NCBI RefSeq assembly: GCF_025685395.1
Contig: NZ_JAGSYA010000004.1
Span: 2,108,001-2,172,000, forward strand
Direction: 5' to 3'
Length of the DNA: 64,000 nt
Source: Terriglobus tenax
Lineage (GTDB): Bacteria > Acidobacteriota > Terriglobia > Terriglobales > Acidobacteriaceae
The position numbers and the translations under genes are program-made. Shown in pieces: positions 1 through 64,000 of this stretch (its first letter is position 1; each line of letters begins with the position of its first letter). A model generated the notes under the pieces. That model saw only the letters and a program-made list of their open reading frames with translations, was not told where the DNA came from and made no database searches.

Positions 1-818
1 ATGCCGCCCATGGCCACGCGCACATGCCGCAGCCTGCCGCCTTCTACCTGCGCCACCACGGCAGCCGAAGTCAGGGCGAACTCATACGAAGCACGGTCAC
101 GCAGCTTCAGATACACCTGCTTCGTTTTCCCCGCAGCGGCCGGCACCGTGACATGCGTGATCAGGTCTCCCGGTTCCAGGGCATTCTCGATATGCGGCGT
201 TGTACCCGGCAGCTTGTAGAACTCGCCAATCCCAATCGCGCGTTCCCCTTTGGCTCCCTGTACATGGATCGTGGCCTCCAACGCCATCAGCGCCACGTCC
301 ATGTCCGACGGATGCGTCGCAATGCACTGATCGCTCACGCCGAGAATGGCATGGTTGCGATGATGCCCTGCAATCGCCGCGCAGCCCGAACCCGGCGTGC
401 GCTTGTTGCACTCCGCATAGGCCAGGTCACGGAAGTACGGGCAGCGCGTCCGCTGCAACAGGTTGCCGGCAGTCGTCGCCTTGTTGCGAAGCTGCGCGGA
501 GGCTCCCGAAAGAATCGCCTGCGACAGCACCGGGAACATCGACTTCACCTCGGCGTTATACGCAAGGTCAGAGTTGCGCACCAGCGCGCCAATCTTCAGC
601 GAGCCATCGGGTTGCTTCTCCACCTTGGCAAGATCGGGAATGCGGTTGATGTCGACCACATGCTGCGGTGTCTCCACATCCAGCTTCATGAAGTCGATCA
701 GGTTGGTTCCACCGGCAACAAAACGTACGGTTGCTCCCTGCTGCGCCGTCGGCGTTGCAGCGGCAATCCGCACGGCCACATCGGGCGTGCCTGCGCGTGT
801 CAGCTCAAAGTCAATCAT
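1..818 (-). CDS. paoB: Aldehyde oxidoreductase FAD-binding subunit, PaoB-like (3' end cut by window edge)
   Basis: This is the FAD-binding subunit of a xanthine-dehydrogenase-family molybdoenzyme, which passes electrons between the iron-sulfur subunit and the flavin. The frame is open from the ATG at 818 to the window edge (272 codons); E. coli PaoB has 318 residues, so the C-terminus lies outside. The N-terminal part reads MIDFELTRAGTPDVAVRIAA and is followed by the FAD-binding stretch FVAGGTNLIDFMKLDV. A cysteine-rich segment, NLLQRTRCPYFR through CNKRTPGSGC (Cys126, Cys137, Cys146), is the hallmark of the extra [4Fe-4S] cluster of PaoB-type subunits and distinguishes it from ordinary XdhB/CoxM. 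The start overlaps the stop of the upstream gene (ATGA), indicating translational coupling. The molybdopterin subunit (paoC) is expected just beyond the left edge. Confidence 0.9.
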   Translation of the reverse strand, partial: MIDFELTRAGTPDVAVRIAAATPTAQQGATVRFVAGGTNLIDFMKLDVETPQHVVDINRIPDLAKVEKQPDGSLKIGALVRNSDLAYNAEVKSMFPVLSQAILSGASAQLRNKATTAGNLLQRTRCPYFRDLAYAECNKRTPGSGCAAIAGHHRNHAILGVSDQCIATHPSDMDVALMALEATIHVQGAKGERAIGIGEFYKLPGTTPHIENALEPGDLITHVTVPAAAGKTKQVYLKLRDRASYEFALTSAAVVAQVEGGRLRHVRVAMGG

Positions 819-1489
819 GCGTCTACCCTCTGCTGCGCCATGCGTCCGCGCACCATCTGCACAGCCTTCACGATGTTGGGATATGCTCCGCAGCGGCAGA
901 TGTTGCCGCTCATCGCCTCGCGCACGTCATGGTCATCCGGCCCGCATGGCTCCTTCAACAGGCCCACGGCAGACATGATCTGGCCGCTGGTGCAGTAGCC
1001 GCACTGGTAGCCGTCATGCTCCACGAACGCGGCCTGCATAGCGTGCATCTCATTGGGCGAACCCAGCCCTTCAATGGTGGTGATCTCATCACCTTCATGC
1101 ATGGCGGCAAAGCTGAGACAGCTATTGATGCGCACACCGTTCACATGCACCGTGCAGGCGCCGCACTGTCCGTGATCGCAGCCCTTCTTCGTCCCGGTAA
1201 GCTGCACCACCTCGCGCAGACAGTCCAGCAACGTCACACGCGGCTCAAGCTGCAGCGTGTGCAGCTTGCCGTTGATGCTGAGATGGACTGCGTGTGTTCC
1301 TTTGCGGATTGCCGCTACCTGTGGGTCAACAGCCTGCGCCATGGCGGCCGCGGGCGAAGCGACCGCTACGCCTGTAGCGCCCAGCCGCGCCAGGAACGAC
1401 CGGCGGCTGTAGCTGCCAAAGACTGGCGGCTTGTCCTCGGGTGCCTTCTCGGGATTAACAATTTCGGGTTCGAGCGTTTCCGTGCTCAT
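815..1489 (-). CDS. paoA: Aldehyde oxidoreductase [2Fe-2S] subunit with Tat signal, PaoA-like
   Basis: Iron-sulfur subunit (224 residues) of a periplasmic molybdenum aldehyde oxidoreductase. A twin-arginine signal (SRRSFLARLG near residue 28, hydrophobic run to AMAQA) predicts folded export. Cysteines of the plant-type [2Fe-2S] domain (GCDHGQCGACTV, then INSC) and of the second cluster (YQCGYCTSG and GNICRCGAYPN) are all present. The frame could be extended upstream to 1645, but the ATG at 1489 has a GAGGT ribosome-binding site and gives the length of E. coli PaoA (229 residues). It is the first gene of the operon and is followed by the FAD subunit with an ATGA overlap. The substrate is not predictable from the sequence; aromatic or aliphatic aldehydes are usual for the family. 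Confidence 0.93.
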   Translation of the reverse strand: MSTETLEPEIVNPEKAPEDKPPVFGSYSRRSFLARLGATGVAVASPAAAMAQAVDPQVAAIRKGTHAVHLSINGKLHTLQLEPRVTLLDCLREVVQLTGTKKGCDHGQCGACTVHVNGVRINSCLSFAAMHEGDEITTIEGLGSPNEMHAMQAAFVEHDGYQCGYCTSGQIMSAVGLLKEPCGPDDHDVREAMSGNICRCGAYPNIVKAVQMVRGRMAQQRVDA

Positions 1490-1530
1490 GCCGGACCTCA
1501 TTCCTGCTGTGGTTGCCGTGGGGACGATAG

Positions 1531-1558
1531 CAATCTGTCTGCGTACGAGTACAGATTG
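1531..1558. promoter_or_regulatory. Inverted repeat upstream of the aldehyde oxidoreductase operon
   Basis: CAATCTGT (1531-1538) and ACAGATTG (1551-1558) are perfect 8-bp inverted arms 12 bp apart, about 45 bp upstream of the PaoA-like start codon on the minus strand. The position suits a dimeric repressor or activator site; the cognate regulator is not visible in this window. Confidence 0.4.
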
Positions 1559-1645
1559 GGATGTCGGTCTATCTATGAGACAGACGCTATCCGCAGCCGC
1601 TTGGTTTGCTGCGCAAACCTCCATAAACATTGCCTGAATCTCCAC

Positions 1646-1674
1646 AAAAAATGGCCGGCCCTTTGGGCCGGCCG
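1646..1674 (-). terminator. Rho-independent terminator after the first beta-propeller cassette
   Basis: GGCCGGCC (1653-1660) and its complement GGCCGGCC (about 1666-1673) form a strong stem with a short loop. On the minus strand the stem is followed by a run of T (complement of the A run at 1646-1651). It lies just downstream of the stop codon at 1697. Confidence 0.75.
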
Positions 1675-1696
1675 AGGAGTCGAGTTATTTACGGCC

Positions 1697-3214
1697 TTAC
1701 TGGCGTTCCTGAGGAAAGCCAAAGGCGTAAATCGTGTTAGCCGAGTCGGCGAGATACAACATCCCGCTGCCCGTCGCAATTCCGCTGGTAGTCACAGCCG
1801 CCGCAATTGCCGTGCCGCTGTTCCAGAGCGCTTTGCCGGTCTTGCCGTCATACGCATACAGCACCGCAGGCTTGCCCTTGGCGCGATCTGCAGGGTCAGC
1901 ACTACCGCGCTGTTCCCCCGTCGCCAGCACAAACACCACGCCATTCAGAACCAAGGGATTCCCTGGAGCCTCCAGCTCCGTCGTCGTCCAAGCCGTCTGC
2001 AGCTTGCCGCCGCTAAACGTATAGGCCACCACGGGCGCCTTCTGCTTTGTCTTGTCGGTAACAAGTATGTAGCGCGTACCCGCGGCATCCCACGTGGCCA
2101 TTGCCGTTGGCATGAACGGGGTCTTCTGCTCTTCTCCGGCCGAGGCGACCACGGCGCCGGTGCCGGCATCCATCACCACCAGCTTGCCGTCCGCCGTCCC
2201 CGCCGCAACGTATTCCTTCTTGTCCGCTGTCGTGAAGATCATCGGTGTCGAAGCAAAGCCCTTATTCGACATCACCTTCGCATTCAGAGTCTTCGGATCG
2301 AGCGCGGCCATCTGCTTCGTTGTCGTCACATACAGGTTGCCCCCGGTTGAGAACGCAGGTGCTCCCAGGATGTTGCCGCTCTCCGGCTTCCACTGCTTCA
2401 CTACAGGCTTGGCAGGGTCAGTGCGGTCCATCGCGAACAGAGTGTTGGGACTGGCGCCGCAGCCCTGCAGCGTGGCCACATACACCACCTTGTTCACGGA
2501 CGAGATATCCGACGCCGCGCTGCCCGCCGGAACAAACGGCGTGGGCTTTTCATACTCATTGCCCGTGCCGTGCGCCATGATGTGCAACGTGCCGTCGGCC
2601 GTGACGGTATACATCGGCGTTGCCGCACGTCCACCCTGGTTGAGCCCGGGAGTCGCTTCCGGCTGCGTTGCCCCCGGAGGCCGTCCAAAGCGCTGCGGGT
2701 TCATCCCACCCGGCACGCCTTCGTCCGGTTTGCCGATCACGCTGTGATACGGCGAAGCACCGGGCCGTGTCATCGCAGCCGCAGGCTCCAGCAGCGAAGG
2801 CCGTCCCGGAGCACCGATTGAGGCGAGCGCGCAGGGTTTTGCCGCGCTGGTGTTGTTGAAGCGCTTGTCAAAGTACGGCACACCCAGGTCACTGTCATAC
2901 ACATACAGATTGCCGGTACCGTCCTGGAAGAGCACAAGATCCTTGAAGCCCTTCCACCCGATGAAGGTGCCCACGATGATGGGCTCGCTCAGGCCAACCT
3001 TCACACCGTCAATCTTCTGTTTCCAGATCAGTTCAAATCCCTGCTTCGCCACCGACGCCGAGGTCACATCCTTGTCGGCCTTCATCCAGTGCGAACGCTG
3101 CACATCGAAACCAGCGGTGTTCCAGTCCGGGCCATTGCGTTGCGCCATCATTGCGGTGGAGGCAAGCGCCAGGCTGGCCGCGAGAGAGAGTTTCGTCACA
3201 TGTGCGGTCTTCAT
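1697..3214 (-). CDS. Exported PQQ-like beta-propeller repeat protein, type B (cassette 1)
   Basis: A 505-residue protein with a Sec signal peptide (MKTAHVTKLSLAASLALAS, cleavage after AMMA). The rest is built of Trp-docking blades seen as repeated units such as LYVYDSDLG, LFAMDRTD, LYAYDGKTGKALW and a final TIYAFGFP. These are typical of the PQQ-binding-like/BamB propeller superfamily. There is no CxxCH heme motif, and no PQQ or calcium ligand set that I can assign. The start overlaps the stop of the upstream type A propeller gene (ATGA), so the two are translationally coupled. It is paralogous to the protein at 45176-46753, sharing the patterns IGWxGFK and DSDLG. An enzymatic or scaffold role is possible; the substrate is unknown. 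Confidence 0.85.
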   Translation of the reverse strand: MKTAHVTKLSLAASLALASTAMMAQRNGPDWNTAGFDVQRSHWMKADKDVTSASVAKQGFELIWKQKIDGVKVGLSEPIIVGTFIGWKGFKDLVLFQDGTGNLYVYDSDLGVPYFDKRFNNTSAAKPCALASIGAPGRPSLLEPAAAMTRPGASPYHSVIGKPDEGVPGGMNPQRFGRPPGATQPEATPGLNQGGRAATPMYTVTADGTLHIMAHGTGNEYEKPTPFVPAGSAASDISSVNKVVYVATLQGCGASPNTLFAMDRTDPAKPVVKQWKPESGNILGAPAFSTGGNLYVTTTKQMAALDPKTLNAKVMSNKGFASTPMIFTTADKKEYVAAGTADGKLVVMDAGTGAVVASAGEEQKTPFMPTAMATWDAAGTRYILVTDKTKQKAPVVAYTFSGGKLQTAWTTTELEAPGNPLVLNGVVFVLATGEQRGSADPADRAKGKPAVLYAYDGKTGKALWNSGTAIAAAVTTSGIATGSGMLYLADSANTIYAFGFPQERQ

Positions 3215-4809
3215 TTGGCCACTCCGAAGCAGTACAGCATGCCGTCATAGGTGGGCAGATACACCCGGCCGTTTGCCGCCGTGATGCCGGAAAAGTGGTT
3301 CCAGCTCTTGATCTGGTTTCCGCTCTCCCACAGCGTCTTTCCCGTTGCCGCATCCAGCGCCACCAGCACCGCATGGCGCGAATAGGCAATGCGCGTGTTC
3401 GACTGCTGCGACCACGGACCACTCGGCAGCTTCTCCGGCGTCTTGTCCCAGTAGTTGTCATCCCACTGCTGCCGCGCGTCCTCGCCCGCGCCGTTGATGA
3501 AGATGACACCATTGGCGATCACCGCCTCATCCGGATGATCGATGTCCGCGCTGGTCCACACGGGTGTAAAGCCCAGCTTGCCATTGGTCTCCGTCACCTT
3601 CAGCGTCGTTACGCCGCCGCCGCCCATCTTCGGAGCAGGAGCGTAGTGCGTCGCACCGATATACTTCGGGTTCGCCGGCCCGAAGAACGGCACCACCACG
3701 TACAGGTCGCCCTTCGCGTCAACGTACGAGCTGATGGCGCCCCACACCCCTTCTTCCGCAAAGTTGGCGTTCACGTTGCACAGCAGCGGAGTCTGCGCCA
3801 GCGGCGTGCGGTGGTCATCGCCGCCAAAGTTGTCGCGATCCAGCATCCAGATGCGGCACTCCTTGCTGGTGCCGATCAGCAACTTGTGTCCCTTCCAATC
3901 CACGGCCACAGGCGTCACATTCACATCCAGGTCGCGCTTGAACATGTACTCGGCGTTCCTCGGTGCGAAGAAGTCTTCCAGCTGCAGCTCGCCGCTCTTG
4001 TCCAGCTTCACGCCGATGATGCCGTTGCCCAGGTGGCCATTCTCCACATCCCACAAGCCATCGCCGGTGCCCATGTAGCTTTCGCCCTCGGGGCTAAGAC
4101 CAACGCCGCGCCGTCCCCACAGCCCGCCACCCGATGGAATAAATGCGGTCGCAATGCGCGTCTTCGTGTCATACGCATAGGTGGAGTTCGTCAGTCCGCC
4201 GCAACCCTGCGCCGTGCTGGTGTAGATCACGCCATTCCGGTAGTTCAGTGCATACGGCTTGCCATTGCCGGGCAGAAACTTTGCCGGAGCCTGCAGGTCC
4301 TTGCCGTCCGCCACGTTCATCTTGCGCAGGTAGCCGTCCCAGCCAACGGCCCAGACCACCCACTCCCCAGCCTTCTCTCCCGGCACAATCACCGGCACCG
4401 CCGTCTGTCCGCCCGGGCACAGCGTTCCAGCCACGGCCGGCTTCGGGAAGTCGGTCTTGTAGGTCACATGCCAGATCTCTTTGCCGGTCTTCGCGTCCAG
4501 GCCATACAGCTCATCCAGCACGCCGGCCACCACGGCAACATCCCGTTTGCCCGCGGCGGTGTCCACGTTCTCCACCAGCAGGGGAGGGAACAGGTTGTGC
4601 ATCTCGCGCGGCTTGGAATCCAGCTGCACCTTCCACAGCAGCTTCATGCCCTTCACGTTCTGCACCGTGAAGCTCTTATCGCCCTGCACCCAGCCGGTGC
4701 GGCCAATATCCACGCCTTCGGTCAGGATGTTGACCGCCCACGCCCCGGCTCCGCCACACAACAGCAGCGTCGGCAACAGCAGTTTTTTCCAGCAAAAAGT
4801 ACGCATCAT
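3211..4809 (-). CDS. Exported PQQ-like beta-propeller repeat protein, type A (cassette 1)
   Basis: A 532-residue exported protein (signal peptide LLLPTLLLCGGAGAWA) made of PQQ-like propeller blades, for example LYGLDAKTGKEIW, LVALDAATGKTLWESG and MLYCFGVAK at the C-terminus. Signature stretches are GGGLWGRRG, FKRDLDVNVTP and the Cys-containing KECRIWMLDRDNFGG. All three recur in the protein at 43560-45146 (GGGLWGRRG, RKRDLDPNNTP, KECKVYLLDPKNLGG), so the two are clear paralogues. It is the first gene of cassette 1 and is followed by the type B propeller with a 4-bp overlap. Two adjacent ATG codons (4809, 4806) are possible starts. No heme-binding motif is present, so any electron acceptor would be a separate protein such as the divergent cytochrome at 5152. 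Confidence 0.85.
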   Translation of the reverse strand: MMRTFCWKKLLLPTLLLCGGAGAWAVNILTEGVDIGRTGWVQGDKSFTVQNVKGMKLLWKVQLDSKPREMHNLFPPLLVENVDTAAGKRDVAVVAGVLDELYGLDAKTGKEIWHVTYKTDFPKPAVAGTLCPGGQTAVPVIVPGEKAGEWVVWAVGWDGYLRKMNVADGKDLQAPAKFLPGNGKPYALNYRNGVIYTSTAQGCGGLTNSTYAYDTKTRIATAFIPSGGGLWGRRGVGLSPEGESYMGTGDGLWDVENGHLGNGIIGVKLDKSGELQLEDFFAPRNAEYMFKRDLDVNVTPVAVDWKGHKLLIGTSKECRIWMLDRDNFGGDDHRTPLAQTPLLCNVNANFAEEGVWGAISSYVDAKGDLYVVVPFFGPANPKYIGATHYAPAPKMGGGGVTTLKVTETNGKLGFTPVWTSADIDHPDEAVIANGVIFINGAGEDARQQWDDNYWDKTPEKLPSGPWSQQSNTRIAYSRHAVLVALDAATGKTLWESGNQIKSWNHFSGITAANGRVYLPTYDGMLYCFGVAK

Positions 4810-4858
4810 GACCTGGCCTCAAAAGACGCTGAAATGTGGGAAGAGGGACAAATTCTGA

Positions 4859-4870
4859 TGAGACGTTTCA
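4859..4870. promoter_or_regulatory. Putative operator TGAGACGTTTCA, cassette 1 side
   Basis: TGAGACGTTTCA is a near-palindrome (10 of 12 positions symmetric, ACGT centre) 50 bp upstream of the type A propeller start. An identical 13-mer (ATGAGACGTTTCA) recurs at 5093-5105 next to the divergent cytochrome gene, and a close variant lies upstream of cassette 2 (46868). The shape resembles LacI-family operators (TGAAAC-G-TTTCA type), but the binding protein is unknown. Confidence 0.5.
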
Positions 4871-5093
4871 TTTCAGGCACACAAAATACCCCGAACAAAG
4901 CCCCTGCTTACGGAATGCCTATGACCCCAACCCAATTTCGCGGGCAAGAGTACCCGCAGCAAATAACCCTCGTCAACCGGGAATTTAAAGCCCTTTTCCC
5001 GGGCTTCGCCTCCGGGAGCTTTCCTCCCGGAAAGACATGCTCTTTCCGGCAACAACCGGTTCTCAGGACCTCTTCCGCATGGGAAATAAAGAA

Positions 5094-5105
5094 TGAGACG
5101 TTTCA
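5094..5105. promoter_or_regulatory. Putative operator TGAGACGTTTCA, cytochrome side
   Basis: Second exact copy of TGAGACGTTTCA, 46 bp upstream of the ATG of the cytochrome/helix-hairpin-helix gene. Its distance from the gene mirrors that of the first copy from the propeller cassette, suggesting common control of the divergent units. Confidence 0.5.
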
Positions 5106-5151
5106 GAAAATCCTTGAGTCTGGAGCCTCGCCTCTGCTAGCGTGGTCGATC

Positions 5152-5625
5152 ATGCGTCGCTCCTGCCTTGCTGTCGCCGTTGCCGCCCTCGCCCTGCTCT
5201 CCCAGGTCCGTGGACTCCACGCACAGCAATTGCCCGAAGGCCCGACACGCGATCTGGTGACCAACACCTGCTCGCGCTGTCACGAGTTCGAACGTGTGCT
5301 TTCGCAGCACCAGGACAAGGACGGCTGGACCGCAGTCGTCAACAAAATGGTGAGCCTTGGTCTGCAGACCAGCGACGATGACCTGAAAAAGATCGTCGAC
5401 TATCTGGCCACCAACCTGCCGGCGGAAACCATACAAAAGCTGAACATCAACAAGATGACCGCCGTGCAGTTTGAAACTACCCTTGCCATTCCTCGCCCCC
5501 TCTCCCGGGCCATCATCGAATACCGCGACAAGAACGGCGACTTCAAAACCCTGGACGACCTGAAGAAGGTCCCCGGACTGGATCCCGCCAAAGTCGACGC
5601 CAAGAAAGACCGCCTCACTCCCTAG
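5152..5625 (+). CDS. Exported c-type cytochrome-like protein with C-terminal helix-hairpin-helix domain
   Basis: A 157-residue protein with a signal peptide (SCLAVAVAALALLSQVRGLHA). A single heme c motif CSRCH (Cys40, Cys43, His44) is followed by a short helical region resembling small cytochromes and, from about residue 95, by a ComEA-like helix-hairpin-helix segment (LNINKMTAVQFETTL, FKTLDDLKKVPGLD). The open frame continues upstream without a stop, but that part is antisense to the propeller genes. The ATG at 5152 begins a clean signal peptide, although its ribosome-binding site is weak. It is divergent from propeller cassette 1 and could be its periplasmic electron acceptor; this is inference from position. 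The combination of heme and HhH is the unusual feature. Confidence 0.8.
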   Translation: MRRSCLAVAVAALALLSQVRGLHAQQLPEGPTRDLVTNTCSRCHEFERVLSQHQDKDGWTAVVNKMVSLGLQTSDDDLKKIVDYLATNLPAETIQKLNINKMTAVQFETTLAIPRPLSRAIIEYRDKNGDFKTLDDLKKVPGLDPAKVDAKKDRLTP

Positions 5626-5715
5626 CTCCATCCCGCCCGGATGCCCCACCTCGCAACCCGAGGCGGGTTCGGCGGCGAGGCTTCCTCCAGATAAACTGTC
5701 CACTGGAGACCAAAC

Positions 5716-5931
5716 ATGCCTCGCGAAATCGAATGGACCGACTCCGAAGAGATCGGCATCCAGCTGCAGGAAAAGTTCCCCGACCTGGATCCCCTCACCA
5801 TCCGCTTCACGGACCTGCACAAGTACGTTACTGAGCTGCCAGGCTTCATCGGCGACCCCGCCAAGTCCAACGAAGGCATCCTCGAAGCCATCCAGATGGC
5901 CTGGTACGAAGAGTTCAAGGACGCCCAGTAG
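5716..5931 (+). CDS. iscX: Fe-S cluster assembly accessory protein IscX
   Basis: A 71-residue acidic protein matching IscX (YfhJ). It begins with the family signature IEWTDSEEIGIQLQEKFPDL, followed by DPLTIRFTDLHKYV, FIGDPAKSNEGILEAIQMAW and an acidic end. IscX binds iron and the cysteine desulfurase IscS and tunes Fe-S cluster assembly in the cytoplasm. GGAG lies 7 bp upstream of the ATG. No isc genes are adjacent. Instead the stop codon abuts the GTG start of tyrA, so the two are probably co-transcribed. Confidence 0.93.
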   Translation: MPREIEWTDSEEIGIQLQEKFPDLDPLTIRFTDLHKYVTELPGFIGDPAKSNEGILEAIQMAWYEEFKDAQ

Positions 5932-6786
5932 GTGAACCATCTCCTCATCGTCGGCACCGGCCTCATCGGCGCGTCCACCGGACTCGCGCTGAAGGCCGCA
6001 GGCTTTACCGGCACCGTGACCGGCTTTGACGCCAGCGGACACGAGCTGGAAGTCGCACTGGAACGCGGAGCCATTGATATCGCCGTGCGCTCGCGCGATG
6101 CCGCCCTTGATGCAGCCCGCGATGCCGACGTTATCCTGCTTGCCGTCCCTGTGCTCGCCATTCTCGACTGGATCAACTTGCTGGGACCTATCCTGAAGCC
6201 CGGCCAACTGGTCACCGACACCGGCAGCACCAAGGCCCAGATCGCCGAGGCGGCGGCGAAGCTCTTCACCACGCCGGAAGGCCCGCACTTTCTACCCGGC
6301 CACCCCATGGCGGGCAAAGAGTCCGGCGGAGCAGCCATCGCCGAAGCCACACTCTTCCAGAACGCGGTGTGGATCTTCACTCCCACGGCAACCACGCTGA
6401 CCGCCGAAGAGAGGGAATGGCGCAGCTGGATGACAAAGATCGGCGCCAAGGTACTGGACCTTGACCCGTCGCGGCATGACGATCTGCTGGCCTGGGTCAG
6501 CCACCTTCCGCAGATGGTCTCAACGGCTCTTTCGGCCCTTCTGGAAGACACCTTCGGCGACGATGAGGACCTGCGCGCTATCGGTGGCCGCGCCCTGCGC
6601 GAGATGACCCGCCTGGGCTCAAGTCCTTACAGCATGTGGCGCGATGTGGCGATGACGAACACCAAGCCGCTGGCGGATTCGCTGCTGGCGCTGGAACAAC
6701 GCCTGCAGCATCTGAGGGAAAACCTCCGCACCCCTGAGCTGCGCGAAGAGTTCAAAAAAGCCAACAAGTTCCGCGAACCCCGCTAG
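5932..6786 (+). CDS. tyrA: Prephenate dehydrogenase
   Basis: Converts prephenate to 4-hydroxyphenylpyruvate with NAD(P)+ in tyrosine synthesis (arogenate is a possible alternative substrate). The 284-residue protein has the Rossmann motif GTGLIGAS at its N-terminus, then DTGSTK, the catalytic-region GHPMAGKESGG, SHLPQMVSTAL and MTRLGSSPYSMWRDV, all standard for the family. It lacks an ACT domain and a fused chorismate mutase. Translation starts at GTG immediately after the iscX stop codon (TAGGTG), with AAGGA inside the end of iscX. Other aromatic pathway genes lie at 37.5 kb (trpCF) and 55-58.7 kb (aroF, chorismate mutase, trpAB). Confidence 0.92.
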   Translation: MNHLLIVGTGLIGASTGLALKAAGFTGTVTGFDASGHELEVALERGAIDIAVRSRDAALDAARDADVILLAVPVLAILDWINLLGPILKPGQLVTDTGSTKAQIAEAAAKLFTTPEGPHFLPGHPMAGKESGGAAIAEATLFQNAVWIFTPTATTLTAEEREWRSWMTKIGAKVLDLDPSRHDDLLAWVSHLPQMVSTALSALLEDTFGDDEDLRAIGGRALREMTRLGSSPYSMWRDVAMTNTKPLADSLLALEQRLQHLRENLRTPELREEFKKANKFREPR

Positions 6787-6820
6787 GGCTGCGAGTAAGG
6801 CGAATCGCGCTCCCCAGTTT

Positions 6821-6900
6821 CATCCTGAGCGCAGCGAAGGACCTGCTTTTCTTCTTGTTTGTCATTCCGCAGCGTAGCGGAGGAATCTGCTTTTGTTTTT
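6821..6900. repeat. REP-like intergenic repeat
   Basis: Contains CATCCTGAGCGCAGCGAAGG (6821-6840) followed by CTGCTTTT, then GTCATTCCGCAGCGTAGCGG (from 6861) with GAGGAATCTGCTTTTG. This is a widely recurring type of short intergenic palindromic element. Related pieces occur at 26167, 28357, 40137 and 50060 in this window. Confidence 0.55.
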
Positions 6901-6943
6901 TGTCATCACCTGACGCGAAGAAGTTGTCCTATACTGCGCCCAC

Positions 6944-7963
6944 ATGGGCTTTGTGATTGATCTGCGCACGCGTCTGCTAGCTGTAATAGTGCTTTTCCTG
7001 ATGGCTGCCAGCTTGTTCGCTCAGGATTCTATCGATGAATGCTCTCCGTATGAGAAGGTCGCTCTGCCAGCCGAAGCCACAAGCTCGCAGAAGGATGGAG
7101 CCGTATGCGATTCCTACGATCTTTATCGCGGCTTGGGGCAGGCGGTGAATTACCGAAGAGCCGGTGCTTGCGCGTGGAAGCAGCGGCAACAACGCCTCTC
7201 TGATCCTGATCACATTGACGGATATGTCGTTGCGGGAGGATCACTCACCCTGGCGGATCTTTATGCCAATGGCCTCGGCGTAGAGAAAAATCTGCCACTG
7301 GCCAAACGCTTCGTCTGCGAAGTGGAAGGCGTGGTGCGTGCCGAAGCCATCGAGGCGATCGACAAGCCTAAACCGGACAAGCGGCGTTTCGAACTTTGCG
7401 ACTACGCGGTAACCACCATTGCCATAAATGAGTGCTTCTCTCTGAAGCAGAAGATCGAAGATCAACGCCAGTGGCGTTTCTTTCAAAGCTTGAAGACTGA
7501 AATGACTCCACCACAACAGGCAGCGTTTGACCATTTGCTGGCAGCAGAAAAGAACTTTATCGATCTTCACCGGCTTGAGGTTTATCAGGGCGGCACCATC
7601 CGCGGCGTACGCACCATGGGTTCCCAGGCCATTCTGAAAGACCTTTTTCGCGTCGAGGTTATCAGGTTTCTCCGTAACCAGTGGCCAGCTACGAAAGTAT
7701 CTGCCGAACGGGCTGAGTCGCAGATGAGCGCCGAGTACCACCGCCAGATCACCGCACCTGGAAAGCAGACGAATCAGGAGATGTTCGAAGGAGAAAATGT
7801 CTCCGCCGGGAATCTCGCCAAGGTTCAGAAGAGCTGGCAGGCATACCGAGACGCCTGGGTGGCATTTGCCCAAACCTGCGATCCAGGCAAAGCCGCTGCC
7901 GTCCAGGCTGAAGTCACCCTTGACCGTTACCGATATTTGAAGACGATCACTGCTACCGACTGA
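6944..7963 (+). CDS. Exported protein with LprI/DUF1311-like C-terminal region
   Basis: A 339-residue protein with an N-terminal signal peptide (LLAVIVLFLMAASLFA). Residues about 90-125 contain a Sel1-like stretch (LADLYANGLGVEKNLPLAKRFVCE). The C-terminal half has the Cys/Gln/Trp pattern of DUF1311 (lysozyme inhibitor LprI) proteins, for example AECFSLK-like INECFSLKQKI and the terminal VQKSWQAYRDAWVAFAQ. It is preceded by a REP-like repeat and has only a weak ribosome-binding site. The function is uncertain: a periplasmic binding or inhibitor role is suggested by the family, not proven. Confidence 0.65.
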   Translation: MGFVIDLRTRLLAVIVLFLMAASLFAQDSIDECSPYEKVALPAEATSSQKDGAVCDSYDLYRGLGQAVNYRRAGACAWKQRQQRLSDPDHIDGYVVAGGSLTLADLYANGLGVEKNLPLAKRFVCEVEGVVRAEAIEAIDKPKPDKRRFELCDYAVTTIAINECFSLKQKIEDQRQWRFFQSLKTEMTPPQQAAFDHLLAAEKNFIDLHRLEVYQGGTIRGVRTMGSQAILKDLFRVEVIRFLRNQWPATKVSAERAESQMSAEYHRQITAPGKQTNQEMFEGENVSAGNLAKVQKSWQAYRDAWVAFAQTCDPGKAAAVQAEVTLDRYRYLKTITATD

Positions 7964-8071
7964 ACTGAGAGTTCCTGATAACTGGAATCGGAAACTGGCA
8001 ACTTCCTGCCTGTAAAAAATCTCCGCCAATCGACCTAACCGCACCCCCATCCCCCTGTCTAAGGAGGCGAA

Positions 8072-8650
8072 ATGGAGAAGTCAGAGAAAGAGGCGATCCG
8101 GCTGGTCCTTGCCGGCGACAGAGACGCGTACCGCGTCCTGATGGACCGTCACTACCCTGCCGTCTTCCGGATCGCCTTCCGCATTACCGGCAATGAAGCC
8201 GACGCGGAAGAAGCTGCGCAGGAAAGCTTTCTGCGTGCCTATAACAAGCTTCCCGAGTTCCGGCAGGACTCTGCCTTTGGAACCTGGGTTACGAGGATTG
8301 CCATGAACACGGCCATGAACCTGATCGAGCGCAGAAACCGCGACCTGTCGCACTACGCCCCCCGCATCGGGGACGAGGTCGCCGAGGGCGAAGTGCAGGT
8401 GGCCAGCCACCGCGCCGGGCCCGAGCGTGTCCTGCTCGACATGGAGACCGCGACCCTGCGCAACGCCGCCATGTCCGCGCTTACCCCCATGGAGCGCACC
8501 GCTTTCACCCTGCGCCACATGGAAGAGGTCGGCATGGCAGAAATTGCCGATGCCCTGGGAGTTCCGGTCAATTCCGCCAAGCAGGCTGTTTTTCGCGCCG
8601 TCGGCAAGCTGCGCCGCGCGCTGGAACCTGTCGCAGGAGGTACGCGATGA
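8072..8650 (+). CDS. ECF-type RNA polymerase sigma factor
   Basis: A 192-residue extracytoplasmic-function sigma factor. Region 2 is visible as RHYPAVFRIAFRITGNEADA followed by EEAAQESFLRAYNKL and FGTWVTRIAMNTAMN. Region 4 is LTPMERTAFTLRHMEEVGMA with the helix-turn-helix IADALGVPVNSAKQAVFRAV. A strong AAGGAGG ribosome-binding site precedes the ATG. The stop codon overlaps the ATG of the anti-sigma gene (ATGA), so production of the pair is coupled. Two exported HEAT-repeat proteins follow on the same strand. Confidence 0.93.
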   Translation: MEKSEKEAIRLVLAGDRDAYRVLMDRHYPAVFRIAFRITGNEADAEEAAQESFLRAYNKLPEFRQDSAFGTWVTRIAMNTAMNLIERRNRDLSHYAPRIGDEVAEGEVQVASHRAGPERVLLDMETATLRNAAMSALTPMERTAFTLRHMEEVGMAEIADALGVPVNSAKQAVFRAVGKLRRALEPVAGGTR

Positions 8651-9444
8651 AGCACTACACCGAAGAAGATCTCATCGCCTATCAAATGGGCGATGCCTCC
8701 GAAGCCCACGCCATCCGCGCGCATCTGGAAGACTGCGCCGCATGCGCCACCCTGGCCGAATCCATCGCGGAAACACTCCGTGTCTTCTCCGCCGAGCCCG
8801 TCCCCATGCGCTCCACGGCGCAGATGGACGCAAGCTGGCAGCGGCTGCGCGGCAACCTCGCAGTCCTGGAAGTTCCGCAAAAGAAGCGCTGGTTCGCCGT
8901 ATGGATGTGGCCCGCCGCCGGAGTATGCACCGCCGCCCTGGTCGTTATGGTGGTGCTCGGCCTGCACATCCGCAAGACCGACATTCCCGCCAGCGGCGAG
9001 CCAGGACCGCAGCAAAAGGCCTCCATCAGCGACACGCTGAAGAGTCTCGTCGGACGCCACAACCAGGCGCATCCCATCAACGGCCACGGTCCGCTGACGG
9101 ATATACCGAACGACAATCCTCAGATCACCGCGCACCTTGATTCCGCCGAGCGTCTGCTGACCGCTGTCAGCCATGAAGACGGGCCTCTGGACGAAACCAC
9201 CCGTTCGCAGGCGCACGATCTACTGCTGAAGAACGCCGTCTACACGCAGACCGCGCGCGAACGCGGTGACCTGTCAGAGGCCGCGGTGCTCGATAACCTT
9301 GGCCGCGTTCTCATCGGCCTGGACCACGCTCCGGAGACGCCGAGGAGCACCTGGCAACTGCGCCTGGAGATGAACACCGACGGCCTGTTGCTGGATCTTC
9401 GCGTATTGCGCCAGAACGACGAGCACAGCCGTACCCGGCAGTAA
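8647..9444 (+). CDS. Membrane anti-sigma factor with zinc-finger domain
   Basis: A 265-residue protein that starts with a ZAS-type zinc-binding anti-sigma domain (YTEEDLIAYQMGD, then HLEDCAAC = H-x3-C-x2-C). A single transmembrane helix follows at about residues 84-105 (WMWPAAGVCTAALVVMVVLG), then a periplasmic part of about 150 residues with no recognised domain. It is translated from an ATG overlapping the sigma-factor stop and should sequester that sigma factor at the inner membrane until a periplasmic signal is sensed. Confidence 0.88.
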   Translation: MKHYTEEDLIAYQMGDASEAHAIRAHLEDCAACATLAESIAETLRVFSAEPVPMRSTAQMDASWQRLRGNLAVLEVPQKKRWFAVWMWPAAGVCTAALVVMVVLGLHIRKTDIPASGEPGPQQKASISDTLKSLVGRHNQAHPINGHGPLTDIPNDNPQITAHLDSAERLLTAVSHEDGPLDETTRSQAHDLLLKNAVYTQTARERGDLSEAAVLDNLGRVLIGLDHAPETPRSTWQLRLEMNTDGLLLDLRVLRQNDEHSRTRQ

Positions 9445-9474
9445 GACAAGTTTTGCACCAAAGGAGAAGCACCC

Positions 9475-10485
9475 ATGAAGCACTGGATCTTGTTTGCAGG
9501 TCTGGCCCTCGGCAGCGGCGCACACGCCGCGCTGGCAACCGAGGTCTTGCAACCCGCCATCCTCACCACCGACCCCGGCGCGGCAGCCGCCGCGGAAGAC
9601 AGCTACGCCGCCGGCACCCGCGCCATGAACGAGCAGCGCTGGCAGGACGCCATCACCGTCTTTGACAAGATCATCGACGCCAAGGGCGCGAAGGCCGATG
9701 CCTCTCTCTACTGGAAGGCCTATGCCCTCAACAAGCTCAGCCGCCGTGAAGAGTCAGCCGCAACCTGCGGCCAGTTACGCGGTGAGTTCCCAAAGTCCAC
9801 CTGGATCAAAGACTGCGCCGCGCTCGGCATTGGGAACCGCACCGTGCACGTGGTCGTACGCTCCCAGGACGGAAGAACCAGCACCTCCACTTCCAGTTCC
9901 AGCAGCAGCGATGACGACACCTTCATGATCGGACCCATGCCGCCGACTCCTCCCACCCCGCCCACGCCGCTGAGCTGGAACACCGGCTACAGGTCAGGCC
10001 GCGGAGACTCCGGTGATCCGAACTCTGATCTGAAGATTCTCGCCCTGAACTCGCTGATGAACCAGGACGCCACCCGCGCCGTGCCTGTGATCCGCGAGCT
10101 ACTCAACGGCAACCAGTCCGACGCCGTGAAGAAACAGGCGCTCTTCGTCCTGGGCCAGAACAAGACTCCGGAGTGCCAGGCCCTGCTGCGTGAGATTGCT
10201 CTCGGCAAGCAGAATCCCGCTCTGCAGCGTCAGGCCATGCAGATGCTGGCGATCACGCAGGGCAAAAAGGCCAACGACACTCTGGCAGAGATTTACCGCC
10301 AGTCCACCGACGTGAAGATCAAAAAGTCGGCCATCTCTTCGATGTTCATCTCCGGTGATGCGCAGAAGCTGGTCGAACTTGCCCGCGGCGAGAAAGACCT
10401 GGAGATGAAGCGCCAGATCGTCTCCCAGCTTGCCCTGATGAACGACAAGGTCGCACAGGACTACATGCTGGAGCTCTTGAAGTAA
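9475..10485 (+). CDS. Exported TPR and HEAT-repeat protein (ECF operon)
   Basis: A 336-residue protein with a signal peptide (WILFAGLALGSGAHAALA). Residues about 40-110 form TPR-like helices (GTRAMNEQRWQDAITVFDKI). A Ser-rich linker and a run of Pro-Thr (MPPTPPTPPTPLSW) follow. The C-terminal 150 residues are HEAT-type repeats (AVKKQALFVLGQNKTPECQA, IKKSAISSMFISGD). AAGGAG lies 8 bp before the ATG and the gene begins 30 bp after the anti-sigma gene. Together with the next gene it is probably an effector or sensor of the ECF system; no catalytic motif is visible. Confidence 0.75.
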   Translation: MKHWILFAGLALGSGAHAALATEVLQPAILTTDPGAAAAAEDSYAAGTRAMNEQRWQDAITVFDKIIDAKGAKADASLYWKAYALNKLSRREESAATCGQLRGEFPKSTWIKDCAALGIGNRTVHVVVRSQDGRTSTSTSSSSSSDDDTFMIGPMPPTPPTPPTPLSWNTGYRSGRGDSGDPNSDLKILALNSLMNQDATRAVPVIRELLNGNQSDAVKKQALFVLGQNKTPECQALLREIALGKQNPALQRQAMQMLAITQGKKANDTLAEIYRQSTDVKIKKSAISSMFISGDAQKLVELARGEKDLEMKRQIVSQLALMNDKVAQDYMLELLK

Positions 10486-10490
10486 CAGGC

Positions 10491-10523
10491 ATTGGGCGCC
10501 GCGAAAGCATCGCGGCGCCCAAT
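10491..10523 (+). terminator. Perfect 14-bp hairpin between the two HEAT-repeat genes
   Basis: ATTGGGCGCCGCGA (10491-10504) and TCGCGGCGCCCAAT (10510-10523) form a perfect stem with a 5-nt loop right after the stop codon. No T run follows, so it may be a transcript-stabilising or attenuating stem rather than a full terminator. Confidence 0.55.
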
Positions 10524-10634
10524 GAAACCACACCGGGTCTTCCCCTTCGTCCAGAAGCATGGATGAAGACTCCAATAATCCCTCCGCACGTCAAGAACTT
10601 TTCCCACACTTCACTCGTATCAGGAGATAAGGCC

Positions 10635-11639
10635 ATGAGAATTGCCTTTCGCACCCTCGTGTTTTCTTTTACCCTCGCCGCTCCGCTCGCGGCGCAGCAG
10701 CCGCTGGTTGCTGGAACGCAGATGGAAACACATACTGTCCACAATTTGCATGCAGATCTCGCCTCCGCGGGCACAGCCTGGGTAGGCTATTCCATCCCGG
10801 TGCTGGGTCACTTTACTGAGAGTGACAACCAGACCATCTACCTCGAAGGCTCCCGGGATGGCGACTACCGCTCCCAGGAAGACCGGCAGGAATTTGACCA
10901 CGCCAACCTCCTTCTCCGCATGGAGAAGGGCGAGGTTTCCAAAGTGCGCATCGTGACGCCCAACCGCAAGCTCGATACCGGCGGAGTAAAGTTCGTGTGG
11001 CTTGAGGGAGTCTCCCAGGAAGAGAGCCTGCGTGAGTTCAGTGCCCTGGCCTCGAATACCGCGCAGGAGCGCAAGGTACGCGACGCCGCCGTCATGATCG
11101 TCGCACAGCACCAGTCACCGGTCGCCACCAGCACACTGGCCGGCATGGCAAAGTCCGGCGACTCCTTCCTGAGAGAGAAGGCAGCCTTCTGGCTCGCGGC
11201 GCATCGCGGACAGGACGGCACAAAGGCCATTCTCGCACTCACCCGCACGGAGCAGGACGAACACCTGCGCGGCAAGCTTGCCTTTGACCTCACCCTGGCT
11301 AAAGACAATCCTGCCGCTGTCGATGAACTCATCTGGATGGCAAAGAATGACGCTGCACCGCACGTCCGCAAGGAAGCCCAGTTCTGGATGGCCCAGAAAG
11401 CGGGGAAACGTGCAGCAGGTGAGCTTCGTCAAATCGTACAGAACGACCCCGACCGCGGAATCCGCCGCTCGGCCGTCTTCGCCATCTCGCGTCTGCCGCA
11501 GGATGAAGCAGCCGCGCAACTGATCCAGGTAGCAGAGACCAACAAGGATCCTGAAGTCCGCAAGCAGGCCATCTTCTGGCTCGGACAATCCAAGGACCCC
11601 AAAGCGTTGGACTACCTGACCAAGATCCTCAGGGAATAA
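10635..11639 (+). CDS. Exported HEAT-repeat protein (ECF operon)
   Basis: A 334-residue protein. The ATG at 10635 has AGGAG 9 bp upstream and starts a signal peptide (IAFRTLVFSFTLAAPLAA); the frame is open 24 codons further upstream but without a ribosome-binding site. After a beta-rich N-terminal domain of about 120 residues, at least five HEAT-like repeats follow with the recurring form VRKxAxFWLGxxK (FLREKAAFWLAAHR, HVRKEAQFWMAQKAG, EVRKQAIFWLGQSKD). It resembles the C-terminal half of the preceding protein, suggesting an old duplication. It is likely a periplasmic protein-interaction scaffold. Confidence 0.75.
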   Translation: MRIAFRTLVFSFTLAAPLAAQQPLVAGTQMETHTVHNLHADLASAGTAWVGYSIPVLGHFTESDNQTIYLEGSRDGDYRSQEDRQEFDHANLLLRMEKGEVSKVRIVTPNRKLDTGGVKFVWLEGVSQEESLREFSALASNTAQERKVRDAAVMIVAQHQSPVATSTLAGMAKSGDSFLREKAAFWLAAHRGQDGTKAILALTRTEQDEHLRGKLAFDLTLAKDNPAAVDELIWMAKNDAAPHVRKEAQFWMAQKAGKRAAGELRQIVQNDPDRGIRRSAVFAISRLPQDEAAAQLIQVAETNKDPEVRKQAIFWLGQSKDPKALDYLTKILRE

Positions 11640-11663
11640 CTGAGGACCCTCGAAACACTTAAA

Positions 11664-11706
11664 AGCCCGCAACGGTTTCGCATCCCGCTGCGGGCTATTT
11701 TCTTTT
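11664..11706 (+). terminator. Bidirectional Rho-independent terminator
   Basis: AGCCCGCA (11664-11671) pairs with TGCGGGCT (11689-11696), followed by ATTTTCTTTT on the plus strand and preceded by AAAA (T run on the minus strand). It separates the convergent HEAT-repeat and glucan phosphorylase genes. Confidence 0.8.
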
Positions 11707-11710
11707 CCGA

Positions 11711-13471
11711 CTAAACGGCTGCGCCGATCTCCGCCATTTCCCTCTTCCCCGGCAGCACAACGCCAGCCTGCTCCGGGAAGTACGCCCGCCGCCAGTACTG
11801 GGCCACCATGCGCTGAGTATTGAAGAAGGTGCCGTTCATCCCGATGCAGTGCTGCATCACCTTCGCCCATGCCTGCTTGTTCTGGTAAGCCGGCACAATC
11901 TCCGTCTCCAGCTTCTGGTACAGGTGCGTAGCTTCTTCCTCGTCACTGGCGCCATCTTCAATCGCCCATCCGGTCGTCCCGTCGGCACAGCCTTCCATCC
12001 ACCAGCCATCCAGGATGCTCAGGCTGGGCACACCATTCAGAGCGGCCTTCATACCGCTGGTGCCGCTGGCTTCATAGGGCCGCCGTGGCGTATTCACCCA
12101 GATGTCCGCACCCGCCGTCAGCATGCCGCCAAGCTGCATGTCATAGTTCTCCAGGTACACCACGTGCACCACGCTCTGCTTCAGCCCATGCGCCGCGCTG
12201 ATTACCTCATGAATCAGCGCCTTCCCCGGAGCATCCGCCGGATGGGCCTTGCCCGCATACACAATCTGCAGACCGCCCAGCTGCTGGGCAATGCGCAGAA
12301 GCCTCTGCGTGTCTTCAAACAGCAGCGTGGCTCGTTTGTAGGTGGCCGCACGGCGCGCAAAGCCCAGCGTCAGCACATCCTCGCGGAAGGCAACCCCGGT
12401 GCGGCGTTGTACTTCTTCGATCAGGCGGCGCTTGCTGACGGCATGCGCCTCGGTAATCTCCTGCAGCTCCACGCCGTAGATGCTGCGCAGTGCATCATTG
12501 TCCTCGCGCCATCCATCCAGACGGCGGTCAAACAGTTCCGCCATCGCCGAGGACACCCACGTGCCCGCGTGAACGCCATTCGTGATGGAGTGGATCGGCG
12601 TATCCGGAAACATCGCCTGCGAAACCTTGCCATGCTGCATCGCAACGCCATTCACATAGCGCGAAAAACGCAGGGCGATGTAGGTCATGTTCAACAGACC
12701 CTCATGGATGCCGCCAAAACGGCCATAGATCTCAGACCGCTCCGGCCCCAGAACCGCATGCATCTGGTCCTGGCCAAACTTGTCATGCCCTGCCGGCACC
12801 GGAGTGTGTGTGGTGAAGACGCACTGCTGTTTGACAGCCTCCACATCCTCGTCCGTCGCAGTGGCAAGCGCGCGGCCTTTCAGCCGCTGCTCCAACAGGG
12901 CTGTGGTCAGCAACGCCGCATGGCCTTCGTTCATGTGGAAGACCTCGGGCGTAACACCCAGCGCCTTCAGCATGGCCACGCCGCCCAGGCCCAGCACCGC
13001 CTCCTGGCATAGCCGGTAGTATGTATCGCCGCCGTACAGTGTGTCCGTAAAGGTACGGTCCCACGGCTCGTTCGCCTCAACATCCGTATCCAGCAGCAGC
13101 ACGGGAATCACGTGGCCGGTAACGCCCACCACGTCATACCGCCAGCCGCGAATTCTCAGCTCGCGGTTCTGTACCTGGACAGAGACCTCCGCACCGGCAG
13201 CCGGAAGACGTTCCTCCGGAAGCCACGGCATCGGTTCCTCGGTCTGCCGTCCATCGCTGTCCAGCATCTGCCGAAAGTAGCCCATGCGATGTGCCAGGGT
13301 TACGGCCACCATCGGAATACCGAGATCGGCGGCCGACCGCAATGTGTCGCCTGCCAGCACACCAAGACCACCGGAGTAGGTCGGAAGATTCTCCTCCAGC
13401 GCGATTTCCATTGAGAAGTACGCAACGCGGCAGTTCCGCAATGCCTCTGCCGCCAGCTCCTGCACCGTCAT
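11711..13471 (-). CDS. glgP: Alpha-glucan (glycogen/maltodextrin) phosphorylase, short form
   Basis: Releases glucose-1-phosphate from alpha-1,4-glucans in the cytoplasm using pyridoxal phosphate. The 586-residue protein belongs to the shorter alpha-glucan phosphorylase group rather than the 800-residue E. coli type. Recognisable segments are RVAYFSMEIALEENLPTYSG, GGLGVLAGDTLRSAADLG, VFHMNEGHAAL, FTTHTPVPAGHD and the PLP-lysine region EASGTSGMKAALNGV. The frame opens at 13573, but the ATG at 13471 with GAGGT upstream begins the conserved N-terminus. It stands alone, convergent with the ECF operon. Confidence 0.92.
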   Translation of the reverse strand: MTVQELAAEALRNCRVAYFSMEIALEENLPTYSGGLGVLAGDTLRSAADLGIPMVAVTLAHRMGYFRQMLDSDGRQTEEPMPWLPEERLPAAGAEVSVQVQNRELRIRGWRYDVVGVTGHVIPVLLLDTDVEANEPWDRTFTDTLYGGDTYYRLCQEAVLGLGGVAMLKALGVTPEVFHMNEGHAALLTTALLEQRLKGRALATATDEDVEAVKQQCVFTTHTPVPAGHDKFGQDQMHAVLGPERSEIYGRFGGIHEGLLNMTYIALRFSRYVNGVAMQHGKVSQAMFPDTPIHSITNGVHAGTWVSSAMAELFDRRLDGWREDNDALRSIYGVELQEITEAHAVSKRRLIEEVQRRTGVAFREDVLTLGFARRAATYKRATLLFEDTQRLLRIAQQLGGLQIVYAGKAHPADAPGKALIHEVISAAHGLKQSVVHVVYLENYDMQLGGMLTAGADIWVNTPRRPYEASGTSGMKAALNGVPSLSILDGWWMEGCADGTTGWAIEDGASDEEEATHLYQKLETEIVPAYQNKQAWAKVMQHCIGMNGTFFNTQRMVAQYWRRAYFPEQAGVVLPGKREMAEIGAAV

Positions 13472-13623
13472 GCCAGAAAACCTCACACGGACGCCCGCTA
13501 CCCGCAGGCGGTCGTGCGACCTGCTCGCTTCAATTCGAAATACGCGGGCCCCTACCGAATAGACTCCGCGCAACGGGCCGGAGAATCAATCTTTATTTGC
13601 GAGAAAAACGTGTGATCTTCGCC

Positions 13624-13938
13624 TCAAAAACGGTATAAACCCACCTCGGTCGTCTTCAGACCAAGGTGCGCGATGAAACCAAGCAACACCACCACCGCAA
13701 AACAAATCGTCGGGCGAAGCCATGGTTTGTTCGCTTTACGGCCAAGTCCCATCTCCACGGCGGTCAGCAGCACCCACACAATCGCCGTCACCAGGATCCA
13801 GTCATAGACCATCACCCGTGTCGCACCGTTTTCCACGCGCAACACCCGCTCCACGTTGAACGGGTGCATCGCAAAGCCCACCATCGCCGCGATAAACAGC
13901 AGCAGCATTTCGACAATGGCAATCATCATCTTCTTCAT
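13624..13938 (-). CDS. Small integral membrane protein after the adenosine deaminase gene
   Basis: A 104-residue protein with about three predicted transmembrane helices (IVEMLLLFIAAMVGFAM, WILVTAIVWVLLTAVEM, TICFAVVVLLGFIAHLG). Its ATG overlaps the stop codon of the upstream secreted deaminase gene (ATGA), so it is translationally coupled to it. I do not recognise a family. Transport or retention connected with nucleoside salvage is only a guess from position. Confidence 0.7.
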   Translation of the reverse strand: MKKMMIAIVEMLLLFIAAMVGFAMHPFNVERVLRVENGATRVMVYDWILVTAIVWVLLTAVEMGLGRKANKPWLRPTICFAVVVLLGFIAHLGLKTTEVGLYRF

Positions 13939-15455
13939 TGCACACCCGCCTCAAACACCCGGAAGCGGCGTTCCAGCTCCCACTGCTGTGCCGCCTTTTC
14001 GCTTCCCTTCAGAAACTCCGTGCACTTGGCTGTTGGCCTGTCACCGCCAAGTGCCTGCCCCGCGCACACCGCTCGCGGCTTGCCCCACGCATCGGGTTGC
14101 GTCCACAGGTCTTCACCTGGCAGAAAGTTATGCTCCATGCCGGTGCGCGCCATGTTCTTGAGCTCCAGGTAGGTAAGTCCCTGCTCCATCGCCGCGCGGG
14201 TGTACTCCTGCGTCAGGTTGCCGCGTGAAACCCCTTCATCATCGGTCGACAGCGACACCGGCACCTTCGCCGCGCGGTAGTTCGCCAGCGGGTGATTCTT
14301 CCCCGTAATGCCCAGGATGCCGTCATTGCTGGTCAGGTTGATCTCCACCATGACGTGCTTCTCTGCCATCTCCTTCAACAGCGTGTCCGCATCCGTCTCA
14401 TACATCACGTCCACTCCGTGGCCAATGCGCTCGGCTCCGGCTACCTCTACCGCCTCGCGGATGTGAAACTTCAGCCCCTCCGGCGCCACCATGCCCGGCG
14501 CCAGTTCGCCCGCATGCAGGCTCAAATGCACCTTCGGATACTTCGTCTTCAGAAACTGCAAAAACTTCATCTGCCGGTCGTACTCGCTCATGGACATGTA
14601 CGTGTCCTCGGGCTGCACATAGTTGATGCCCACCACACGCGGGTCCACACTGGCCAGCTCAAAGCCAAGCAGCGTCTGCGCAAACACCTGCTGCGGCGGG
14701 AAGGCGCGCAGCACCTGGAAGATGTAACGCACCGTCATGGTGCATGCCGGCGCAGCCTGCGGAGTTCCGCAATGGGCAACCGACTTCCGCGTCGCCTCCA
14801 CGGCATCAATCTCCGCGATGGCGCTCTTCACGTTCTCGCGCACGGCCCCGGTCAGCAGCTTCTCGCGCAGGGCTTCAAGATCGTCGCTCCAGCCCAGCTT
14901 GTAGCCCAGCGAAGCGCTGGGCCCGAAGTCCGGCGTGTGCATGATCTCAAGGTACTGCTCGTTCTGGCCGGCGGCACGGCTGGCCACCTCGTCCACCCAC
15001 TCGCCAGCATGCTTCTTATCCAGGCCGCCGAACTTGCCAAAGGTGGCAAAGAACTGGTCATGCCCGCTCCAGCCGGAGGAAGGAACGAACGACCGCATGG
15101 AGAAGGAATTGATCATGGCGTCATACAGCGCCTGGTTCTTGAAGACGCTCTCGGCCGGGACATCGCCCTTCGCGCATTCGCTCCCCTGCTTCTTTGCGAA
15201 AGCCTTCGCCGTCGTATTGATGCACAGGCCGTCCTCGGCCCCGTTCTTCAGAAAGGTCTCGGCGTAGACCGCGCCCGACAGGTGGACATGCAGGTCACTG
15301 CCCTTGGGCATCTTTGCAAGAAAAGCATGCGCCGCCAACGGCCCCTGCTTCACATCCGCAGCCAGCACACGCGCGGCCTTCAACTCACCCGGCGTCTGCG
15401 CCGCTGCTGTCATCGCCAGACACACCACTGCCGTCAAAACCAGTCCTGATCTCAT
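13935..15455 (-). CDS. Secreted adenosine deaminase-family protein
   Basis: A metal-dependent amidohydrolase of the adenosine deaminase family with a signal peptide (LVLTAVVCLAMTAAAQ). The metal-binding HxH is in DLHVHLSGA. Further motifs are SLHAGE, ERIGHGVD (catalytic His region) and VSLSTDDEGVS (paired Asp). At 506 residues it is longer than cytosolic ADA (about 340) and closer in size to extracellular ADGF/CECR1-type enzymes. It should convert adenosine or a related nucleoside to the inosine form outside the cytoplasm. The final codons overlap a small membrane protein gene. Confidence 0.85.
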   Translation of the reverse strand: MRSGLVLTAVVCLAMTAAAQTPGELKAARVLAADVKQGPLAAHAFLAKMPKGSDLHVHLSGAVYAETFLKNGAEDGLCINTTAKAFAKKQGSECAKGDVPAESVFKNQALYDAMINSFSMRSFVPSSGWSGHDQFFATFGKFGGLDKKHAGEWVDEVASRAAGQNEQYLEIMHTPDFGPSASLGYKLGWSDDLEALREKLLTGAVRENVKSAIAEIDAVEATRKSVAHCGTPQAAPACTMTVRYIFQVLRAFPPQQVFAQTLLGFELASVDPRVVGINYVQPEDTYMSMSEYDRQMKFLQFLKTKYPKVHLSLHAGELAPGMVAPEGLKFHIREAVEVAGAERIGHGVDVMYETDADTLLKEMAEKHVMVEINLTSNDGILGITGKNHPLANYRAAKVPVSLSTDDEGVSRGNLTQEYTRAAMEQGLTYLELKNMARTGMEHNFLPGEDLWTQPDAWGKPRAVCAGQALGGDRPTAKCTEFLKGSEKAAQQWELERRFRVFEAGVQ

Positions 15456-15548
15456 CCGTAGAACCCTTTCAAGGAAACAGGCCCAGCATACCGCACCCCG
15501 GTTTGTCCCACCGCCGCAGGATTGCTATACTAAAGACACTCCACACAG

Positions 15549-15623
15549 GGCCAGATAGCTCAGTGGTAGAGCGCGGCCCTGAAAAGGCCGGCGTCGGCGG
15601 TTCGATCCCGTCTCTGGCCACCA
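15549..15623 (+). tRNA. tRNA-Phe (GAA)
   Basis: A 75-nt cloverleaf. The acceptor GGCCAGA pairs with TCTGGCC, the D arm is GCTC-AGTGGTA-GAGC, and the anticodon stem CGGCC/GGCCG encloses loop CTGAAAA with anticodon GAA. The T arm has TTCGATC, and the CCA end is encoded. Confidence 0.95.
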
Positions 15624-15630
15624 TCTGATT

Positions 15631-15656
15631 CCCGCCATCCGGCGGGTTTGGTGTTT
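15631..15656 (+). terminator. Terminator after tRNA-Phe
   Basis: CCCGCC (15631-15636), loop ATCC, GGCGGG (15641-15646), followed by TTTGGTGTTT, 7 bp beyond the tRNA end. Confidence 0.7.
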
Positions 15657-15785
15657 AAGGGCCACGACCGACCTGTACCAATCCAAACCCCTCCCACACC
15701 AAATGATGTAGCCCAACACCAGCATGTCAGGTCTTCAACCCTGACCATCCAATCCACCACAAATCGTGCTTCCGCCCCCTGAGGT

Positions 15786-17078
15786 TCATCGCAGATTCTT
15801 CAACACCGACTTCTCCACCTTCAGGGCCACACCCGAGTTCCTGTCCGCCACCTCGGTCACGCGGTACTGCGCTGCCACACCCAGAAACTGGGCCACCTCG
15901 CTCGGCGTCAGCTTGTAATCGCTCATCAGCCAGTTGGCCATGTTGCTGGTCGCGTCCTTGAAGGCATCGTCCAGGTAGCCTGAGTACCCCAGCGCGATGA
16001 CCTGTTTCTCCGTCTCCACGCGCGGAAAGTTCAGCCGCTTGTCCTGGATCAGGTCGACGGTCAGCGTGACGTCCATCGAAGTCTCCAGCGCATTGCCGTT
16101 CAATTCCCCGTCCCCCTGCAACGCATGCCCATCGCCGAAATACAGCAAAGCCCCCGGATTCATTACCGGCAGATACACCGTTGCGCCCTCGGCAATCTCG
16201 TTGAAGTCCAGGTTGCCGCCAAAGTTGCCGGAGTCACCCGTCGGCGGCGGTGCGGAGCTGGGCGAAGTTGCCACCGCCACGCAGCCCAGCATGGGGTGCA
16301 GCGGAATCTTCAGCTCCTTCAGGTGTTCGCCCACCGGCTCCGGCGTCGCCGTCATCCCCTCCAGGTCCAGCTTCCACTGGATGCTCTTGTTGTTATCGCG
16401 CGTCTTGATGGCCAGCCCCGGCGACAGGGCCGATTGCACCAGTTGATCGTCGGACCCTGCCGTGTCGCGGTTCAGCTTCAGCCGGTTGATATGCACCACC
16501 AGGGTGTCGCCCGGCTGCGCTCCCTCAATGTAAAACGGCCCGGTCTGCGGATTGCCGCCGGCAATGCGCTTGATGTTCTGCCCATCCGTTCCGCCGGCAT
16601 CCACCGTCGTCGTGTGGATGGTGTCTCCCGGCTTCACCGTCAGCACCGGCTTATAGAACGGAGAAAACTGCCGATAGAAGACCGTCGGTGTGAACTCGTG
16701 TGTCTTCGGCGTGCCCTTCGCCAGCGGCTTCACCACCTCTGCCTTGAAGGCGAAGGACAACGGCGGCTCCCCGGGATTCACACCACCAATCTTTCCCGTC
16801 AGGCTCTCGCCCGTCAGCGTGGCGTCAATCTCCGTCGTGCTGCCGTCCGGATCCTTGCCGTGCAGCACCAGGTGCCCGCCGTCGAGCGAGCCCGTCAGCG
16901 CTGTGCCGCTGAAGCTACCCGTTACATGCGCCGCATCATGACGGTCCATGTCCAGGCGGAAGTAGCGCGTTGAGCCATAGAAATCAGCCGTTAGCAGCCA
17001 GCGCTCTTTGGCCGTAGAAGCAGACTGCTGCGCAAGCGCGGAAACACTCAGTAGAAGAAGGACAAAGGTACGCTTCAT
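15786..17078 (-). CDS. Secreted acetamidase/formamidase-family protein
   Basis: A 430-residue protein with a signal peptide (TFVLLLLSVSALAQ), then about 100 residues of beta-rich sequence not found in ordinary enzymes of the family. The acetamidase/formamidase fold follows: VKPGDTIHTTTVDAGG, GPFYIEGAQPGDTLVVHINR, IPLHPMLGCVAVA, GGNLDFNEIAEGATVYLPV and ALLYFGDGHALQGDGEL. Members hydrolyse short-chain amides; here the reaction would be extracytoplasmic. A striking tandem palindrome (17112-17152) lies 34 bp upstream of the start and probably controls it. Confidence 0.85.
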   Translation of the reverse strand: MKRTFVLLLLSVSALAQQSASTAKERWLLTADFYGSTRYFRLDMDRHDAAHVTGSFSGTALTGSLDGGHLVLHGKDPDGSTTEIDATLTGESLTGKIGGVNPGEPPLSFAFKAEVVKPLAKGTPKTHEFTPTVFYRQFSPFYKPVLTVKPGDTIHTTTVDAGGTDGQNIKRIAGGNPQTGPFYIEGAQPGDTLVVHINRLKLNRDTAGSDDQLVQSALSPGLAIKTRDNNKSIQWKLDLEGMTATPEPVGEHLKELKIPLHPMLGCVAVATSPSSAPPPTGDSGNFGGNLDFNEIAEGATVYLPVMNPGALLYFGDGHALQGDGELNGNALETSMDVTLTVDLIQDKRLNFPRVETEKQVIALGYSGYLDDAFKDATSNMANWLMSDYKLTPSEVAQFLGVAAQYRVTEVADRNSGVALKVEKSVLKNLR

Positions 17079-17111
17079 CAGAAAAGCTCCGGAGATGATG
17101 TTGAGAAGAAC

Positions 17112-17152
17112 TTGTACGAACTGCTTCGTATATTACGAAACAGTTCGTACAA
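17112..17152. promoter_or_regulatory. Tandem palindromic operator ACGAA-N4-TTCGT (two copies) upstream of the amidase
   Basis: The 41-bp element has outer arms TTGTACGAACTG (17112-17123) and CAGTTCGTACAA (17141-17152), and inner arms TTCGTA (17125-17130) and TACGAA (17134-17139). It can be read as two tandem 14-bp sites ACGAA-N4-TTCGT at 17116-17129 and 17135-17148, 19 bp apart. This resembles TetR-family operators bound by two dimers. No TetR gene is adjacent. Confidence 0.7.
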
Positions 17153-17178
17153 AAGTTCCCCGGCAAATCATCCTGCTC

Positions 17179-18270
17179 TCACAACACCCTGTCCCGCAGC
17201 TTTAGAAACGGCCGTTCCACCCCGAAGTACAGCACCACCGCCGCCCCGGAACACGCAGCCACATACAGCACCCATGATCCCGGCCCCTGTGGCTGTGTCA
17301 TCGCCGGAAAGCTCACCATCACCAGGTGGCCCACCGGTTTGTGCGTCAGGTACAGCGCGAAGGCCAGAGCCGCCAACGTCTGCGCACCGGGCACCTTCAC
17401 GCGTGACAACACGCCGTTGCGGCTCACGCTGGAGGCCAGGATCAGCCCCCACCCCAGCGCCAGCAAAGGAAAACCAACAATCACGCCCCACTTCGCCGAG
17501 CCCGTATCGTCTCCCAGGTTCATGGCGCGGAACATGCCCACCACGCTGCCCACGCAGACTGCTCCAGCAAAAAACAGCGCATGGCCATGCCGCATCATTC
17601 TCTGCCACCATGCCGGACGGAACAGGCGCACCACGACCAGCGCCACGCCCACCGTTAGACCGTCCAGCCGCGCATAACTGGGGTAGTAGACCTTCGTCCA
17701 GATCTCCTCCGGATAGCGCAACACCAGCCACCACCGCAGCGCGATGCCACCCACGACAACCGCTGCCAGCACCGCGGCCGTCTTCCGCACCGACGGCCTG
17801 CGCGTCAGCAGCATGACCAGCACCGGCAGCAGCAGGTAGAAGTGTTCCTCCACGCATAACGACCACGCATGTGAGAACGCGCGCTGGCTGAAGGTGAAGC
17901 CGAAGTTCATGGTGAAGGTCAGGTACTTCCACAGCGGCGCCATGTGCGGATAATCGCGCCACGCCGGCACAAAGGCATACAGCGCCAGCACCACCAGGTA
18001 CGCCGGCAGAATGCGAAACGCCCGCCGCGCGTAGAAGTCACCGAGCTGCAATCGCTGTCCGCTGACATGGGGCCGCAGTACCTGCTGGCCGATCAGGAAT
18101 CCGCTCAGCACAAAGAAAAGGTCAACGCCCATCCACCCGTGATAGGTCACGGGGAGAAGGCGCAAAGGCAGTTCGCCGAAGATGGTCAGGTGGTACAGCA
18201 TGACCATCAGCACAGCGAACGCACGAAGGGTATCCAGGCCATGCAGCCTGCCAGTGTGTGCGGTTTTCAT
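17179..18270 (-). CDS. Membrane O-acyltransferase (OafA/YrhL, acyltransferase 3 family)
   Basis: A 363-residue multi-spanning membrane protein of the acyltransferase 3 family, which transfers acetyl or other acyl groups to cell-surface carbohydrates. Family motifs are LHGLDTLRAFAVLMVMLYHL (catalytic His in the first helix), VDLFFVLSGFLIGQ, FYARRAFRILPAY and HAWSLCVEEHFYLLLP. About ten hydrophobic helices are visible. It has no SGNH domain. It is followed by the palindromic region of the amidase gene, so it is probably transcribed separately. Confidence 0.88.
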   Translation of the reverse strand: MKTAHTGRLHGLDTLRAFAVLMVMLYHLTIFGELPLRLLPVTYHGWMGVDLFFVLSGFLIGQQVLRPHVSGQRLQLGDFYARRAFRILPAYLVVLALYAFVPAWRDYPHMAPLWKYLTFTMNFGFTFSQRAFSHAWSLCVEEHFYLLLPVLVMLLTRRPSVRKTAAVLAAVVVGGIALRWWLVLRYPEEIWTKVYYPSYARLDGLTVGVALVVVRLFRPAWWQRMMRHGHALFFAGAVCVGSVVGMFRAMNLGDDTGSAKWGVIVGFPLLALGWGLILASSVSRNGVLSRVKVPGAQTLAALAFALYLTHKPVGHLVMVSFPAMTQPQGPGSWVLYVAACSGAAVVLYFGVERPFLKLRDRVL

Positions 18271-18370
18271 GTTCAGGAATCGCGGAGAATCGCGCCGAGT
18301 GAACTTACTCTACGGCATCGTCCTGAGGATACGGAGACAGTGCTTCGTTACTTAGCGGATTCCTGTTCCG

Positions 18371-19087
18371 TCAGGTCTTAACAAGGTCCTTGGAGCGGAC
18401 AGCCACACGCTTGTCGAAGATGTAGCACTCGCCCTGCCAGGTACTCTCGTCTTCCGGAACCTGCTCCAGGTACTTCAGAATGCCGCCGCGCAGGTGGTAC
18501 ACCTCCGGGAAGCCCTCCTGCAGCATGAAGGCCGAGGCCTTCTCACAGCGGATGCCGCCGGTGCAGAACATGGCTACCCTGCGATGCTTCGCCGGGTCCA
18601 GGTTTTCGCGCACATAGGTGGCAAACTCTGAGAAGTTCGCCGTCTCCGGCAACACCGCACCGGCAAAGGTGCCAATCTCGGTCTCGTAGCTGTTGCGCGT
18701 GTCCAGCACCAGCACGTCTTCCTGTGCAATCAACGCGTTCCAGTCCTCGGGCTGCACATAGGTGCCAGGACGGTTGGGATCGACCCTGGCGGTGCGGAAG
18801 GTGATGATCTCCTTCTTTACCTTGATCTTCAGCCGCTGGAACGGCTCTTCCTCCGAAGCGGAGAACTTCACCTCGCTCCGCTCCAGCCCCACCTTTTCTT
18901 CCAGAGCGGTCAGCAGCCGGTCAATCGTCTCCGCGCTGCCGGCCAGCGTGCCGTTCACACCCTCCGGCGCCACCAGCAGGGTTCCGCGCAGATCGCCGCC
19001 CGTAAACAGGGCGCGGATCTCCGCCGCCAGGGCCTCGGGATCGGGCACTTCAACAAACCGGTACAGCGCTGCAATCGTGTAGGTCAC
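18371..19087 (-). CDS. trhO: tRNA uridine(34) hydroxylase TrhO (YceA), rhodanese family
   Basis: Catalyses oxygen-dependent hydroxylation of uridine-34 in tRNA. The 238-residue protein has the N-terminal acylphosphatase-like domain (LRGTLLVAPEGVNGTLAG) and a rhodanese domain with active-site loop MFCTGGIRCEKASAFM. It ends shortly after the conserved GECYIFDKRVAV, so it lacks the C-terminal cysteine-rich extension of the 350-residue E. coli protein; short forms are common. It is divergent from the small secreted protein at 19191. Confidence 0.9.
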   Translation of the reverse strand: MTYTIAALYRFVEVPDPEALAAEIRALFTGGDLRGTLLVAPEGVNGTLAGSAETIDRLLTALEEKVGLERSEVKFSASEEEPFQRLKIKVKKEIITFRTARVDPNRPGTYVQPEDWNALIAQEDVLVLDTRNSYETEIGTFAGAVLPETANFSEFATYVRENLDPAKHRRVAMFCTGGIRCEKASAFMLQEGFPEVYHLRGGILKYLEQVPEDESTWQGECYIFDKRVAVRSKDLVKT

Positions 19088-19190
19088 GCTCTCTTAAATC
19101 ATACGTCGAGCCGCAATTTTCCCTAACCGCATCCCCGGTTTCCGGTCTATTCTTCGGTCACGAAAATTTCCGCCGCAGGAGAGACACCCC

Positions 19191-19724
19191 ATGCGCTCAT
19201 CCGTTGCCGCCATTTCGCTCGCCGTACTGCTTGCTTCCTCGGCCATCGCGCAGCAGCCCACGCTCATCACCGCTCCGCAGGAACGGCCCCTTAGTATCCT
19301 GCAGCCCACCTGCCCCATCGGCTTCACCGCGCAGGCCAACAGCCTCTCAAGAATGGCGCGAACCCTGGACGGCGCAGACCGGACGAACCGCCAGGCCGTC
19401 TCGCTCCAGTTCCACAACAAGGACGGACATTCGTTGACCAGCGCCACCATTGTCGTGCATGGAGCGAACCAGACCGGACTCTACCTGGAAACCAGCGGCA
19501 GCCCGGAAAAGAAGGAGTCACGCAGCTTCCGTCTCACCCCAACGGCCTGGCAGGACGGCTCCGCCCGGGACAAAGTCATCGTCAACGGCATCACCGTGCT
19601 TCGCTCTGCCGAGGTAACCGAGATGCAGTTCGCCGACGGGACCGTCTGGCACCCCACGGCATTCTCCGCCTGCCGCGCACAGCTGAACGGCTTCCGGCTG
19701 ATTCCCGGCAGTGCGCAAAAATAG
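19191..19724 (+). CDS. Small exported protein of unknown function
   Basis: A 177-residue protein with a signal peptide (VAAISLAVLLASSAIA) and AGGAGAG 7 bp before the ATG. The mature part is predicted beta-rich and contains two cysteines (CPIG and SACRAQ) that could form a disulfide. I recognise no family. The phrases VSLQFHNKDGHSLTSATIVV and VTEMQFADGTVWHP suggest an immunoglobulin-like sandwich fold. Confidence 0.7.
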   Translation: MRSSVAAISLAVLLASSAIAQQPTLITAPQERPLSILQPTCPIGFTAQANSLSRMARTLDGADRTNRQAVSLQFHNKDGHSLTSATIVVHGANQTGLYLETSGSPEKKESRSFRLTPTAWQDGSARDKVIVNGITVLRSAEVTEMQFADGTVWHPTAFSACRAQLNGFRLIPGSAQK

Positions 19725-19766
19725 CTACCGGCACTAATGCCTCTGCTGTTCGAGAATTTTGTCTGA

Positions 19767-19847
19767 GAGCTTTAGCTCGCAGACCGGAGCGGCAGGGGCC
19801 TTCAGGCCCCTTTTGAACAAACTGAAGAAGGAAAGGGCTTTAGCCCT
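19767..19847 (+). terminator. Three successive tetraloop hairpins after the small exported gene
   Basis: GAGC-TTTA-GCTC (19767-19778), GGGGCC-TTCA-GGCCCC followed by TTTT (19795-19814), and AGGGC-TTTA-GCCCT (19834-19847). The middle one has terminator form. The set looks like an intergenic repeat of compact hairpins; the remainder of 19725-19922 holds nothing else. Confidence 0.55.
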
Positions 19848-19922
19848 ATCGTTGATCCCGGTTTCAGTGGCCCAAAAACCTCCAATGAATAGCCTTCTCG
19901 AAAACCCCAGACACCCTTCTGT

Positions 19923-21488
19923 CTAGAAGTCGACAAAACCACCGTCGTTTCCTGCCGAAGCCAATGCCGGCTTCATGGGAACGGATACCGGCTTATTGAG
20001 CCTGGGTGCCGTGGGAGTGTTTCTGCGCCCCGGAGCTTTTGGCTTGCTGGTGACCTCGTTCAGTCCAACCATCGTTCCAAGCTCCGCCGCCAGCAAACGC
20101 ATCGCGTCCGACTGTGCGTTCAACTGCTGTGCCGCCGCGGCCGACTCCTCCGCATTGGCCGCACTCTTTTGCGTCACGCCCTCCATGCGCGAAATCGCTC
20201 CGGAAATCTGCGACACACCGGAGACCTGCTCCGAGCTGCCGCTGCCGATCTGGTCCACCAGCCGCTTGATGTCGGCAAACGCGGCCTCCATCTTGTGACC
20301 GCTTTCCACCAGCAGTTTGATTCGTTCACGGCCACTGTCTGCATTGGCCAACGCCGCTTTAATCAGCGTGGAGGTTTCGCGCGCCGCCTCGGCCGAACGC
20401 TGCGCCAGGTTGCGGACCTCCTCCGCCACCACGGCAAAGCCCGCGCCTGCCTCACCCGCCCGCGCGGCTTCCACCGCGGCGTTCAGCGCGAGGATATTCG
20501 TCTGAAACGAGATCTTGTCGATCACGCTGATGATCTTCGCAATCTGCTGCGAGCTCTCGTGAATACCGGCCATCGACTCCACGCACTCATCCATGGCGTG
20601 AGTGCTCTCCTGCGATGCCTGCACCGCGCCACCCACCACGCCCATGGCTTCCCTGGCGCTGTCCGCATTCTGCTTGGCCATGATGGAAATCTCCTGCGAC
20701 GATGCCGAGGTCTCTTCAATCATCGCGGCCTGTTCAGAGCTGTCGCGCGCCAGCGCCTGGCTGCTGCCCGCAATCTGCGTCGCAGCAGAGGCAATCTGCT
20801 CCGCGCCCTGGTTCAGCTCATGCACATTGCGCCGCAGCACCTTCTCCAGCATCAGCACAATCCATACACAAGCCGCCGAAGCCAGCAACGATAGCACCAG
20901 CATGTAGTAGACAATCTGCCGCGAAACCGAAATCGACTCCTGCGCTCGATCATTGGCCTGGCTCATTACCTCCCGCTGATGATCCAGGAGGCCGGTGCTC
21001 ATATCGTCCACCTTCTGGATCAGCGGCATCAGCTCTTTCAGATTGATCTGCTCGGCCAGGCGTACGTCATGGTGATTTAGAGCATCCGCATAGCGCTGAA
21101 AAACCGGTTCCATACGGTTCACCGCATCTTCCTGCTCCTTCAGAAGCTGCTCTCCGGCGGGCGCGACGCCGATCTTTCTGATCTCAGCCACGCTGTTCAA
21201 CAACGCGGACTTCTGCTCTCCAAACTGGGTCTGCCGCTGCGCCAACAAATCCCAGTTGCCAAGCGCCGCCTGGGCCAGCATGCCACGCTGCGCAGCCACC
21301 ATCTCCGATCCACTCGCGTCCGCAACTCCCGCAAAATACGACTTCCGGGCGTAATCCACACCCAGGCTCCGCACCGTCTGGCTCATCGACTGCAGACGAT
21401 AGATAAATGTCCCGCACAGAACCATCGCAATCAGGGTCAGCGCCCCACTCGCTGCCAACAGCTTTTGTTTAATCGTGAGATTCTTCAT
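19923..21488 (-). CDS. Methyl-accepting chemotaxis protein
   Basis: A 521-residue chemoreceptor. A first transmembrane helix lies at residues about 10-30 ([19 protein letters not shown]), followed by a four-helix-bundle-type periplasmic domain and a second helix ([20 protein letters not shown]). The cytoplasmic signalling domain follows with only a very short junction where a HAMP domain would be. Its hairpin tip is intact ([20 protein letters not shown], then [20 protein letters not shown]). The C-terminal tail of about 50 residues is basic and proline-rich and ends in GGFVDF. The ATG at 21488 starts the membrane helix; the open frame extends 14 codons further. No che genes are nearby. Confidence 0.92.
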
Positions 21489-21642
21489 TCCTAAACCTTT
21501 CACCGCTTTTCTTTCAACGAGACGATGCACTGGGGTTCATCGGCGGCATGGGTAAAAACATGAATGCCGCGTGCCCAACACCCGGACGAAAATACCGGGC
21601 CCCATGCCATACTGCCTTCACATCGATTTCCCGGAGCTTGTG

Positions 21643-23247
21643 TTGACGCCGAAGCCGCTGCTTGCCTCAGTCCTTGTTCTCACTTCCGCCCTCTCTGCCC
21701 AGACCCCCGGTCCGGTCAAAGACTGGACACCCGCCGCCAACGCCTGGTGGTCCCACGTGCAGTACCTTGCCGACGACAAACTGGAGGGCCGCCGCGCCGG
21801 TTCCCCCGGCTACTTCAAGGCTGTGGAATACGTGGAAAGCCAGTTCCAAAACATCGGCTTAAAGCCCGCAGGAACCAGTAAATACAGGCAGGATGTCGAG
21901 TTAGTGCCCACCAGCGTCGATGTGGATAAATCGAGCTTCGCTGTGGATAAAGTCTCGTACGAGCTAGGCACGGACCTGCAACTGAACGCCCACGTCGACG
22001 GCGCCGGAACCGTCGACGCGCCCATGGTCTTCCTTGGCTACGGTCTGTCCCTCCCGAAAAAGCACATTGACGATGTCGCGGGGGAAAACCTGAAGGGCAA
22101 GGTCGTCGTTATCTACGGCGCCGCACCGGAGAACGTCCTGGGCCCACAGCGCGCCTATGCGCGCATCGCCGGCGAACGTTGGAAGGCCCTGCACGCCGCC
22201 GGAGCTATCGGCATGGTGCTGTTCACGCCGCCACGCCCGGGCGCTCCGCCCAGCCCCGTGGCCACTCCGCGCAACGCCCCACCGCCGGTGATGCTCTTCG
22301 CCGACCCCGCGCTTGAAAGCCTGCCTGGCCTGAAGGTCTACGCCGCGCTTACGGAAAAGGGAGCCACCAGGCTCTTCGCCTCCGCGGGCAAAAGCTTTGC
22401 CGAGATCAAGGCTACGGGTGACGCCGGAAAACCCCTGCCCCACTTCGCCTTTCCCGGGACGCTGCACGCCGTCACCGCCGTCAAAACCGGCGAACACCTG
22501 CACGCGCCCAACGTTGTCGGCCTGATGGAAGGCTCTGACCCGAAGCTGAAGAAGGAGTACCTGGTCATCAGCGCCCATCTGGACCACCTGGGCATTGGCC
22601 GCGCCGTCGAGGGCGACACCATCTACAACGGCGCCATGGACAACGCCTCCGGCGTCGCCTCGCTGATCGAAACAGCCAGGCTGCTGGCCGCCGGGCCACG
22701 CCCGAAGCGGTCCATCCTCTTCGTGGCACTCTCGGCCGAGGAGATGGGCGAGCTCGGCTCGCAGTACTTTGCCTCTAAACCCACCGTGCCGAAACCGGCC
22801 ATCGTCGGCGATCTGAACATGGACATGTACCTGCCGCTGTTCCCGCTGCGCTACCTGGAGATTCAGGGCCTGGGCGAGTCCACGCTGGGCAACGACGCCC
22901 GCGCCGTCTGCCAGTTGAACGACGTGGAGCCGCAGTTCGATAAGCAGCCGGACGAGAACCGCTTCATCCGTAGCGACCAGGTGAACTTTGTGAAGCAGGG
23001 CATCCCCGCGCTGGCCTTCAAGTTTGGCTGGACGCCGGACTCACCCGAGGAAAAGACCTTCAACGACTGGGTGAAGGTGCGCTATCACCGCCCGTCGGAC
23101 GATCTGCAGCAGCCGGTGGACAAGGTGGGCGCAGCACAGTTCTCCAGCCTGCTGGCGCAACTGGCCCTGCGGGTCGCGGATGCAAAGGCGCGCCCGGAGT
23201 GGTACCCGGAGAGCTCGTTTGCGGCGACCAGAATGGCAGCGAAATAG
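21643..23247 (+). CDS. Secreted M28-family metallopeptidase with PA domain
   Basis: A zinc aminopeptidase-like exported enzyme. After a signal peptide (PLLASVLVLTSALSAQ) comes an N-terminal segment, a protease-associated domain (MVFLGYGLSLP, LKGKVVVIYGAAPENVLG) and the M28 catalytic domain. Metal and catalytic motifs are VISAHLDHLGIG, NGAMDNASGVASLIE, ALSAEEMGELGS and VGDLNMDMY. The start is uncertain: the frame is open from 21571, ATG codons lie at 21571 and 21604, and GTG at 21640. TTG at 21643 has GGAG at proper spacing and gives the cleanest signal peptide. Confidence 0.87.
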   Translation: MTPKPLLASVLVLTSALSAQTPGPVKDWTPAANAWWSHVQYLADDKLEGRRAGSPGYFKAVEYVESQFQNIGLKPAGTSKYRQDVELVPTSVDVDKSSFAVDKVSYELGTDLQLNAHVDGAGTVDAPMVFLGYGLSLPKKHIDDVAGENLKGKVVVIYGAAPENVLGPQRAYARIAGERWKALHAAGAIGMVLFTPPRPGAPPSPVATPRNAPPPVMLFADPALESLPGLKVYAALTEKGATRLFASAGKSFAEIKATGDAGKPLPHFAFPGTLHAVTAVKTGEHLHAPNVVGLMEGSDPKLKKEYLVISAHLDHLGIGRAVEGDTIYNGAMDNASGVASLIETARLLAAGPRPKRSILFVALSAEEMGELGSQYFASKPTVPKPAIVGDLNMDMYLPLFPLRYLEIQGLGESTLGNDARAVCQLNDVEPQFDKQPDENRFIRSDQVNFVKQGIPALAFKFGWTPDSPEEKTFNDWVKVRYHRPSDDLQQPVDKVGAAQFSSLLAQLALRVADAKARPEWYPESSFAATRMAAK

Positions 23248-23258
23248 CGCTTTTGAAG

Positions 23259-23291
23259 GCGTTTTAAGCACCAAAAACGTGCTTAAAACGC
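23259..23291. terminator. Bidirectional hairpin between convergent genes
   Basis: GCGTTTTAAGCAC (23259-23271) and GTGCTTAAAACGC (23279-23291) form a perfect 13-bp stem with loop CAAAAAC. It lies between the M28 peptidase stop and the stop of the small convergent gene; T-rich arms stand in for a U tract. Confidence 0.6.
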
Positions 23292-23292
23292 G

Positions 23293-23541
23293 CTATTTCG
23301 GGCTGTGGGTCTTGATGTAATTGCGCAGTTGCAGGTTCAGGTCCAGCGCCTTTTGCACGCCGGAGTCCATCATCCCCAGCCAGTCCGAGGCTGGCGGCTT
23401 CAGGTCTGCGGTGGAAAGCAGGTAGCTGGTCTGCACAATGATCTCCAGCGCATTGGAAAGATCGTGCGCCAGCTTACGAATCTCGAGTGCGAGATCCTCG
23501 GGAATTACCTGGTCCTGTTTCGGATCGGTCATGATTCTCAT
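23293..23541 (-). CDS. Small stand-alone protein resembling a histidine-kinase DHp (H-box) hairpin
   Basis: An 82-residue cytoplasmic protein (79 residues if the second ATG at 23532 is used). It appears to be two long helices. The first contains IRKLAHDLSNALEIIVQ, which resembles the H-box of histidine kinases (His followed by an acidic residue, then Asn and hydrophobics). The second, SGVQKALDLNLQLRNYI, resembles the second DHp helix. No HATPase domain follows: the stop is at 23293 and a terminator lies beyond. It could be a phosphotransfer or decoy dimerisation protein. No strong ribosome-binding site is present. Confidence 0.55.
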   Translation of the reverse strand: MRIMTDPKQDQVIPEDLALEIRKLAHDLSNALEIIVQTSYLLSTADLKPPASDWLGMMDSGVQKALDLNLQLRNYIKTHSPK

Positions 23542-23680
23542 CAGACGCGCTGGAATGCGCGATGTTTCACAAAATACAGGCCGGGACCATGAAGAGCAAG
23601 CCCCGCCGGTTTGACATTCCGCCGCCGGTTTGTAACACTAAGACTTCTGCAAGGCCACGACGTGTTTGTGGTTTTCCCGT

Positions 23681-23767
23681 GCCGAAGTGGCGGAATTGGC
23701 AGACGCGCATGGTTCAGGTCCATGTACTCGCAAGGGTGTGGAGGTTCGAGTCCTCTCTTCGGCACCA
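23681..23767 (+). tRNA. tRNA-Leu (CAG)
   Basis: An 87-nt class II tRNA. The acceptor GCCGAAG pairs with CTTCGGC, and the anticodon stem CATGG/CCATG encloses TTCAGGT (anticodon CAG). A long variable arm (TACTCGCAAGGGTGT region) and a T loop TTCGAGT follow, and CCA is encoded. Confidence 0.95.
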
Positions 23768-23777
23768 TCAAGTTTGA

Positions 23778-23804
23778 AACCCGGCTACTGGCCGGGTTTT
23801 CTTG
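23778..23804 (+). terminator. Terminator after tRNA-Leu
   Basis: AACCCGGC (23778-23785) and GCCGGGTT (23791-23798) followed by TTCTTG form a standard Rho-independent terminator. Confidence 0.75.
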
Positions 23805-23828
23805 CGTTTGAGGCTGGATTCGCACCCC

Positions 23829-25973
23829 TTATTTCATCTTGATTCCCGCCGGAACAAAGCTCTCTCCCTTCAGGTATGCACCCAGGTGAACCGGGCCGGC
23901 GTGCTCAATCGTAATCGTCCGTTCCGTCTTTTCGCCTGGTTTGAGGGAGAACGGAATCTCCGGCGATGTCACAATCCTGCCGTCCTCTCCCGGCGCGATC
24001 CATAGCTCGAATACTCCGGTCTGCGGACTGGGGCCCTGGTTTTCGATGGTCAGCGTTGCCTGCGTCGGACTTACCTCCGTCAGGCGGCGCGTTAACTGGG
24101 GCGTGTCGATGTCGAGGCCGATGCCTTTCCCCCATTCGGGGTTCCACGCGGCCGTCTGCGGATGCGCCTGGTTGCCGGACGAGTCCAGCAGGTTCTTTTC
24201 CGTCAGCTTGTCACGATAGTCAATCCAGAGCCGGCACCAGCACTCGTTGTCGCGAATGATGGTGCCTGTGGGCAGGCCGGGCGTCTGGTTCAGGAAGTTC
24301 GGCAGTTGCGGATAGCGGCTGCGCCATGGTTCTTCCTTGTACGGCATGGCCTTCAAACGGTTCAGCAGTGCCGGGTTGGTGCCGTCAAAGTAGGCCTTTT
24401 GCCAGCCCATGCCACGCGCGTCAAAGTGAATACCGATGTCGTCGTTCACGAACCTGTTCTTCTCAACAACGTTGTCGTTGCCGCCGCCGATCTTCACGCC
24501 GCGAGCGGCTCCGCGAATCACATTGCCGATGACGAACGACCCGCTGGATTCGTCGTCGAGATAGACGGCGTTGATGTCTCCCAAGCCGAGGTTGTGGAAG
24601 TAATTGCCGCGCACCGTGTTACCGCGCTCGGTGGTGTCCGCGCCGATGTAGTAGGCGCTGGCATCGGCCGTCTCCATAGCGACGGTGTGCAGATCGTTGC
24701 CTTCGATCAGGTGGTCGTTGCCATGCACCCAGATGGCGAAGTGAGGAGCGTGATCAATCGTATTGCCAAGGACGCGGTTGCCCACGCCCGACACATTGAT
24801 GGCCGGCGTATAGGTGCGTGACCAGCGGGCATAGTCGTGAATATGATTGCGGGCCGCAAGGTGCGCGGCAGGCGTGAGAGTCTTGCGGTCTCCACCATCG
24901 AGATCGATGCCTCCATCGCCCGTTGCGCGGACCTCCGAGTCTTCCACGGTGCTCGCTACTCCACCGCGGATCACCACGCCCGTGTTGCCGATGTTGGCGA
25001 GAATGCAATGGACGATGCGGTTATGGCTGCCCTGATCCATGACGATGCCATCGGCGCGCGTCAGCTCGAACGCGAGATCGCGGAACTCCACGTAGGACGT
25101 GCCTTCGATGCTGACCAACGGTTGATCGAGGAGAGAGACCTCCGCAACTCCGGAAGCAATGGGAGACGGCGGCCAGAAGTACAACGACCCTGCAGCGCGA
25201 TCCAGATACCACTCGCCCGGTTCGTCCAGTTCCTCCAGCACATTCACCACCCGCCAGCGCTGCCCTGCCCTGTAGTTGTAGTTCGGGTTGGGCGCTGCGG
25301 TGCTGATGAGATGTTGCGAGGTATCAATGGAGGCGATGCGCTCGTAATGATCGGCCCAGTCGTAATACCAGTAGCCATGTACCCAGGCATCGGGGGCTTT
25401 GACCCAGCGCGCCGCACGTTCGCCCTCATACGCAAACTGGTTCTGGGCTTTATCCGTGGTGGCTGCTCCGGTGAAGGCCCAGCCAGTGTTCGGCCAGCGT
25501 GCCAGCGTCATTGGCTGCCCCTTGAAAAAGAGCTCCAGTGACGCAATGTTTGGCCGCCGCATGCCGCGAGAGAGAAGGTCTCCGTAGTTGGTAATTCCTT
25601 GTGCACGTAAGTCGGCGCGCACAACCTCTCCTCGCCACTTCCTGAATTTCCTGACCGGCACGCCGCCGACAATCCGCACCTTCTCTCCCGGCATGGCGCG
25701 ATAGACCACGGGCGCCGCCGCGGTTCCGCTATCCACGGAGGTCAGCGCAAAGGTCGTTGTTCTGCGGTAATCGCCACCCCGCAGCCAGATAGTAATGGGC
25801 GCGTCATGCTTCGCAGCACGCGCTGCATCCCGTGCGCGTTCGAGTGATGCAAAGGGCTGAGACTTCGTGCCGGGATTGGTGTCAGCCCCTCTCGGCGAAA
25901 CATAAAACTCCTCACCTCGAACCCGTGCCACAGAATAAAACGCCAAAAAAGCAAAAACCACAAAAGACCGCAC
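23829..25973 (-). CDS. Exported right-handed parallel beta-helix protein (polysaccharide lyase/hydrolase-like)
   Basis: A secreted protein of about 714 residues. It opens with FYVSPRGADTNPGTKSQPFA, the typical first strand of pectate-lyase-like/DUF1565 proteins. Many beta-helix coils follow (HNRIVHCILANIGNTGVVIR, GNRVLGNTIDHAPHFAIWVH, GNVIRGAARGVKIGGGNDNV). A C-terminal beta-sandwich (ATLTIENQGPSPQTGVFELW) is probably a CARDB-type accessory domain. The reaction is not predictable; related proteins act on polysaccharides. The longest frame reaches 26243, but upstream of 25973 it runs through repeat-like DNA. A GTG at 25973 directly precedes a signal peptide (RSFVVFAFLAFYSVARV). Confidence 0.82.
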   Translation of the reverse strand: MRSFVVFAFLAFYSVARVRGEEFYVSPRGADTNPGTKSQPFASLERARDAARAAKHDAPITIWLRGGDYRRTTTFALTSVDSGTAAAPVVYRAMPGEKVRIVGGVPVRKFRKWRGEVVRADLRAQGITNYGDLLSRGMRRPNIASLELFFKGQPMTLARWPNTGWAFTGAATTDKAQNQFAYEGERAARWVKAPDAWVHGYWYYDWADHYERIASIDTSQHLISTAAPNPNYNYRAGQRWRVVNVLEELDEPGEWYLDRAAGSLYFWPPSPIASGVAEVSLLDQPLVSIEGTSYVEFRDLAFELTRADGIVMDQGSHNRIVHCILANIGNTGVVIRGGVASTVEDSEVRATGDGGIDLDGGDRKTLTPAAHLAARNHIHDYARWSRTYTPAINVSGVGNRVLGNTIDHAPHFAIWVHGNDHLIEGNDLHTVAMETADASAYYIGADTTERGNTVRGNYFHNLGLGDINAVYLDDESSGSFVIGNVIRGAARGVKIGGGNDNVVEKNRFVNDDIGIHFDARGMGWQKAYFDGTNPALLNRLKAMPYKEEPWRSRYPQLPNFLNQTPGLPTGTIIRDNECWCRLWIDYRDKLTEKNLLDSSGNQAHPQTAAWNPEWGKGIGLDIDTPQLTRRLTEVSPTQATLTIENQGPSPQTGVFELWIAPGEDGRIVTSPEIPFSLKPGEKTERTITIEHAGPVHLGAYLKGESFVPAGIKMK

Positions 25974-26266
25974 ATCCGTCAAGACCAAAGGAACGCTCCC
26001 GGAGGCACACGCTGGAACCTGCTTCGCCGCATCTGCACACCTTTCTGCCGGAAGAAACCGTACCCTTCCAACCGTTGGTTTGGCAAAGGGAACGCCGGCC
26101 ATCGAGGCCGGCGCTGGTTGTTTGTGGCGATCTTCGGCACGGTTGAAGCCGTGCCATGACGGGTGTTTAAAAACCAGAGCCTTCGAGGATGGCAAAGGAC
26201 AAGAAAAGCCATGCGGTCGCGCTTCGTGTGATCTCCCATCCATCGCAGGAGAGTGTTGATCGCCGT
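25974..26266. repeat. Intergenic region with repeat-like element
   Basis: No gene is supported here. From about 26167 to 26250 the sequence resembles the element at 28357-28429: both contain CCTT...AGGATG.CAA.GGAC.AGAAA followed by CGTGAT.TCCCATCCATCGC. A further inverted piece, GGCACGGTTGAAGCCGTGCC around 26137-26156, is also repeat-like. Confidence 0.5.
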
Positions 26267-27673
26267 TCAGAGACGCGGATAGAGGTTCCGCACGGGGCTT
26301 ACCTGCTCCAGGAGAGTAGCGACGTGAAGAATGGTAGACTCCGCCTGCCAGTTGCCGACGATCTGCACACCGATCGGCATCCCGTTGTGACTGGTGCCGA
26401 ACCGCATGGAGATGCCCGGCAGGCCGGTGACGTTCAGCGGCGATGTGGCGGACATGATGCCCAGGACATTGACTACCTGGCCATTGATCTGTAACTCCGC
26501 CTGTCCGTGCTGGAAGGAAGGTGTGGGCAGAACAGGGGTGAGCAGGACGTCGTGGCTCTGGAAGTATTGGGCATAGCCATCCTTCAGCCGCTCCGCCGCC
26601 TGCACGGCATCGATGTAATCGGCCGCCGGCGTATCGGGCAGTGAGAGCATGAGCCTGGCCATCGCACCGATTTCATTTTCACTGCGGCCGGCCGTCGTCT
26701 CCACAAAGCCCGGTTTCATCTCAAGGACATGCAGGCGGCTGAATACATCGAGCGCAAAGTCGTGTTCCAGTGCGGGGATGCGCACGGACGCGACGGTGTG
26801 CCCGAACTGCTGAAGCGCCTCCGCGGCGGCCTGTACCGTCGCGGCGACCTCTGGGTCAATGGGGCCAAAGCCGGGTTCCACGAGCCAGCCCACACGCAGC
26901 GGGCGCTTGCCGGAGCCGATGCCGTTATCGAGTGGCACGGCGCTGCTGGAGTAGCCATCCTGCCCGTCCGGTCCGGCCAGTTCCGCAAAGGCCAGTGACA
27001 GATCGCGAATGCTTCGCGCCATGGGCCCCACGTGCCAGAAACGGCGCGGTTCGCGCGGCCAGATACCGGTCATGGGAATGCGTCCGTGCGTCGGCTTGAG
27101 CGATACGATGCCTGTGTGGGCCGCCGGGCCACGCACGGAGATCGCAAGGTCAGTCCCCAGGCCAAGAGGAGACATGGCTGCCACAATCGCTGCCGACTCA
27201 CCGCCGCTGGAGCCACCCGGAGTCATCTCCAGGTTCCAGGGGTTATTTGTGCGGCCGCTGAGCAGGTTGTCACTTTCGATTCCGTAGGAAAACTCGGGCA
27301 GGTTGGTCTTTGCGAGAAGAATGCCCCCTGCCTGCTTCAAACGCGCAACGCTGGTTGCATCCGTGCCGGGGGTCCGTCCGCGAAAGATCGGCGTTCCGCG
27401 CTGAGTTGGCACATGGGCGGTGTCGATGGAGTCCTTCGCCGTGAAGGGCACGCCGTGCAGAGGGCCTAGTTCGTCTCCCCGCTGTACCGCAGCCTCAGCT
27501 GCCCTGGCTAGTTTCAATGCATCCTCGGCGATCGTGACGATTGCATTCACCTTTGGGTTGACGGCCTCAATGCGGTCGAGATGTGCCTTTATAACTTCGA
27601 CCGGAGAGACCTCGCGTGTGCGGATCAGTTCAGCCAGCCGGGTTGCGTCGGAATAGATCAGTTCAGTATTCAT
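26267..27673 (-). CDS. Amidase (amidase-signature family) with altered oxyanion-loop residues
   Basis: A 468-residue amidase-signature hydrolase. The catalytic lysine region is GVPFTAKDSID, the glycine/serine loop is MTPGGSSGGESAAIVAA, and the nucleophile region reads GTDLAISVRGPAAHTG. In most family members the last stretch is D-x-G-G-S-I/V-R-x-P-A; here the two glycines are Ala-Ile while the serine is kept. Activity may therefore be changed or lost. The ATG at 27673 was chosen over 27730 because it begins the conserved NTELIYSDATRLAELI. It is divergent from a TetR gene with two operator-like palindromes between them. Confidence 0.87.
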   Translation of the reverse strand: MNTELIYSDATRLAELIRTREVSPVEVIKAHLDRIEAVNPKVNAIVTIAEDALKLARAAEAAVQRGDELGPLHGVPFTAKDSIDTAHVPTQRGTPIFRGRTPGTDATSVARLKQAGGILLAKTNLPEFSYGIESDNLLSGRTNNPWNLEMTPGGSSGGESAAIVAAMSPLGLGTDLAISVRGPAAHTGIVSLKPTHGRIPMTGIWPREPRRFWHVGPMARSIRDLSLAFAELAGPDGQDGYSSSAVPLDNGIGSGKRPLRVGWLVEPGFGPIDPEVAATVQAAAEALQQFGHTVASVRIPALEHDFALDVFSRLHVLEMKPGFVETTAGRSENEIGAMARLMLSLPDTPAADYIDAVQAAERLKDGYAQYFQSHDVLLTPVLPTPSFQHGQAELQINGQVVNVLGIMSATSPLNVTGLPGISMRFGTSHNGMPIGVQIVGNWQAESTILHVATLLEQVSPVRNLYPRL

Positions 27674-27684
27674 TGCCTGCCTCT

Positions 27685-27738
27685 CTACCTGCCACTTGAC
27701 AGGTGGTAACATTGAGATTCTACCTGCCACATGGTAGA
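27685..27738. promoter_or_regulatory. Paired palindromes between amidase and TetR genes
   Basis: Site 1, ACCTGCCA-CT-TGACAGGT (27687-27704), is an 8+8 palindrome with one mismatch. Site 2, TCTACC-N8-GGTAGA (27719-27738), is also palindromic. Both contain the same 11-mer CTACCTGCCAC (27685-27695 and 27720-27730), 35 bp apart. Their location in the divergent promoter region of a TetR gene indicates autoregulation and amidase control. Confidence 0.7.
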
Positions 27739-27783
27739 TTCAGGAATAGAGAGGTTTTTAGATGCCTAAGACGGAGGTGCGTG

Positions 27784-28347
27784 GTGAGTGCAAACGCCCG
27801 TGAAGAGATTCTGGCTGCCGCGAAGCTGGTTGCCCAGGCTCACGGTTATGCAGGGTTGAACTTCCGTGACCTGGCGGAACAGGTCGGTATCAAAGCCGCG
27901 AGTATCTATTACTACTTCCCCAGCAAGGCGGAACTGGCTACGAACGTGGCGAAGCGCTACTGGGAGGATGCCGCTGCATACCTTGAGACCCTGCTGAAGA
28001 ACGCAGCGAGTCCGCTGGAGGCGCTGCGCCGCTATCCGGAGACCTTTCGCTGGGCGCTGGAGAACGGCAACCGCATGTGCCTTTGCAGCTTTATGTCGGC
28101 GCAGTTTGACGACCTGCCGGACGTGGTGAAGACGGAGGTGCAGGCTTTTACCGATGTAAACGTCGCATGGCTGAAGAAGACCCTGATTGCCGCGAAGATT
28201 GCCACACCCAAAGAAGCGGAGAAGCGCGCGCGTGCGATCTATTCCGGAATCGTGGGTGCTCAACTGATGGCGAGAAGCCGGGCGGACATCAAGCTCTACG
28301 ACAACCTGATGGAAGGCTATCGCGCAGCAGGATTGCTTCCCGCCTGA
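27784..28347 (+). CDS. TetR-family transcriptional regulator
   Basis: A 187-residue repressor. The N-terminal helix-turn-helix is typical: REEILAAAKLVAQAHGYAGL, then NFRDLAEQVGIKAASIYYYF and PSKAELATNVAKRYW. The C-terminal domain holds three cysteines close together (MCLCSFMSAQ has two), possibly sensing a thiol-reactive ligand. The start GTG at 27784 lies 6 bp after GGAGG; the frame is open to 27703 but that part covers the operators. It is divergent from the amidase gene, its likely target. Confidence 0.9.
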   Translation: MSANAREEILAAAKLVAQAHGYAGLNFRDLAEQVGIKAASIYYYFPSKAELATNVAKRYWEDAAAYLETLLKNAASPLEALRRYPETFRWALENGNRMCLCSFMSAQFDDLPDVVKTEVQAFTDVNVAWLKKTLIAAKIATPKEAEKRARAIYSGIVGAQLMARSRADIKLYDNLMEGYRAAGLLPA

Positions 28348-28349
28348 GA

Positions 28350-28445
28350 GATGTTTGAAAAGCAGATCCTTACAGGATGACAAGGGACGAGAAAGGCGAT
28401 CCGCTTTGCGTGATTTCCCATCCATCGCCTGGGGATGGATGGGGT
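28350..28445. repeat. REP-like intergenic repeat (copy between tetR and glycoside hydrolase)
   Basis: Contains AAGCAGATCCTTACAGGATG (from 28369), then a CGATCCGCTTTGCGTGAT stretch and TTCCCATCCATCGCC. It is related to the copy at 26167-26250 and partly to that at 50060-50105. It fills the gap between two convergent genes. Confidence 0.55.
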
Positions 28446-28483
28446 ACCCGGAGTTGTGACGCGTTGAAGAGCGGCAGCGTTGA

Positions 28484-29614
28484 CTACTTCGTGTTCATCC
28501 GGTGTGAGGTGTCGCGCAGGATCTCAATCTCGCGTTGGCGGTAGGGTTTGCCGTCCGGGTAGAAGAGGTCGTGGAACCAGACGGTGGGTTCGCGGCCGAC
28601 GTAGGGAACCTGCCAGCTGTCCCAGGGCAGGTTGGTCTGCATGCGCCCCTGAACGAGACCCCAATTGATCATGCCGACCTTATGCGCGGCGGCGATGGGC
28701 AGAATGGTGTCAATGGTCGAGCCTGCGCCGCGTGCCATGTACTCCGTGCACAGCAGCGGGCGGTGCAGCTTTTCGAGCGCGGTAACGCGGCTCTCAAACT
28801 TCTCCGGCCAGGAGTAGTCGTGGAAAGAGAGGATGTCGCTTTCCGTAAGCTGGATCTTCTCCGTGGTGGACCATTGCGCTGCGTCGGCCCAGGAGTCATG
28901 CGTCCACACGCCGCTGGTGAGCGGCTGCACCGGCCCCTGTGAACGGGCCCAGGCGAAGACCTGCGGCAGCAGCTTGTTCATCAGCTCGGTCTTGTTCTTC
29001 AGGTTGTTGGTGTAGCGTCCTCCGCCGCCGTTGTCGGGCTCGTTCCAAACGTCCCATGCGAGGATGCGGTTGTCGCTGGCGAAGGCGCCGACGATGCCTT
29101 TGACATACGCCTCAAAGCGGGCGTGATTGGCCGGGTCGGCGAGGGCAATGCCCGGCCCCTGCACCCAGCCGGAGTTATGGATACCGGGAATGGGCGGGCG
29201 CTGGGGACCGAGCCTGGGATCGGGGTCCCAGCAGGAATCAAAGAGCACCAGCACCGGCTTGATGTGATGTTTGGCGGCAATGGTCAGCAGATCTCCGACG
29301 CGCTGCTTCAGACCTTCCGCATCCTGCTGCCAGAGCAGGTCATGCAGGAAGACGCGCATGGTGGTCATGCCGGCGGCTTCGGCCCAGCCGAACTCCTTGT
29401 CGATCTCGCCGGGATCGAAGGTCTCCTTCTGGAACATCTCCAGTTGGTTGATGGCGTTGGTTGGCAGGAAATTGCTGCCCAGCGGCCATGCCTGCCCGCG
29501 CATGTAGGTCCATGCCTGATCTTCCGTCCAGCGCGCGCGGGGCGGGTTGGCATGCGCGGAGGAGATGAGCCCGAACAGGAGGGCAGCGGCCACAAGAGAT
29601 TTGCGAAGGATCAC
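28484..29614 (-). CDS. Exported glycoside hydrolase, clan GH-A (cellulase/xylanase-like)
   Basis: A 376-residue secreted TIM-barrel hydrolase. The acid/base glutamate lies in WDVWNEPDN (Glu192) and the nucleophile in LLCTEYMARG (Glu291), the usual beta-4/beta-7 pair of clan GH-A. Other landmarks are MRVFLHDLLWQQD and KPVLVLFDSCWD. Substrate specificity cannot be read; beta-1,4-glucan, xylan or mannan are candidates. The frame is open from a TTG at 29668, but GTG at 29614 begins a clean signal peptide (ILRKSLVAAALLFGLISSAHA). Confidence 0.82.
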   Translation of the reverse strand: MILRKSLVAAALLFGLISSAHANPPRARWTEDQAWTYMRGQAWPLGSNFLPTNAINQLEMFQKETFDPGEIDKEFGWAEAAGMTTMRVFLHDLLWQQDAEGLKQRVGDLLTIAAKHHIKPVLVLFDSCWDPDPRLGPQRPPIPGIHNSGWVQGPGIALADPANHARFEAYVKGIVGAFASDNRILAWDVWNEPDNGGGGRYTNNLKNKTELMNKLLPQVFAWARSQGPVQPLTSGVWTHDSWADAAQWSTTEKIQLTESDILSFHDYSWPEKFESRVTALEKLHRPLLCTEYMARGAGSTIDTILPIAAAHKVGMINWGLVQGRMQTNLPWDSWQVPYVGREPTVWFHDLFYPDGKPYRQREIEILRDTSHRMNTK

Positions 29615-29745
29615 GGTGGAGATCTTCCCTTTCGAAACGGGGTGTTGCAGGAAATTGAGACGGCCCAAGCATACAAGGGACCTGTATGAGAGATCACTAC
29701 GCCAAGGTTCCCGCCCACAGGCAGTAAACGATCAGGCGCAACTCC

Positions 29746-29774
29746 GTCTCTCCCGCATCGAAAGCGGGAGAGAC
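29746..29774 (-). terminator. Stem-loop downstream of the Gly/Ala/Lys-repeat gene
   Basis: GTCTCTCCCGC (29746-29756) and GCGGGAGAGAC (29764-29774) form a perfect 11-bp stem with a 7-nt loop, 20 bp after the stop at 29794. There is no T run, so termination is possible but weak. Confidence 0.5.
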
Positions 29775-29793
29775 TGTGGCGAACTGTGCCGCT

Positions 29794-30240
29794 TTAGCGT
29801 GGAGTATCGGCAGAGGGTGGAGGCGTGTCCGGGCTGTCGTTCTTTTTGGAGTGGTGGAAGGGTTTCGCCAATACTTTTCCCGTTCCCTTGGCGATCTTAC
29901 CGGTTCCCTTCGCGGCGCCTACCCCGACATCTTTCCCGGCTTCTCCGGCACCTTTGCCTACGTTTTCCGTTGCTCCAACAGGATGCAGTGTGACCAGATC
30001 GCCAGCGCCTTTGCCGGCTCCCTCGGCAGCTTTGCCGGCACCTTTGCCGGCACCTTTGCCAGCGCCTTTGCCGATGTCGCCGCTGCCGCTGCCAATATCA
30101 CCCCCGGCACTTCGACCGTGGGGTGCTGGTGCGGGCTGAGATCGTGGGGCGGCATCCGGAGTCTGGGGCGAACTCTGGGCGGCGGCGGCAAGAGTCAATG
30201 CCAGCGGCGCAAGAAACAGAAGTACAACAGGAGTTTTCAT
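29794..30240 (-). CDS. Exported low-complexity protein with GAGKGAGK repeats
   Basis: A 148-residue protein with a signal peptide (PVVLLFLAPLALTLAAAAQ). A Pro/Ala-rich segment is followed by a central low-complexity region in which Gly-Ala-Gly-Lys units recur (IGKGAGKGAGKGAGKAAEGA, later VGKGAGEAGKDVGVGAAKGT), and the C-terminus is charged. The lysine-containing glycine repeats could bind anionic polymers or form a disordered surface layer; no family is recognised. ATG at 30240 has GAGAGG upstream. The DNA is correspondingly repetitive. Confidence 0.65.
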   Translation of the reverse strand: MKTPVVLLFLAPLALTLAAAAQSSPQTPDAAPRSQPAPAPHGRSAGGDIGSGSGDIGKGAGKGAGKGAGKAAEGAGKGAGDLVTLHPVGATENVGKGAGEAGKDVGVGAAKGTGKIAKGTGKVLAKPFHHSKKNDSPDTPPPSADTPR

Positions 30241-30285
30241 AAGCAACCTCTCCTTCCCGTTGGATGCAGAGCAGTGCGACCCCGG

Positions 30286-30687
30286 CTAGCCGTTTTCTAC
30301 ACGGGATTTGATGTCTGCGTACGCTCTCTCAATAAGTTTGCTGAGAGCCGCCGCATCTATGGCGGTTCCGGGACGGAGCTTTACGTGGCGCATAAACCTT
30401 CCGCTGCCCTGCAGCAGCCGGGCGGGGTCTGGCAGGGACGCTCCCTGAAAGAAACCCACGTTGACGTGTGCGGTGAAGACATTGACGTAGCCGAAGGGTA
30501 CGTCTCCCAGGCAGGCGACCGGGCAGCCGTCATGCAGCAGTTCGCGGACCTCGTCCCCGCATTGCAGCATCGCCCGGAACCATTGCCGCGCAATAGCACC
30601 CAGCTCGCCCTCGCGGTCTTTGAACCAGGCATCGATCGCGGGGTCATGTTCCACCGCACCATCGAATCGCAACAAGTCTGGTTTCAT
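30286..30687 (-). CDS. DUF1801-like small cytoplasmic protein
   Basis: A 133-residue protein resembling DUF1801 (YdhG-like) proteins, which are short alpha/beta proteins of unknown function. Typical features are the VPFGYVNVFTAHVNVGFFQG strand pair and the C-terminal RFMRHVKLRPGTAIDAAALS. The ATG at 30687 has GGAG at good spacing; the frame is open 9 codons further. It is divergent from the M19 dipeptidase gene. Confidence 0.75.
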   Translation of the reverse strand: MKPDLLRFDGAVEHDPAIDAWFKDREGELGAIARQWFRAMLQCGDEVRELLHDGCPVACLGDVPFGYVNVFTAHVNVGFFQGASLPDPARLLQGSGRFMRHVKLRPGTAIDAAALSKLIERAYADIKSRVENG

Positions 30688-30827
30688 GGTGACTCCATTT
30701 TCTTTCGAACCCATGTTACGCGGCGTTTACACTAGGCGAGACGCTCCCGTACATTCCATGGGTATTCCCTTCATCCGGGATATCTCTCTCGATTTTCCTG
30801 TCTCATCTCACGTTGCTGGAGGTTGTT

Positions 30828-32213
30828 GTGAAACACCTGACGTCTCTTTCCATGGGTGCGGCGCTGCTGGTCGCTGCGCAGTTCAGTCCCGCACAGTCGG
30901 ACGATGCGGCCTTGATCGCCAAGGCCAAGCTGATTCACAGCCACGTGATTCCGCTGGATACACACAACGATATTGAGCCCTCAAACTTTACGGCGGACTG
31001 CAACTACACCATGCGTCTGACCACGCAGGTGAACCTGCCGAAGATGGTGGAAGGCGGCATGGATGTATCGTTCATGATCGTCTATGTGGGTCAGGGGCCG
31101 CTGACTCCAGAGGGGTATGACAACGCCTACAAGCAGGCGATTGAGAAGTTCGACGCCATTCACCGTCTGACGGAGCAGATTGCTCCGAACCAGATTGGCC
31201 TGGCTCTGACGCCCGCCGATGTGTTGAAGCTGCACAAGGAAGGCAAGAAGATTGCCGTGATTGGTGTGGAGAACGGCTACCCGATTGGCCTGGACGTGAA
31301 ACGGGTGAAGGAGTTCTACGACCGCGGAGCGCGGTACATGTCGCTGGCGCACAACGGCAACAGCCAGCTTGCCGATTCAAACACCGGCGAGAAGGATGGC
31401 TACTCCTACAACAACGGGCTATCGGCCGAGGGCAAGGAAGTCATCGCCGAGATGAACAAGTGGGGCATCATGGTGGACCTTTCGCATCCGGCGAAGGGCG
31501 CGAACCTGGAGGCGATCAAGCTTTCGAAGGCTCCTGTCATTGCGTCGCACTCCGGTGTGCGTGCGCTGGCTCCCAGTGTGAGCCGCAACATGGATGACGA
31601 ACAGTTGCTGGCGCTGAAGAAGAACGGCGGCGTGATCCAGGTGGTGGGCTTTGCGTCGTACCTGAAGCCGGATTCGCCGGAGCGCACGGCGGCGATGTCG
31701 AAGCTGATTCAGGATGTCTTCGGACCAAATCCCGGAGCGGGTGCGGGTCGCGGTCGTGGAGCGGGTGCAGGAGCTGAACGTCCGGCGCGTGCCTGCCCGG
31801 TGGAAGATGCCGCTGGTGCGCCGGCGGCTCGCAGAGGTGGTGCGGGCGGACCGGCTGCCGGGTTCCTGAGCATGCTGCCGGCAGACAAGCGCGAGGCCTA
31901 CGAAAAGGGTATGGCCGAGATCAACGCCAAGTATCCGGCGGGTCCTCGTGCGAACGTGAAGGACCTGGTGAACCATATCGACTATGCCGTAAAGCTGATC
32001 GGCATTGACCACGTTGGCATCGCGTCAGACTTTGACGGCGGTGGCGGCATCGATGGCTGGAACAGCGCGGCGGAGTCCTTCAACGTAACGCTGGAGCTGG
32101 TGCGCCGCGGCTACACCGAGCAGCAGATCGCCAAGCTGTGGAGCGGAAACCTGCTTCGCGTTTGGGGAGAGGTGCAGAAGACCGCGCAACAGATCCAGAA
32201 GAGCCAGAAGTAA
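30828..32213 (+). CDS. Exported membrane dipeptidase (peptidase family M19) with Gly/Ala/Arg insertion
   Basis: Zinc dipeptidase of the renal-dipeptidase family, 461 residues, with a signal peptide. Metal ligands are seen as PLDTHNDIEP (His-x-Asp), VIGVENGYPI (bridging Glu), VDLSHPAKG and VIASHSGVRAL (two His) and HVGIASDFDGG (Asp). A low-complexity Gly/Ala/Arg/Pro segment of about 45 residues (encoded by 31731-31862) is inserted before the last third, unlike typical family members. GTG at 30828 has GGAGG 5 bp upstream. It probably cleaves dipeptides, including D-amino-acid forms, in the periplasm. Confidence 0.88.
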   Translation: MKHLTSLSMGAALLVAAQFSPAQSDDAALIAKAKLIHSHVIPLDTHNDIEPSNFTADCNYTMRLTTQVNLPKMVEGGMDVSFMIVYVGQGPLTPEGYDNAYKQAIEKFDAIHRLTEQIAPNQIGLALTPADVLKLHKEGKKIAVIGVENGYPIGLDVKRVKEFYDRGARYMSLAHNGNSQLADSNTGEKDGYSYNNGLSAEGKEVIAEMNKWGIMVDLSHPAKGANLEAIKLSKAPVIASHSGVRALAPSVSRNMDDEQLLALKKNGGVIQVVGFASYLKPDSPERTAAMSKLIQDVFGPNPGAGAGRGRGAGAGAERPARACPVEDAAGAPAARRGGAGGPAAGFLSMLPADKREAYEKGMAEINAKYPAGPRANVKDLVNHIDYAVKLIGIDHVGIASDFDGGGGIDGWNSAAESFNVTLELVRRGYTEQQIAKLWSGNLLRVWGEVQKTAQQIQKSQK

Positions 32214-32229
32214 TATCTGGATGGGATGC

Positions 32230-32266
32230 AACAACAATGGCCGCCCGGTGGGCGGCCATTGTTGTT
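32230..32266 (+). terminator. Strong hairpin terminator after the dipeptidase gene
   Basis: A perfect 17-bp stem (32230-32246 with 32250-32266; core AATGGCCGCCC/GGGCGGCCATT) with loop GGT; the 3' side ends in TTGTTGTTTG. Confidence 0.75.
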
Positions 32267-32319
32267 TGTGGGACGGCTTTTCTCTTTGCGGAGCGAAGGC
32301 TCTGACTTACAGTGGCGGT

Positions 32320-33621
32320 ATGCCACTCCAGAACCGCCGCTCATTTTTGAAGCTGTCGGCCCTTGCCGGTGCTTTTTCCGCCAATAGCCTGTTTCACCAG
32401 GCCCATGCCGAGGAATGGCAGGCGGCATCGCGTGCCGTGAGCCACCTGGACAGCAAGGCCGTGGCGCAGAATGAGGACTTCTGGAGCGTGATTCAGCGTG
32501 GATACTCTGCGAGCCCGCTGATCCTGAACCTGAACAATGGCGGCGTTTCCCCTTCGCCCATCGTGTCGCAACAGGCGGTTGAGCGCTATCTGCAGATGAC
32601 GAACGAAGGCCCGTCCTATTACATGTGGCAGATTCTGGACGAAGGCCGCGAACCTTTGCGGCAGCGTTTGGCAAGGCTCGGCGGAGTGTCCGCGGAAGAG
32701 GTGGCCATCAACCGCAATACGACCGAGGGACTGCATAACATTATCTTCGGCCTGCCGTTGAAGGCCGGGGATGAGGTGGTCGGCTGCAAGTACGACTACG
32801 GCCACGTGATGCAGGCGTACCGGCAGCGGCAGCAACGTGACGGCATCGTGTACAAGCAGGTGACCATCGACCTTCCCTGCGAGGATGTGGATTCCATGGT
32901 GAAGGCCTATGAGCAGGCCATCACCCCGAAGACGAAGCTTGTGCACATCACGCACGTCATGAACGGCATCGGGCAGATTCTGCCTGTCCGGCAGATTGCG
33001 GACATGGCGCATGCGCATGGGGCTGAGGTCATCGTCGACGGAGCGCACTCGTATGGCCTGCTGGACTTCAAGATCTCTGATTTGAACTGTGATTACTTTG
33101 GCACCAGCCTGCACAAGTTCCTCTCCGCGCCCATCGGCACCGGCATGCTCTGGGTAAGGAAGGAGAAGATCGCGCAGGTGTGGCCACTGCTCGGTACGGG
33201 TGAGCCGCACAGCCCGGACATCCGCAAGTTTGAGGTGCTGGGGACGCGGAGCTTTGCCCTGGAGCAGGGCATCGGCGAGGCGCTCAACTTCCACGAAGCC
33301 ATCGGCTCACGCCGTAAGCAGGAACGCCTCTTCTACCTGAAGAGCTACTGGACATCGCGGGTCAAGGAGATGAAGGGCGTGAAGCTGCATACCTCCGAAA
33401 AGCCGGAGTTCTCCTGCGCCATCGGCAGTGTGAGCGTTGAAGGGTATACACCGGCGGAGCTGCTTGACATCCTGTTCCAGCGATACAAGATTCACTCGAA
33501 GATCGCGCTTTTAGACAACGTGAAGTGTCACCGCATTACGCCACACGTCTACACGACCCTCGCGGACCTGGACAGGTTCGTGAATGCAATCGGAGAGCTG
33601 GCGGCGGCGAAGAACGGATAG
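32320..33621 (+). CDS. Tat-exported class V aminotransferase-fold protein (isopenicillin-N epimerase-like)
   Basis: A 433-residue PLP enzyme of the class V (cysteine desulfurase/isopenicillin N epimerase) fold. The PLP lysine lies in GTSLHKFLSAPIGTGM and the PLP-nitrogen aspartate in VIVDGAHSYGLLDF. The N-terminus NRRSFLKLSALAGAFSANS is a twin-arginine signal, unusual for this fold because PLP is loaded in the cytoplasm; export of the folded holoenzyme explains the Tat route. The ATG at 32320 was chosen because it starts this signal. The substrate is unknown. Confidence 0.85.
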   Translation: MPLQNRRSFLKLSALAGAFSANSLFHQAHAEEWQAASRAVSHLDSKAVAQNEDFWSVIQRGYSASPLILNLNNGGVSPSPIVSQQAVERYLQMTNEGPSYYMWQILDEGREPLRQRLARLGGVSAEEVAINRNTTEGLHNIIFGLPLKAGDEVVGCKYDYGHVMQAYRQRQQRDGIVYKQVTIDLPCEDVDSMVKAYEQAITPKTKLVHITHVMNGIGQILPVRQIADMAHAHGAEVIVDGAHSYGLLDFKISDLNCDYFGTSLHKFLSAPIGTGMLWVRKEKIAQVWPLLGTGEPHSPDIRKFEVLGTRSFALEQGIGEALNFHEAIGSRRKQERLFYLKSYWTSRVKEMKGVKLHTSEKPEFSCAIGSVSVEGYTPAELLDILFQRYKIHSKIALLDNVKCHRITPHVYTTLADLDRFVNAIGELAAAKNG

Positions 33622-33629
33622 CGTGCACA

Positions 33630-35255
33630 CTAATTCGCCGTTGGCGTCTCCTCAATGTGGTCAATTACGAGGACCGGAACGGGACGCTTTTCCTTCACCA
33701 TCTTGATGCCGAGCTGCTTGTCCATGGCCTCGTAAAGTGTGATGGCTCCATTGGGATCGGTTGCACCCTGCTGTGCGCTGTTCTGCTCTCCAGGGGCCGG
33801 TGGCGGCTTCAGGATGGTCAGGCTCGCGGAGCTCCAGGCGAGGGTGAGGTCATACCCACCGCTCAGGCCCGTGCCATCAAGCACGGGCGTGTAGACATAG
33901 CCGGTGGCGTAGTGGGCCAGCTCTTCTCCAAGCTGCTTCATGGAGATGTTCTGGCAGCTCCACAGTGCGGTGATCATGGGATTGGCCTGGCGCGGGTCTT
34001 TGCCGTCAGGGCCAGGGCCTTCCTTGCAGCGCGTCCGGCTTTTGGGATCAGCCGCTTTCAGCTTCGGATGATCGGCCACCATCTTGTAGGCGTCGATGGG
34101 ACGGTCTTCCATGTGGACCTTCATCTGGAAGCGTTCCATCAGGAGGTTGCGCAGCATCTGGCGAAACTCGTCGTTATCAATCTGGGCCGGCGGGCGCCCC
34201 GGAAGGGACTCTGGCAGGGCTGCCTTGGCCACCATGTTGAACTTGCTCTCTTCAAGCCATTTGGGAGCGTTGACGATGAGATTGGGATCGTTGGGATTGA
34301 GGTCCCAGGCAAAGACGATGAGGAACCTGAGCGGCATGGAGCTGATGTTCATCTGGCCGTTGCGAACCATAGCCATGGGATTCTCGCCGGGCTGGCTGGG
34401 CTTGATGGAAGCCACATCGAACTGCGCGGGCGGACGCGGCGGCAGCTCCCTGGCAACCGCGGGGGAGTTGGGAGAAGGCTTCTCGCTGACGCTGTCGACG
34501 ATCCATACAGAGCGGGGAGCGGTCTTGAGCTCAAGCTTCAGGCCGAGGTCCTTGTCGACGGCATCGAAGATGCTGACGGCTTCCGCGCCGGCCTTGGCGC
34601 GAACGCGCATGTCAGTCCAACGGATGCTGAAGTCGTACTTACCTTCAAGACCTGTCTGGTTCAGTACGGGTTCCGTAAGGTAGCTGTTGGCCGCCTGGTT
34701 GAGGAAGGTTGCGAGCTCCTCTGGCGTAAATCCTTTGCAAGCGATGGCGATGAGAGGTGCGCCACCGGCAGTCTGGTTCGGTTCCGGACGGCAGTCCCGC
34801 TGCTGGCCCTCTTCACTGGGCTTCATCTTTGTCTTACCGCCAGGAGCCGTCAGAAGAAATGCCGGCATCGGCGCTTCTCCCTTGTGCAGCACCAGCTTGA
34901 AGCGATCGGCGAGCAGGGATTGCAGCATGAGCCGGAGGTCGGCGTCGGAGGTCTTGGGGTCGGCCTTGGCGACAATCTCATAACGCTTCATCTCAAGCCA
35001 GCTGGGGCCGCCCTGCACCATCTCCGGCTTGACGTCGTAGGCCTTGGCAATGATGTCGACGATGCTGGATTGATGCAGGATGTATCGGTCGCCGTAGAGT
35101 TGCCCCCCATTGGAGATGGGAACCATCATGCGCGGACTGTCATGCACATCCGCAAGGGTGAATGCGGGTTTTGCGGCAGCCGACTGTTGCCCCCATGCTG
35201 CCGCACTGAGTACACCGAACACACCAAGTCCGAAAAGCAAACGCTTCTTCATCAA
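33630..35255 (-). CDS. TIGR03435-family exported protein (two tandem domains)
   Basis: A 541-residue exported protein matching the TIGR03435 family of Acidobacteria (function unknown). The family unit occurs twice. The first has SSIVDIIAKAYDVKPEMVQG, LRLMLQSLLADRFKL and VLNQTGLEGKYDFSIRW. The second has FRQMLRNLLMERFQMKVHME and VLDGTGLSGGYDLTLAW, and each unit ends with a LGLKLE/LGIKMV-type strand. The signal peptide is LLFGLGVFGVLSAAAWG. These proteins often occur near sensor or peptidase genes, but nothing here shows the role. Convergent with the aminotransferase gene, only 8 bp apart. Confidence 0.88.
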   Translation of the reverse strand: MMKKRLLFGLGVFGVLSAAAWGQQSAAAKPAFTLADVHDSPRMMVPISNGGQLYGDRYILHQSSIVDIIAKAYDVKPEMVQGGPSWLEMKRYEIVAKADPKTSDADLRLMLQSLLADRFKLVLHKGEAPMPAFLLTAPGGKTKMKPSEEGQQRDCRPEPNQTAGGAPLIAIACKGFTPEELATFLNQAANSYLTEPVLNQTGLEGKYDFSIRWTDMRVRAKAGAEAVSIFDAVDKDLGLKLELKTAPRSVWIVDSVSEKPSPNSPAVARELPPRPPAQFDVASIKPSQPGENPMAMVRNGQMNISSMPLRFLIVFAWDLNPNDPNLIVNAPKWLEESKFNMVAKAALPESLPGRPPAQIDNDEFRQMLRNLLMERFQMKVHMEDRPIDAYKMVADHPKLKAADPKSRTRCKEGPGPDGKDPRQANPMITALWSCQNISMKQLGEELAHYATGYVYTPVLDGTGLSGGYDLTLAWSSASLTILKPPPAPGEQNSAQQGATDPNGAITLYEAMDKQLGIKMVKEKRPVPVLVIDHIEETPTAN

Positions 35256-35393
35256 ATCCAGCTCACCTTGCAGAGAGATTCAACGGCAACAAACGAGTAC
35301 AGGGCCCGCACAGAGTCCACACCAGATTTACAACGATGTTCAGTAGACGAACGCTATATGGTTTCGTTATTTTTCGTGGCTGCTCATTGAGTA

Positions 35394-36776
35394 TCAGGCC
35401 CCATGAGGATTTGCCAGCAAGGATTCGATGGCGGAGCCGACGCGCAGAATTGCGTGGTCGCGTCCTCCCATGCCGGCAATCATCAGTCCAACCGGTGCCT
35501 CGCCGGGCAGGTGGCAGGGCACAGAGAGAGCGCAGCCGTCGAGGTAGTTGAAGATACTGGGATTCCGCAGCATGGCTCCGTTGGCGTTGAAGTAGGCGGT
35601 GTCACAGGCTTCAAGCTCGGCGATGGGTGGTGCGATCCAGGCGGTCGTTGGCAACAGGACGGCGTCGAAGGGCTGGAAGGCCGCCTGTGCTTCGAGCATG
35701 ATCTCGCGGCGCTGGCGGATGCAGTCAATGTAGTCGGCGGCGAGCATCCAGCGGCCGGGTTCGATGCGGGCGACGACGTGGGGATCGTAGCGCTTGCCAT
35801 CGCGCTCCAGAAGATGACGGTGCCAGGAGAAGGCCTCGGCGGAGGCGAACTGGTTGGCAGCGGGGATGCGATCGAGCGCGGAAAAATGCAGCGGGATGAG
35901 CGTGGCTCCGGCGGCCTGCAGCATGGCGAGAGAACGCTCATAGGCGCGGCTGACATGAGTGTCGAGACCTTCAAGAACGTAGCCCTGCAGGACACCGAGA
36001 CGCAGGGTAGAGACGGGTTGGGCTTCGATGGGCTGAAATGACTCTCCGGAAAGGACCGCGTCAACCAGGGCGCAGCAGGCAACCGTGGGAGCGATGGGGC
36101 CGATAGAGTCCAGCGTGGGCGAGAGCGGAAGGACACCGTCCATGGGGATGCGGCGAGCAGTGGGTTTGAAGCCGGTAAGACCGCACAGGGCCGAAGGAAT
36201 GCGGACCGAGCCACCGGTATCTGACCCGATGCCCGCAGCGGCCATGCCGTAGGCGACGGAGGTGGCAGCTCCCGAGGAAGAGCCGCCGGGGATGCGTCCG
36301 GTGGCCTGGTCATACGGGTTGCGCGGGGTGCCGTAGTGGGGGTTCAGGCCGAGGCCGGAGTAGGCAAACTCGGTCATGTTGGTGCGGCCGATCAGAACTG
36401 CGCCTGCCTGCTTCAACCGGCGCACGACGGTGGAGTCGGCGGCGGCTGGGGGCGCGTCGGCCAGGACGACCGAGCCGGCGGGGGTAGGTTGCCCGGCGAC
36501 GTCGAAGAGATCTTTGATGGCGATGGGGAGGCCGTCCAGAGGGCCCGCGCTTTGTCCATTGCGCAGACGTGCGTCCGCAGCATCAGCGGTGCTAAGGGCG
36601 GAGTCCCTGTAGACGCGGGTGAAGGTGCGGGAGCCTTCGCCGCCGGGCTCGGCGATGCGGCTGAGGCAGTCTTCGATAAGACCGCGGCTGCTGACCTGGA
36701 GGGTCTTGAGCTGGTGAGAGAGAACAGCGATGGGCTGTTGGGACAAGAGACGCACTCCGAGCGAGAGAACCGGCAT
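35394..36776 (-). CDS. Amidase-signature family amidase
   Basis: A 460-residue amidase with the complete catalytic set: GLPIAIKDLFDVAG (Lys), IPGGSSSGAATSVAYGM (cis-Ser loop) and GIGSDTGGSVRIPSALCG (nucleophile Ser with the GG oxyanion loop). It contrasts with the amidase at 26267, where that GG is missing. It may act on amides, or be a GatA-like enzyme without transamidosome context. The start is uncertain: 36824 (longest), ATG 36776, or a downstream TTG with GGAG at proper spacing. Confidence 0.85.
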   Translation of the reverse strand: MPVLSLGVRLLSQQPIAVLSHQLKTLQVSSRGLIEDCLSRIAEPGGEGSRTFTRVYRDSALSTADAADARLRNGQSAGPLDGLPIAIKDLFDVAGQPTPAGSVVLADAPPAAADSTVVRRLKQAGAVLIGRTNMTEFAYSGLGLNPHYGTPRNPYDQATGRIPGGSSSGAATSVAYGMAAAGIGSDTGGSVRIPSALCGLTGFKPTARRIPMDGVLPLSPTLDSIGPIAPTVACCALVDAVLSGESFQPIEAQPVSTLRLGVLQGYVLEGLDTHVSRAYERSLAMLQAAGATLIPLHFSALDRIPAANQFASAEAFSWHRHLLERDGKRYDPHVVARIEPGRWMLAADYIDCIRQRREIMLEAQAAFQPFDAVLLPTTAWIAPPIAELEACDTAYFNANGAMLRNPSIFNYLDGCALSVPCHLPGEAPVGLMIAGMGGRDHAILRVGSAIESLLANPHGA

Positions 36777-36871
36777 GGTGCCGGCGGTTCTGGAAGATGT
36801 AGCGGCAGACGGGAACAGTATCAAGATAACCTGCCCCGAAGTATTGCGAGGCTGGGAAGACGATGTGTCTT

Positions 36872-36904
36872 AAAAGCCTGAACCCGGCCACAAAGCCGGG
36901 TTCA
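36872..36904 (-). terminator. Terminator of the outer-membrane barrel gene
   Basis: TGAACCCGGC (36879-36888) pairs with GCCGGGTTCA (36895-36904). On the minus strand the stem is followed by GGCTTTTA. Confidence 0.7.
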
Positions 36905-36927
36905 AAAGGCGTGAATCCCGCAAAGCG

Positions 36928-37476
36928 TTACGGCAGGTGGAAGACCACGCCCATGCTGATGCTCTTCAGCGTGTTGCTGGTGTTATTGGCGTGGATGGAG
37001 CCGACTCCGAACTCCACCAGGCGGACGTCCATGATGGAGGCGAGCCGCAGGTCAACGCCAGCAAAGCCCTCATAGGCAAGGCCGCCCTTGATCTCCCGCG
37101 AGATGCCGAAGTTGCTGCCGCCCCAGCCGACGGAGCCCTGCACATAGGGCTTGATCCAGGTAACGGGCAGCGTGGTGCTGGCGCGAACGCCGCCAAGTAC
37201 CGTGTGAACACGCGTGCCAACGCCGTTGAAGCCGTTGTCATTTCCCTGCTTGCTGCTGGCGACATTGCCACGCAGGTCAGCGCCAAGCTTCACGCGGCCG
37301 AACTGTTTGAAGTCGTAATACACGCCGCCACCGCCACCGACCGGGGCAATGTTTTTGCCGTTGATGCCGATCTGCTGCACATTGACAGTGCCATAAACAC
37401 CCAACTGGGCGCGGGCGGAGACGGTAAAGGCAGCTACGGCAAGGGCGAGCAACAGCGAAAGGCGACGGAAATTCAT
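36928..37476 (-). CDS. Small outer-membrane beta-barrel protein
   Basis: A 182-residue exported protein with a signal peptide (LSLLLALAVAAFTVSARA) followed by alternating amphipathic strands typical of small eight-stranded barrels (GVGGGVYYDF-like stretch VGGGGGVYYDFKQFGRVKLG, VTWIKPYVQGSVGWGGSNFG). It ends in SMGVVFHLP. The ATG at 37476 begins the signal peptide; the frame extends to 37521. It is divergent from trpC, whose start is only 33 bp away, so promoters must overlap. Confidence 0.75.
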   Translation of the reverse strand: MNFRRLSLLLALAVAAFTVSARAQLGVYGTVNVQQIGINGKNIAPVGGGGGVYYDFKQFGRVKLGADLRGNVASSKQGNDNGFNGVGTRVHTVLGGVRASTTLPVTWIKPYVQGSVGWGGSNFGISREIKGGLAYEGFAGVDLRLASIMDVRLVEFGVGSIHANNTSNTLKSISMGVVFHLP

Positions 37477-37509
37477 GCTGGCACCAGTGTATCTACAATG
37501 GGGACAGGC

Positions 37510-38292
37510 ATGTCGACCCATCTGGAACGTATCTTAGCCAATACCCGCGTGGAGGTGGCCGCCCGCAAGGCAGCGACAGACCTTTCCGCGCTGGAGACGT
37601 CCGCCGCAGCTCATACGCCGCGCGGCTTTGCGCGCGCCCTGAACGAGCGGGCCAAAATCGCCCCGGCCGTAATCGCCGAGTTGAAAAAAGCCTCTCCCTC
37701 GAAGGGCCTGATCCGTGCCGAGTTTGAGCCGGTAGCCCTGGGCAAGGAGCTGGAGGCCGCCGGAGCCACCTGCCTTTCCATCCTGACCGACGAGGTTTTT
37801 TTTCAGGGCGGGCTGGAAAATCTGCGCCGCGTCTCGGCAGAGGTCACCATTCCCTGCCTGCGCAAGGATTTTATGGTCGATTCCTTCCAGGTAGTGGAGG
37901 CCCGTGCCGCCGGAGCTGACTGCATCCTGCTGATTATGGCGGCGCTGCCGAACGACGAGCTGCGCATTCTGCGCGATGCCGCCCGCAGCTATGGCCTGGA
38001 CGTGTTGTGCGAGGTGCACGACCAGCAGGAGCTGGACCGCGCGCTGGAACTGGACTGCGAATGCGTGGGCGTGAACAGCCGCAACCTGAAGACCTTTGAT
38101 GTTTCGATTGAGCGCGCCGTGGAGCTGGCTTCCCAGCTTCCGGAGGGCGTGGTGCGGGTGGCAGAGAGCGGCATCACCTCACGCCAGGATGTAGAGAACC
38201 TGCGCGTGGCCGGCTTTGACGCCTTTCTGATTGGCGAGACGCTGATGCGCCAGCCGTCGCCGGGCGCCATGCTGCGCACACTGATTGGATAA
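37510..38292 (+). CDS. trpC: Indole-3-glycerol phosphate synthase
   Basis: Fourth step of the tryptophan branch: closes the indole ring from CdRP. The 260-residue TIM barrel shows the catalytic motifs AVIAELKKASPSKGLIR, CLSILTDEVFFQG, PCLRKDFMVD, GVNSRNLKTF and VAESGITSRQDV. The ATG at 37510 gives the usual N-terminus; the open frame extends upstream only as antisense to the barrel gene. trpF follows after 6 bp. The rest of the tryptophan pathway here is at 56.6-58.7 kb; trpE, trpG and trpD are not in the window. Confidence 0.96.
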   Translation: MSTHLERILANTRVEVAARKAATDLSALETSAAAHTPRGFARALNERAKIAPAVIAELKKASPSKGLIRAEFEPVALGKELEAAGATCLSILTDEVFFQGGLENLRRVSAEVTIPCLRKDFMVDSFQVVEARAAGADCILLIMAALPNDELRILRDAARSYGLDVLCEVHDQQELDRALELDCECVGVNSRNLKTFDVSIERAVELASQLPEGVVRVAESGITSRQDVENLRVAGFDAFLIGETLMRQPSPGAMLRTLIG

Positions 38293-38298
38293 ACCGCC

Positions 38299-38970
38299 AT
38301 GTGGGTAAAGATCTGCGCCAACACGAACCTGGAAGACGCCAGGCTGGCCGCTGCCCTGGGAGCGGATGCGCTGGGCTTCGTCTTCGCGGCGGTAAGCACC
38401 CGCCGTGTAACTCCGGAACAGGTCGCGCCAATTGTGCGTGAGCTGCCGGAGGCGGTGGAGAAGATCGGCGTCTTCGCGGAGCTGGAGTTTGCAAGCATTC
38501 GCGCTGCGGTGGAGTTTTCCGGGCTGACGGGGGTCCAGTTGCACGGAAGCTACGATCCTGAGCTGATCAAGGCTCTGCGCCGGGAGTTCGATGGCCGTAT
38601 CGACATTCTGCAGACCCTGCACTGGCAGGTGACCGCCGGGCTGGAGCAGGCGGAGGCGTTTGAAGCCAATGCACGCCGCGTGGCCGAAGACGGACTGGTG
38701 ACACGGCTGCTGGTGGATGCCAAGACACCGAAGGGCGATGGCGGCACAGGCACGGTCTTTGACTGGACGATGGCGAAACCCAGCTTTGAGGTGGCACGTC
38801 GTGCCATGCCGGTGGTGCTGGCCGGTGGCCTGACCCCGGACAACGTCGCCGAAGCGATCCGCACACTGCACCCCTGGGGCGTGGATATTGCCAGCGGCGT
38901 GGAATGTGCCCCGGGAAAGAAAGATCCCGCGAAGCTGAAGGCGTTTGTTACGGCGGCGAAGGCAGGCTGA
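38299..38970 (+). CDS. trpF: Phosphoribosylanthranilate isomerase
   Basis: Isomerises phosphoribosyl anthranilate to CdRP, the step before TrpC. The 223-residue TIM barrel has VKICANTNLEDARLAAALGA (catalytic Cys), ALGFVFAAVSTRRV, VQLHGSYDPE, LLVDAKTPKGDGGTG (catalytic Asp) and VLAGGLTPDNVAEAI with the terminal SGVECAPGKKD phosphate-binding loop. It follows trpC with a 6-bp gap and is the last gene of that short operon. Confidence 0.96.
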   Translation: MWVKICANTNLEDARLAAALGADALGFVFAAVSTRRVTPEQVAPIVRELPEAVEKIGVFAELEFASIRAAVEFSGLTGVQLHGSYDPELIKALRREFDGRIDILQTLHWQVTAGLEQAEAFEANARRVAEDGLVTRLLVDAKTPKGDGGTGTVFDWTMAKPSFEVARRAMPVVLAGGLTPDNVAEAIRTLHPWGVDIASGVECAPGKKDPAKLKAFVTAAKAG

Positions 38971-39052
38971 GGCGAACTATGTTTTTTCTGCCTGCATCGA
39001 AATACGGGGCAACCAAAGTGCGCTCTTGCCCCCTCTCTTTAACGTTTCAGGT

Positions 39053-39083
39053 TTGTAAATTGCAACTTTTCCGGGCCTATAAT
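39053..39083 (+). promoter_or_regulatory. Candidate promoter of the MerR-family gene (19-bp spacer)
   Basis: A perfect -10 TATAAT (39078-39083) lies 30 bp upstream of the MerR-type start codon. The best -35, TTGTAA (39053-39058), is 19 bp away, the unusually long spacing typical of MerR-controlled promoters. TTGTAAATTGCAA here is also nearly palindromic. Confidence 0.45.
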
Positions 39084-39112
39084 CAGTCCGATACGGGGAA
39101 GAAGATGTAGCC

Positions 39113-39613
39113 ATGGCCCTGGGCGAAGCGCGAACCAAGATACCGGGAAAGCCGGACAAGATTCCGGACAAGCTGTACTTCCGGATTGGCGAAGTTGCAC
39201 GCCTGTGCGGCGTGCCGGCCTACGTGCTGCGCTTCTGGGAGAGCGAGTTCCCTGCCCTGAAGCCCAACAAGGGCGGCACCGGGCAAAGGCTTTACCGCCG
39301 CCGGGATGTTGAGTTTGCGCTACGCGTCAAGCAGCTTTTGTACGACGAGGGCTACACCATTGCCGGGGCACGGCAGGTGTTCAAGTCCGAACAGAAGCAC
39401 AAGGAAGCGCCGGCCACCCTGTTCCGCATGGAAGAGACGGTGGACCGGAGCAAGATGGACGGTATTCGCCAGGAGATGCGATCGTTGATCGATCTGCTGT
39501 CGCAGCCTCCGGGTGCAGCTTCCTCTCCTGCCAAACGGCGTACGGCCAGCCGCAAGCCAAACATAACGCCGGAAGATTCTTCCGCCTCCACAGCACCAGA
39601 GCGTTTATTCTGA
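39113..39613 (+). CDS. MerR-family transcriptional regulator
   Basis: A 166-residue protein with an N-terminal MerR winged helix: [60 protein letters not shown] and [11 protein letters not shown] short coiled coil follows ([17 protein letters not shown]), then a Ser/Pro/Lys-rich tail. It has no C-terminal metal-binding cysteines, so it is not a metal sensor of the classic type. It may control its neighbours (zinc-ribbon protein 5 bp downstream, then murJ) or itself. Confidence 0.88.
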
Positions 39614-39618
39614 GGAAC

Positions 39619-40086
39619 ATGCAGGGGCCCGAACGGTTATCGCAGGACGAACGGCGGGAGATCCGCCGACAGGCACAGGCCGCGACAGGTGTCCGGCTGG
39701 TGCGCGAAGATGAGCATGGCGTACGCTGCCTGTTCTGCCCCGGAACCTCGTTCCGGCGCTCGAAGCTGCGCACCTCTGACCTGCCGCAGGTTCTTCTGCT
39801 GCGGTATCCGGTGCGTTGCCTGACCTGCAGCCAGCGGCAGTATGCCAGCATTCCCGTGGCCGGGCTTTCGGTCCCCGCCAGCGTGCGCCATTCGCGTGCG
39901 CCGCGGCCCCAGGAGACCTGGAAGAGCTGGACGGACGGATCGGGCGACGACCCGAGCATCGTCAAGGCGCGTACGCCCTCGTATAAGCCCTACACCACGG
40001 TGAAGGTGGCCGAGGCACAGGCCGGCAAAAAACCTGCGGCCAGCAAGCCGGTGCGCAAGCCTGAACAGGACGACGCGATCTGGTAA
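39619..40086 (+). CDS. Small protein with a four-cysteine zinc-ribbon-like motif
   Basis: A 155-residue basic protein. Two CxxC pairs, VRCLFCPGTSFRRSK and VRCLTCSQRQY, about 28 residues apart, form a plausible zinc ribbon. The remainder is Lys/Pro-rich and probably disordered. It starts 5 bp after the MerR gene stop, with GAGGA overlapping that stop, so the two are co-transcribed. I recognise no named family. Confidence 0.7.
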   Translation: MQGPERLSQDERREIRRQAQAATGVRLVREDEHGVRCLFCPGTSFRRSKLRTSDLPQVLLLRYPVRCLTCSQRQYASIPVAGLSVPASVRHSRAPRPQETWKSWTDGSGDDPSIVKARTPSYKPYTTVKVAEAQAGKKPAASKPVRKPEQDDAIW

Positions 40087-40205
40087 TTCCGGCACCGGAT
40101 TCCCACACTCTCCACCGAGCTTGTGGAGGTGTGGATATCGCAGAGGAATCCGCTTTGCCATGAGGCCTGCGGAAAGCCGCACCCGTAGAATCAACTCTGG
40201 CGCGC

Positions 40206-41807
40206 ATGCAGGTTGACCCACAACAAAAAGAGCAGACACCCTCGCCTCGCGGATGGACGCGCTGGCTGAGACCGGGAGCTTCGCATACGGCGTTTTCCGC
40301 ATCGCTGCTGTTGATGGCCAGCAGCCTGATGAGCGGTGTATTCGCCCTGGTGCGGCAGAAGCTGATCGCGCACCTGTTTGGCGCGACCAACGCTACGGAT
40401 GCCTACCTGGGCGCCTACGAGCTGCCGGACATGGTCAGCTACTTCCTGATCGGCGGCGTGGTCTCGTCAACCTTTGTCAGCCTGCTGAGCGGCTACCGCG
40501 AACGCGGTGAAGAGGCTGAGGGCGACCGTGCCCTGTGCATCATTCTGAACACGATGGCTCTGATTCTGACGGTAGCCATTGTGGCGGCTGAGTTCTTTGC
40601 TCCCTGGTATGTGCGCGTGAAGTTCCCTCACTTTGACGCAGAGACGGCCGCGCAGTGCGTAAGCCTGACGCGCGTTCTGCTGCCCGCGCAGTTGTTCTTC
40701 TTCATGGGCGGCGTCTTCGGGTCAAAGCTGCTGGTGCGGAAGATCTTCGTCTTCCAGGCGCTGAACCCCATCCTCTACAACCTGGGCATTATTGTGGGCG
40801 CCGTGTTGCTGCATAAGCGCCTGGGGCTGCACTCACTGGCGATTGGCGCGGTGGCCGGCGCAGGCTTCGGGGCGTTTCTGATGAACCTGATCGGCGCACG
40901 GCGCGAAGGCATGCGCTGGCAGCCGGTGCTGGACTTCCGGCATCCTGCGTTGAAGCAATGGCTGAAGCTGGCGCTGCCGCTAATGATTGGCCAGTCGCTG
41001 ACCACGTGGGACCAGTGGATCCGCACCTTCTTTGCATCGCAGGGCGCGGGCGACATCAGCCGCCTGGCGTATGCCAAGCAGTTGTTCAATTCGCCGATGG
41101 GAATTCTTGGGCCGGCGGCGGGCGCGGCATCGCTTCCCTTCTTCGCATCGCTGTACAGCCAGGGCAAGTTTGCGGAGTTTGGCGGAGCGGTGAATCGCGC
41201 TGTCACCCGCCTGATCGCCGCGTCGCTCCTGCTGGCGGGGTGGATGATGGCGCTGGCGGGGCCTCTGGTGGATGTGACGCTGCGGGGCGGCCGCATGGAT
41301 GAAGCCAGCGCACGCACGACGGCGTGGCTGTTCACCGTCTTCTGCCTGTCACTGTTTCTGTGGACATCGCAGAACCTGTATGCCCGCGCCTTTTATGCGG
41401 CCAGCAATACGTTCACTCCCATGCTCTCCGGCACGATCGTGACCGCGGTTTCCATTCCTGTGTACTGGCTGCTGTTTCACACGATGGGCGTGGAGGGGCT
41501 GGCGTGGGCCTCTAATATCGGCATTCTGCTGCATACGGTTGCCCTGGCACTGCTGCTGCAATACAAAGGACTTACTCCCATTGCGGGGCTCGAGTTTGGA
41601 GAGCTGGCGCGCTCGCTGGTAGCCGCGGGAGCGGGATGGGCTGCGATTACGGCTGTGCTGCATCTGCTGCCTGCATTGCATGGCCATATCCAGAACCTTG
41701 CGGCGATTGCCGGAGCCAGTTTGCTGTGGCTTGCGGTGGTGTATGTCGTGTTGAAGACATCGGGATCAAAGCTTCCCTCCCAGATTTTGGGAAGATTCGC
41801 GCGTTAG
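40206..41807 (+). CDS. murJ: Lipid II flippase MurJ
   Basis: Translocates lipid II across the inner membrane for peptidoglycan synthesis. The 533-residue protein has about 14 transmembrane helices and the family landmarks SGVFALVRQKLIAHLFGATN, DAYLGAYELPDMVSYFLIGG, FLSLLSGY-like FVSLLSGYRERG, SPMGILGPAAGAASLPFFAS and LYARAFYAASNTFTPML. The N-terminal 30 residues are a cytoplasmic basic leader. No strong ribosome-binding site precedes the ATG. The preceding 119 bp contain a piece of the REP-like repeat (GCAGAGGAATCCGCTTTGCC, about 40140-40160). Confidence 0.92.
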   Translation: MQVDPQQKEQTPSPRGWTRWLRPGASHTAFSASLLLMASSLMSGVFALVRQKLIAHLFGATNATDAYLGAYELPDMVSYFLIGGVVSSTFVSLLSGYRERGEEAEGDRALCIILNTMALILTVAIVAAEFFAPWYVRVKFPHFDAETAAQCVSLTRVLLPAQLFFFMGGVFGSKLLVRKIFVFQALNPILYNLGIIVGAVLLHKRLGLHSLAIGAVAGAGFGAFLMNLIGARREGMRWQPVLDFRHPALKQWLKLALPLMIGQSLTTWDQWIRTFFASQGAGDISRLAYAKQLFNSPMGILGPAAGAASLPFFASLYSQGKFAEFGGAVNRAVTRLIAASLLLAGWMMALAGPLVDVTLRGGRMDEASARTTAWLFTVFCLSLFLWTSQNLYARAFYAASNTFTPMLSGTIVTAVSIPVYWLLFHTMGVEGLAWASNIGILLHTVALALLLQYKGLTPIAGLEFGELARSLVAAGAGWAAITAVLHLLPALHGHIQNLAAIAGASLLWLAVVYVVLKTSGSKLPSQILGRFAR

Positions 41808-41922
41808 TTGCCGGAATAAGAACGGCGAAGTCCCGATCGATGCAATACCATGGACGTATCCGTTCCTTACAAACATTTGCATGGTGCATGCGCAGAGCTT
41901 CGTCTAGCGAAGGAGCTTTGGG

Positions 41923-43500
41923 GTGACACCTTCTCCAAACACCAGGAAGACCATCCTGGCGATTGTTCTTTGCTCAATATCGCTGCTGCTTCCCATTGGG
42001 GTGTCGCTGCAGCTGTCCTGGACGCAGAGCGAGACAAGCGCGCGCAACGAGAGCTTTTCTTATGCGCGTGACGTACTACGCCGCGCGGAGAAGACTTCGG
42101 ACCAGATGGTGGATGCCGTTAAACGTGTCCATGCCGCACATCTTCCACACTGCTCCGAAGCAGAGCTTACGCTGATGCGCGACATCGATCTTGATTCGGA
42201 TTATGTGCAGGCGATTGGGCGTATCAATAACAACACGATTGCCTGCAGCTCTGTTACGGGACAGACGTCTGTGCCCCTGCATGATCCGAATTTTGTAGCG
42301 GAGAACGGCCTTGCGCAGTATCTAAATGTGAGGATCACAGTTGGCCAGTGGCGTCCGCTGAATATCTTTGCGCTGAATGGCCTTGCGGTGATCACGGACC
42401 CGGAGTTGCCGCTGGATGTGTCACTGGACGAACGTGATCTGAATATTGCGATCGTCACTCCCATGACCAACAAACCGAATATCGTGGCCTCACGCGGAGA
42501 ACAGCTCGATCCCCGCTGGGTACGTTCCATTCCGCGAGGCACGGAACGCAGTTATGCCGTGGATGGCTACCTGGTGACCGCCATACGATCTTCCCGCTAT
42601 GACCTGATGGTGCTGGTGGCTGTTCCAAGACAGCACATGTACCGCAAGGTGAAGCAGATTGCGCTGATCTTCGTTCCGCTGGGCGTGTTGTGCGGGGCCG
42701 GGCTGATATGGGCCGGCATGTACCTGGCGCGCGCCCGCTCTTCGTTTGACAGCCGGCTGAAGGCAGCCATTCGCAGGAAAGAGTTCTACGTGGAGTACCA
42801 GCCGATAGTCGACCTGAGGACCGAACGCTGGACCGGCGCCGAGGCGCTGGTTCGATGGAGGCAGGGAGATACGATCATTCGCCCGGATTACTTTATCCCC
42901 ATGGCCGAGGACCGGCACCTGATCCGCCGGATTACCGAGCTTGTGATCGACCGCGTTGCCGAAGACCTGCCGGAGATTCTGAAGCTGGACCCTGCCTTCA
43001 AGGTCGCCATCAACCTGTCGCCGGATGACCTGCGGTCGCAGGACACCATCACGATGCTGGAAAGACTCCTGGCCATCGAGATCGTATGCGCCGCCAACCT
43101 GGAGATTGAAGCCACTGAACACGCCTTTGCCGATGGACAGGAAACCCGCCGGGTGATGGAGCAGATACGCTCGCTTGGTATCACGGTCGCCATTGATGAC
43201 TTTGGCATTGGCTATTCCAGCCTTTCGCGGCTGCAGTCGTTCCGCTTCGACACGCTGAAGATCGATAAGTCGTTCGTGGACTCCATTGGCACGGACAGCG
43301 TGACCAGCGACGTGGTGCTGCACATTATCGACCTGGCCCGGCTGCTGAAGCTGAGTGTAGTGGCTGAAGGTGTGGAGAGTGAAGCGCAGGCCAGCCAGTT
43401 GCGCGCCTATGGCGTCAAGCTGGCGCAGGGATGGCACTACTCCCGGTCACTGCCGTTGCCGGTACTGCTGGACAGTATGCGGTCGCGCATCGAAGACTAA
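41923..43500 (+). CDS. Cyclic-di-GMP phosphodiesterase with CSS periplasmic sensor and EAL domain
   Basis: A 525-residue inner-membrane protein. Two transmembrane helices (residues about 10-32 and 240-262) flank a periplasmic CSS-motif sensor domain (NNNTIACSSVTGQTS, plus the upstream HLPHCSEAELTLM cysteine). The cytoplasmic EAL domain is complete: TGAEALVRWRQGD, INLSPDDLRSQ, EIEATEHAF, VAIDDFGIGYSSLSRLQSFR, LKIDKSFVDSI and VVAEGVES. It should hydrolyse c-di-GMP under control of the periplasmic disulfide state, as in the E. coli CSS-EAL family. GTG start with AGGAG 6 bp upstream. Confidence 0.92.
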   Translation: MTPSPNTRKTILAIVLCSISLLLPIGVSLQLSWTQSETSARNESFSYARDVLRRAEKTSDQMVDAVKRVHAAHLPHCSEAELTLMRDIDLDSDYVQAIGRINNNTIACSSVTGQTSVPLHDPNFVAENGLAQYLNVRITVGQWRPLNIFALNGLAVITDPELPLDVSLDERDLNIAIVTPMTNKPNIVASRGEQLDPRWVRSIPRGTERSYAVDGYLVTAIRSSRYDLMVLVAVPRQHMYRKVKQIALIFVPLGVLCGAGLIWAGMYLARARSSFDSRLKAAIRRKEFYVEYQPIVDLRTERWTGAEALVRWRQGDTIIRPDYFIPMAEDRHLIRRITELVIDRVAEDLPEILKLDPAFKVAINLSPDDLRSQDTITMLERLLAIEIVCAANLEIEATEHAFADGQETRRVMEQIRSLGITVAIDDFGIGYSSLSRLQSFRFDTLKIDKSFVDSIGTDSVTSDVVLHIIDLARLLKLSVVAEGVESEAQASQLRAYGVKLAQGWHYSRSLPLPVLLDSMRSRIED

Positions 43501-43513
43501 CGAACAGAAGCAG

Positions 43514-43539
43514 AAGGGCCACCCTTGCGGGTGGCCCTT
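43514..43539. terminator. Terminator between convergent EAL and beta-propeller genes
   Basis: AAGGGCCACCC (43514-43524), loop TTGC, GGGTGGCCCTT (43529-43539): a perfect 11-bp stem between two convergent stop codons. Confidence 0.75.
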
Positions 43540-43559
43540 GCTTGTTCCTATGCTACGGC

Positions 43560-45146
43560 TTACTTCTTCAGACCGAAGCAGTAGAGCTTGCCATCGTAGG
43601 TGCCGATGTAGAGCTTGCCGTTCGAGATGGTGACGTCAGAGAAGTGGTTGAAGCCGGTGATGCTGTCGCCGCTGGACCAGATCTCCTTGCCGGTCTGTCC
43701 GTCCAGCACATACACGGTGGCATGGTTGGACTTGGCAGCGCGGATGGTGGAATCAAAGTTCAGGCCGATATCGGGCCAGGCCTGCTGCGTGTTGTCGCCG
43801 CTGCCGTGGGTGATGATCAGACCGTTCGCGATGACCGGAGGATCGCCGCGGAACATGTCATGCGAGATCCAGACAGGATCGAGCGTGGGCTTGCCGGCCT
43901 TCTCCACCACCTTGAAGGCAGCTACGCCACCTTCTTTGGCTGCAGGCGTGTTGGTGATGGGAAACTTGGTCTGCTCAGGAGCCGAAGGACCCCAGAACGG
44001 AACCACAACCCAGCGCGTTCCGGCCTTGTCCTCCCAGGAGGAGACAGCGCCCCAGCTTCCGGCATTCTGGAAGTCGGCGGCGAAGTTGCAGAACAGCTCC
44101 GTGCGGTAGAGAGGGGTGTGGTGGTCAGCGGTGCCGCCCAGGTTCTTCGGGTCAAGCAGGTAGACCTTGCACTCCTTGCCGGAGGCCGCCATCAGCTCCT
44201 TGCCCTTGTAGGTGAAGACCGTCGGCGTGTTGTTGGGATCGAGGTCGCGCTTGCGCAGCCAGTCCCAGTTCGGCGGCGTGAACCAGTCCTTCACATGCCA
44301 GAAGCCGTCTTCCTTCAACTCGAAGCCGACGACCGAGTTGCCAATCATCGGGTTCTTCGGGTCGCTGGTCACGTCATAGATACCGTCGCCTGTGGTGGTC
44401 CACACGGTGCCGTCCGCAGTGATGACCGGACCACGGCGACCCCACAGTCCACCGCCGCCGCCAAAGCCGGCGGTCTTGTGAACTACTTTGGTCTTGATAT
44501 CGACGGAGATGATGCCGCCGCGGCCGCGGTAGTCCGCAAAGATGATCTGGTCTTTGTAGAGCTGTACGCCGAACTTATTGATGACGCCGGTGGCGATGGG
44601 TCCGAAGACGATATCGCCGGTCGCGGCATCCAGACCAACGACGTTACCCTTGCCGTCAACCATGTACAGCGTGCGCTTGCCGCTGGCGTCCGCGTCAGAG
44701 ATAGCCGGAACACCAGTGGTGCCGCCGGGTCCAAGGAAATTGAGGTGGCGCGGATCCGACGGGCCGCTGCGCTGCATGCCCGGAGGGCCCTGCTGCTGCG
44801 GAGGAGCCGGCTCAAAGGTCTTGCGCCAGATCTCCTTGCCGCTGTCGGCATCGAAGGCGTAAATAACATCGGACACGCCCAGGACATAGAGCATGTTCTT
44901 CTCGCCCGCTGCCGTCTTCAGGCCATGAATGGCGAGCGGCGTCATGAGGGCGTGCAGGGCGTGGGGTTTGACGTCGGTCTGGATGGACCAGAGCAGCGAG
45001 AGGTCTTTGGCGTTGTCCTTGGTCAGGACAGTCTCGTCCTTGGCCCAGCCGGAGCGGATGGTGTCACCACCGTCCATCGTCCAGTTCTGGGCGAGGGCGG
45101 CGCCGCAGCTCAGGGCCACGGCAGCGAGTGTGATGAGTTTCTTCAT
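43560..45146 (-). CDS. Exported PQQ-like beta-propeller repeat protein, type A (cassette 2)
   Basis: A 528-residue exported protein (signal peptide LITLAAVALSCGAALAQ). It is paralogous to the product of 3211-4809, with the same landmarks in order: IYAFDADSGKEIWRKTF, GGGLWGRRGPVITADGTVW, RKRDLDPNNTP, KECKVYLLDPKNLGG, VYVLDGQTGKEIWSSGD, and the last blade ending LYCFGLKK. A short Gln/Pro-rich insert (PPQQQGPPGMQ) is specific to this copy. ATG at 45146 has GGGAG upstream and begins the signal peptide. It is the second gene of its cassette, 29 bp after the type B gene; in cassette 1 the order is reversed. Confidence 0.85.
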   Translation of the reverse strand: MKKLITLAAVALSCGAALAQNWTMDGGDTIRSGWAKDETVLTKDNAKDLSLLWSIQTDVKPHALHALMTPLAIHGLKTAAGEKNMLYVLGVSDVIYAFDADSGKEIWRKTFEPAPPQQQGPPGMQRSGPSDPRHLNFLGPGGTTGVPAISDADASGKRTLYMVDGKGNVVGLDAATGDIVFGPIATGVINKFGVQLYKDQIIFADYRGRGGIISVDIKTKVVHKTAGFGGGGGLWGRRGPVITADGTVWTTTGDGIYDVTSDPKNPMIGNSVVGFELKEDGFWHVKDWFTPPNWDWLRKRDLDPNNTPTVFTYKGKELMAASGKECKVYLLDPKNLGGTADHHTPLYRTELFCNFAADFQNAGSWGAVSSWEDKAGTRWVVVPFWGPSAPEQTKFPITNTPAAKEGGVAAFKVVEKAGKPTLDPVWISHDMFRGDPPVIANGLIITHGSGDNTQQAWPDIGLNFDSTIRAAKSNHATVYVLDGQTGKEIWSSGDSITGFNHFSDVTISNGKLYIGTYDGKLYCFGLKK

Positions 45147-45175
45147 ACTCTTATCTCCCTGTAAAACGGAGCGCA

Positions 45176-46753
45176 TTACCGCTCAAACGGCACGCCAAAG
45201 GCGTACACGGTGTTGTCGTAGGTCGGAACGTAGGCACGGCCATTGGCATAACCCAGACCGCCGACGCCGAAGCTGGTGATCTGCGTTCCGCTGGACCAGA
45301 CTTCCTTGCCGGTGGCTGCATCCAGGAAATAGAGCGTCGCCGGCTTGGAGCCCTTGACCACCTCAGCGATAGAAGCGAGGCTGCCGTCCTTCTTCACCAC
45401 GGGAGCTTCGCCTGTCGAGAGCGCCAGCACCAGGCCGGTGCCCACAATGGGAGCCGCTGGTGTGACCAGGTTGCGCGAGACCCACTGCTGAGTGATGGTT
45501 ACGGCTCCGTCCTTGCTCTCAATCTTGAAGGCGACGATGGAACCGCTGGCCGCGGGGCCGTTGGCGCCTACCTTGGCGGTGGTTGCTCCGCGAACGGAAG
45601 CGTAGACCCAGCGCGCGTTGCTGGCCGACTCGTCTTCCCAGGTGGCGAAGTTACCGTAGAAGCTGGTGACGCCATCCGGAGTGAAGACAGGCTCAGAGGT
45701 AGCGACCGCGGTCTTGTGGTCGGTTCCACCAAGCTTGTCGCCGTCCAGCAGATACAGGCGGCCATCGCGGCCACCGGCTAGGACGTAGTCCTTGCTGGCC
45801 ATCTGGAAGACGGCCGGGGTGACTCCGGCGACGCCCTTCTTCAGGGCCGGAGCGGAAGTGGCCGGCGTGAACCAGTCGGTAACCTCAAGCGACTTGGGGT
45901 CAAGCGCGACCACCGTGTCGTTGTAGGTTCCGGCGGCGGTTCCCTTGCCCTCGGCGATCATGCCGTAGACCTGGTTCTTGCTGCCGATGCTGACGCCGCC
46001 GGTACCGGAAAACCCGCTGCCGCCCGTGAGGAACTTGGTGACAGAATACTCGGCAGGCTTGACCAGTGGCTGGTCAGGCATATCTGGCAATACCGGCGGC
46101 GTAAAGCTGGCGGCGTAGAGGCCGTTGTCGCCGGAGCAGCTGTCGACCGTAGCGCCGTAGATCACATTGTTGTTGAAGTTCAGGCCAGTGACCTTGGAGC
46201 CGGCGGGGACGAAAGGCACCGGAGCAACGTACTCGGCGTTGCCGTCCTGCTGGCGCGCGGTATAGAGCTTGCCATCGCTGGAGACAGACCAGACATAACC
46301 GGCCAGGCGCTGGAAGCCGCGGCGGCCCGAGCTGTTGCCGGGCATGACGACGGAGGCCGTCTGGCCACCCGAGCAGAGCGCGGTAGGCTTGGCGGTTGGC
46401 TTAGAGCCCAGCTTGGTCTCAAAGTATTTTTCGCCCAGGTCGGAGTCGATGGAATACAGCGTGTTACTGCTGCCACCAACGAACAGGAGCTCTTTAAAGC
46501 CAGCCCATCCGATGAGCTGCGTCAGGTCAATCGGCGCGGAGAGGCCGTCCAGACCGGCGTTGACATTGGGAAACTTGTACTTGTACATGAGCTTGACCTT
46601 GCCCTTTTCGGCATCGGCCTTCGTCAGGTACTTGTCGTTGCGGGCCCAGCCATCGCGCTGTGCGTTTCCGCCAACGCTTGGCCAGTCCGCAGCCCAAAGT
46701 GTGGCGCACGCCGAAACCGCGATGCATGCCGACCAAAGATATTTCCTACGCAT
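45176..46753 (-). CDS. Exported PQQ-like beta-propeller repeat protein, type B (cassette 2)
   Basis: A 525-residue exported protein with a signal peptide (YLWSACIAVSACATLWA), made of propeller blades such as LYSIDSDLGEKYFETKLG, LYLLDGDKLGGTDHKTAVA, LYFLDAATGKEVWSSGTQIT and the last VYAFGVP. It is paralogous to 1697-3214 (shared LIGWAGFKELLF/FIGWKGFKDLVLF and DSDLGxxYF). GGAGG lies upstream of the ATG. It is the first gene of cassette 2; an operator-like site TGAGACGTCTTA lies 115 bp upstream. No heme motif is present. Confidence 0.85.
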   Translation of the reverse strand: MRRKYLWSACIAVSACATLWAADWPSVGGNAQRDGWARNDKYLTKADAEKGKVKLMYKYKFPNVNAGLDGLSAPIDLTQLIGWAGFKELLFVGGSSNTLYSIDSDLGEKYFETKLGSKPTAKPTALCSGGQTASVVMPGNSSGRRGFQRLAGYVWSVSSDGKLYTARQQDGNAEYVAPVPFVPAGSKVTGLNFNNNVIYGATVDSCSGDNGLYAASFTPPVLPDMPDQPLVKPAEYSVTKFLTGGSGFSGTGGVSIGSKNQVYGMIAEGKGTAAGTYNDTVVALDPKSLEVTDWFTPATSAPALKKGVAGVTPAVFQMASKDYVLAGGRDGRLYLLDGDKLGGTDHKTAVATSEPVFTPDGVTSFYGNFATWEDESASNARWVYASVRGATTAKVGANGPAASGSIVAFKIESKDGAVTITQQWVSRNLVTPAAPIVGTGLVLALSTGEAPVVKKDGSLASIAEVVKGSKPATLYFLDAATGKEVWSSGTQITSFGVGGLGYANGRAYVPTYDNTVYAFGVPFER

Positions 46754-46867
46754 GGGTATGACCTCCCTCCAGAAGTCCAGAGTGTGTTCTGGACATGTAC
46801 TGCAGCAGATAACAATACGGACAAGCCGTGAACTGTTGGCCTTAAGGACGGACAGGGAACGAAATTT

Positions 46868-46879
46868 TGAGACGTCTTA
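46868..46879. promoter_or_regulatory. Putative operator TGAGACGTCTTA upstream of cassette 2
   Basis: It matches the TGAGACGTTTCA sites at 4859 and 5094 in 10 of 12 positions and shares the ACGT centre (TGAGACGT identical). It lies 115 bp upstream of the first propeller gene of cassette 2. Confidence 0.45.
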
Positions 46880-47021
46880 AGCCGATGACGTTAGACCATA
46901 CCCGAAACATGGTTGTCAACGGGGAACATCGCTTCTCCCTTCGTTGCAAACCCGCGAAAACGCTGGACAAAATGAGACGGGAGAGGCCCCGGGAAAGACG
47001 CAGAAGAGAGGGAATTTGACC

Positions 47022-47054
47022 GCAAAAACAACAAACCCGCCGGGCTGGCGGGTT
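47022..47054 (-). terminator. Terminator of the second sigma/anti-sigma operon
   Basis: AACCCGCC (47034-47041) pairs with GGCGGGTT (47047-47054). On the minus strand the stem is followed by TGTTGTTTTTG. Confidence 0.75.
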
Positions 47055-47062
47055 GGGGCGGA

Positions 47063-47653
47063 TTATTCCGAAGGCGGCGGGCTGCCGCGGTGCGACTCCA
47101 GCTTGTGCCACTGGTCGACCGTCATCTCGCGACGGATCCCCAGGAGCATACGGGCATTGGCCTTCTCCAGTTCGGCACGCGCCTGGGCGACACGGTCAAT
47201 CTGCGCGAGGATGCGGTTTTCGTCCGGCTGTTCAGCTGAAACCAGCGGGCCAAGAGCATCTTCCTCTTTGCGCAGGGAGCGGTAGAGGGTGGCCAGGGTG
47301 CCGCGGTTGGCGTCAACGATGGCGTCCATGCGGGCGCGCTGGTCCTTCTGGATACCTATGGACTCAGCAAACTTCTTGTTGTCCCACCAGCGACCGGGAG
47401 GGCCAACCTGCAGCCCGCCGCGGATGGTGCTGACCGATCCGGGAGATCCGCCGCTGAAGGGGGGCGGCCCGTTATGACGGTCCGGGAAGTTGCTGCCGTT
47501 TCCGCCGAAGCCGCCGCCATTGCCCATGGGCGGACGTCCGCCGCCGCCACCCATACCACCGCCAGGGCCACCGGGGCCCTGGGCAAGTGCGGTTGAGGCG
47601 GCAAACAGAAGGGCAAGCAGGCCACAGGCAGCGAGTTGGAGTCGGAATGTCAT
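47063..47653 (-). CDS. Exported glycine-rich Spy/CpxP-like protein
   Basis: A 196-residue exported protein. A signal peptide (LAACGLLALLFAASTALAQ) is followed by a Gly/Pro-rich spacer (GPGGPGGGMGGGGGRPPM). A helical C-terminal region shows the pattern of the Spy/CpxP metal-sensor/chaperone group (KDQRARMDAIVDANRGTLAT, LEKANARMLLGIRREMTVDQ). It follows the anti-sigma gene by 27 bp on the same strand and is probably a periplasmic stress effector or sensor of that sigma system. Confidence 0.75.
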   Translation of the reverse strand: MTFRLQLAACGLLALLFAASTALAQGPGGPGGGMGGGGGRPPMGNGGGFGGNGSNFPDRHNGPPPFSGGSPGSVSTIRGGLQVGPPGRWWDNKKFAESIGIQKDQRARMDAIVDANRGTLATLYRSLRKEEDALGPLVSAEQPDENRILAQIDRVAQARAELEKANARMLLGIRREMTVDQWHKLESHRGSPPPSE

Positions 47654-47680
47654 CTGGCGAATGGGTTGAAGGTTGATAGT

Positions 47681-48157
47681 TTATCGCCGAGCCGTCTTGT
47701 CTTTGCCGTTTTCTTCGACAAAGGCTGCCTCATGCTGGACAGCGGGCTGTGCGATTTCCTGGTTGATGGCGGCCATCAGAGCATTGTCGGCGGCGATCTG
47801 TTCGGCCGTCGGTACAGGGGAGGCGTGCTGCACGGCAGCGTTCGGCTCCGGCGCGTCGTCGCGTGTGAGGAACGGCACCGCCACCGCGATGGCGAGTACA
47901 GCAGCTACGGCCATACCGGCCGCGGGTCGAAACGAGAGTCCCAGGCGTGCCAGCAGACCGGGCTGCGGTGTGGGAATGGCGGCGACACGCTGGCGGCTCC
48001 AATCCATGGAGACCTCGCGCAGCATACCCATCGTCTCCTCGACGCGGGTCAGCTCCTGCCGGCAGTGATCGCAGGCGGCCAGGTGGGAGGCAGCAGAACC
48101 GCCTTCGTCCAGACCCAGCAGAAGATCGGTGAACTGTTCGTCTGTGAGGTGCTTCAT
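47681..48157 (-). CDS. Anti-sigma factor with zinc-finger domain
   Basis: A 158-residue membrane protein. The N-terminal zinc-finger anti-sigma domain has HLAACDHC (H-x3-C-x2-C), a transmembrane helix lies at about residues 78-98 (PAAGMAVAAVLAIAVAVPFL), and a short periplasmic tail follows. Its ATG overlaps the stop codon of the sigma-factor gene (ATGA). It should hold that sigma factor inactive. Confidence 0.86.
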   Translation of the reverse strand: MKHLTDEQFTDLLLGLDEGGSAASHLAACDHCRQELTRVEETMGMLREVSMDWSRQRVAAIPTPQPGLLARLGLSFRPAAGMAVAAVLAIAVAVPFLTRDDAPEPNAAVQHASPVPTAEQIAADNALMAAINQEIAQPAVQHEAAFVEENGKDKTARR

Positions 48158-48759
48158 CGTGGCCCTCCCAGTGTAGATGCGTTTGGGCCCAACTGCGCAC
48201 GAATGGCAGTGACGGCACGGTGCAGATGCGTTTTGACGGTGTTGACCGGCATACCGGTCACCTGGGCAATCTCCGCCAGGTCCATCTCTTCAAGAAATCG
48301 CATGACAAATACAGACCGCTGACGCTCAGAAAGAGTTGCAAGCGCGGCGTGAACCCCCTTGACGCGCTCTCGGGCAATCAGCGCGGACTCCGGCGAACTG
48401 GAGCGCGAGCCGATCTGGTGCGCCATGTCAGTGACGTCGGCCGCCGTGGAGCGGAAGTTGCGCCAGAACTTGAACTTCTGGGTGCGAACCTGATCGCGCA
48501 CAAGGTTGGTGGCAATCGACATGAGCCAGGTGGAGACGGAGCAGTCCCCGCGGAAGCTGGCCCGGTTGGCATAAGCCTTCACGAAACAGTCCTGGGTGAT
48601 GGATTCTGCCAGGTCCGTATCGTTGATGGCATACGCCACATACCGATAAACCTTTGCACGGTAGAGCCGCACCAGAGCGTCAATGTCTTCAAGCTCTTGC
48701 GTGCGGGCCTCCTGCCGTGCGGCAAAAGAGAGTATCGCGGTGCTGGCGGTGGCGTTCAT
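48154..48759 (-). CDS. ECF-type RNA polymerase sigma factor
   Basis: A 201-residue sigma factor. Region 2: LVRLYRAKVYRYVAYAINDT, ITQDCFVKAYANRASF and STWLMSIATNLVRDQ. Region 4: LSERQRSVFVMRFLEEMDLA with helix-turn-helix IAQVTGMPVNTVKTHLHRAV. It is the first gene of a three-gene operon with its anti-sigma factor and the Spy-like protein. It is the second such system in this window, not closely similar to the one at 8072. Confidence 0.93.
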   Translation of the reverse strand: MNATASTAILSFAARQEARTQELEDIDALVRLYRAKVYRYVAYAINDTDLAESITQDCFVKAYANRASFRGDCSVSTWLMSIATNLVRDQVRTQKFKFWRNFRSTAADVTDMAHQIGSRSSSPESALIARERVKGVHAALATLSERQRSVFVMRFLEEMDLAEIAQVTGMPVNTVKTHLHRAVTAIRAQLGPNASTLGGPR

Positions 48760-48951
48760 ACATCTGTTTTTGACGGGGATTCCGCCGGACTAGAGTACAC
48801 CGGCCATGCAAAGGAGATGCAATCACCGTATTCAGCTGGCTGGGCATTGAAACCATCACGAAAGAAACTGGGTTTTGGACGCATGCTGGCCGGGTTCGTC
48901 ACGCAGGGAGCCACCGGTCTGCAGAGCGCTTCGGAAAAACTACCGCTTGAC

Positions 48952-48988
48952 ACTTTGTAGTGCAAAGAATAACTTTGCACTACAAAGT
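48952..48988. promoter_or_regulatory. Double palindrome CTTTG-N5-CAAAG before the membrane protein/regulator operon
   Basis: ACTTTGTAGTGCAAAG (48952-48967) and CTTTGCACTACAAAGT (48973-48988) are perfect 16-bp inverted arms. They contain two sites of the form CTTTG-N5-CAAAG (48953-48967 and 48973-48987), exactly 20 bp apart and 12 bp before the start codon at 49000. A third site is found at 50187-50201 before the CreD-like gene. Confidence 0.75.
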
Positions 48989-48999
48989 AGAGGACGCGT

Positions 49000-49611
49000 A
49001 TGAGTGATCTCAACCGGGCACTTCTCGACATCCAGAACATTCGCCGCCAGGTAGCGGCCAGCACGGAGTTCCGCGGCTATGGGCCGCTGACGCTTTCCTC
49101 GACGGCGGTGCTGGCGCTGCTGGCGGGTGTAGCGCAGTCGCAATGGCTGACGGAACCGGCAGCGCATCCGCAAATGTACGTCGCGTTGTGGTTGGGTACC
49201 GCACTGGTGTGCGCGGCGCTGATCGGGACGCAGATGATGACGCGGGCCAATCGCCTGCACTCGGGCATGGCGGACGCGATGATCCGGCTGGCGGTAGCGC
49301 AGTTTCTGCCGGCAGCTATTGCGGGTACGGTGCTTCCCTTTGTGCTGCTGCGGGTTTCGCGGGATGTCTTCTGGATGCTGCCCGGACTGTGGCAGGTGAT
49401 CTTCAGCCTGGGTGTCTTTGCCAGCTGCCGGGGATTACCGAAGAAGATGCTGCTGGCAGGCGCCTGGTTTCTGCTGACCGGCATGGCCTGCCTTGCGCTG
49501 GGAGACAGCCGCGCGCTGGCTCCGGTGGCCATGGCGGTTCCCTTCGCCGGAGGCATGGCGATGGTGGCGATGGTTCATCAACTGTCGGCCAAGGAAGGAG
49601 GAGACGCATGA
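49000..49611 (+). CDS. Integral membrane protein co-transcribed with a winged-helix regulator
   Basis: A 203-residue protein with about six transmembrane helices (LTLSSTAVLALLAGVA, MYVALWLGTALVCAALIG, FLPAAIAGTVLPFVLL, WQVIFSLGVFASCRG, AGAWFLLTGMACLAL, VAMAVPFAGGMAMVAMV). The N-terminus SDLNRALLDIQNIRRQVAAS is amphipathic and cytoplasmic. Its stop overlaps the ATG of the regulator gene. Membrane proteins of this kind are often paired with small HTH regulators; the function is unknown. Confidence 0.8.
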   Translation: MSDLNRALLDIQNIRRQVAASTEFRGYGPLTLSSTAVLALLAGVAQSQWLTEPAAHPQMYVALWLGTALVCAALIGTQMMTRANRLHSGMADAMIRLAVAQFLPAAIAGTVLPFVLLRVSRDVFWMLPGLWQVIFSLGVFASCRGLPKKMLLAGAWFLLTGMACLALGDSRALAPVAMAVPFAGGMAMVAMVHQLSAKEGGDA

Positions 49612-50006
49612 AGACGCCGAAGAACTCCGCAACCGCGGCTCCGTTTGCCTATGAAGGCCTGGATCGCGTGATCCATGAGCGGGCACGGCTGAGCATTCTG
49701 ACCTCGCTGATGACGCATCCGCACGGGCTGAGCTTTCTGGAATTGAAACAGATGTGCGCCCTGACCGATGGCAACCTGGCGCGCCACCTGCAGGTGCTGG
49801 AAGAGGATGGCATGGTGAAACTGGGCAAGGAGGAGATCTCCGCCGGTGGCCGTGTGCAGACCACCGCCCGGATCACGCCTGCGGGCCGCAAGCGTTTTCT
49901 GGAGTACCTGACGACGCTGGAGCAGGTGGTGCGCGACGCAGCAGCAGCCGTGGAGACGCCGGACGAGGATCTGCTGCAGCGCAAGCTGGCGCCGCAGGGA
50001 GCGTAA
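49608..50006 (+). CDS. Small winged-helix transcriptional regulator (HTH_27/ArsR-like)
   Basis: A 132-residue regulator consisting essentially of one winged helix: DRVIHERARLSILTSLMTHP, GLSFLELKQMCALTDGNLAR, HLQVLEEDGMVKLGKEEISA and RVQTTARITPAGRKRFLEYL. This is the type often associated with CreD-family membrane proteins. No cysteine or obvious ligand site is present. It is translationally coupled to the membrane protein upstream (ATGA). The shared CTTTG-N5-CAAAG palindromes make it the likely repressor of this operon and of the CreD-like gene at 50225. Confidence 0.88.
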   Translation: MKTPKNSATAAPFAYEGLDRVIHERARLSILTSLMTHPHGLSFLELKQMCALTDGNLARHLQVLEEDGMVKLGKEEISAGGRVQTTARITPAGRKRFLEYLTTLEQVVRDAAAAVETPDEDLLQRKLAPQGA

Positions 50007-50059
50007 CGCGAGATATCCCACCCTTTGTCTTCGACAAAGAGTGGGGGCCGTTTGGCATG

Positions 50060-50105
50060 CTGCGAAGAGAAGCAGATCCATACGGGATGACAAACAAGAA
50101 AGACA
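50060..50105. repeat. Partial REP-like repeat
   Basis: CTGCGAAGAGAAGCAGATCC and the following CGGGATGACAAACAAGAAAG resemble the first part of the element at 28369. The copy is short and lies in the 218-bp gap between the regulator and the CreD-like gene. Confidence 0.45.
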
Positions 50106-50186
50106 AGCGCGGATCTTGCTTCGGGAGTTCGTGGAGTCAATCCATGTTGTTTGATGTGCTGGAGTTTACCGACGTACGTTCTCGAA

Positions 50187-50201
50187 CTTTGCAACACAAA
50201 G
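50187..50201. promoter_or_regulatory. CTTTG-N5-CAAAG palindrome before the CreD-like gene
   Basis: AACTTTG-CAACA-CAAAGTT (50185-50203) has perfect 7-bp arms and matches the two sites before 49000. It lies 24 bp before the start codon at 50225, a position suited to repression. Confidence 0.7.
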
Positions 50202-50224
50202 TTAAACCAAGGAGAGATACAACC

Positions 50225-50911
50225 ATGATGAGTACGAATGCCCCCACCCCTTTTGCTGTAATCGGCAGACATGCCCGGTCGCGCGGCGTGAAGCTGTTTG
50301 TGATTTCGTTCCTGGCGCTGGTGATGAGCATCTCCGGCGTGTTTGTAGACAACCTGAACGACGAGCGAGCGCGGAACCATGGGGCTGCGGCAGCGGCCTT
50401 TGAGTACCAGGGAGCTGTGCAGCCGGCGACGGTGATAGGCATCCGCATGGTGGACTCCTACCGGTCGATGCGGCGGTCGCTGCATTACATTCCGCTCTTT
50501 CTGGGGCTGGTGTTTCTGACGTACTTCCTCTTCGAGGTAACGACAGGAAAGAGCGTGCATCCGGCGCAGTATGTGATGGTGGGTGTGGCGCAGGTGATCT
50601 TCTACCTGCTGTTGCTGTCGCTAGCCGAGCACATCGGCTTTGACTGGAGCTTCCTGATTGCGGGCGCGGCGACGATCAGCCTGTTCTCCATCAATACGGA
50701 GTGGATCTTTAAGAGCAGAGCTTTGGCGATGCGTGCGTTGACGATCTTCACGCTGCTGTATGGGTTCATTTATGTGCTGCTGCGGGTAGAGGCCTATGCA
50801 CTGTTGATTGGAGCCATTGCCGCATTTATCGCGATTGCACTGGCCATGTACATGACGCGCGATGTGGACTGGTATGGATCGGGCTCGAATGAAGAGAGCG
50901 CGGCTGAGTAG
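50225..50911 (+). CDS. Miniature CreD-like inner membrane protein lacking the periplasmic domain
   Basis: A 228-residue protein whose C-terminal two-thirds match CreD: VDSYRSMRRSLHYIPLFLGL, VFLTYFLFEVTTGKSVHPAQ, YVMVGVAQVIFYLLLLSLAE, HIGFDWSFLIAGAATISLFS and YALLIGAIAAFIAIALAMYM, ending TRDVDWYG. Full-length CreD has about 450 residues with a large periplasmic domain after the first helix. Here the first helix (FVISFLALVMSISGVFV) is joined to the C-terminal region by only about 35 residues. No frameshift remnant is seen. AGGAGAG precedes two adjacent ATG codons. It is controlled, by inference, through the palindrome at 50187. Confidence 0.85.
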   Translation: MMSTNAPTPFAVIGRHARSRGVKLFVISFLALVMSISGVFVDNLNDERARNHGAAAAAFEYQGAVQPATVIGIRMVDSYRSMRRSLHYIPLFLGLVFLTYFLFEVTTGKSVHPAQYVMVGVAQVIFYLLLLSLAEHIGFDWSFLIAGAATISLFSINTEWIFKSRALAMRALTIFTLLYGFIYVLLRVEAYALLIGAIAAFIAIALAMYMTRDVDWYGSGSNEESAAE

Positions 50912-50918
50912 GCTGCCT

Positions 50919-52238
50919 TCATTCATGTTGGCCAAGGCCGAGTGTCTTGCGCAGCTCACCCTGCGCGAGCACGAGGCCGAGGTTGGCTTCCATGGCGCTG
51001 GCGGTGGAGGAACTGAGCTGGGCTTCAGCGGTGATCTGCTGTGAGGGAAGCGCGGCGTGCAGTTCGACCTGTTTCGTCTTGACGCGGGCGGCTTCGGCGC
51101 GCACCTGCTTTACCTCTTCGGCAAGATGGGCCAGGCCTTGCATGCGCTCGACCTTGTCGTAGGCGGCGTTGGCTTCGGCTTCGATGTGCGCGGTGACGTC
51201 TGCGAGCTTTACTTCGGCCTGGCGGAGTTGAATGCGCGACTTGCCCAGCTCGGCTTCGCGCTTGCCGCCGTCGAAGAGTTCGTAATGGAAGGCGACCCCG
51301 AAGGCACCGAAGTTGTGAACGAGGAAAGGGATGCCGCTCTGGTAGTTGTAGTGGGCGTAGGCAGTGACGTCGGGGATGTAGGCATCGCGTGCAACGGCAA
51401 GACCGGCGCGGGCGCGCTCTACGGTGGCCTTGGCACTGCGAACCTCAGGGCTTTCTGTGAGCGCGCGTCGAATGCCTTCGGCGCGTGATGGCAGATCGAC
51501 GGCAGCGTTGGCGGAGGTCTCGTCAAGATCGAAGACCGTGTTGACCGGAAGGCCAAGCAGATAAGCAAGCGTCAGGCTGGTGTCGCTGATGGCGAGCTGT
51601 TCGGTAAGCAGATCCTGCCTGGCCTGCAGCACGCTGGCGCGGCTTTCAAGCTCGGAGACGTCGAGTGCTTCGCCGCGCTGTACCTGGTCGTGGGCTTCCT
51701 GCAGGCTTGCCTCAGAGGCTTTCAGTTGCTGTTCGGCTGCATGCTTCTTCCATTGCGCGATCAGCACGCCGTAGTAAACCTGGCGGACTTTCAGGGCGAC
51801 GGTATCGCGCGCATCTTCCAACTCAATCTCGGCGACTTTGACTCCGGCGGCCGCGGCCTTGTTGCCTTCGTGGACTTTGAAGAGCTGCGTCATGGGTTGA
51901 TTGAGCATGGTGCGGCTCAGGTAGCTGGTGCTGGCGCCCTGGCCCACGGTGACGGTTTCGACGGGCGTGTTGTTGCCAAGTGCACCCTTAGGCAGTGTGA
52001 CGCCTTGCAGCTCGGTGATGTGCGAGGCCTGGCTCTCGTTGCTGAGTTGCGGGAAGTAGTGCGAGCGCGCTTCGTCTTTCTCGCGCTGCTTGCCGCTGAC
52101 TTCGAGCCGTGCGAGCTCGAGGGTGCGGTTCTGCCGCAGGGCCTGGTCGATGGCCTCGTTGAGCGTAAGGTGCACGGGGGCGGCCTGTTGTGCACAGGCG
52201 GTGGCGGTGACCATCAGGGCAAAGAGGTATCGCTTCAA
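50919..52238 (-). CDS. TolC-family outer membrane efflux protein
   Basis: A 439-residue outer-membrane channel of the TolC/OEP family. It has a signal peptide (LFALMVTATACA), then two repeats of long coiled-coil helices with barrel strands (LTLNEAIDQALRQNRTLELA, AHYNYQSGIPFLVHNFGAFG). It is the last gene of the operon HlyD-MFS-TolC, 11 bp after the MFS gene. It completes a tripartite drug or metabolite efflux system spanning both membranes. Confidence 0.9.
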   Translation of the reverse strand: MKRYLFALMVTATACAQQAAPVHLTLNEAIDQALRQNRTLELARLEVSGKQREKDEARSHYFPQLSNESQASHITELQGVTLPKGALGNNTPVETVTVGQGASTSYLSRTMLNQPMTQLFKVHEGNKAAAAGVKVAEIELEDARDTVALKVRQVYYGVLIAQWKKHAAEQQLKASEASLQEAHDQVQRGEALDVSELESRASVLQARQDLLTEQLAISDTSLTLAYLLGLPVNTVFDLDETSANAAVDLPSRAEGIRRALTESPEVRSAKATVERARAGLAVARDAYIPDVTAYAHYNYQSGIPFLVHNFGAFGVAFHYELFDGGKREAELGKSRIQLRQAEVKLADVTAHIEAEANAAYDKVERMQGLAHLAEEVKQVRAEAARVKTKQVELHAALPSQQITAEAQLSSSTASAMEANLGLVLAQGELRKTLGLGQHE

Positions 52239-52249
52239 GGTGGTTCTCC

Positions 52250-53869
52250 TTACGAGGGGTTAGCGGCTTTCGCTTCCCGGAATCCGATCTTCATGACGCC
52301 GACGCAGGCCAGCACGCAGAGCGCGGCGACGGAGGCCCAGGCGAGCGTGAGGAAGCAGTCGGCAATGCTGAGGGTAAAGGCCTGCTGGCGCACCTGCAGG
52401 GTGAGCAGAGCACCGGCGCGCGCGGCGGCTTCCGATGTTCCGGTGGAGTGCGGCGTCATGCCGCCCTGCAGAAGGCGCAGGCGATGTTGGGTGGCGGGGT
52501 CGGCCATCTGTACATGCAGGCCAAGCAGGTTGGAGTGTGTCTGCTCGCGCAGAGAGATCCAGTGTTGCATGAAGGCGACGCCGAGCTCTCCACCCATCAG
52601 ACGCACGGTTTGAAAGAAGCCGGAGAAGGTGAGCGCGTTGATGGGCTGCTGGATGGCACCGGAGTTGACGACCTCAAGAATGATGCTGCCGACCAGGCCG
52701 TTGAGTGCGATGCCTTGCCCCATGGCGAGCACGAGCTGCGAGGGCCAGAAGCTGGAGCCTGCCCATTGGGCATCGAGTTGCGCGTTGAGCAGGCAGCCTA
52801 TGGCGATGAGGGTGAAGCCGATGCCGAGCACCAGCCGCGAATCGATGCGTCCCAGCAGCCAGATACCGAGCAGGCCAGCGAGCACCTGCGGAAGCGCAAT
52901 CCAGAGAAGGACGGGGCCGGTTTCTTCGGGGCGATAGCCATGCACGCTGGCGAGGAAGCTGGGGAGCAGAACGACGGTACTGAGCAACAGGAAACGGAAG
53001 GCCGCGAGAAGCACTGCGAGGAAGATGACGTTGCGGCGCAGAAGGAAGCGGAGGTTGATGAGCGGGTTAGGCTCCATCATGCGGCGTACCAGAGCGGTGG
53101 TCCAGAGGAAGAGGCCGGAGGCGAGGAGAGCGATGAAGGTGCGCGAGTTCCACCAGTCGAGCCGCTGGCCCTGGTCGAGCGCTGTGTAGATAAGCGCAGC
53201 GCCCAGGCTGAAGTAGAGAAAGCCGCGCCAGTTGGGGCGAGGCTGTCCGGGCTTGGGTTGCGGCAGTGGCTGCGGTGCGATGCCGAAGTGGACGCAGAGC
53301 AGCATCACTGGCGTAAGCAGTGCGCCGAACCAGAAGATCCATCGCCAGGAGAGGTTGCCGACGAGGATGGCTTCAGTGGAATGCGCGATGTGTGTGGTGA
53401 AGACGACGTCTGCGCCATAAACAGCGATGCCGAAGAGCACATAGCGCATGGGCAGGTTGCGCAGGATGAACGAAAGCGTGAGCGGATAAAAGGTGCCTGC
53501 CGTGAGCCCCGCAAGCGCGAGCAGCACCAGCATCATGGGCAGGCCGCCGGAGAACGGGAGGAAGAAGGCGATGACGGTGTAAAGTGCGCTGCATGCCATC
53601 AACACGCGCCGCGGTCCGAGCAGGCCGCCGAGATACACCGAGAAGGGACCGATGAACATGGTGGCGGCGTTGAATGCCGTGCCAAGCCACGAAGCTTCAT
53701 CCGCGCCCAGGCCAAGTGCGCCGCGAAGATCGGGCAGACCGACCGAAAGCAGGCGGCCCTGCGCGGTGGCGATCATGGCGCCCAGCAGAACGGCAACGAT
53801 GCCGATCATGGGATGGTGCGTCGGGTGGACAGCTTCTCCGCTGGCCGATTGTGCGGTCTCTGCGGGCAT
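52250..53869 (-). CDS. MFS efflux transporter, DHA2 (EmrB-like) family
   Basis: A 539-residue transporter with 14 predicted transmembrane helices, including GVAVLLGAMIATAQ-like MIGIVAVLLGAMIATAQGRL, ALACSALYTVIAFF-type LMACSALYTVIAFFLPFSGG, and LAGLTAGTFYPLTLSFILRN. It exports small hydrophobic compounds with proton antiport through the adaptor and TolC partner encoded beside it. Its ATG shares one base with the stop of the adaptor gene (TAATG), indicating coupling. Confidence 0.9.
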   Translation of the reverse strand: MPAETAQSASGEAVHPTHHPMIGIVAVLLGAMIATAQGRLLSVGLPDLRGALGLGADEASWLGTAFNAATMFIGPFSVYLGGLLGPRRVLMACSALYTVIAFFLPFSGGLPMMLVLLALAGLTAGTFYPLTLSFILRNLPMRYVLFGIAVYGADVVFTTHIAHSTEAILVGNLSWRWIFWFGALLTPVMLLCVHFGIAPQPLPQPKPGQPRPNWRGFLYFSLGAALIYTALDQGQRLDWWNSRTFIALLASGLFLWTTALVRRMMEPNPLINLRFLLRRNVIFLAVLLAAFRFLLLSTVVLLPSFLASVHGYRPEETGPVLLWIALPQVLAGLLGIWLLGRIDSRLVLGIGFTLIAIGCLLNAQLDAQWAGSSFWPSQLVLAMGQGIALNGLVGSIILEVVNSGAIQQPINALTFSGFFQTVRLMGGELGVAFMQHWISLREQTHSNLLGLHVQMADPATQHRLRLLQGGMTPHSTGTSEAAARAGALLTLQVRQQAFTLSIADCFLTLAWASVAALCVLACVGVMKIGFREAKAANPS

Positions 53870-54978
53870 TACTTCACCTTGACGGTTACGGTTGCCGAGA
53901 AGCCGGGACGCAGGCGCGCGATCTGCTCCGATGGATCAAGCTGAATCTTGACCGGGACGCGCTGCACCACCTTGGTGAAGTTGCCGGTGGCATTGTCCGG
54001 CGGCAGCAGAGCGAACTGCGATCCGCTGGCGGGAGCAATCTGCGCGACGTGGCCTTTCAGCGTGACATCAGGCAGGGCATCGATGTGGACTTCCACGGGA
54101 TCGCCAGCTTTCATGTGGGCAAGCTGTGTCTCTTTGAAGTTGGCCTGGATCCACGGGCTGCTCTCGACCAGCGAGATGAGCTCCATGCCTGCGGCGACCA
54201 ATTGGCCGGGGTGTGTTTTGCGCTCGCCCACGGTGCCGGCGAGTGGGGCGCGGATGACGGTGTAGTTCAGGTTGACCTCGGCGACCTGGATCGCCGCTTT
54301 TTTCGCGGCGATGTCGGCGCGGAGCACATCGTCCTTGGTGCGCAGCGAGGTCAGCACGCGCTGCTGCCCGGCGAGTGCAACCTGTGCGCCCTTGGCGGCT
54401 GCTTCCGCGCGAGCACGATCAGCCTGGCGGCTGGCGAGCAGGGCTTGTGCTTTTTCGGCATCGGCTACGACGGCTTCCACACGCTGACGGGTCGAAGCGC
54501 GCGCTGCCAGCAGAGCTTCCTGACGGGCACGCTCGCTGTTGGCGTGTTCCACGTCGGGCTTGGCTGCGGCAATGCCAGCATCGGCGGCGGTGACGGCTGC
54601 CTGCGCGGCGGTGATCTGCGTCTCCGCGCCGCGAATCTGTTCTTCCTGCACACGCTTGGCGTCTTCGTTGGCGGTGAGTGATGCTTCAGCAGCGGCAAGC
54701 GCAGCCTGTGCCTGGGCGAGAGCAGCGCGGTAGTCTTCGTCCTGCAGCTGCACCAGCACCTGGCCGGGCGTGACGGTGGCGTAATCCTGGACCAGCACCT
54801 CTTTCACCGTGCCGCTGACGCGTGTGCTGAGCGGTGTGACGTCGGTGCGGACGTAAGCATCGTCGGTGGATTGCTCAGAGCGGTTAGCGCCCCAGGAGCC
54901 CCAGCAGCCTTGAATGGTAAGCGCAAGGGCTGCCGCAATGGCGAGAACGAGAACGGGTACACCAAATTTGCGAAGCAC
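53869..54978 (-). CDS. Membrane-fusion (HlyD/EmrA-like) efflux adaptor
   Basis: A 369-residue periplasmic adaptor. One N-terminal transmembrane helix (FGVPVLVLAIAAALALTIQG), the lipoyl half motifs (STRVSGTVKEVLVQDYATVT and APLAGTVGERKTHPGQLVAA), and a long Ala-rich coiled coil between them (AQAQAALAAAEASLTANEDA). The typical TDDAYVRTDV follows the membrane helix as in EmrA. The GTG at 54978 has GAGG 6 bp upstream; the open frame begins at 54999. It is the first gene of the efflux operon. Confidence 0.9.
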   Translation of the reverse strand: MLRKFGVPVLVLAIAAALALTIQGCWGSWGANRSEQSTDDAYVRTDVTPLSTRVSGTVKEVLVQDYATVTPGQVLVQLQDEDYRAALAQAQAALAAAEASLTANEDAKRVQEEQIRGAETQITAAQAAVTAADAGIAAAKPDVEHANSERARQEALLAARASTRQRVEAVVADAEKAQALLASRQADRARAEAAAKGAQVALAGQQRVLTSLRTKDDVLRADIAAKKAAIQVAEVNLNYTVIRAPLAGTVGERKTHPGQLVAAGMELISLVESSPWIQANFKETQLAHMKAGDPVEVHIDALPDVTLKGHVAQIAPASGSQFALLPPDNATGNFTKVVQRVPVKIQLDPSEQIARLRPGFSATVTVKVK

Positions 54979-55038
54979 GAGGTGCCTCCTCAGGAACAAG
55001 AAAAGTCAGCTTTGCGGAACATCAATGGAAGACAGTAA

Positions 55039-55049
55039 CTAGCTGAGAT
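55039..55049. promoter_or_regulatory. Possible MarR-type half site upstream of the efflux operon
   Basis: CTAGCTGAGAT matches CTAGCTGCGAT at 61332-61342, part of the MarR-gene operator, in 10 of 11 positions. It lies about 60 bp upstream of the HlyD start codon. Short and therefore weak evidence. Confidence 0.25.
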
Positions 55050-55194
55050 CAGGGGAAATAGATGCGATACCGCAAGCATACGACATAGATGTAACAGCCG
55101 GAAAAAACAAATCCACGGCCCGAAAGTGGGGGAAGAAAACCTGGCTTGCGGGTGAGTGGGAAGAAGGGCGGGGGCGATAAGGTGGCGGTGGCTC

Positions 55195-55242
55195 AAAAAA
55201 AAGCCCCGCTCTTGAACGTGCCGAAGAGCGGGGCGATTTTTT
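55195..55242. terminator. Bidirectional terminator at the end of the aro/trp operon
   Basis: GCCCCGCTCTT (55203-55213) and AAGAGCGGGGC (55224-55234) form an 11-bp stem. A run of A precedes it (T run for the minus strand) and TTTTTTT follows. It lies 12 bp after the aroF stop; the rest of 54979-55194 holds no gene. Confidence 0.85.
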
Positions 55243-55253
55243 TGTGGAGCGAG

Positions 55254-56270
55254 TTACAGCTTGCGGCCGACAATCGGCGCGAGCTGCTTCAACTGCGCGT
55301 TCAGCTTGTTGAGCTGCTCCGGGAAGAGGGACTGAGCGCCGTCACTCATGGCCTTGTCGGGGTTGGGATGCATCTCCATCAGCAGGCCATCAGCACCGGC
55401 GGCGACCGAGGCCAGCGCAAGCGCGGGAACCAGGTCGCGCTTGCCCACGCCGTGTGACGGATCGCCGAAGACAGGCAGGTGGGTCAGCTTCTTGAGCACG
55501 GGGATCGCGGAGACATCCATCGTGTTGCGGGTATAGGTCTCGAAGGTGCGAATACCGCGCTCGCAGAGCATGAGGTCGTAGTTGCCGCCGGAGAGGATGT
55601 ACTCGGCGCTCAACAGAACTTCCTCGATGGTCGCGGCGATGCCGCGCTTCAGCAGGCAGGCGGTACGGGTGTGGCCCAGTTCGCGCAGAAGGTTGAAGTT
55701 CTGCATGTTGCGCGCGCCGATCTGGAAGACGTCGACGTAGGGCAGCATGGGCTCAATCTGCGAGATCTCCATGACCTCGGTGATGACCAGAAGGCCGTTC
55801 GCATCGGCGGCCTCGCGCATCAGCTTCAGGCCCTCGATACCCATGCCCTGGAAGCTGTACGGCGAGCTGCGGGGTTTGAAGGCGCCGCCACGGAGGAACT
55901 TGCTGCCCGACGCGGCAACCTGTTTTGCGGAGAGGTGGATCTGCTCCTTCGATTCGACCGAGCAGGGGCCAGCCATGATGACAATCTCTTCGCCACCGAC
56001 GACGACGCCATTGCGGAACTTGATTTTTGTGCCCTCGGGGCGGAAGCTGCGGCCGGCGAGCTTATAGGGAGAGGAGATGCGATAGGCGTCCTGCACGCCA
56101 GCCAGCACGGTGAACTCGGCGACATCAAATGCCTGCGGCGAGCCTACGCCGGCCAGGATGGTCTGCGCGGCGCCGGTAGTACGGTGCACGGCGAATCCCA
56201 GGTCCACCATGCGCTCAATGACGGACTGTATATGTTCTTCGGTGGCTGCATCCTGCATTGCGACGATCAT
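55254..56270 (-). CDS. aroF: 3-deoxy-7-phosphoheptulonate (DAHP) synthase
   Basis: First step of the shikimate pathway: condenses PEP and erythrose-4-phosphate. The 338-residue protein is the type I-beta form. An N-terminal ferredoxin-like regulatory domain (residues about 1-70, [20 protein letters not shown]) is followed by the barrel with [70 protein letters not shown] and [16 protein letters not shown]. It is the last gene of the operon trpB-trpA-chorismate mutase-aroF. Confidence 0.95.
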
Positions 56271-56321
56271 TGCTCTTTCCTCTTCTTTCGTATCTTCTGA
56301 CGGGAGCCCACGCTCCTTCCG

Positions 56322-56585
56322 TCAGTTGTCTTTCTTCTGGAGCGCACGCATCACGTCGATGATGCGCTCGTAAATTTTCTGGAGCTCCGCATCCGGCAGC
56401 GGGCCGGGGTTGCAACTGCGGATATGCTCAAAGACCTTCTGTTCGCGGCCCGGCTCATACACGGGGAGCGCCTGCTGTGCCTTCAACATGCCGATGTTCT
56501 GGGCTGCCTCAGCCCGCTGGTTGATCAGCTTCACAATCTGCTCGTCCAGCTCGTCAATCCGCTTGCGCCAGTCCGCTATCTCCAT
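56322..56585 (-). CDS. Chorismate mutase (AroQ type)
   Basis: An 87-residue all-helical AroQ chorismate mutase, converting chorismate to prephenate. The first helix holds WRKRIDELDEQIVKLINQRA (catalytic Arg), followed by IGMLKAQQALPVYEPGREQK (catalytic Lys and Arg) and IYERIIDVMRALQKK. It is free-standing rather than fused to TyrA or PheA, and lies between trpA and aroF. Type I-beta DAHP synthases often depend on or interact with such a mutase, which may explain the neighbourhood. Confidence 0.93.
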   Translation of the reverse strand: MEIADWRKRIDELDEQIVKLINQRAEAAQNIGMLKAQQALPVYEPGREQKVFEHIRSCNPGPLPDAELQKIYERIIDVMRALQKKDN

Positions 56586-56625
56586 CGTTTCTGCCTCACT
56601 TGGTTTCCCTTCCTGGTAATTGGCG

Positions 56626-57387
56626 CTAGGCGCGCAGACCCTTGATGAATGCCGCTGCGGCTGCAGGTGCTTCCTGCGGCGTGGATTTTTCGATGATGGC
56701 CACGATAGCCGATCCGATCACAGCCGCGTCAGCATACTGTCCCACGGCCTGGACATGTTCTGCATTCGAGACACCGAAGCCCAGAGCAATGGGCTTGCTG
56801 GTGAACTGGCGGATGCGGTTGACCAGCTTCTCCGCATCTTCTGAGAGTGTGGTTCCGGCACCGGTGATTCCCGTACGCGAGATGGCGTAGAGGAAGCCCT
56901 CGGTGTGCTGGGCGATAGCCTTCAGGCGTTCGTCGGGTGAGGTAGGCGCGGCAAGGAAGACGGGCGCGAGGCCGTTCTGCTTCATCGCGGCCAGGTACTC
57001 GGTGGCCTCTTCCACGATCATGTCGGTCAGCAGGACGCCATCAGCTCCTGCGGCCTTTGCGGCAGAGCAAAAGCTCTCCATGCCCATGCGGACGACGGGG
57101 TTCAGATAGCTGAAGAGGATCAGCCCCGCCTGCGGGCGGGCTTCGCGAATCTCCTTGCAGAGCGAGAGGACATCGCTCAGGCGGACGCCGCGGGCTACCG
57201 CCCGTTCCATCGCGCGCTGAATCACGGGGCCGTCGGCGAGGGGATCGCTGAAGGGCACGCCGAGTTCGAGGACATCGGCACCCGCGTCAATGGCGGCGAT
57301 GGCGATGGCCTTGGTGGTAGCGAGGTCAGGGTCGCCTGCGGTGAGGTAGATGACGAGGCCGGGTTTCTTGGTGAAGTTAATTGGCAT
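56626..57387 (-). CDS. trpA: Tryptophan synthase alpha subunit
   Basis: Cleaves indole-3-glycerol phosphate to indole, which is channelled to TrpB. The 253-residue TIM barrel has GLVIYLTAGDPDL, DVLELGVPFSDPLADGPVIQ (catalytic Glu), GADGVLLTDMIVEEA (catalytic Asp) and YAISRTGITGAGTTLSEDAE. The ATG at 57387 has no ribosome-binding site. A TTG at 57396 is an alternative. The upstream 43-bp gap is filled by TAGCT-rich repeats, which may have displaced the usual signal. Confidence 0.95.
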   Translation of the reverse strand: MPINFTKKPGLVIYLTAGDPDLATTKAIAIAAIDAGADVLELGVPFSDPLADGPVIQRAMERAVARGVRLSDVLSLCKEIREARPQAGLILFSYLNPVVRMGMESFCSAAKAAGADGVLLTDMIVEEATEYLAAMKQNGLAPVFLAAPTSPDERLKAIAQHTEGFLYAISRTGITGAGTTLSEDAEKLVNRIRQFTSKPIALGFGVSNAEHVQAVGQYADAAVIGSAIVAIIEKSTPQEAPAAAAAFIKGLRA

Positions 57388-57395
57388 AACGAACA

Positions 57396-57452
57396 AGCTT
57401 TTAGCTGTCAGCTTCTAGCTTTTAGCTAGAGGCCAGGAGCTAGCGGCCATCA
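57396..57452. repeat. TAGCT-rich short repeat between trpB and trpA
   Basis: AGCTTTTAGCT occurs twice (57396-57406 and 57417-57427) together with further AGCT/TAGC units up to about 57452. The whole trpB-trpA junction is made of these imperfect inverted and direct repeats, which could pair in the mRNA. Confidence 0.55.
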
Positions 57453-58663
57453 GCTCCTTTCAAATCCATCTCCTTGCGGAGGATGCCCATGTCCTTATCG
57501 CCGCGGCCGCTGACATTGACCATGATGACGTCACTCTTCGCCATCTTCGGAGCCTGCTTGATGGCCTCCGCTACGGCGTGGGCGGATTCCAGCGCGGGCA
57601 GGATGCCTTCCGTGCGTGAGAGCACCTTCAGCGCATCGAGGGCTTCCGCATCCGTGGCGAAGGTGTAGGTCGCGCGGCCCTGGTCGTGCAGCATGGCGTG
57701 CTCCGGGCCAACCGAGGCATAGTCCAGACCGGCCGAGACCGAGTGCGTGGTGGCAACCTGTCCGGCGTCGTTCTGCAGGACGTAGCTGTAGGTTCCCTGC
57801 AGAACGCCGGGGATGCCTCCGCTGAAGCGGGCAGCATGCTCGCCGAGAGCCGTGCCGCGTCCACCGGCTTCGACGCCGATGAGGCGGACGTTCTGATCCG
57901 GGATGAACTCGTAGAAGGCTCCGATGGCGTTGGATCCGCCGCCGACGCAGGCGATGACGGCATCGGGCAGCTTGCCCTCCTGCTCCAGAATCTGCTGCCT
58001 GGCTTCCTTGCTGATGACGCGGTGGAAGTCGCGCACCATGGTGGGGTAGGGATGTGCTCCGAGCGCCGAGCCCAGGATGTAGAAGGTGGTGCGGACGTTG
58101 GTGACCCAGTCGCGCATGGCCTCGTTGATGGCGTCCTTCAGCGTGGCGGAACCGGAGCCGACGCCGCGCACCTCAGCGCCCAGCAGGCGCATGCGATAGA
58201 CGTTCAGTTCCTGGCGGCGCATATCTTCCTCGCCCATGTAGATGACGCACTCCAGCCCGAAGAGCGCGCAGACGGTGGCGGTGGCCACGCCGTGCTGGCC
58301 TGCGCCGGTCTCCGCAATGATGCGCTGCTTGCCCATGCGGCGGGCGAGCAGCGCCTGGCCGAGAGCGTTGTTGATCTTGTGCGCTCCGGTGTGCAGCAGG
58401 TCTTCGCGCTTCAGGTAGATCTTCGCGCCGCCGAGTTGCTCGGTCAGCCGCTTGGCGAAGTAGAGCGGTGTGGGGCGGCCGACGTAGTCCTTCAGCAGCC
58501 CGGCAAGCTCATTCTGGAAGGCTGCTTCGTCGCGGACTGCGGCATAGGCCTGCTCCAGCTCCTGCAGGGCGGCCATCAGCGTTTCAGGGACGTAGCGGCC
58601 GCCGTAGGCGCCGAAACGGCCGTTGCCGAGGGTTCGAACCGGATCGATGATGCTGTGTTCCAT
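57440..58663 (-). CDS. trpB: Tryptophan synthase beta subunit
   Basis: PLP enzyme joining indole and serine to tryptophan. The 407-residue protein has [51 protein letters not shown] (PLP Lys), [36 protein letters not shown] and [17 protein letters not shown] at 58663 lies 6 bp after AAGGGA; ATG at 58669 is the alternative. It is the first structural gene of the operon and is preceded by a terminator-like attenuator and a leader peptide. Confidence 0.96.
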
Positions 58664-58682
58664 ACTCATTCCCTTCTGTTGC

Positions 58683-58723
58683 AAGCAAAACAAAAGCCGC
58701 GACCCTGTTGGGGTTCGCGGCTT
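58683..58723 (-). terminator. Attenuator (terminator) in the leader of the trpB operon
   Basis: On the minus strand GAAGCCGCGA (complement of 58715-58724) pairs with TCGCGGCTT (complement of 58694-58702), followed by TTTGTTTTGCTT. This Rho-independent terminator lies only about 20 bp upstream of trpB, inside the operon leader, so it must be conditional. Confidence 0.8.
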
Positions 58724-58772
58724 CGGTTGGAATCTCGTCGTGTGTTACCTGGGTACTGCTGAACCTGCGACG

Positions 58773-58844
58773 CTAAACCGCCGGAGCCGCTACTGTGCGC
58801 CAGTAGCGGAAGGTAAAGCTAAAGAAATGGGCGGTGTGCGTCAT
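58773..58844 (-). CDS. Leader peptide of the trpB-trpA-chorismate mutase-aroF operon
   Basis: A 23-codon reading frame (ATG at 58844, stop TAG at 58773-58775) with AAAGG 4 bp before the ATG. Its product starts MTHTAHFFSFTFRYWRTVAA. The block FFSFTFRYW holds four Phe, one Tyr and one Trp codon in nine positions. It ends 49 bp before the attenuator stem. The composition, position and overlap with a hairpin (58787-58809) fit a leader for ribosome-mediated attenuation sensing all three aromatic amino acids, matching an operon that includes aroF and chorismate mutase. This is inference from sequence alone. Confidence 0.75.
   Translation of the reverse strand: MTHTAHFFSFTFRYWRTVAAPAV
58787..58809 (-). 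promoter_or_regulatory. Pause hairpin of the leader, alternative to the attenuator
   Basis: On the minus strand CCGCTACT and AGTAGCGG (complements of 58802-58809 and 58787-58794) form a perfect 8-bp stem with a 7-nt loop. The 5' arm contains the Tyr codon, and the Trp codon begins at its end. The 3' arm plus CT (AGCGGCT) is complementary over 6 bp to AGCCGC of the attenuator 5' arm, giving a possible antiterminator when the ribosome stalls at these codons. Confidence 0.65.
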
Positions 58845-59032
58845 TGCGCCTTTGAGCGTACACGGATTTGGCCCGGAAATGCAAACCCCGCAGGCAACCT
58901 AATGGCCGGGGGGCCGGATTTTCTTTTCAGAGCGCGAGGCAAACACTTCCCTGCCCAGTGGCTCTAAAGGGTCTATAGGAAGTACCCGCTATATGCGTTT
59001 GCAGGCAGGGTGCCCCCACGGAGGACGTCATC

Positions 59033-59386
59033 ATGATGAAGAACGTCACGAAGTTTGGATCGACCATGATTTTGGCGGGGCTGCTTTCGACCCCGTTCAC
59101 CGCGATTGCGCAGGACCGCACTTACGAGGAACAACGCGCGCATGACCGGGCCAAGGCATCGCAGGATGCCAGCGATAAACGTCACCACACTACGGCCAAA
59201 GTTGTTGGTGGATCCGCCGCGGGCGGTGCCCTGCTGGGCGGAGTGATGGGCGGCGGCAAGGGTGCGCTGGTGGGCGCGGGTGTAGGCGCGGGCGGCGGCT
59301 ACGTCGCCGATAAGATCCGCAAGAAAAAAGGGACTGACAAGCGCGAGAAGGAATCCAGAGAGTACCGTGAGACGCACCCAAGGTAA
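59033..59386 (+). CDS. Exported glycine-zipper protein
   Basis: A 117-residue protein with a signal peptide (FGSTMILAGLLSTPFTAIA). A glycine-zipper segment follows (GGSAAGGALLGGVMGGGKGA, then LVGAGVGAGGGYVADK), with a charged C-terminus. Such proteins insert in or associate with membranes (compare glycine-zipper 2TM domain proteins). GGAGG lies 8 bp before the ATG. It is divergent from the trpB operon; the function is unknown. Confidence 0.75.
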   Translation: MMKNVTKFGSTMILAGLLSTPFTAIAQDRTYEEQRAHDRAKASQDASDKRHHTTAKVVGGSAAGGALLGGVMGGGKGALVGAGVGAGGGYVADKIRKKKGTDKREKESREYRETHPR

Positions 59387-59510
59387 TGGGTAGCTCCTGA
59401 ATTTTGTTGCATCTGACTGATGCTTCGTGGCGTACTTCATTCACCGCGTGGGTTTTTGAACCCATTGACGCTGACTCTGCATCTTTTAATGCAGAAAGCT
59501 GGTGAATTAC

Positions 59511-59666
59511 ATGCTGCGAAAGACCATTCTCGCCGCCGTGATGACCTTCCTGGCTGTGGGCATTGCTGAAGCCCGCGATACAACGCCGAAGGCACACGAT
59601 CACACTCCGCGCGTCAAGGACAGAACACCTCGTCCTCACGGAACGCAGTCTCCGCGCCGCGCCTAA
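59511..59666 (+). CDS. Very small exported basic peptide (51 residues)
   Basis: An ATG at 59511 opens a 51-codon frame. The first 21 residues form a good signal peptide (TILAAVMTFLAVGIAEA); the mature part is basic with repeated xTP(R/K) units (DTTPKAHDHTPRVKDRTPRP). A small stem-loop TCTGCAT/ATGCAGA (59476-59482 and 59489-59495) lies just upstream, and a terminator follows at 59695. The ribosome-binding site is weak. A real gene is likely because of the signal peptide and terminator, but it needs homologues for certainty. Confidence 0.55.
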   Translation: MLRKTILAAVMTFLAVGIAEARDTTPKAHDHTPRVKDRTPRPHGTQSPRRA

Positions 59667-59694
59667 ACACAGAAAAGCTCCTTCCTCTGAAACG

Positions 59695-59725
59695 AAAAAG
59701 GACGCCCCTCGCGGCGTCCTTTTTT
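59695..59725. terminator. Bidirectional terminator between the small peptide and MFS genes
   Basis: GGACGCC (59700-59706) and GGCGTCC (59713-59719) flanked by AAAAA on the left and TTTTTT on the right. Confidence 0.85.
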
Positions 59726-59731
59726 ACTGGC

Positions 59732-61318
59732 TCAATGTCCCATCGCCTCGGGTGAGGGTTTTTCGCTCTTTTTAGGCAGCCGCATCAGCAATGGCAAGGG
59801 CGACAGCAGCAGGATGACGAAGGCCAGCAGGGCAAAGGCATTCTTATAGCTGAGCATCTGCGCCTGCCGCAGCATCTCCTGGTAAGCGCGGCCCACCGCC
59901 AACTGGCTGGCCTGCGCCGCACTCATGCCCTGGCTGCGCAGAATGTTCGCAATGCTGCCAATGTAGTTGTCATACGCCGGTGAACCGGGCACCGTATTGG
60001 CCGCCAGCGCCGACTGGTGCGTTTGCGCGGTACGGGCCAGGAAGGTCGTCAACAGGGCGGTTCCCGCGCTTCCACCCAGGTTGCGGGCGAAGTTGGAGAG
60101 CGACGAGATCTGGTTCATCTTCGACGGCGGCACTCCCACATAGTTCAGCGTGGAAATGGGGATGAAGATGAAGGGCAGCCCGATGACCTGGAGCATGCGC
60201 CAGAGCGTGATCGTTCCATAGGAGGCAGTGAGGTCGAGCCGGGTGAGATTCCAGATGCCAAGCGCCGTGGCCAGGTAGCCGAGCACAACGGTCAGACGCG
60301 GGTCGATTTTGCCCAGCGACCGGCCCGCCGCGGCCATGCCGAACATCATGACGAAGCCGGCCGGCGACAACACCTTGCCTGCCCTTTCTGCCGTGTAGCC
60401 AAGCAGGGTCTGCAGGTACTGCGGAATAAGCACGGTAGAGCCGAACAGCACCATGCCGAGCACCAGTTGCAGGAAGACAGCCGTACCGAAGTTTCGATTT
60501 TTCAGGAGCTTGAGGTCGACAATCGGGTCCGGGTGACGCCATTCCCACCAGGTGAAGAAGAGCAGCAGGCCCGCGGCGGCGATCGCCGTGGCGCGGATCA
60601 TAGGGTCGCCGAACCAGTCCTTTTCCTGTCCCTTGTCCAGGGTGAACTCCAGCAGTCCCACGCCGAGCGCCACCAGGCCGAGACCGGTGAAGTCGACCGG
60701 TTGGCGATGCGCCTCCGCGGCCCGCTCCTTCAGGTACGGCGGGTCCTCGACCATGCGGTTCGACAGCCAGATGGAGAGGATGCCGATGGGGATGTTGATG
60801 AAGAAGATCCAGTGCCAGGAGTAGTTATCCGTCAGCCAGCCACCGAGCGTGGGACCAATGGCCGGAGCGACCACCACGGCCATGCCGTAGACGGCGAAGG
60901 CCTGCCCGCGCTTTTCCGTCGGGAAAGTGTCCGCCAGGATGGCCTGCTCTGACGGCGCCAGGCCACCGCCGCCAAGCCCCTGCAGGATGCGCGCAAGGAT
61001 GAGCATGGGCATGCTGGTGGCGATACCGCAAAGGAAGGAGCAGACCGTAAACATGATGACGCAGGTCATGTAGAAACGCTTGCGTCCGAAACGGTTGGAG
61101 AGCCAGCCGGAGACGGGCAGGATGATGGCGGAGGCGACCAGGTAGCTGGTGAGCACCCAGGTCGCCTCTTCCGAACTGGCGCCGAGTGAACCGGCAATGT
61201 GCGGCAGGGCGACATTGGCGATGGAGGTATCGAGCACCTCCATAAAGGTGGCCAGCGTGACCGTGAGCGCAATGGCCCAGGGATTGTGCCGGGGCTTCCA
61301 ATTGTGATCGTAAGACAT
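59732..61318 (-). CDS. MFS drug efflux transporter, DHA2 (EmrB/QacA) family
   Basis: A 528-residue, 14-helix transporter. The signature LDTSIANVALPHIAGSLGAS, LPVSGWLSNRFGRKRFYMTC (motif A) and LARILQGLGGGGLAPSEQAI (motif B) are intact, with VVAPAIGPTLGGWLTDNYSW as motif C. It lies divergent from a MarR-family gene with an operator between, so MarR repression relieved by the substrate is likely. Unlike the pump at 52250 it has no adaptor or TolC gene beside it. Confidence 0.93.
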   Translation of the reverse strand: MSYDHNWKPRHNPWAIALTVTLATFMEVLDTSIANVALPHIAGSLGASSEEATWVLTSYLVASAIILPVSGWLSNRFGRKRFYMTCVIMFTVCSFLCGIATSMPMLILARILQGLGGGGLAPSEQAILADTFPTEKRGQAFAVYGMAVVVAPAIGPTLGGWLTDNYSWHWIFFINIPIGILSIWLSNRMVEDPPYLKERAAEAHRQPVDFTGLGLVALGVGLLEFTLDKGQEKDWFGDPMIRATAIAAAGLLLFFTWWEWRHPDPIVDLKLLKNRNFGTAVFLQLVLGMVLFGSTVLIPQYLQTLLGYTAERAGKVLSPAGFVMMFGMAAAGRSLGKIDPRLTVVLGYLATALGIWNLTRLDLTASYGTITLWRMLQVIGLPFIFIPISTLNYVGVPPSKMNQISSLSNFARNLGGSAGTALLTTFLARTAQTHQSALAANTVPGSPAYDNYIGSIANILRSQGMSAAQASQLAVGRAYQEMLRQAQMLSYKNAFALLAFVILLLSPLPLLMRLPKKSEKPSPEAMGH

Positions 61319-61324
61319 GGAGGG

Positions 61325-61361
61325 ATATCAGCTAGCTGCGATAGAATATCAGGTAGCTGAT
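61325..61361. promoter_or_regulatory. MarR-type operator between the MFS pump and marR-like genes
   Basis: ATATCAG-C/G-TAGCTG occurs twice in direct orientation (61325-61338 and 61346-61359, 13 of 14 identical, 21 bp apart). Each copy is itself palindromic: CAGCTAGCTG at 61329-61338 and ATCAGGTAGCTGAT at 61348-61361. The second overlaps the ATG of the MarR gene. Confidence 0.7.
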
Positions 61362-61818
61362 GATGAACGACACCAAAACCGAAGACAAAGCTGCAAAAAA
61401 GCAGGCTGAATCACGCCGCACTTTGAAGCTGATGAAGCGGCTGATGCTCGGTTTTCGCGCGCGGATGGATGAAGACCTTCGCCCGCTTGGAATTACGCTG
61501 GCCCAGTTGCGCGTGCTGCACGCCATCAAGACTGAAGCCACGGCCAGCGGGGCCCAGGTGGCACGAGAGTGCCACATTACGCCGCAGACCGCCCACGCAC
61601 TGATTCTGCGCGCAGAGAAAAACGGCTGGATTGTGCGCGAACACGATGCGACCAATGAGCGTCGACGGATTGCCAAACTGACCCCAACCGGAGAAAAACT
61701 GCTGGAGGATGCCGATGTGCTGGTCCAGCAGATTGAGACCGAGATGTGGGAAGGTGTGAAGCGGACCGACCTGAAAGCGATGAACGACCTGCTGGAAGTG
61801 GCAGCGGGACGACTGTAG
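61360..61818 (+). CDS. MarR-family transcriptional regulator
   Basis: A 152-residue winged-helix repressor: LMKRLMLGFRARMDEDLRPL, GITLAQLRVLHAIKTEATAS, GAQVARECHITPQTAHALIL, RAEKNGWIVREHDATNERRR (wing) and IAKLTPTGEKLLEDADVL. It is divergent from the DHA2 pump and its start codon lies inside the operator, indicating autorepression. Two adjacent ATG codons (61360, 61363) are possible starts. Confidence 0.92.
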   Translation: MMNDTKTEDKAAKKQAESRRTLKLMKRLMLGFRARMDEDLRPLGITLAQLRVLHAIKTEATASGAQVARECHITPQTAHALILRAEKNGWIVREHDATNERRRIAKLTPTGEKLLEDADVLVQQIETEMWEGVKRTDLKAMNDLLEVAAGRL

Positions 61819-61895
61819 CCAGAGAGCAGCAGCACCTTTGCTTCGGTGCAGGATGTCGGACCCGCGCGGCTTCCTGTCATTTACCCTAGAAAGAT

Positions 61896-63134
61896 ATGGC
61901 AACCACAGCATCGCCTCAGGTTGAGGTCACACTGAAGGACATTGAAACCGCGCGGGAGCGGATTCGTGGCAGTGTGTACGAGTCTCCCTGCACGCGGTCA
62001 GAAAAGCTGTCGCGGGCGACCGGTCTTGAGGTCTACCTGAAGCTGGAAAACCTGCAGATGACCGGCAGCTTCAAGGAACATGGCGCTTTGAACAAGATCG
62101 CCACGCTGACGCCGGAGCAGGCCCGTCGTGGTGTGATTGCCGCCAGCGCCGGCAACCATGCGCAGGGCGTGGCGTATCACGCGACCAAGCGCGGGATTGC
62201 GGCAACGATCGTGATGCCGCTGGCGACTCCGCTGGTGAAGGTGACGGCGACGCGGAACTTTGGCGCGAACGTCGTGCTGCACGGCGCAAACTACGACGAG
62301 GCCTATGCGGAAGCCATGCGCCTGCGCGAAGAGCATGGCTTTACCTTCGTGCATCCGTTTGACGACCCTGCGGTGATTGCAGGACAGGGCGTGATCGGCC
62401 TGGAGATGCTGGACCAGGTGCCGAACCTGGGAGCGGTGATTGTTCCCATTGGCGGCGGCGGCATGGTTGGCGGCATTGCGACCGCGGTGAAGGAACGCAA
62501 TCCGAAGATCCAGGTCGTGGGCGTACAGACGGCGCGACTGGCCAGCATGAAGGCAGCGGTGGATGCCGGCCACCATGTGACGCTTGATCCGGCTACAACC
62601 ATCGCCGACGGCATCGCCGTGCGCCGTGCGGGCGATGTGACCATGCCGATTGCGCAGCGTTATGTCGACCGCATTGTGACGGTGGATGAGGACGAGATCG
62701 CATCCGCCATCCTGGTACTGCTGGAAGGTGAAAAGACCCTGGCTGAAGGTGCTGGCGCAACCGCGCTGGCAGCCGTGATGCAGGGCAAGACAGGATTGGC
62801 CCCGGGAACGAAGACGGCGGTACTGGTGAGCGGCGGCAACATTGACGTGACACTGCTGAGCCGCATTATCGAGCGCGGCCTGGTGAAGGACGGACGCCTG
62901 ATCCGCCTGCGCATTCACCTGCTGGATAAGCCGGGAGCCCTGTCTGAGCTGACGGAGCTGATTGCGTTCCACCGCATCAACATTGTGGATACGCTGTACA
63001 ACCGGGCGTATTACGACGTGAATCTGGGCGATACGGCCATCGACATCACGATGGAAGCGCGCGGTCCGGAGCATGTGGCGGAGTTGCTGGCTGCGCTGAC
63101 AGAGCGCGGCTTCCGGCACTCGCGCGTGCAGTAA
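61896..63134 (+). CDS. ilvA: Threonine ammonia-lyase with C-terminal ACT domain
   Basis: Deaminates threonine to 2-oxobutanoate, the entry to isoleucine synthesis. The 412-residue protein is the short form. The PLP-binding fold shows LENLQMTGSFKEHGALNKIA (PLP Lys), GVIAASAGNHAQGVAYHATK and VPIGGGGMVGGIATAVK. A single ACT domain of about 80 residues follows (LRIHLLDKPGALSELTELIA). The position after the PLP lysine is EHGA instead of the more usual xRGA. It may be the biosynthetic or the catabolic (TdcB-like) type; the ACT domain suggests regulation. Confidence 0.9.
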   Translation: MATTASPQVEVTLKDIETARERIRGSVYESPCTRSEKLSRATGLEVYLKLENLQMTGSFKEHGALNKIATLTPEQARRGVIAASAGNHAQGVAYHATKRGIAATIVMPLATPLVKVTATRNFGANVVLHGANYDEAYAEAMRLREEHGFTFVHPFDDPAVIAGQGVIGLEMLDQVPNLGAVIVPIGGGGMVGGIATAVKERNPKIQVVGVQTARLASMKAAVDAGHHVTLDPATTIADGIAVRRAGDVTMPIAQRYVDRIVTVDEDEIASAILVLLEGEKTLAEGAGATALAAVMQGKTGLAPGTKTAVLVSGGNIDVTLLSRIIERGLVKDGRLIRLRIHLLDKPGALSELTELIAFHRINIVDTLYNRAYYDVNLGDTAIDITMEARGPEHVAELLAALTERGFRHSRVQ

Positions 63135-63332
63135 CGTTACACAATAGTGGCGGCGTAACTCTTGTTTGGCGGCGGCTCCGGACCTAGACTGGAGGCAACA
63201 TTTCCCGATTTGCTGTTAGATTTATCTGCTCTGCTTCGGAGCATCCGCATTGCTGTTTTTGAGCACGGATGACAGCCCAAAGCCGAGACGCTGAGTCATA
63301 CTCTGGCACGATATCGGGTTTCAAGGAAGACG

Positions 63333-63599
63333 ATGATGGCACAGAACCTTCAATATGCGACCGAAGAAGAGGTCAGCTCAAGCCGACCCTCTGCGCAACG
63401 CCTTACAGTGGAAGCCGGTGTTGTCGCGTTGCTCTCTTTTCTGGCCCTGAAGTTTGGGGGCTTCCACAAAGGCGGCAACCCCCTGGGGGATGTGGTGGAA
63501 ATCAATCTCGGTTCCGCAATCATGATCTCCGCAATTGTCACGCTGCTGTTCCTGGCCGCACGAGCATGGCGGATGCAGAAGACATCGCACGAGGGCTAG
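63333..63599 (+). CDS. Small membrane protein of unknown function
   Basis: An 88-residue protein with two predicted transmembrane helices (VEAGVVALLSFLALKFG and IMISAIVTLLFLAARAW) joined by a Gly/Asn-rich loop (FHKGGNPLGDVVEIN). AAGGAAG precedes adjacent ATG codons at 63333 and 63336. A terminator follows at 63622. No family is recognised. The 198-bp gap after ilvA probably holds its promoter. Confidence 0.65.
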   Translation: MMAQNLQYATEEEVSSSRPSAQRLTVEAGVVALLSFLALKFGGFHKGGNPLGDVVEINLGSAIMISAIVTLLFLAARAWRMQKTSHEG

Positions 63600-63621
63600 G
63601 CGCTCCAGAGAGCTAAAACAG

Positions 63622-63647
63622 ATGGCCTCCCCGAAGGGAGGCCATTT
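63622..63647. terminator. Terminator between convergent small membrane protein and YceI genes
   Basis: ATGGCCTCCC (63622-63631), loop CGAA, GGGAGGCCAT (63636-63645), followed by TT. Confidence 0.75.
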
Positions 63648-63672
63648 GCAATGGTGCAGCGGGAAGGATGGA

Positions 63673-64000
63673 TTACTCCTTGTCCGCCTCGACGTCGATG
63701 GTGATCTTCACCAGGTCGCTGACGACTGCGTCAGGGAACTTGGCTCCGAAGCCGAAGTCCGAACGCTTGATGCTGCCGGTGGCCGAGAAGCCGGTGACCA
63801 GCTTGCCCTGCTGATTCTTCTGCGGAGGCGTGGGGCCGTCAACCGTCAGGGTAACGGGCTTGGTCACGCCATTCAGGGTCAGGTCTCCAACGACGGAGAA
63901 GCCATCGCCCTCGCGCTTCACGGCCGTCGACTTGAAGGTCACGGTCGGGTTCTTCTCCACGTCGAAGAAGTCGGCCGACTTCAGGTGGTCATCGCGCTTC
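63673..64000 (-). CDS. YceI-family protein (5' part beyond window edge)
   Basis: The C-terminal 109 residues of a YceI-like lipocalin-fold protein, which binds polyisoprenoid or similar lipids in the periplasm. The frame enters from the right edge as KRDDHLKSADFFDVEKNPTV (the family signature RDxHLKSxDFFD), then TFKSTAVKREG, DLTLNGVTKPVTLTV and SIKRSDFGFGAKFPDAVVSD, ending VKITIDVEADKE. The N-terminus and any signal peptide lie outside. Convergent with the small membrane protein gene. Confidence 0.9.
   Translation of the reverse strand, partial: KRDDHLKSADFFDVEKNPTVTFKSTAVKREGDGFSVVGDLTLNGVTKPVTLTVDGPTPPQKNQQGKLVTGFSATGSIKRSDFGFGAKFPDAVVSDLVKITIDVEADKE

Follow-up and report, generated by a model that had tools for sequence, protein, structure and literature searches.

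A candidate transcription attenuator with phenylalanine, tyrosine and tryptophan codons ahead of the trpB-trpA-chorismate mutase-aroF operon of Terriglobus tenax, and related elements in the Acidobacteriaceae

Known attenuators and the T. tenax leader

Ribosome-mediated amino-acid attenuators of the trpL/pheL kind combine a leader reading frame holding codons for the pathway product, a protector hairpin, a terminator, and an antiterminator that excludes both, and their definition includes read-through that rises as the cognate charged tRNA falls. The E. coli trpL and pheL attenuators sense one amino acid each. In C. glutamicum an aroR leader reportedly precedes the aroF operon, work that is said to be that of Neshat in 2014. 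As summarized in a review (PMC11802643), this leader has Phe-Tyr-Phe codons, attenuates a DAHP synthase operon, and responds to Phe and not to Tyr. Going by that description, aroR is the nearest known system to the element considered here: both have an aromatic-codon leader with mixed Phe/Tyr codons and an attenuated DAHP synthase operon, but aroR belongs to another phylum, shows the Phe-not-Tyr response, and has no Trp mentioned in the review's account. The leader codons and the protector/antiterminator/terminator logic of E. coli trpL and pheL, attenuators that the review also summarizes, would be shared as well; unlike those attenuators, the present element holds Phe, Tyr and Trp codons together and would use one GCGGC/GCCGC motif in all three structures.

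Two other systems resemble the element in more limited ways. The C. glutamicum ilvBNC leader, as described in PMC11857589, has Ile, Val and Leu codons and is transcribed from one nucleotide away from its start codon; by that description it is alike in serving several amino acids with one leader and in starting beside the leader start codon, but it belongs to the branched-chain pathway. The account of S. meliloti rnTrpL/peTrpL in PMC7298713 places the RNA's 5' end at the ATG of the leader, which makes the leader mRNA leaderless, a start like the near-leaderless one we propose below, in what is a Trp attenuator. Among surveys, one of Shewanella, after E. coli work, describes an aroF attenuator sensing Tyr-tRNA (PMC2659441), and in one of Actinobacteria the operons for phenylalanine or tyrosine yielded no conserved RNA structures (PMC1262725). 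As these sources present it, leader genes in Acidobacteria have been counted according to how far away the following gene lies (PMC4833913), and almost none of the Acidobacteria attenuators predicted in a 2010 survey had a known function (PMC2965389). In those parts of the open-access PMC literature that our searches returned, subscription papers aside, neither a Phe/Tyr/Trp leader nor any amino-acid leader from Acidobacteria came up.

The window, meaning the whole 64,000-nucleotide stretch of T. tenax DNA that was analysed, carries on its minus strand trpB (tryptophan synthase beta, 57440..58669; PF00291 (PALP), as expected of TrpB), trpA (56626..57396; PF00290), a type II chorismate mutase (CM, 56322..56585; PF01817) and a type I DAHP synthase (DAHPS, aroF, 55254..56270; PF00793 and PF18152), and these Pfam matches back the gene identities proposed in the first-pass annotation. 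By eye, TolC-, MFS- and HlyD-type efflux-like genes follow the operon on its own strand (50919-54999), and a MarR-like gene lies near it on the plus strand (61360-61818).

Ahead of trpB on the minus strand is the predicted 23-codon leader frame (58773..58844), which encodes MTHTAHFFSFTFRYWRTVAAPAV followed by a stop and was present as originally annotated, with Phe, Tyr and Trp codons. Its predicted control codons F10 T11 F12 R13 Y14 W15 (UUU ACC UUC CGC UAC UGG, 58800..58817, minus strand) stand in a register common to 113 distinct leaders. Dinucleotide shuffling of 58683-58900 gave no frame in which nine codons held at least six aromatics of all three kinds (0/4000); since we devised this test after the sequence had been seen, conservation is the stronger argument. 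The protector (1:2) hairpin (58787..58809, minus strand), supported by folding and covariation, has arms CCGCUACUG/CAGUAGCGG, the 5' arm being mostly the R-Y-W codons (CGC UAC UGG), Tyr and Trp among them, and the 3' arm mostly the V-A-A codons of the leader. It had been annotated as a perfect 8-bp hairpin, and while its location and its overlap with the Tyr and Trp codons held, it has 9 bp with a 5-nt loop. The 51-nt stretch containing it folds at -18 kcal/mol (5/200 shuffles were equally good), and folding of the whole 201-nt leader is modest (z -1.7 against shuffles).

A T-tailed terminator shortly before trpB had also been proposed, and here the evidence agreed: the predicted intrinsic terminator (3:4) with its U-tract (58687..58722, minus strand) has 11 pairs and one bulge in the consensus structure, none of 200 shuffles folded as well as its stretch (z -3.9), and the U-tract ends at 58687, 17 nt from the first trpB ATG at 58669. 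The window's terminator was not reported by a generic consensus scan, in our opinion because of the bulge. The candidate antiterminator would join a 5' strand (segment 2, 58778..58790) to a 3' strand (segment 3, 58717..58730) that overlaps the terminator 5' arm, both on the minus strand, and the predicted 6-bp pairing between the hairpin 3' arm and the terminator 5' arm does exist in the window as GCGGCU:AGCCGC, plus extensions.

Distribution and downstream genes

We located relatives by TrpB, which matched in 61/61 genomes, and an aromatic leader precedes trpB in all 19 genomes of the window's genus. A covariance model, R1, made from 21 trpB leaders and used with an E threshold of 0.01, matched the same number of genomes in the genus (19/19) and 184 of 398 genomes of the family (Acidobacteriaceae), spread over 32 of 79 genera; all 21 leaders had Trp, so R1 is biased against Trp-less ones. 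A second model, R2, built from 63 hits, matched 139/249 genomes of the order, all of the same family among the matches listed, and 33/297 genomes of the phylum, 26 within the family and seven outside. A wider scan of genome contigs returned mostly distant TrpB, and of its 80 loci only two, L031 and L032 (the latter from Granulicella sp. bog_405, a named relative carrying the element), passed the filter with the core motif. A few others have aromatic frames unrelated to the core motif; among them are two Bacillota MAG contigs (L078 and L103) with the short aromatic-rich frames MEGSFCFTCSIGFLCWYWQNEE and MNQAQCAWFCFYGDGERS before trpB. A tblastn search of the leader against phage records gave no match, which is uninformative.

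Altogether we examined 119 elements, 112 in the family and seven outside. This number was reached from 121 by dropping L031 and L169, whose leaders are identical to those of L141 and L186 (L181 and L182, which repeat L141 and L143, stood outside the 121); with identical elements or leaders counted once there were 113 distinct ones. Classes were assigned by whichever of five reference proteins gave the first match downstream, except that four elements were reassigned on reading the proteins; those of L243, L175 and L247 were confirmed by Pfam, and that of L245 by its likeness to L243. Of the 112 family elements, 50 stand before trpB, 33 before shikimate kinase, 19 before DAHP synthase and 10 before CM, class counts that hold for the 119 examined elements because loci were chosen among the matches listed and not at random; as the sequences are related, the counts are also not independent. 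All 112 lie within 300 nt of a match to one of these four proteins, the gene start is at most 300 nt from the element in 111/111 having a tblastn match, and 91 of the 112 were found by model and not via TrpB. Wherever a trpB-first locus extends at least 3000 nt downstream, as 15 do, DAHP synthase is present too. Five of the seven elements outside the family stand before CM, CM-PDT or DAHPS genes, and the other two (L244, L249), which have no usable leader, are probably false hits.

A second copy of the element occurs in the genome of the window itself, where its leader, MQHRAFQSGFCFTYRYCWPVAAQAKRGRAFRG, precedes a shikimate kinase gene (L153; PF01202). In the same genome no aromatic leader passed the filter in the ~350 nt upstream of the open frame of trpE (L267) or prephenate dehydratase (L276); the stretch covered for this check ended short of the region upstream of a second chorismate-binding gene (L269).

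The first-pass annotation had held that relatives keeping the operon without the small reading frame would refute attenuation. Conservation is complete among the 19 congeners, but in other genera trpBA-CM-DAHPS also occurs at loci that have no such leader: no aromatic leader was found before trpB in 11 other-genus family loci, and of 13 out-of-genus trpB loci lacking it, 10 show all four genes, trpB-trpA-CM-DAHPS. The picture is complicated by trpF, which lies directly upstream in 10 of those 11; these leaderless trpB loci with a trpF-like ORF (PF00697) immediately upstream are a different transcription context. Three loci have neither the leader nor an adjoining trpF-like ORF; their upstream neighbours are an aldehyde dehydrogenase (L024) and a sodium/proton exchanger (L033), and there is no trpF-like ORF near the third (L034). 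In genomes negative by the model, trpA, CM and DAHPS occur together in 16 of 17 trpA-side DAHPS loci, most of which end before the region upstream of trpB. R2 run over 43 loci (the 13 leaderless trpB loci, these 17 and 13 more) gave one hit, at E 0.35. Two genomes, G021 and G024, have no element at trpB and do have one before DAHP synthase. Since leaderless loci retain trpBA-CM-DAHPS, the operon can occur without the element, whose distribution is patchy.

Among the model-negative family genomes, 15 of 20 have two kinds of DAHP synthase (L282-L311), one 66-78% like the window's and beside trpA where seen, the other 45-50% alike and located elsewhere; in other genomes, operons with either kind have leaders. 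One candidate frame (L304), from 13 loci upstream of the second DAHP synthase in model-negative genomes, was rejected as being, by eye, the end of a longer upstream frame.

Probable promoter, alternative pairing and predicted control codons

Upstream of the leader on the minus strand are a probable -35 hexamer, TTGCAT (58879..58884), and, 18 nt after it, a probable -10 hexamer, TACGCT (58855..58860), which ends 10 nt before the leader ATG. Both are poor consensus matches; the -35, which a generic scan of the window did not find, has a position that is conserved across leaders. Of 113 distinct leaders, 83 have TANNNT 7-11 nt upstream of their start (shuffled mean 7.7), and 71 have it together with TTG 16-19 nt further up, against 0.5 when shuffled. 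The promoter-like pair is unevenly spread, being present in 25/26 leaders of genus g50, 18/30 of the window's genus, and 0/3 in each of genera g7, g45, g70 and g71. If this pair is the promoter, transcription would start ~0-5 nt before the ATG, and the leader mRNA is probably near-leaderless. The good ribosome-binding site proposed in the first-pass annotation found no support: its AAAGG exists but falls between the probable -10 and +1, and SD-like 4-mers show no enrichment, since 11 of the 113 distinct leaders have one where 9.8 would be expected.

Covariation favors the protector and the terminator. In a MAFFT alignment (A1) of both, 8/20 pairs change on both sides (score.219 vs.120 shuffled), and in a second alignment (A3), fitted to the covariance model, 12/20 do so (.231 vs.140; 0/500 shuffles). 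Of 113 distinct elements, 110 have a candidate antiterminator that overlaps both arms, 101 have one that outdoes 95 or more of 100 shuffles, and in 90 the element's own partner outdoes partners from other genera. Covariation of the antiterminator is weak (5 double-changed pairs vs 4.5 shuffled; score.094 vs.083), because the 5-bp core, whose pairs are 95-100% paired, almost never varies; such invariance would be explained if GCGGC/GCCGC serves all three structures. In several congeners (L006-L018 and L020) we saw a CUCUCU-like stretch after the hairpin near the leader stop, which is able to pair with AGAGA before the terminator and perhaps extends the antiterminator.

Leader codon content follows the pathway branch, as Trp codons occur in every leader before trpB (50/50) and shikimate kinase (33/33) and in none of 14 before CM/PDT (10 in the family, 4 outside); in one of these 14, L224, a Trp does occur after residue 24, a long way beyond the hairpin. 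DAHPS-first leaders have Trp in 17 of 20. The association of Trp with the operon has a Fisher p of 9e-5 by genus (9/9 vs 0/7) and of 4e-17 by element, the latter ignoring relatedness. Phe, Tyr and Trp are all present in 49/50 trpB leaders and 33/33 shikimate-kinase leaders, and with the 19/19 congeners and the covariation of protector and terminator these counts support the annotation of a mixed leader with an attenuator. Within an assumed stalling window of -9 to +9 of the arm start, which was our choice, all three aromatics fall in 38/50 trpB, 30/33 shikimate-kinase and 14/21 DAHPS-first leaders (classes as then assigned); in 8 of the 12 trpB leaders where they do not, Trp lies further upstream. 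The codon register of the hairpin arm is identical in 117/117 ORFs found, which had been selected for aromatic codons close to that arm. Where Phe occupies the F10 position (-8 from the hairpin; 58817-58815 in the window), the codon is UUU in 99 of 100 leaders; eight genes of the window use UUU 14 times and UUC 97 times. The near-invariant UUU is either a wobble-read sensor codon or reflects some RNA-level need. Two loci of other Acidobacteriota families (L243 and L245) have Phe-only leaders, e.g., MTTSRRFFPFSFRTSGARVGGV, before a fused chorismate mutase-prephenate dehydratase gene.

Proposed mechanism and alternatives

We consider it likely that the element is a ribosome-mediated transcription attenuator responding to shortage of Phe, Tyr or Trp. 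Computation gave a product-codon ORF, a protector over the control codons and a terminator before the first structural gene, together with predicted mutually exclusive pairings, conservation and a codon content that follows the operon; stalling, footprint, promoter position and read-through are the inferred part. In the proposed sequence of events the transcript would begin on the leader ATG or a few bases ahead of it and be translated as it is made. A shortage of any charged aromatic tRNA would stall the ribosome at F10, F12, Y14 or W15, where it would cover the protector 5' arm; GCGGC of the protector 3' arm would then be available for pairing to GCCGC of the terminator 5' arm, and RNA polymerase would read into trpB-trpA-CM-DAHPS. 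With all three aromatics plentiful the ribosome would pass, the protector would re-form or have its 3' side covered, and the terminator would stop transcription. The element would thus act as an OR gate on three end products.

The alternative with most in its favor, though we think it unlikely, is that the attenuator effectively senses one or two aromatics, e.g., Phe, the remaining aromatic codons being passengers as Tyr may be in C. glutamicum AroR, where, with Phe-Tyr-Phe codons, Tyr supply had no effect according to the review (PMC11802643). A dominant Phe signal would fit the near-invariant UUU at -8; however, passenger codons should not sort by operon, and Trp is found in 83/83 trpB and shikimate-kinase leaders and is absent from 14/14 CM/PDT leaders. 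We give distinctly less credence to a TnaC-like nascent-peptide arrest, in which the peptide F-T-F-R-Y-W would sense free aromatic amino acids in the ribosome. The peptide core is conserved, including Arg in 95 of 113 leaders, but the Arg and V-A-A codons sit in hairpin arms, the aromatic residues interchange, and non-aromatic positions are variable, as at -5 (T 66, S 20, I 7, P 5, A 5 and others, of 113).

A structured, conserved 5' RNA ahead of amino-acid genes could also be a T-box or a metabolite riboswitch overlapped by an ORF, which we regard as very improbable given that the ORF register and aromatic content are conserved. No Rfam family matched at gathering score in 20 element loci, bar one tRNA elsewhere in L031, and window positions 56000-62000 had only matches below that score, on which grounds we rejected an Rfam-listed family or T-box. 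As for an ordinary intergenic terminator beside a chance ORF, terminators and short ORFs are each frequent by chance and the leader as a whole has only a moderate folding advantage over shuffles, but the 0/4000 shuffles, the conservation in 19/19 congeners and across genera, the covariation and the second copies before shikimate kinase make coincidence scarcely credible, and we rejected it.

Returning to the multi-aromatic attenuator, we see even chances that it belongs to a regulon extending across the family, made up of related attenuators whose leader mRNAs are near-leaderless and whose codon set has been retuned in evolution to the controlled branch (Phe, Tyr and Trp for trpBA-CM-DAHPS and shikimate kinase, Phe and Tyr for CM/DAHPS, and Phe alone for CM-PDT in distant Acidobacteriota), and that the UUU, nearly obligatory and read by wobble, is the main sensor codon for Phe. 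Judged from its sequence and those of its relatives, the window's element is one member of a family of putative multi-aromatic attenuators, whose proposed mechanism is of a known kind. If that mechanism holds, a function would be assigned to one Acidobacteria attenuator, and a single RNA design would read three aromatic amino acids from positions before pathway entry points. The natural series of leaders (F/Y/W, F/Y and F) tied to different operons would then allow a direct test of the way control codons evolve and of how a single leader combines several signals.
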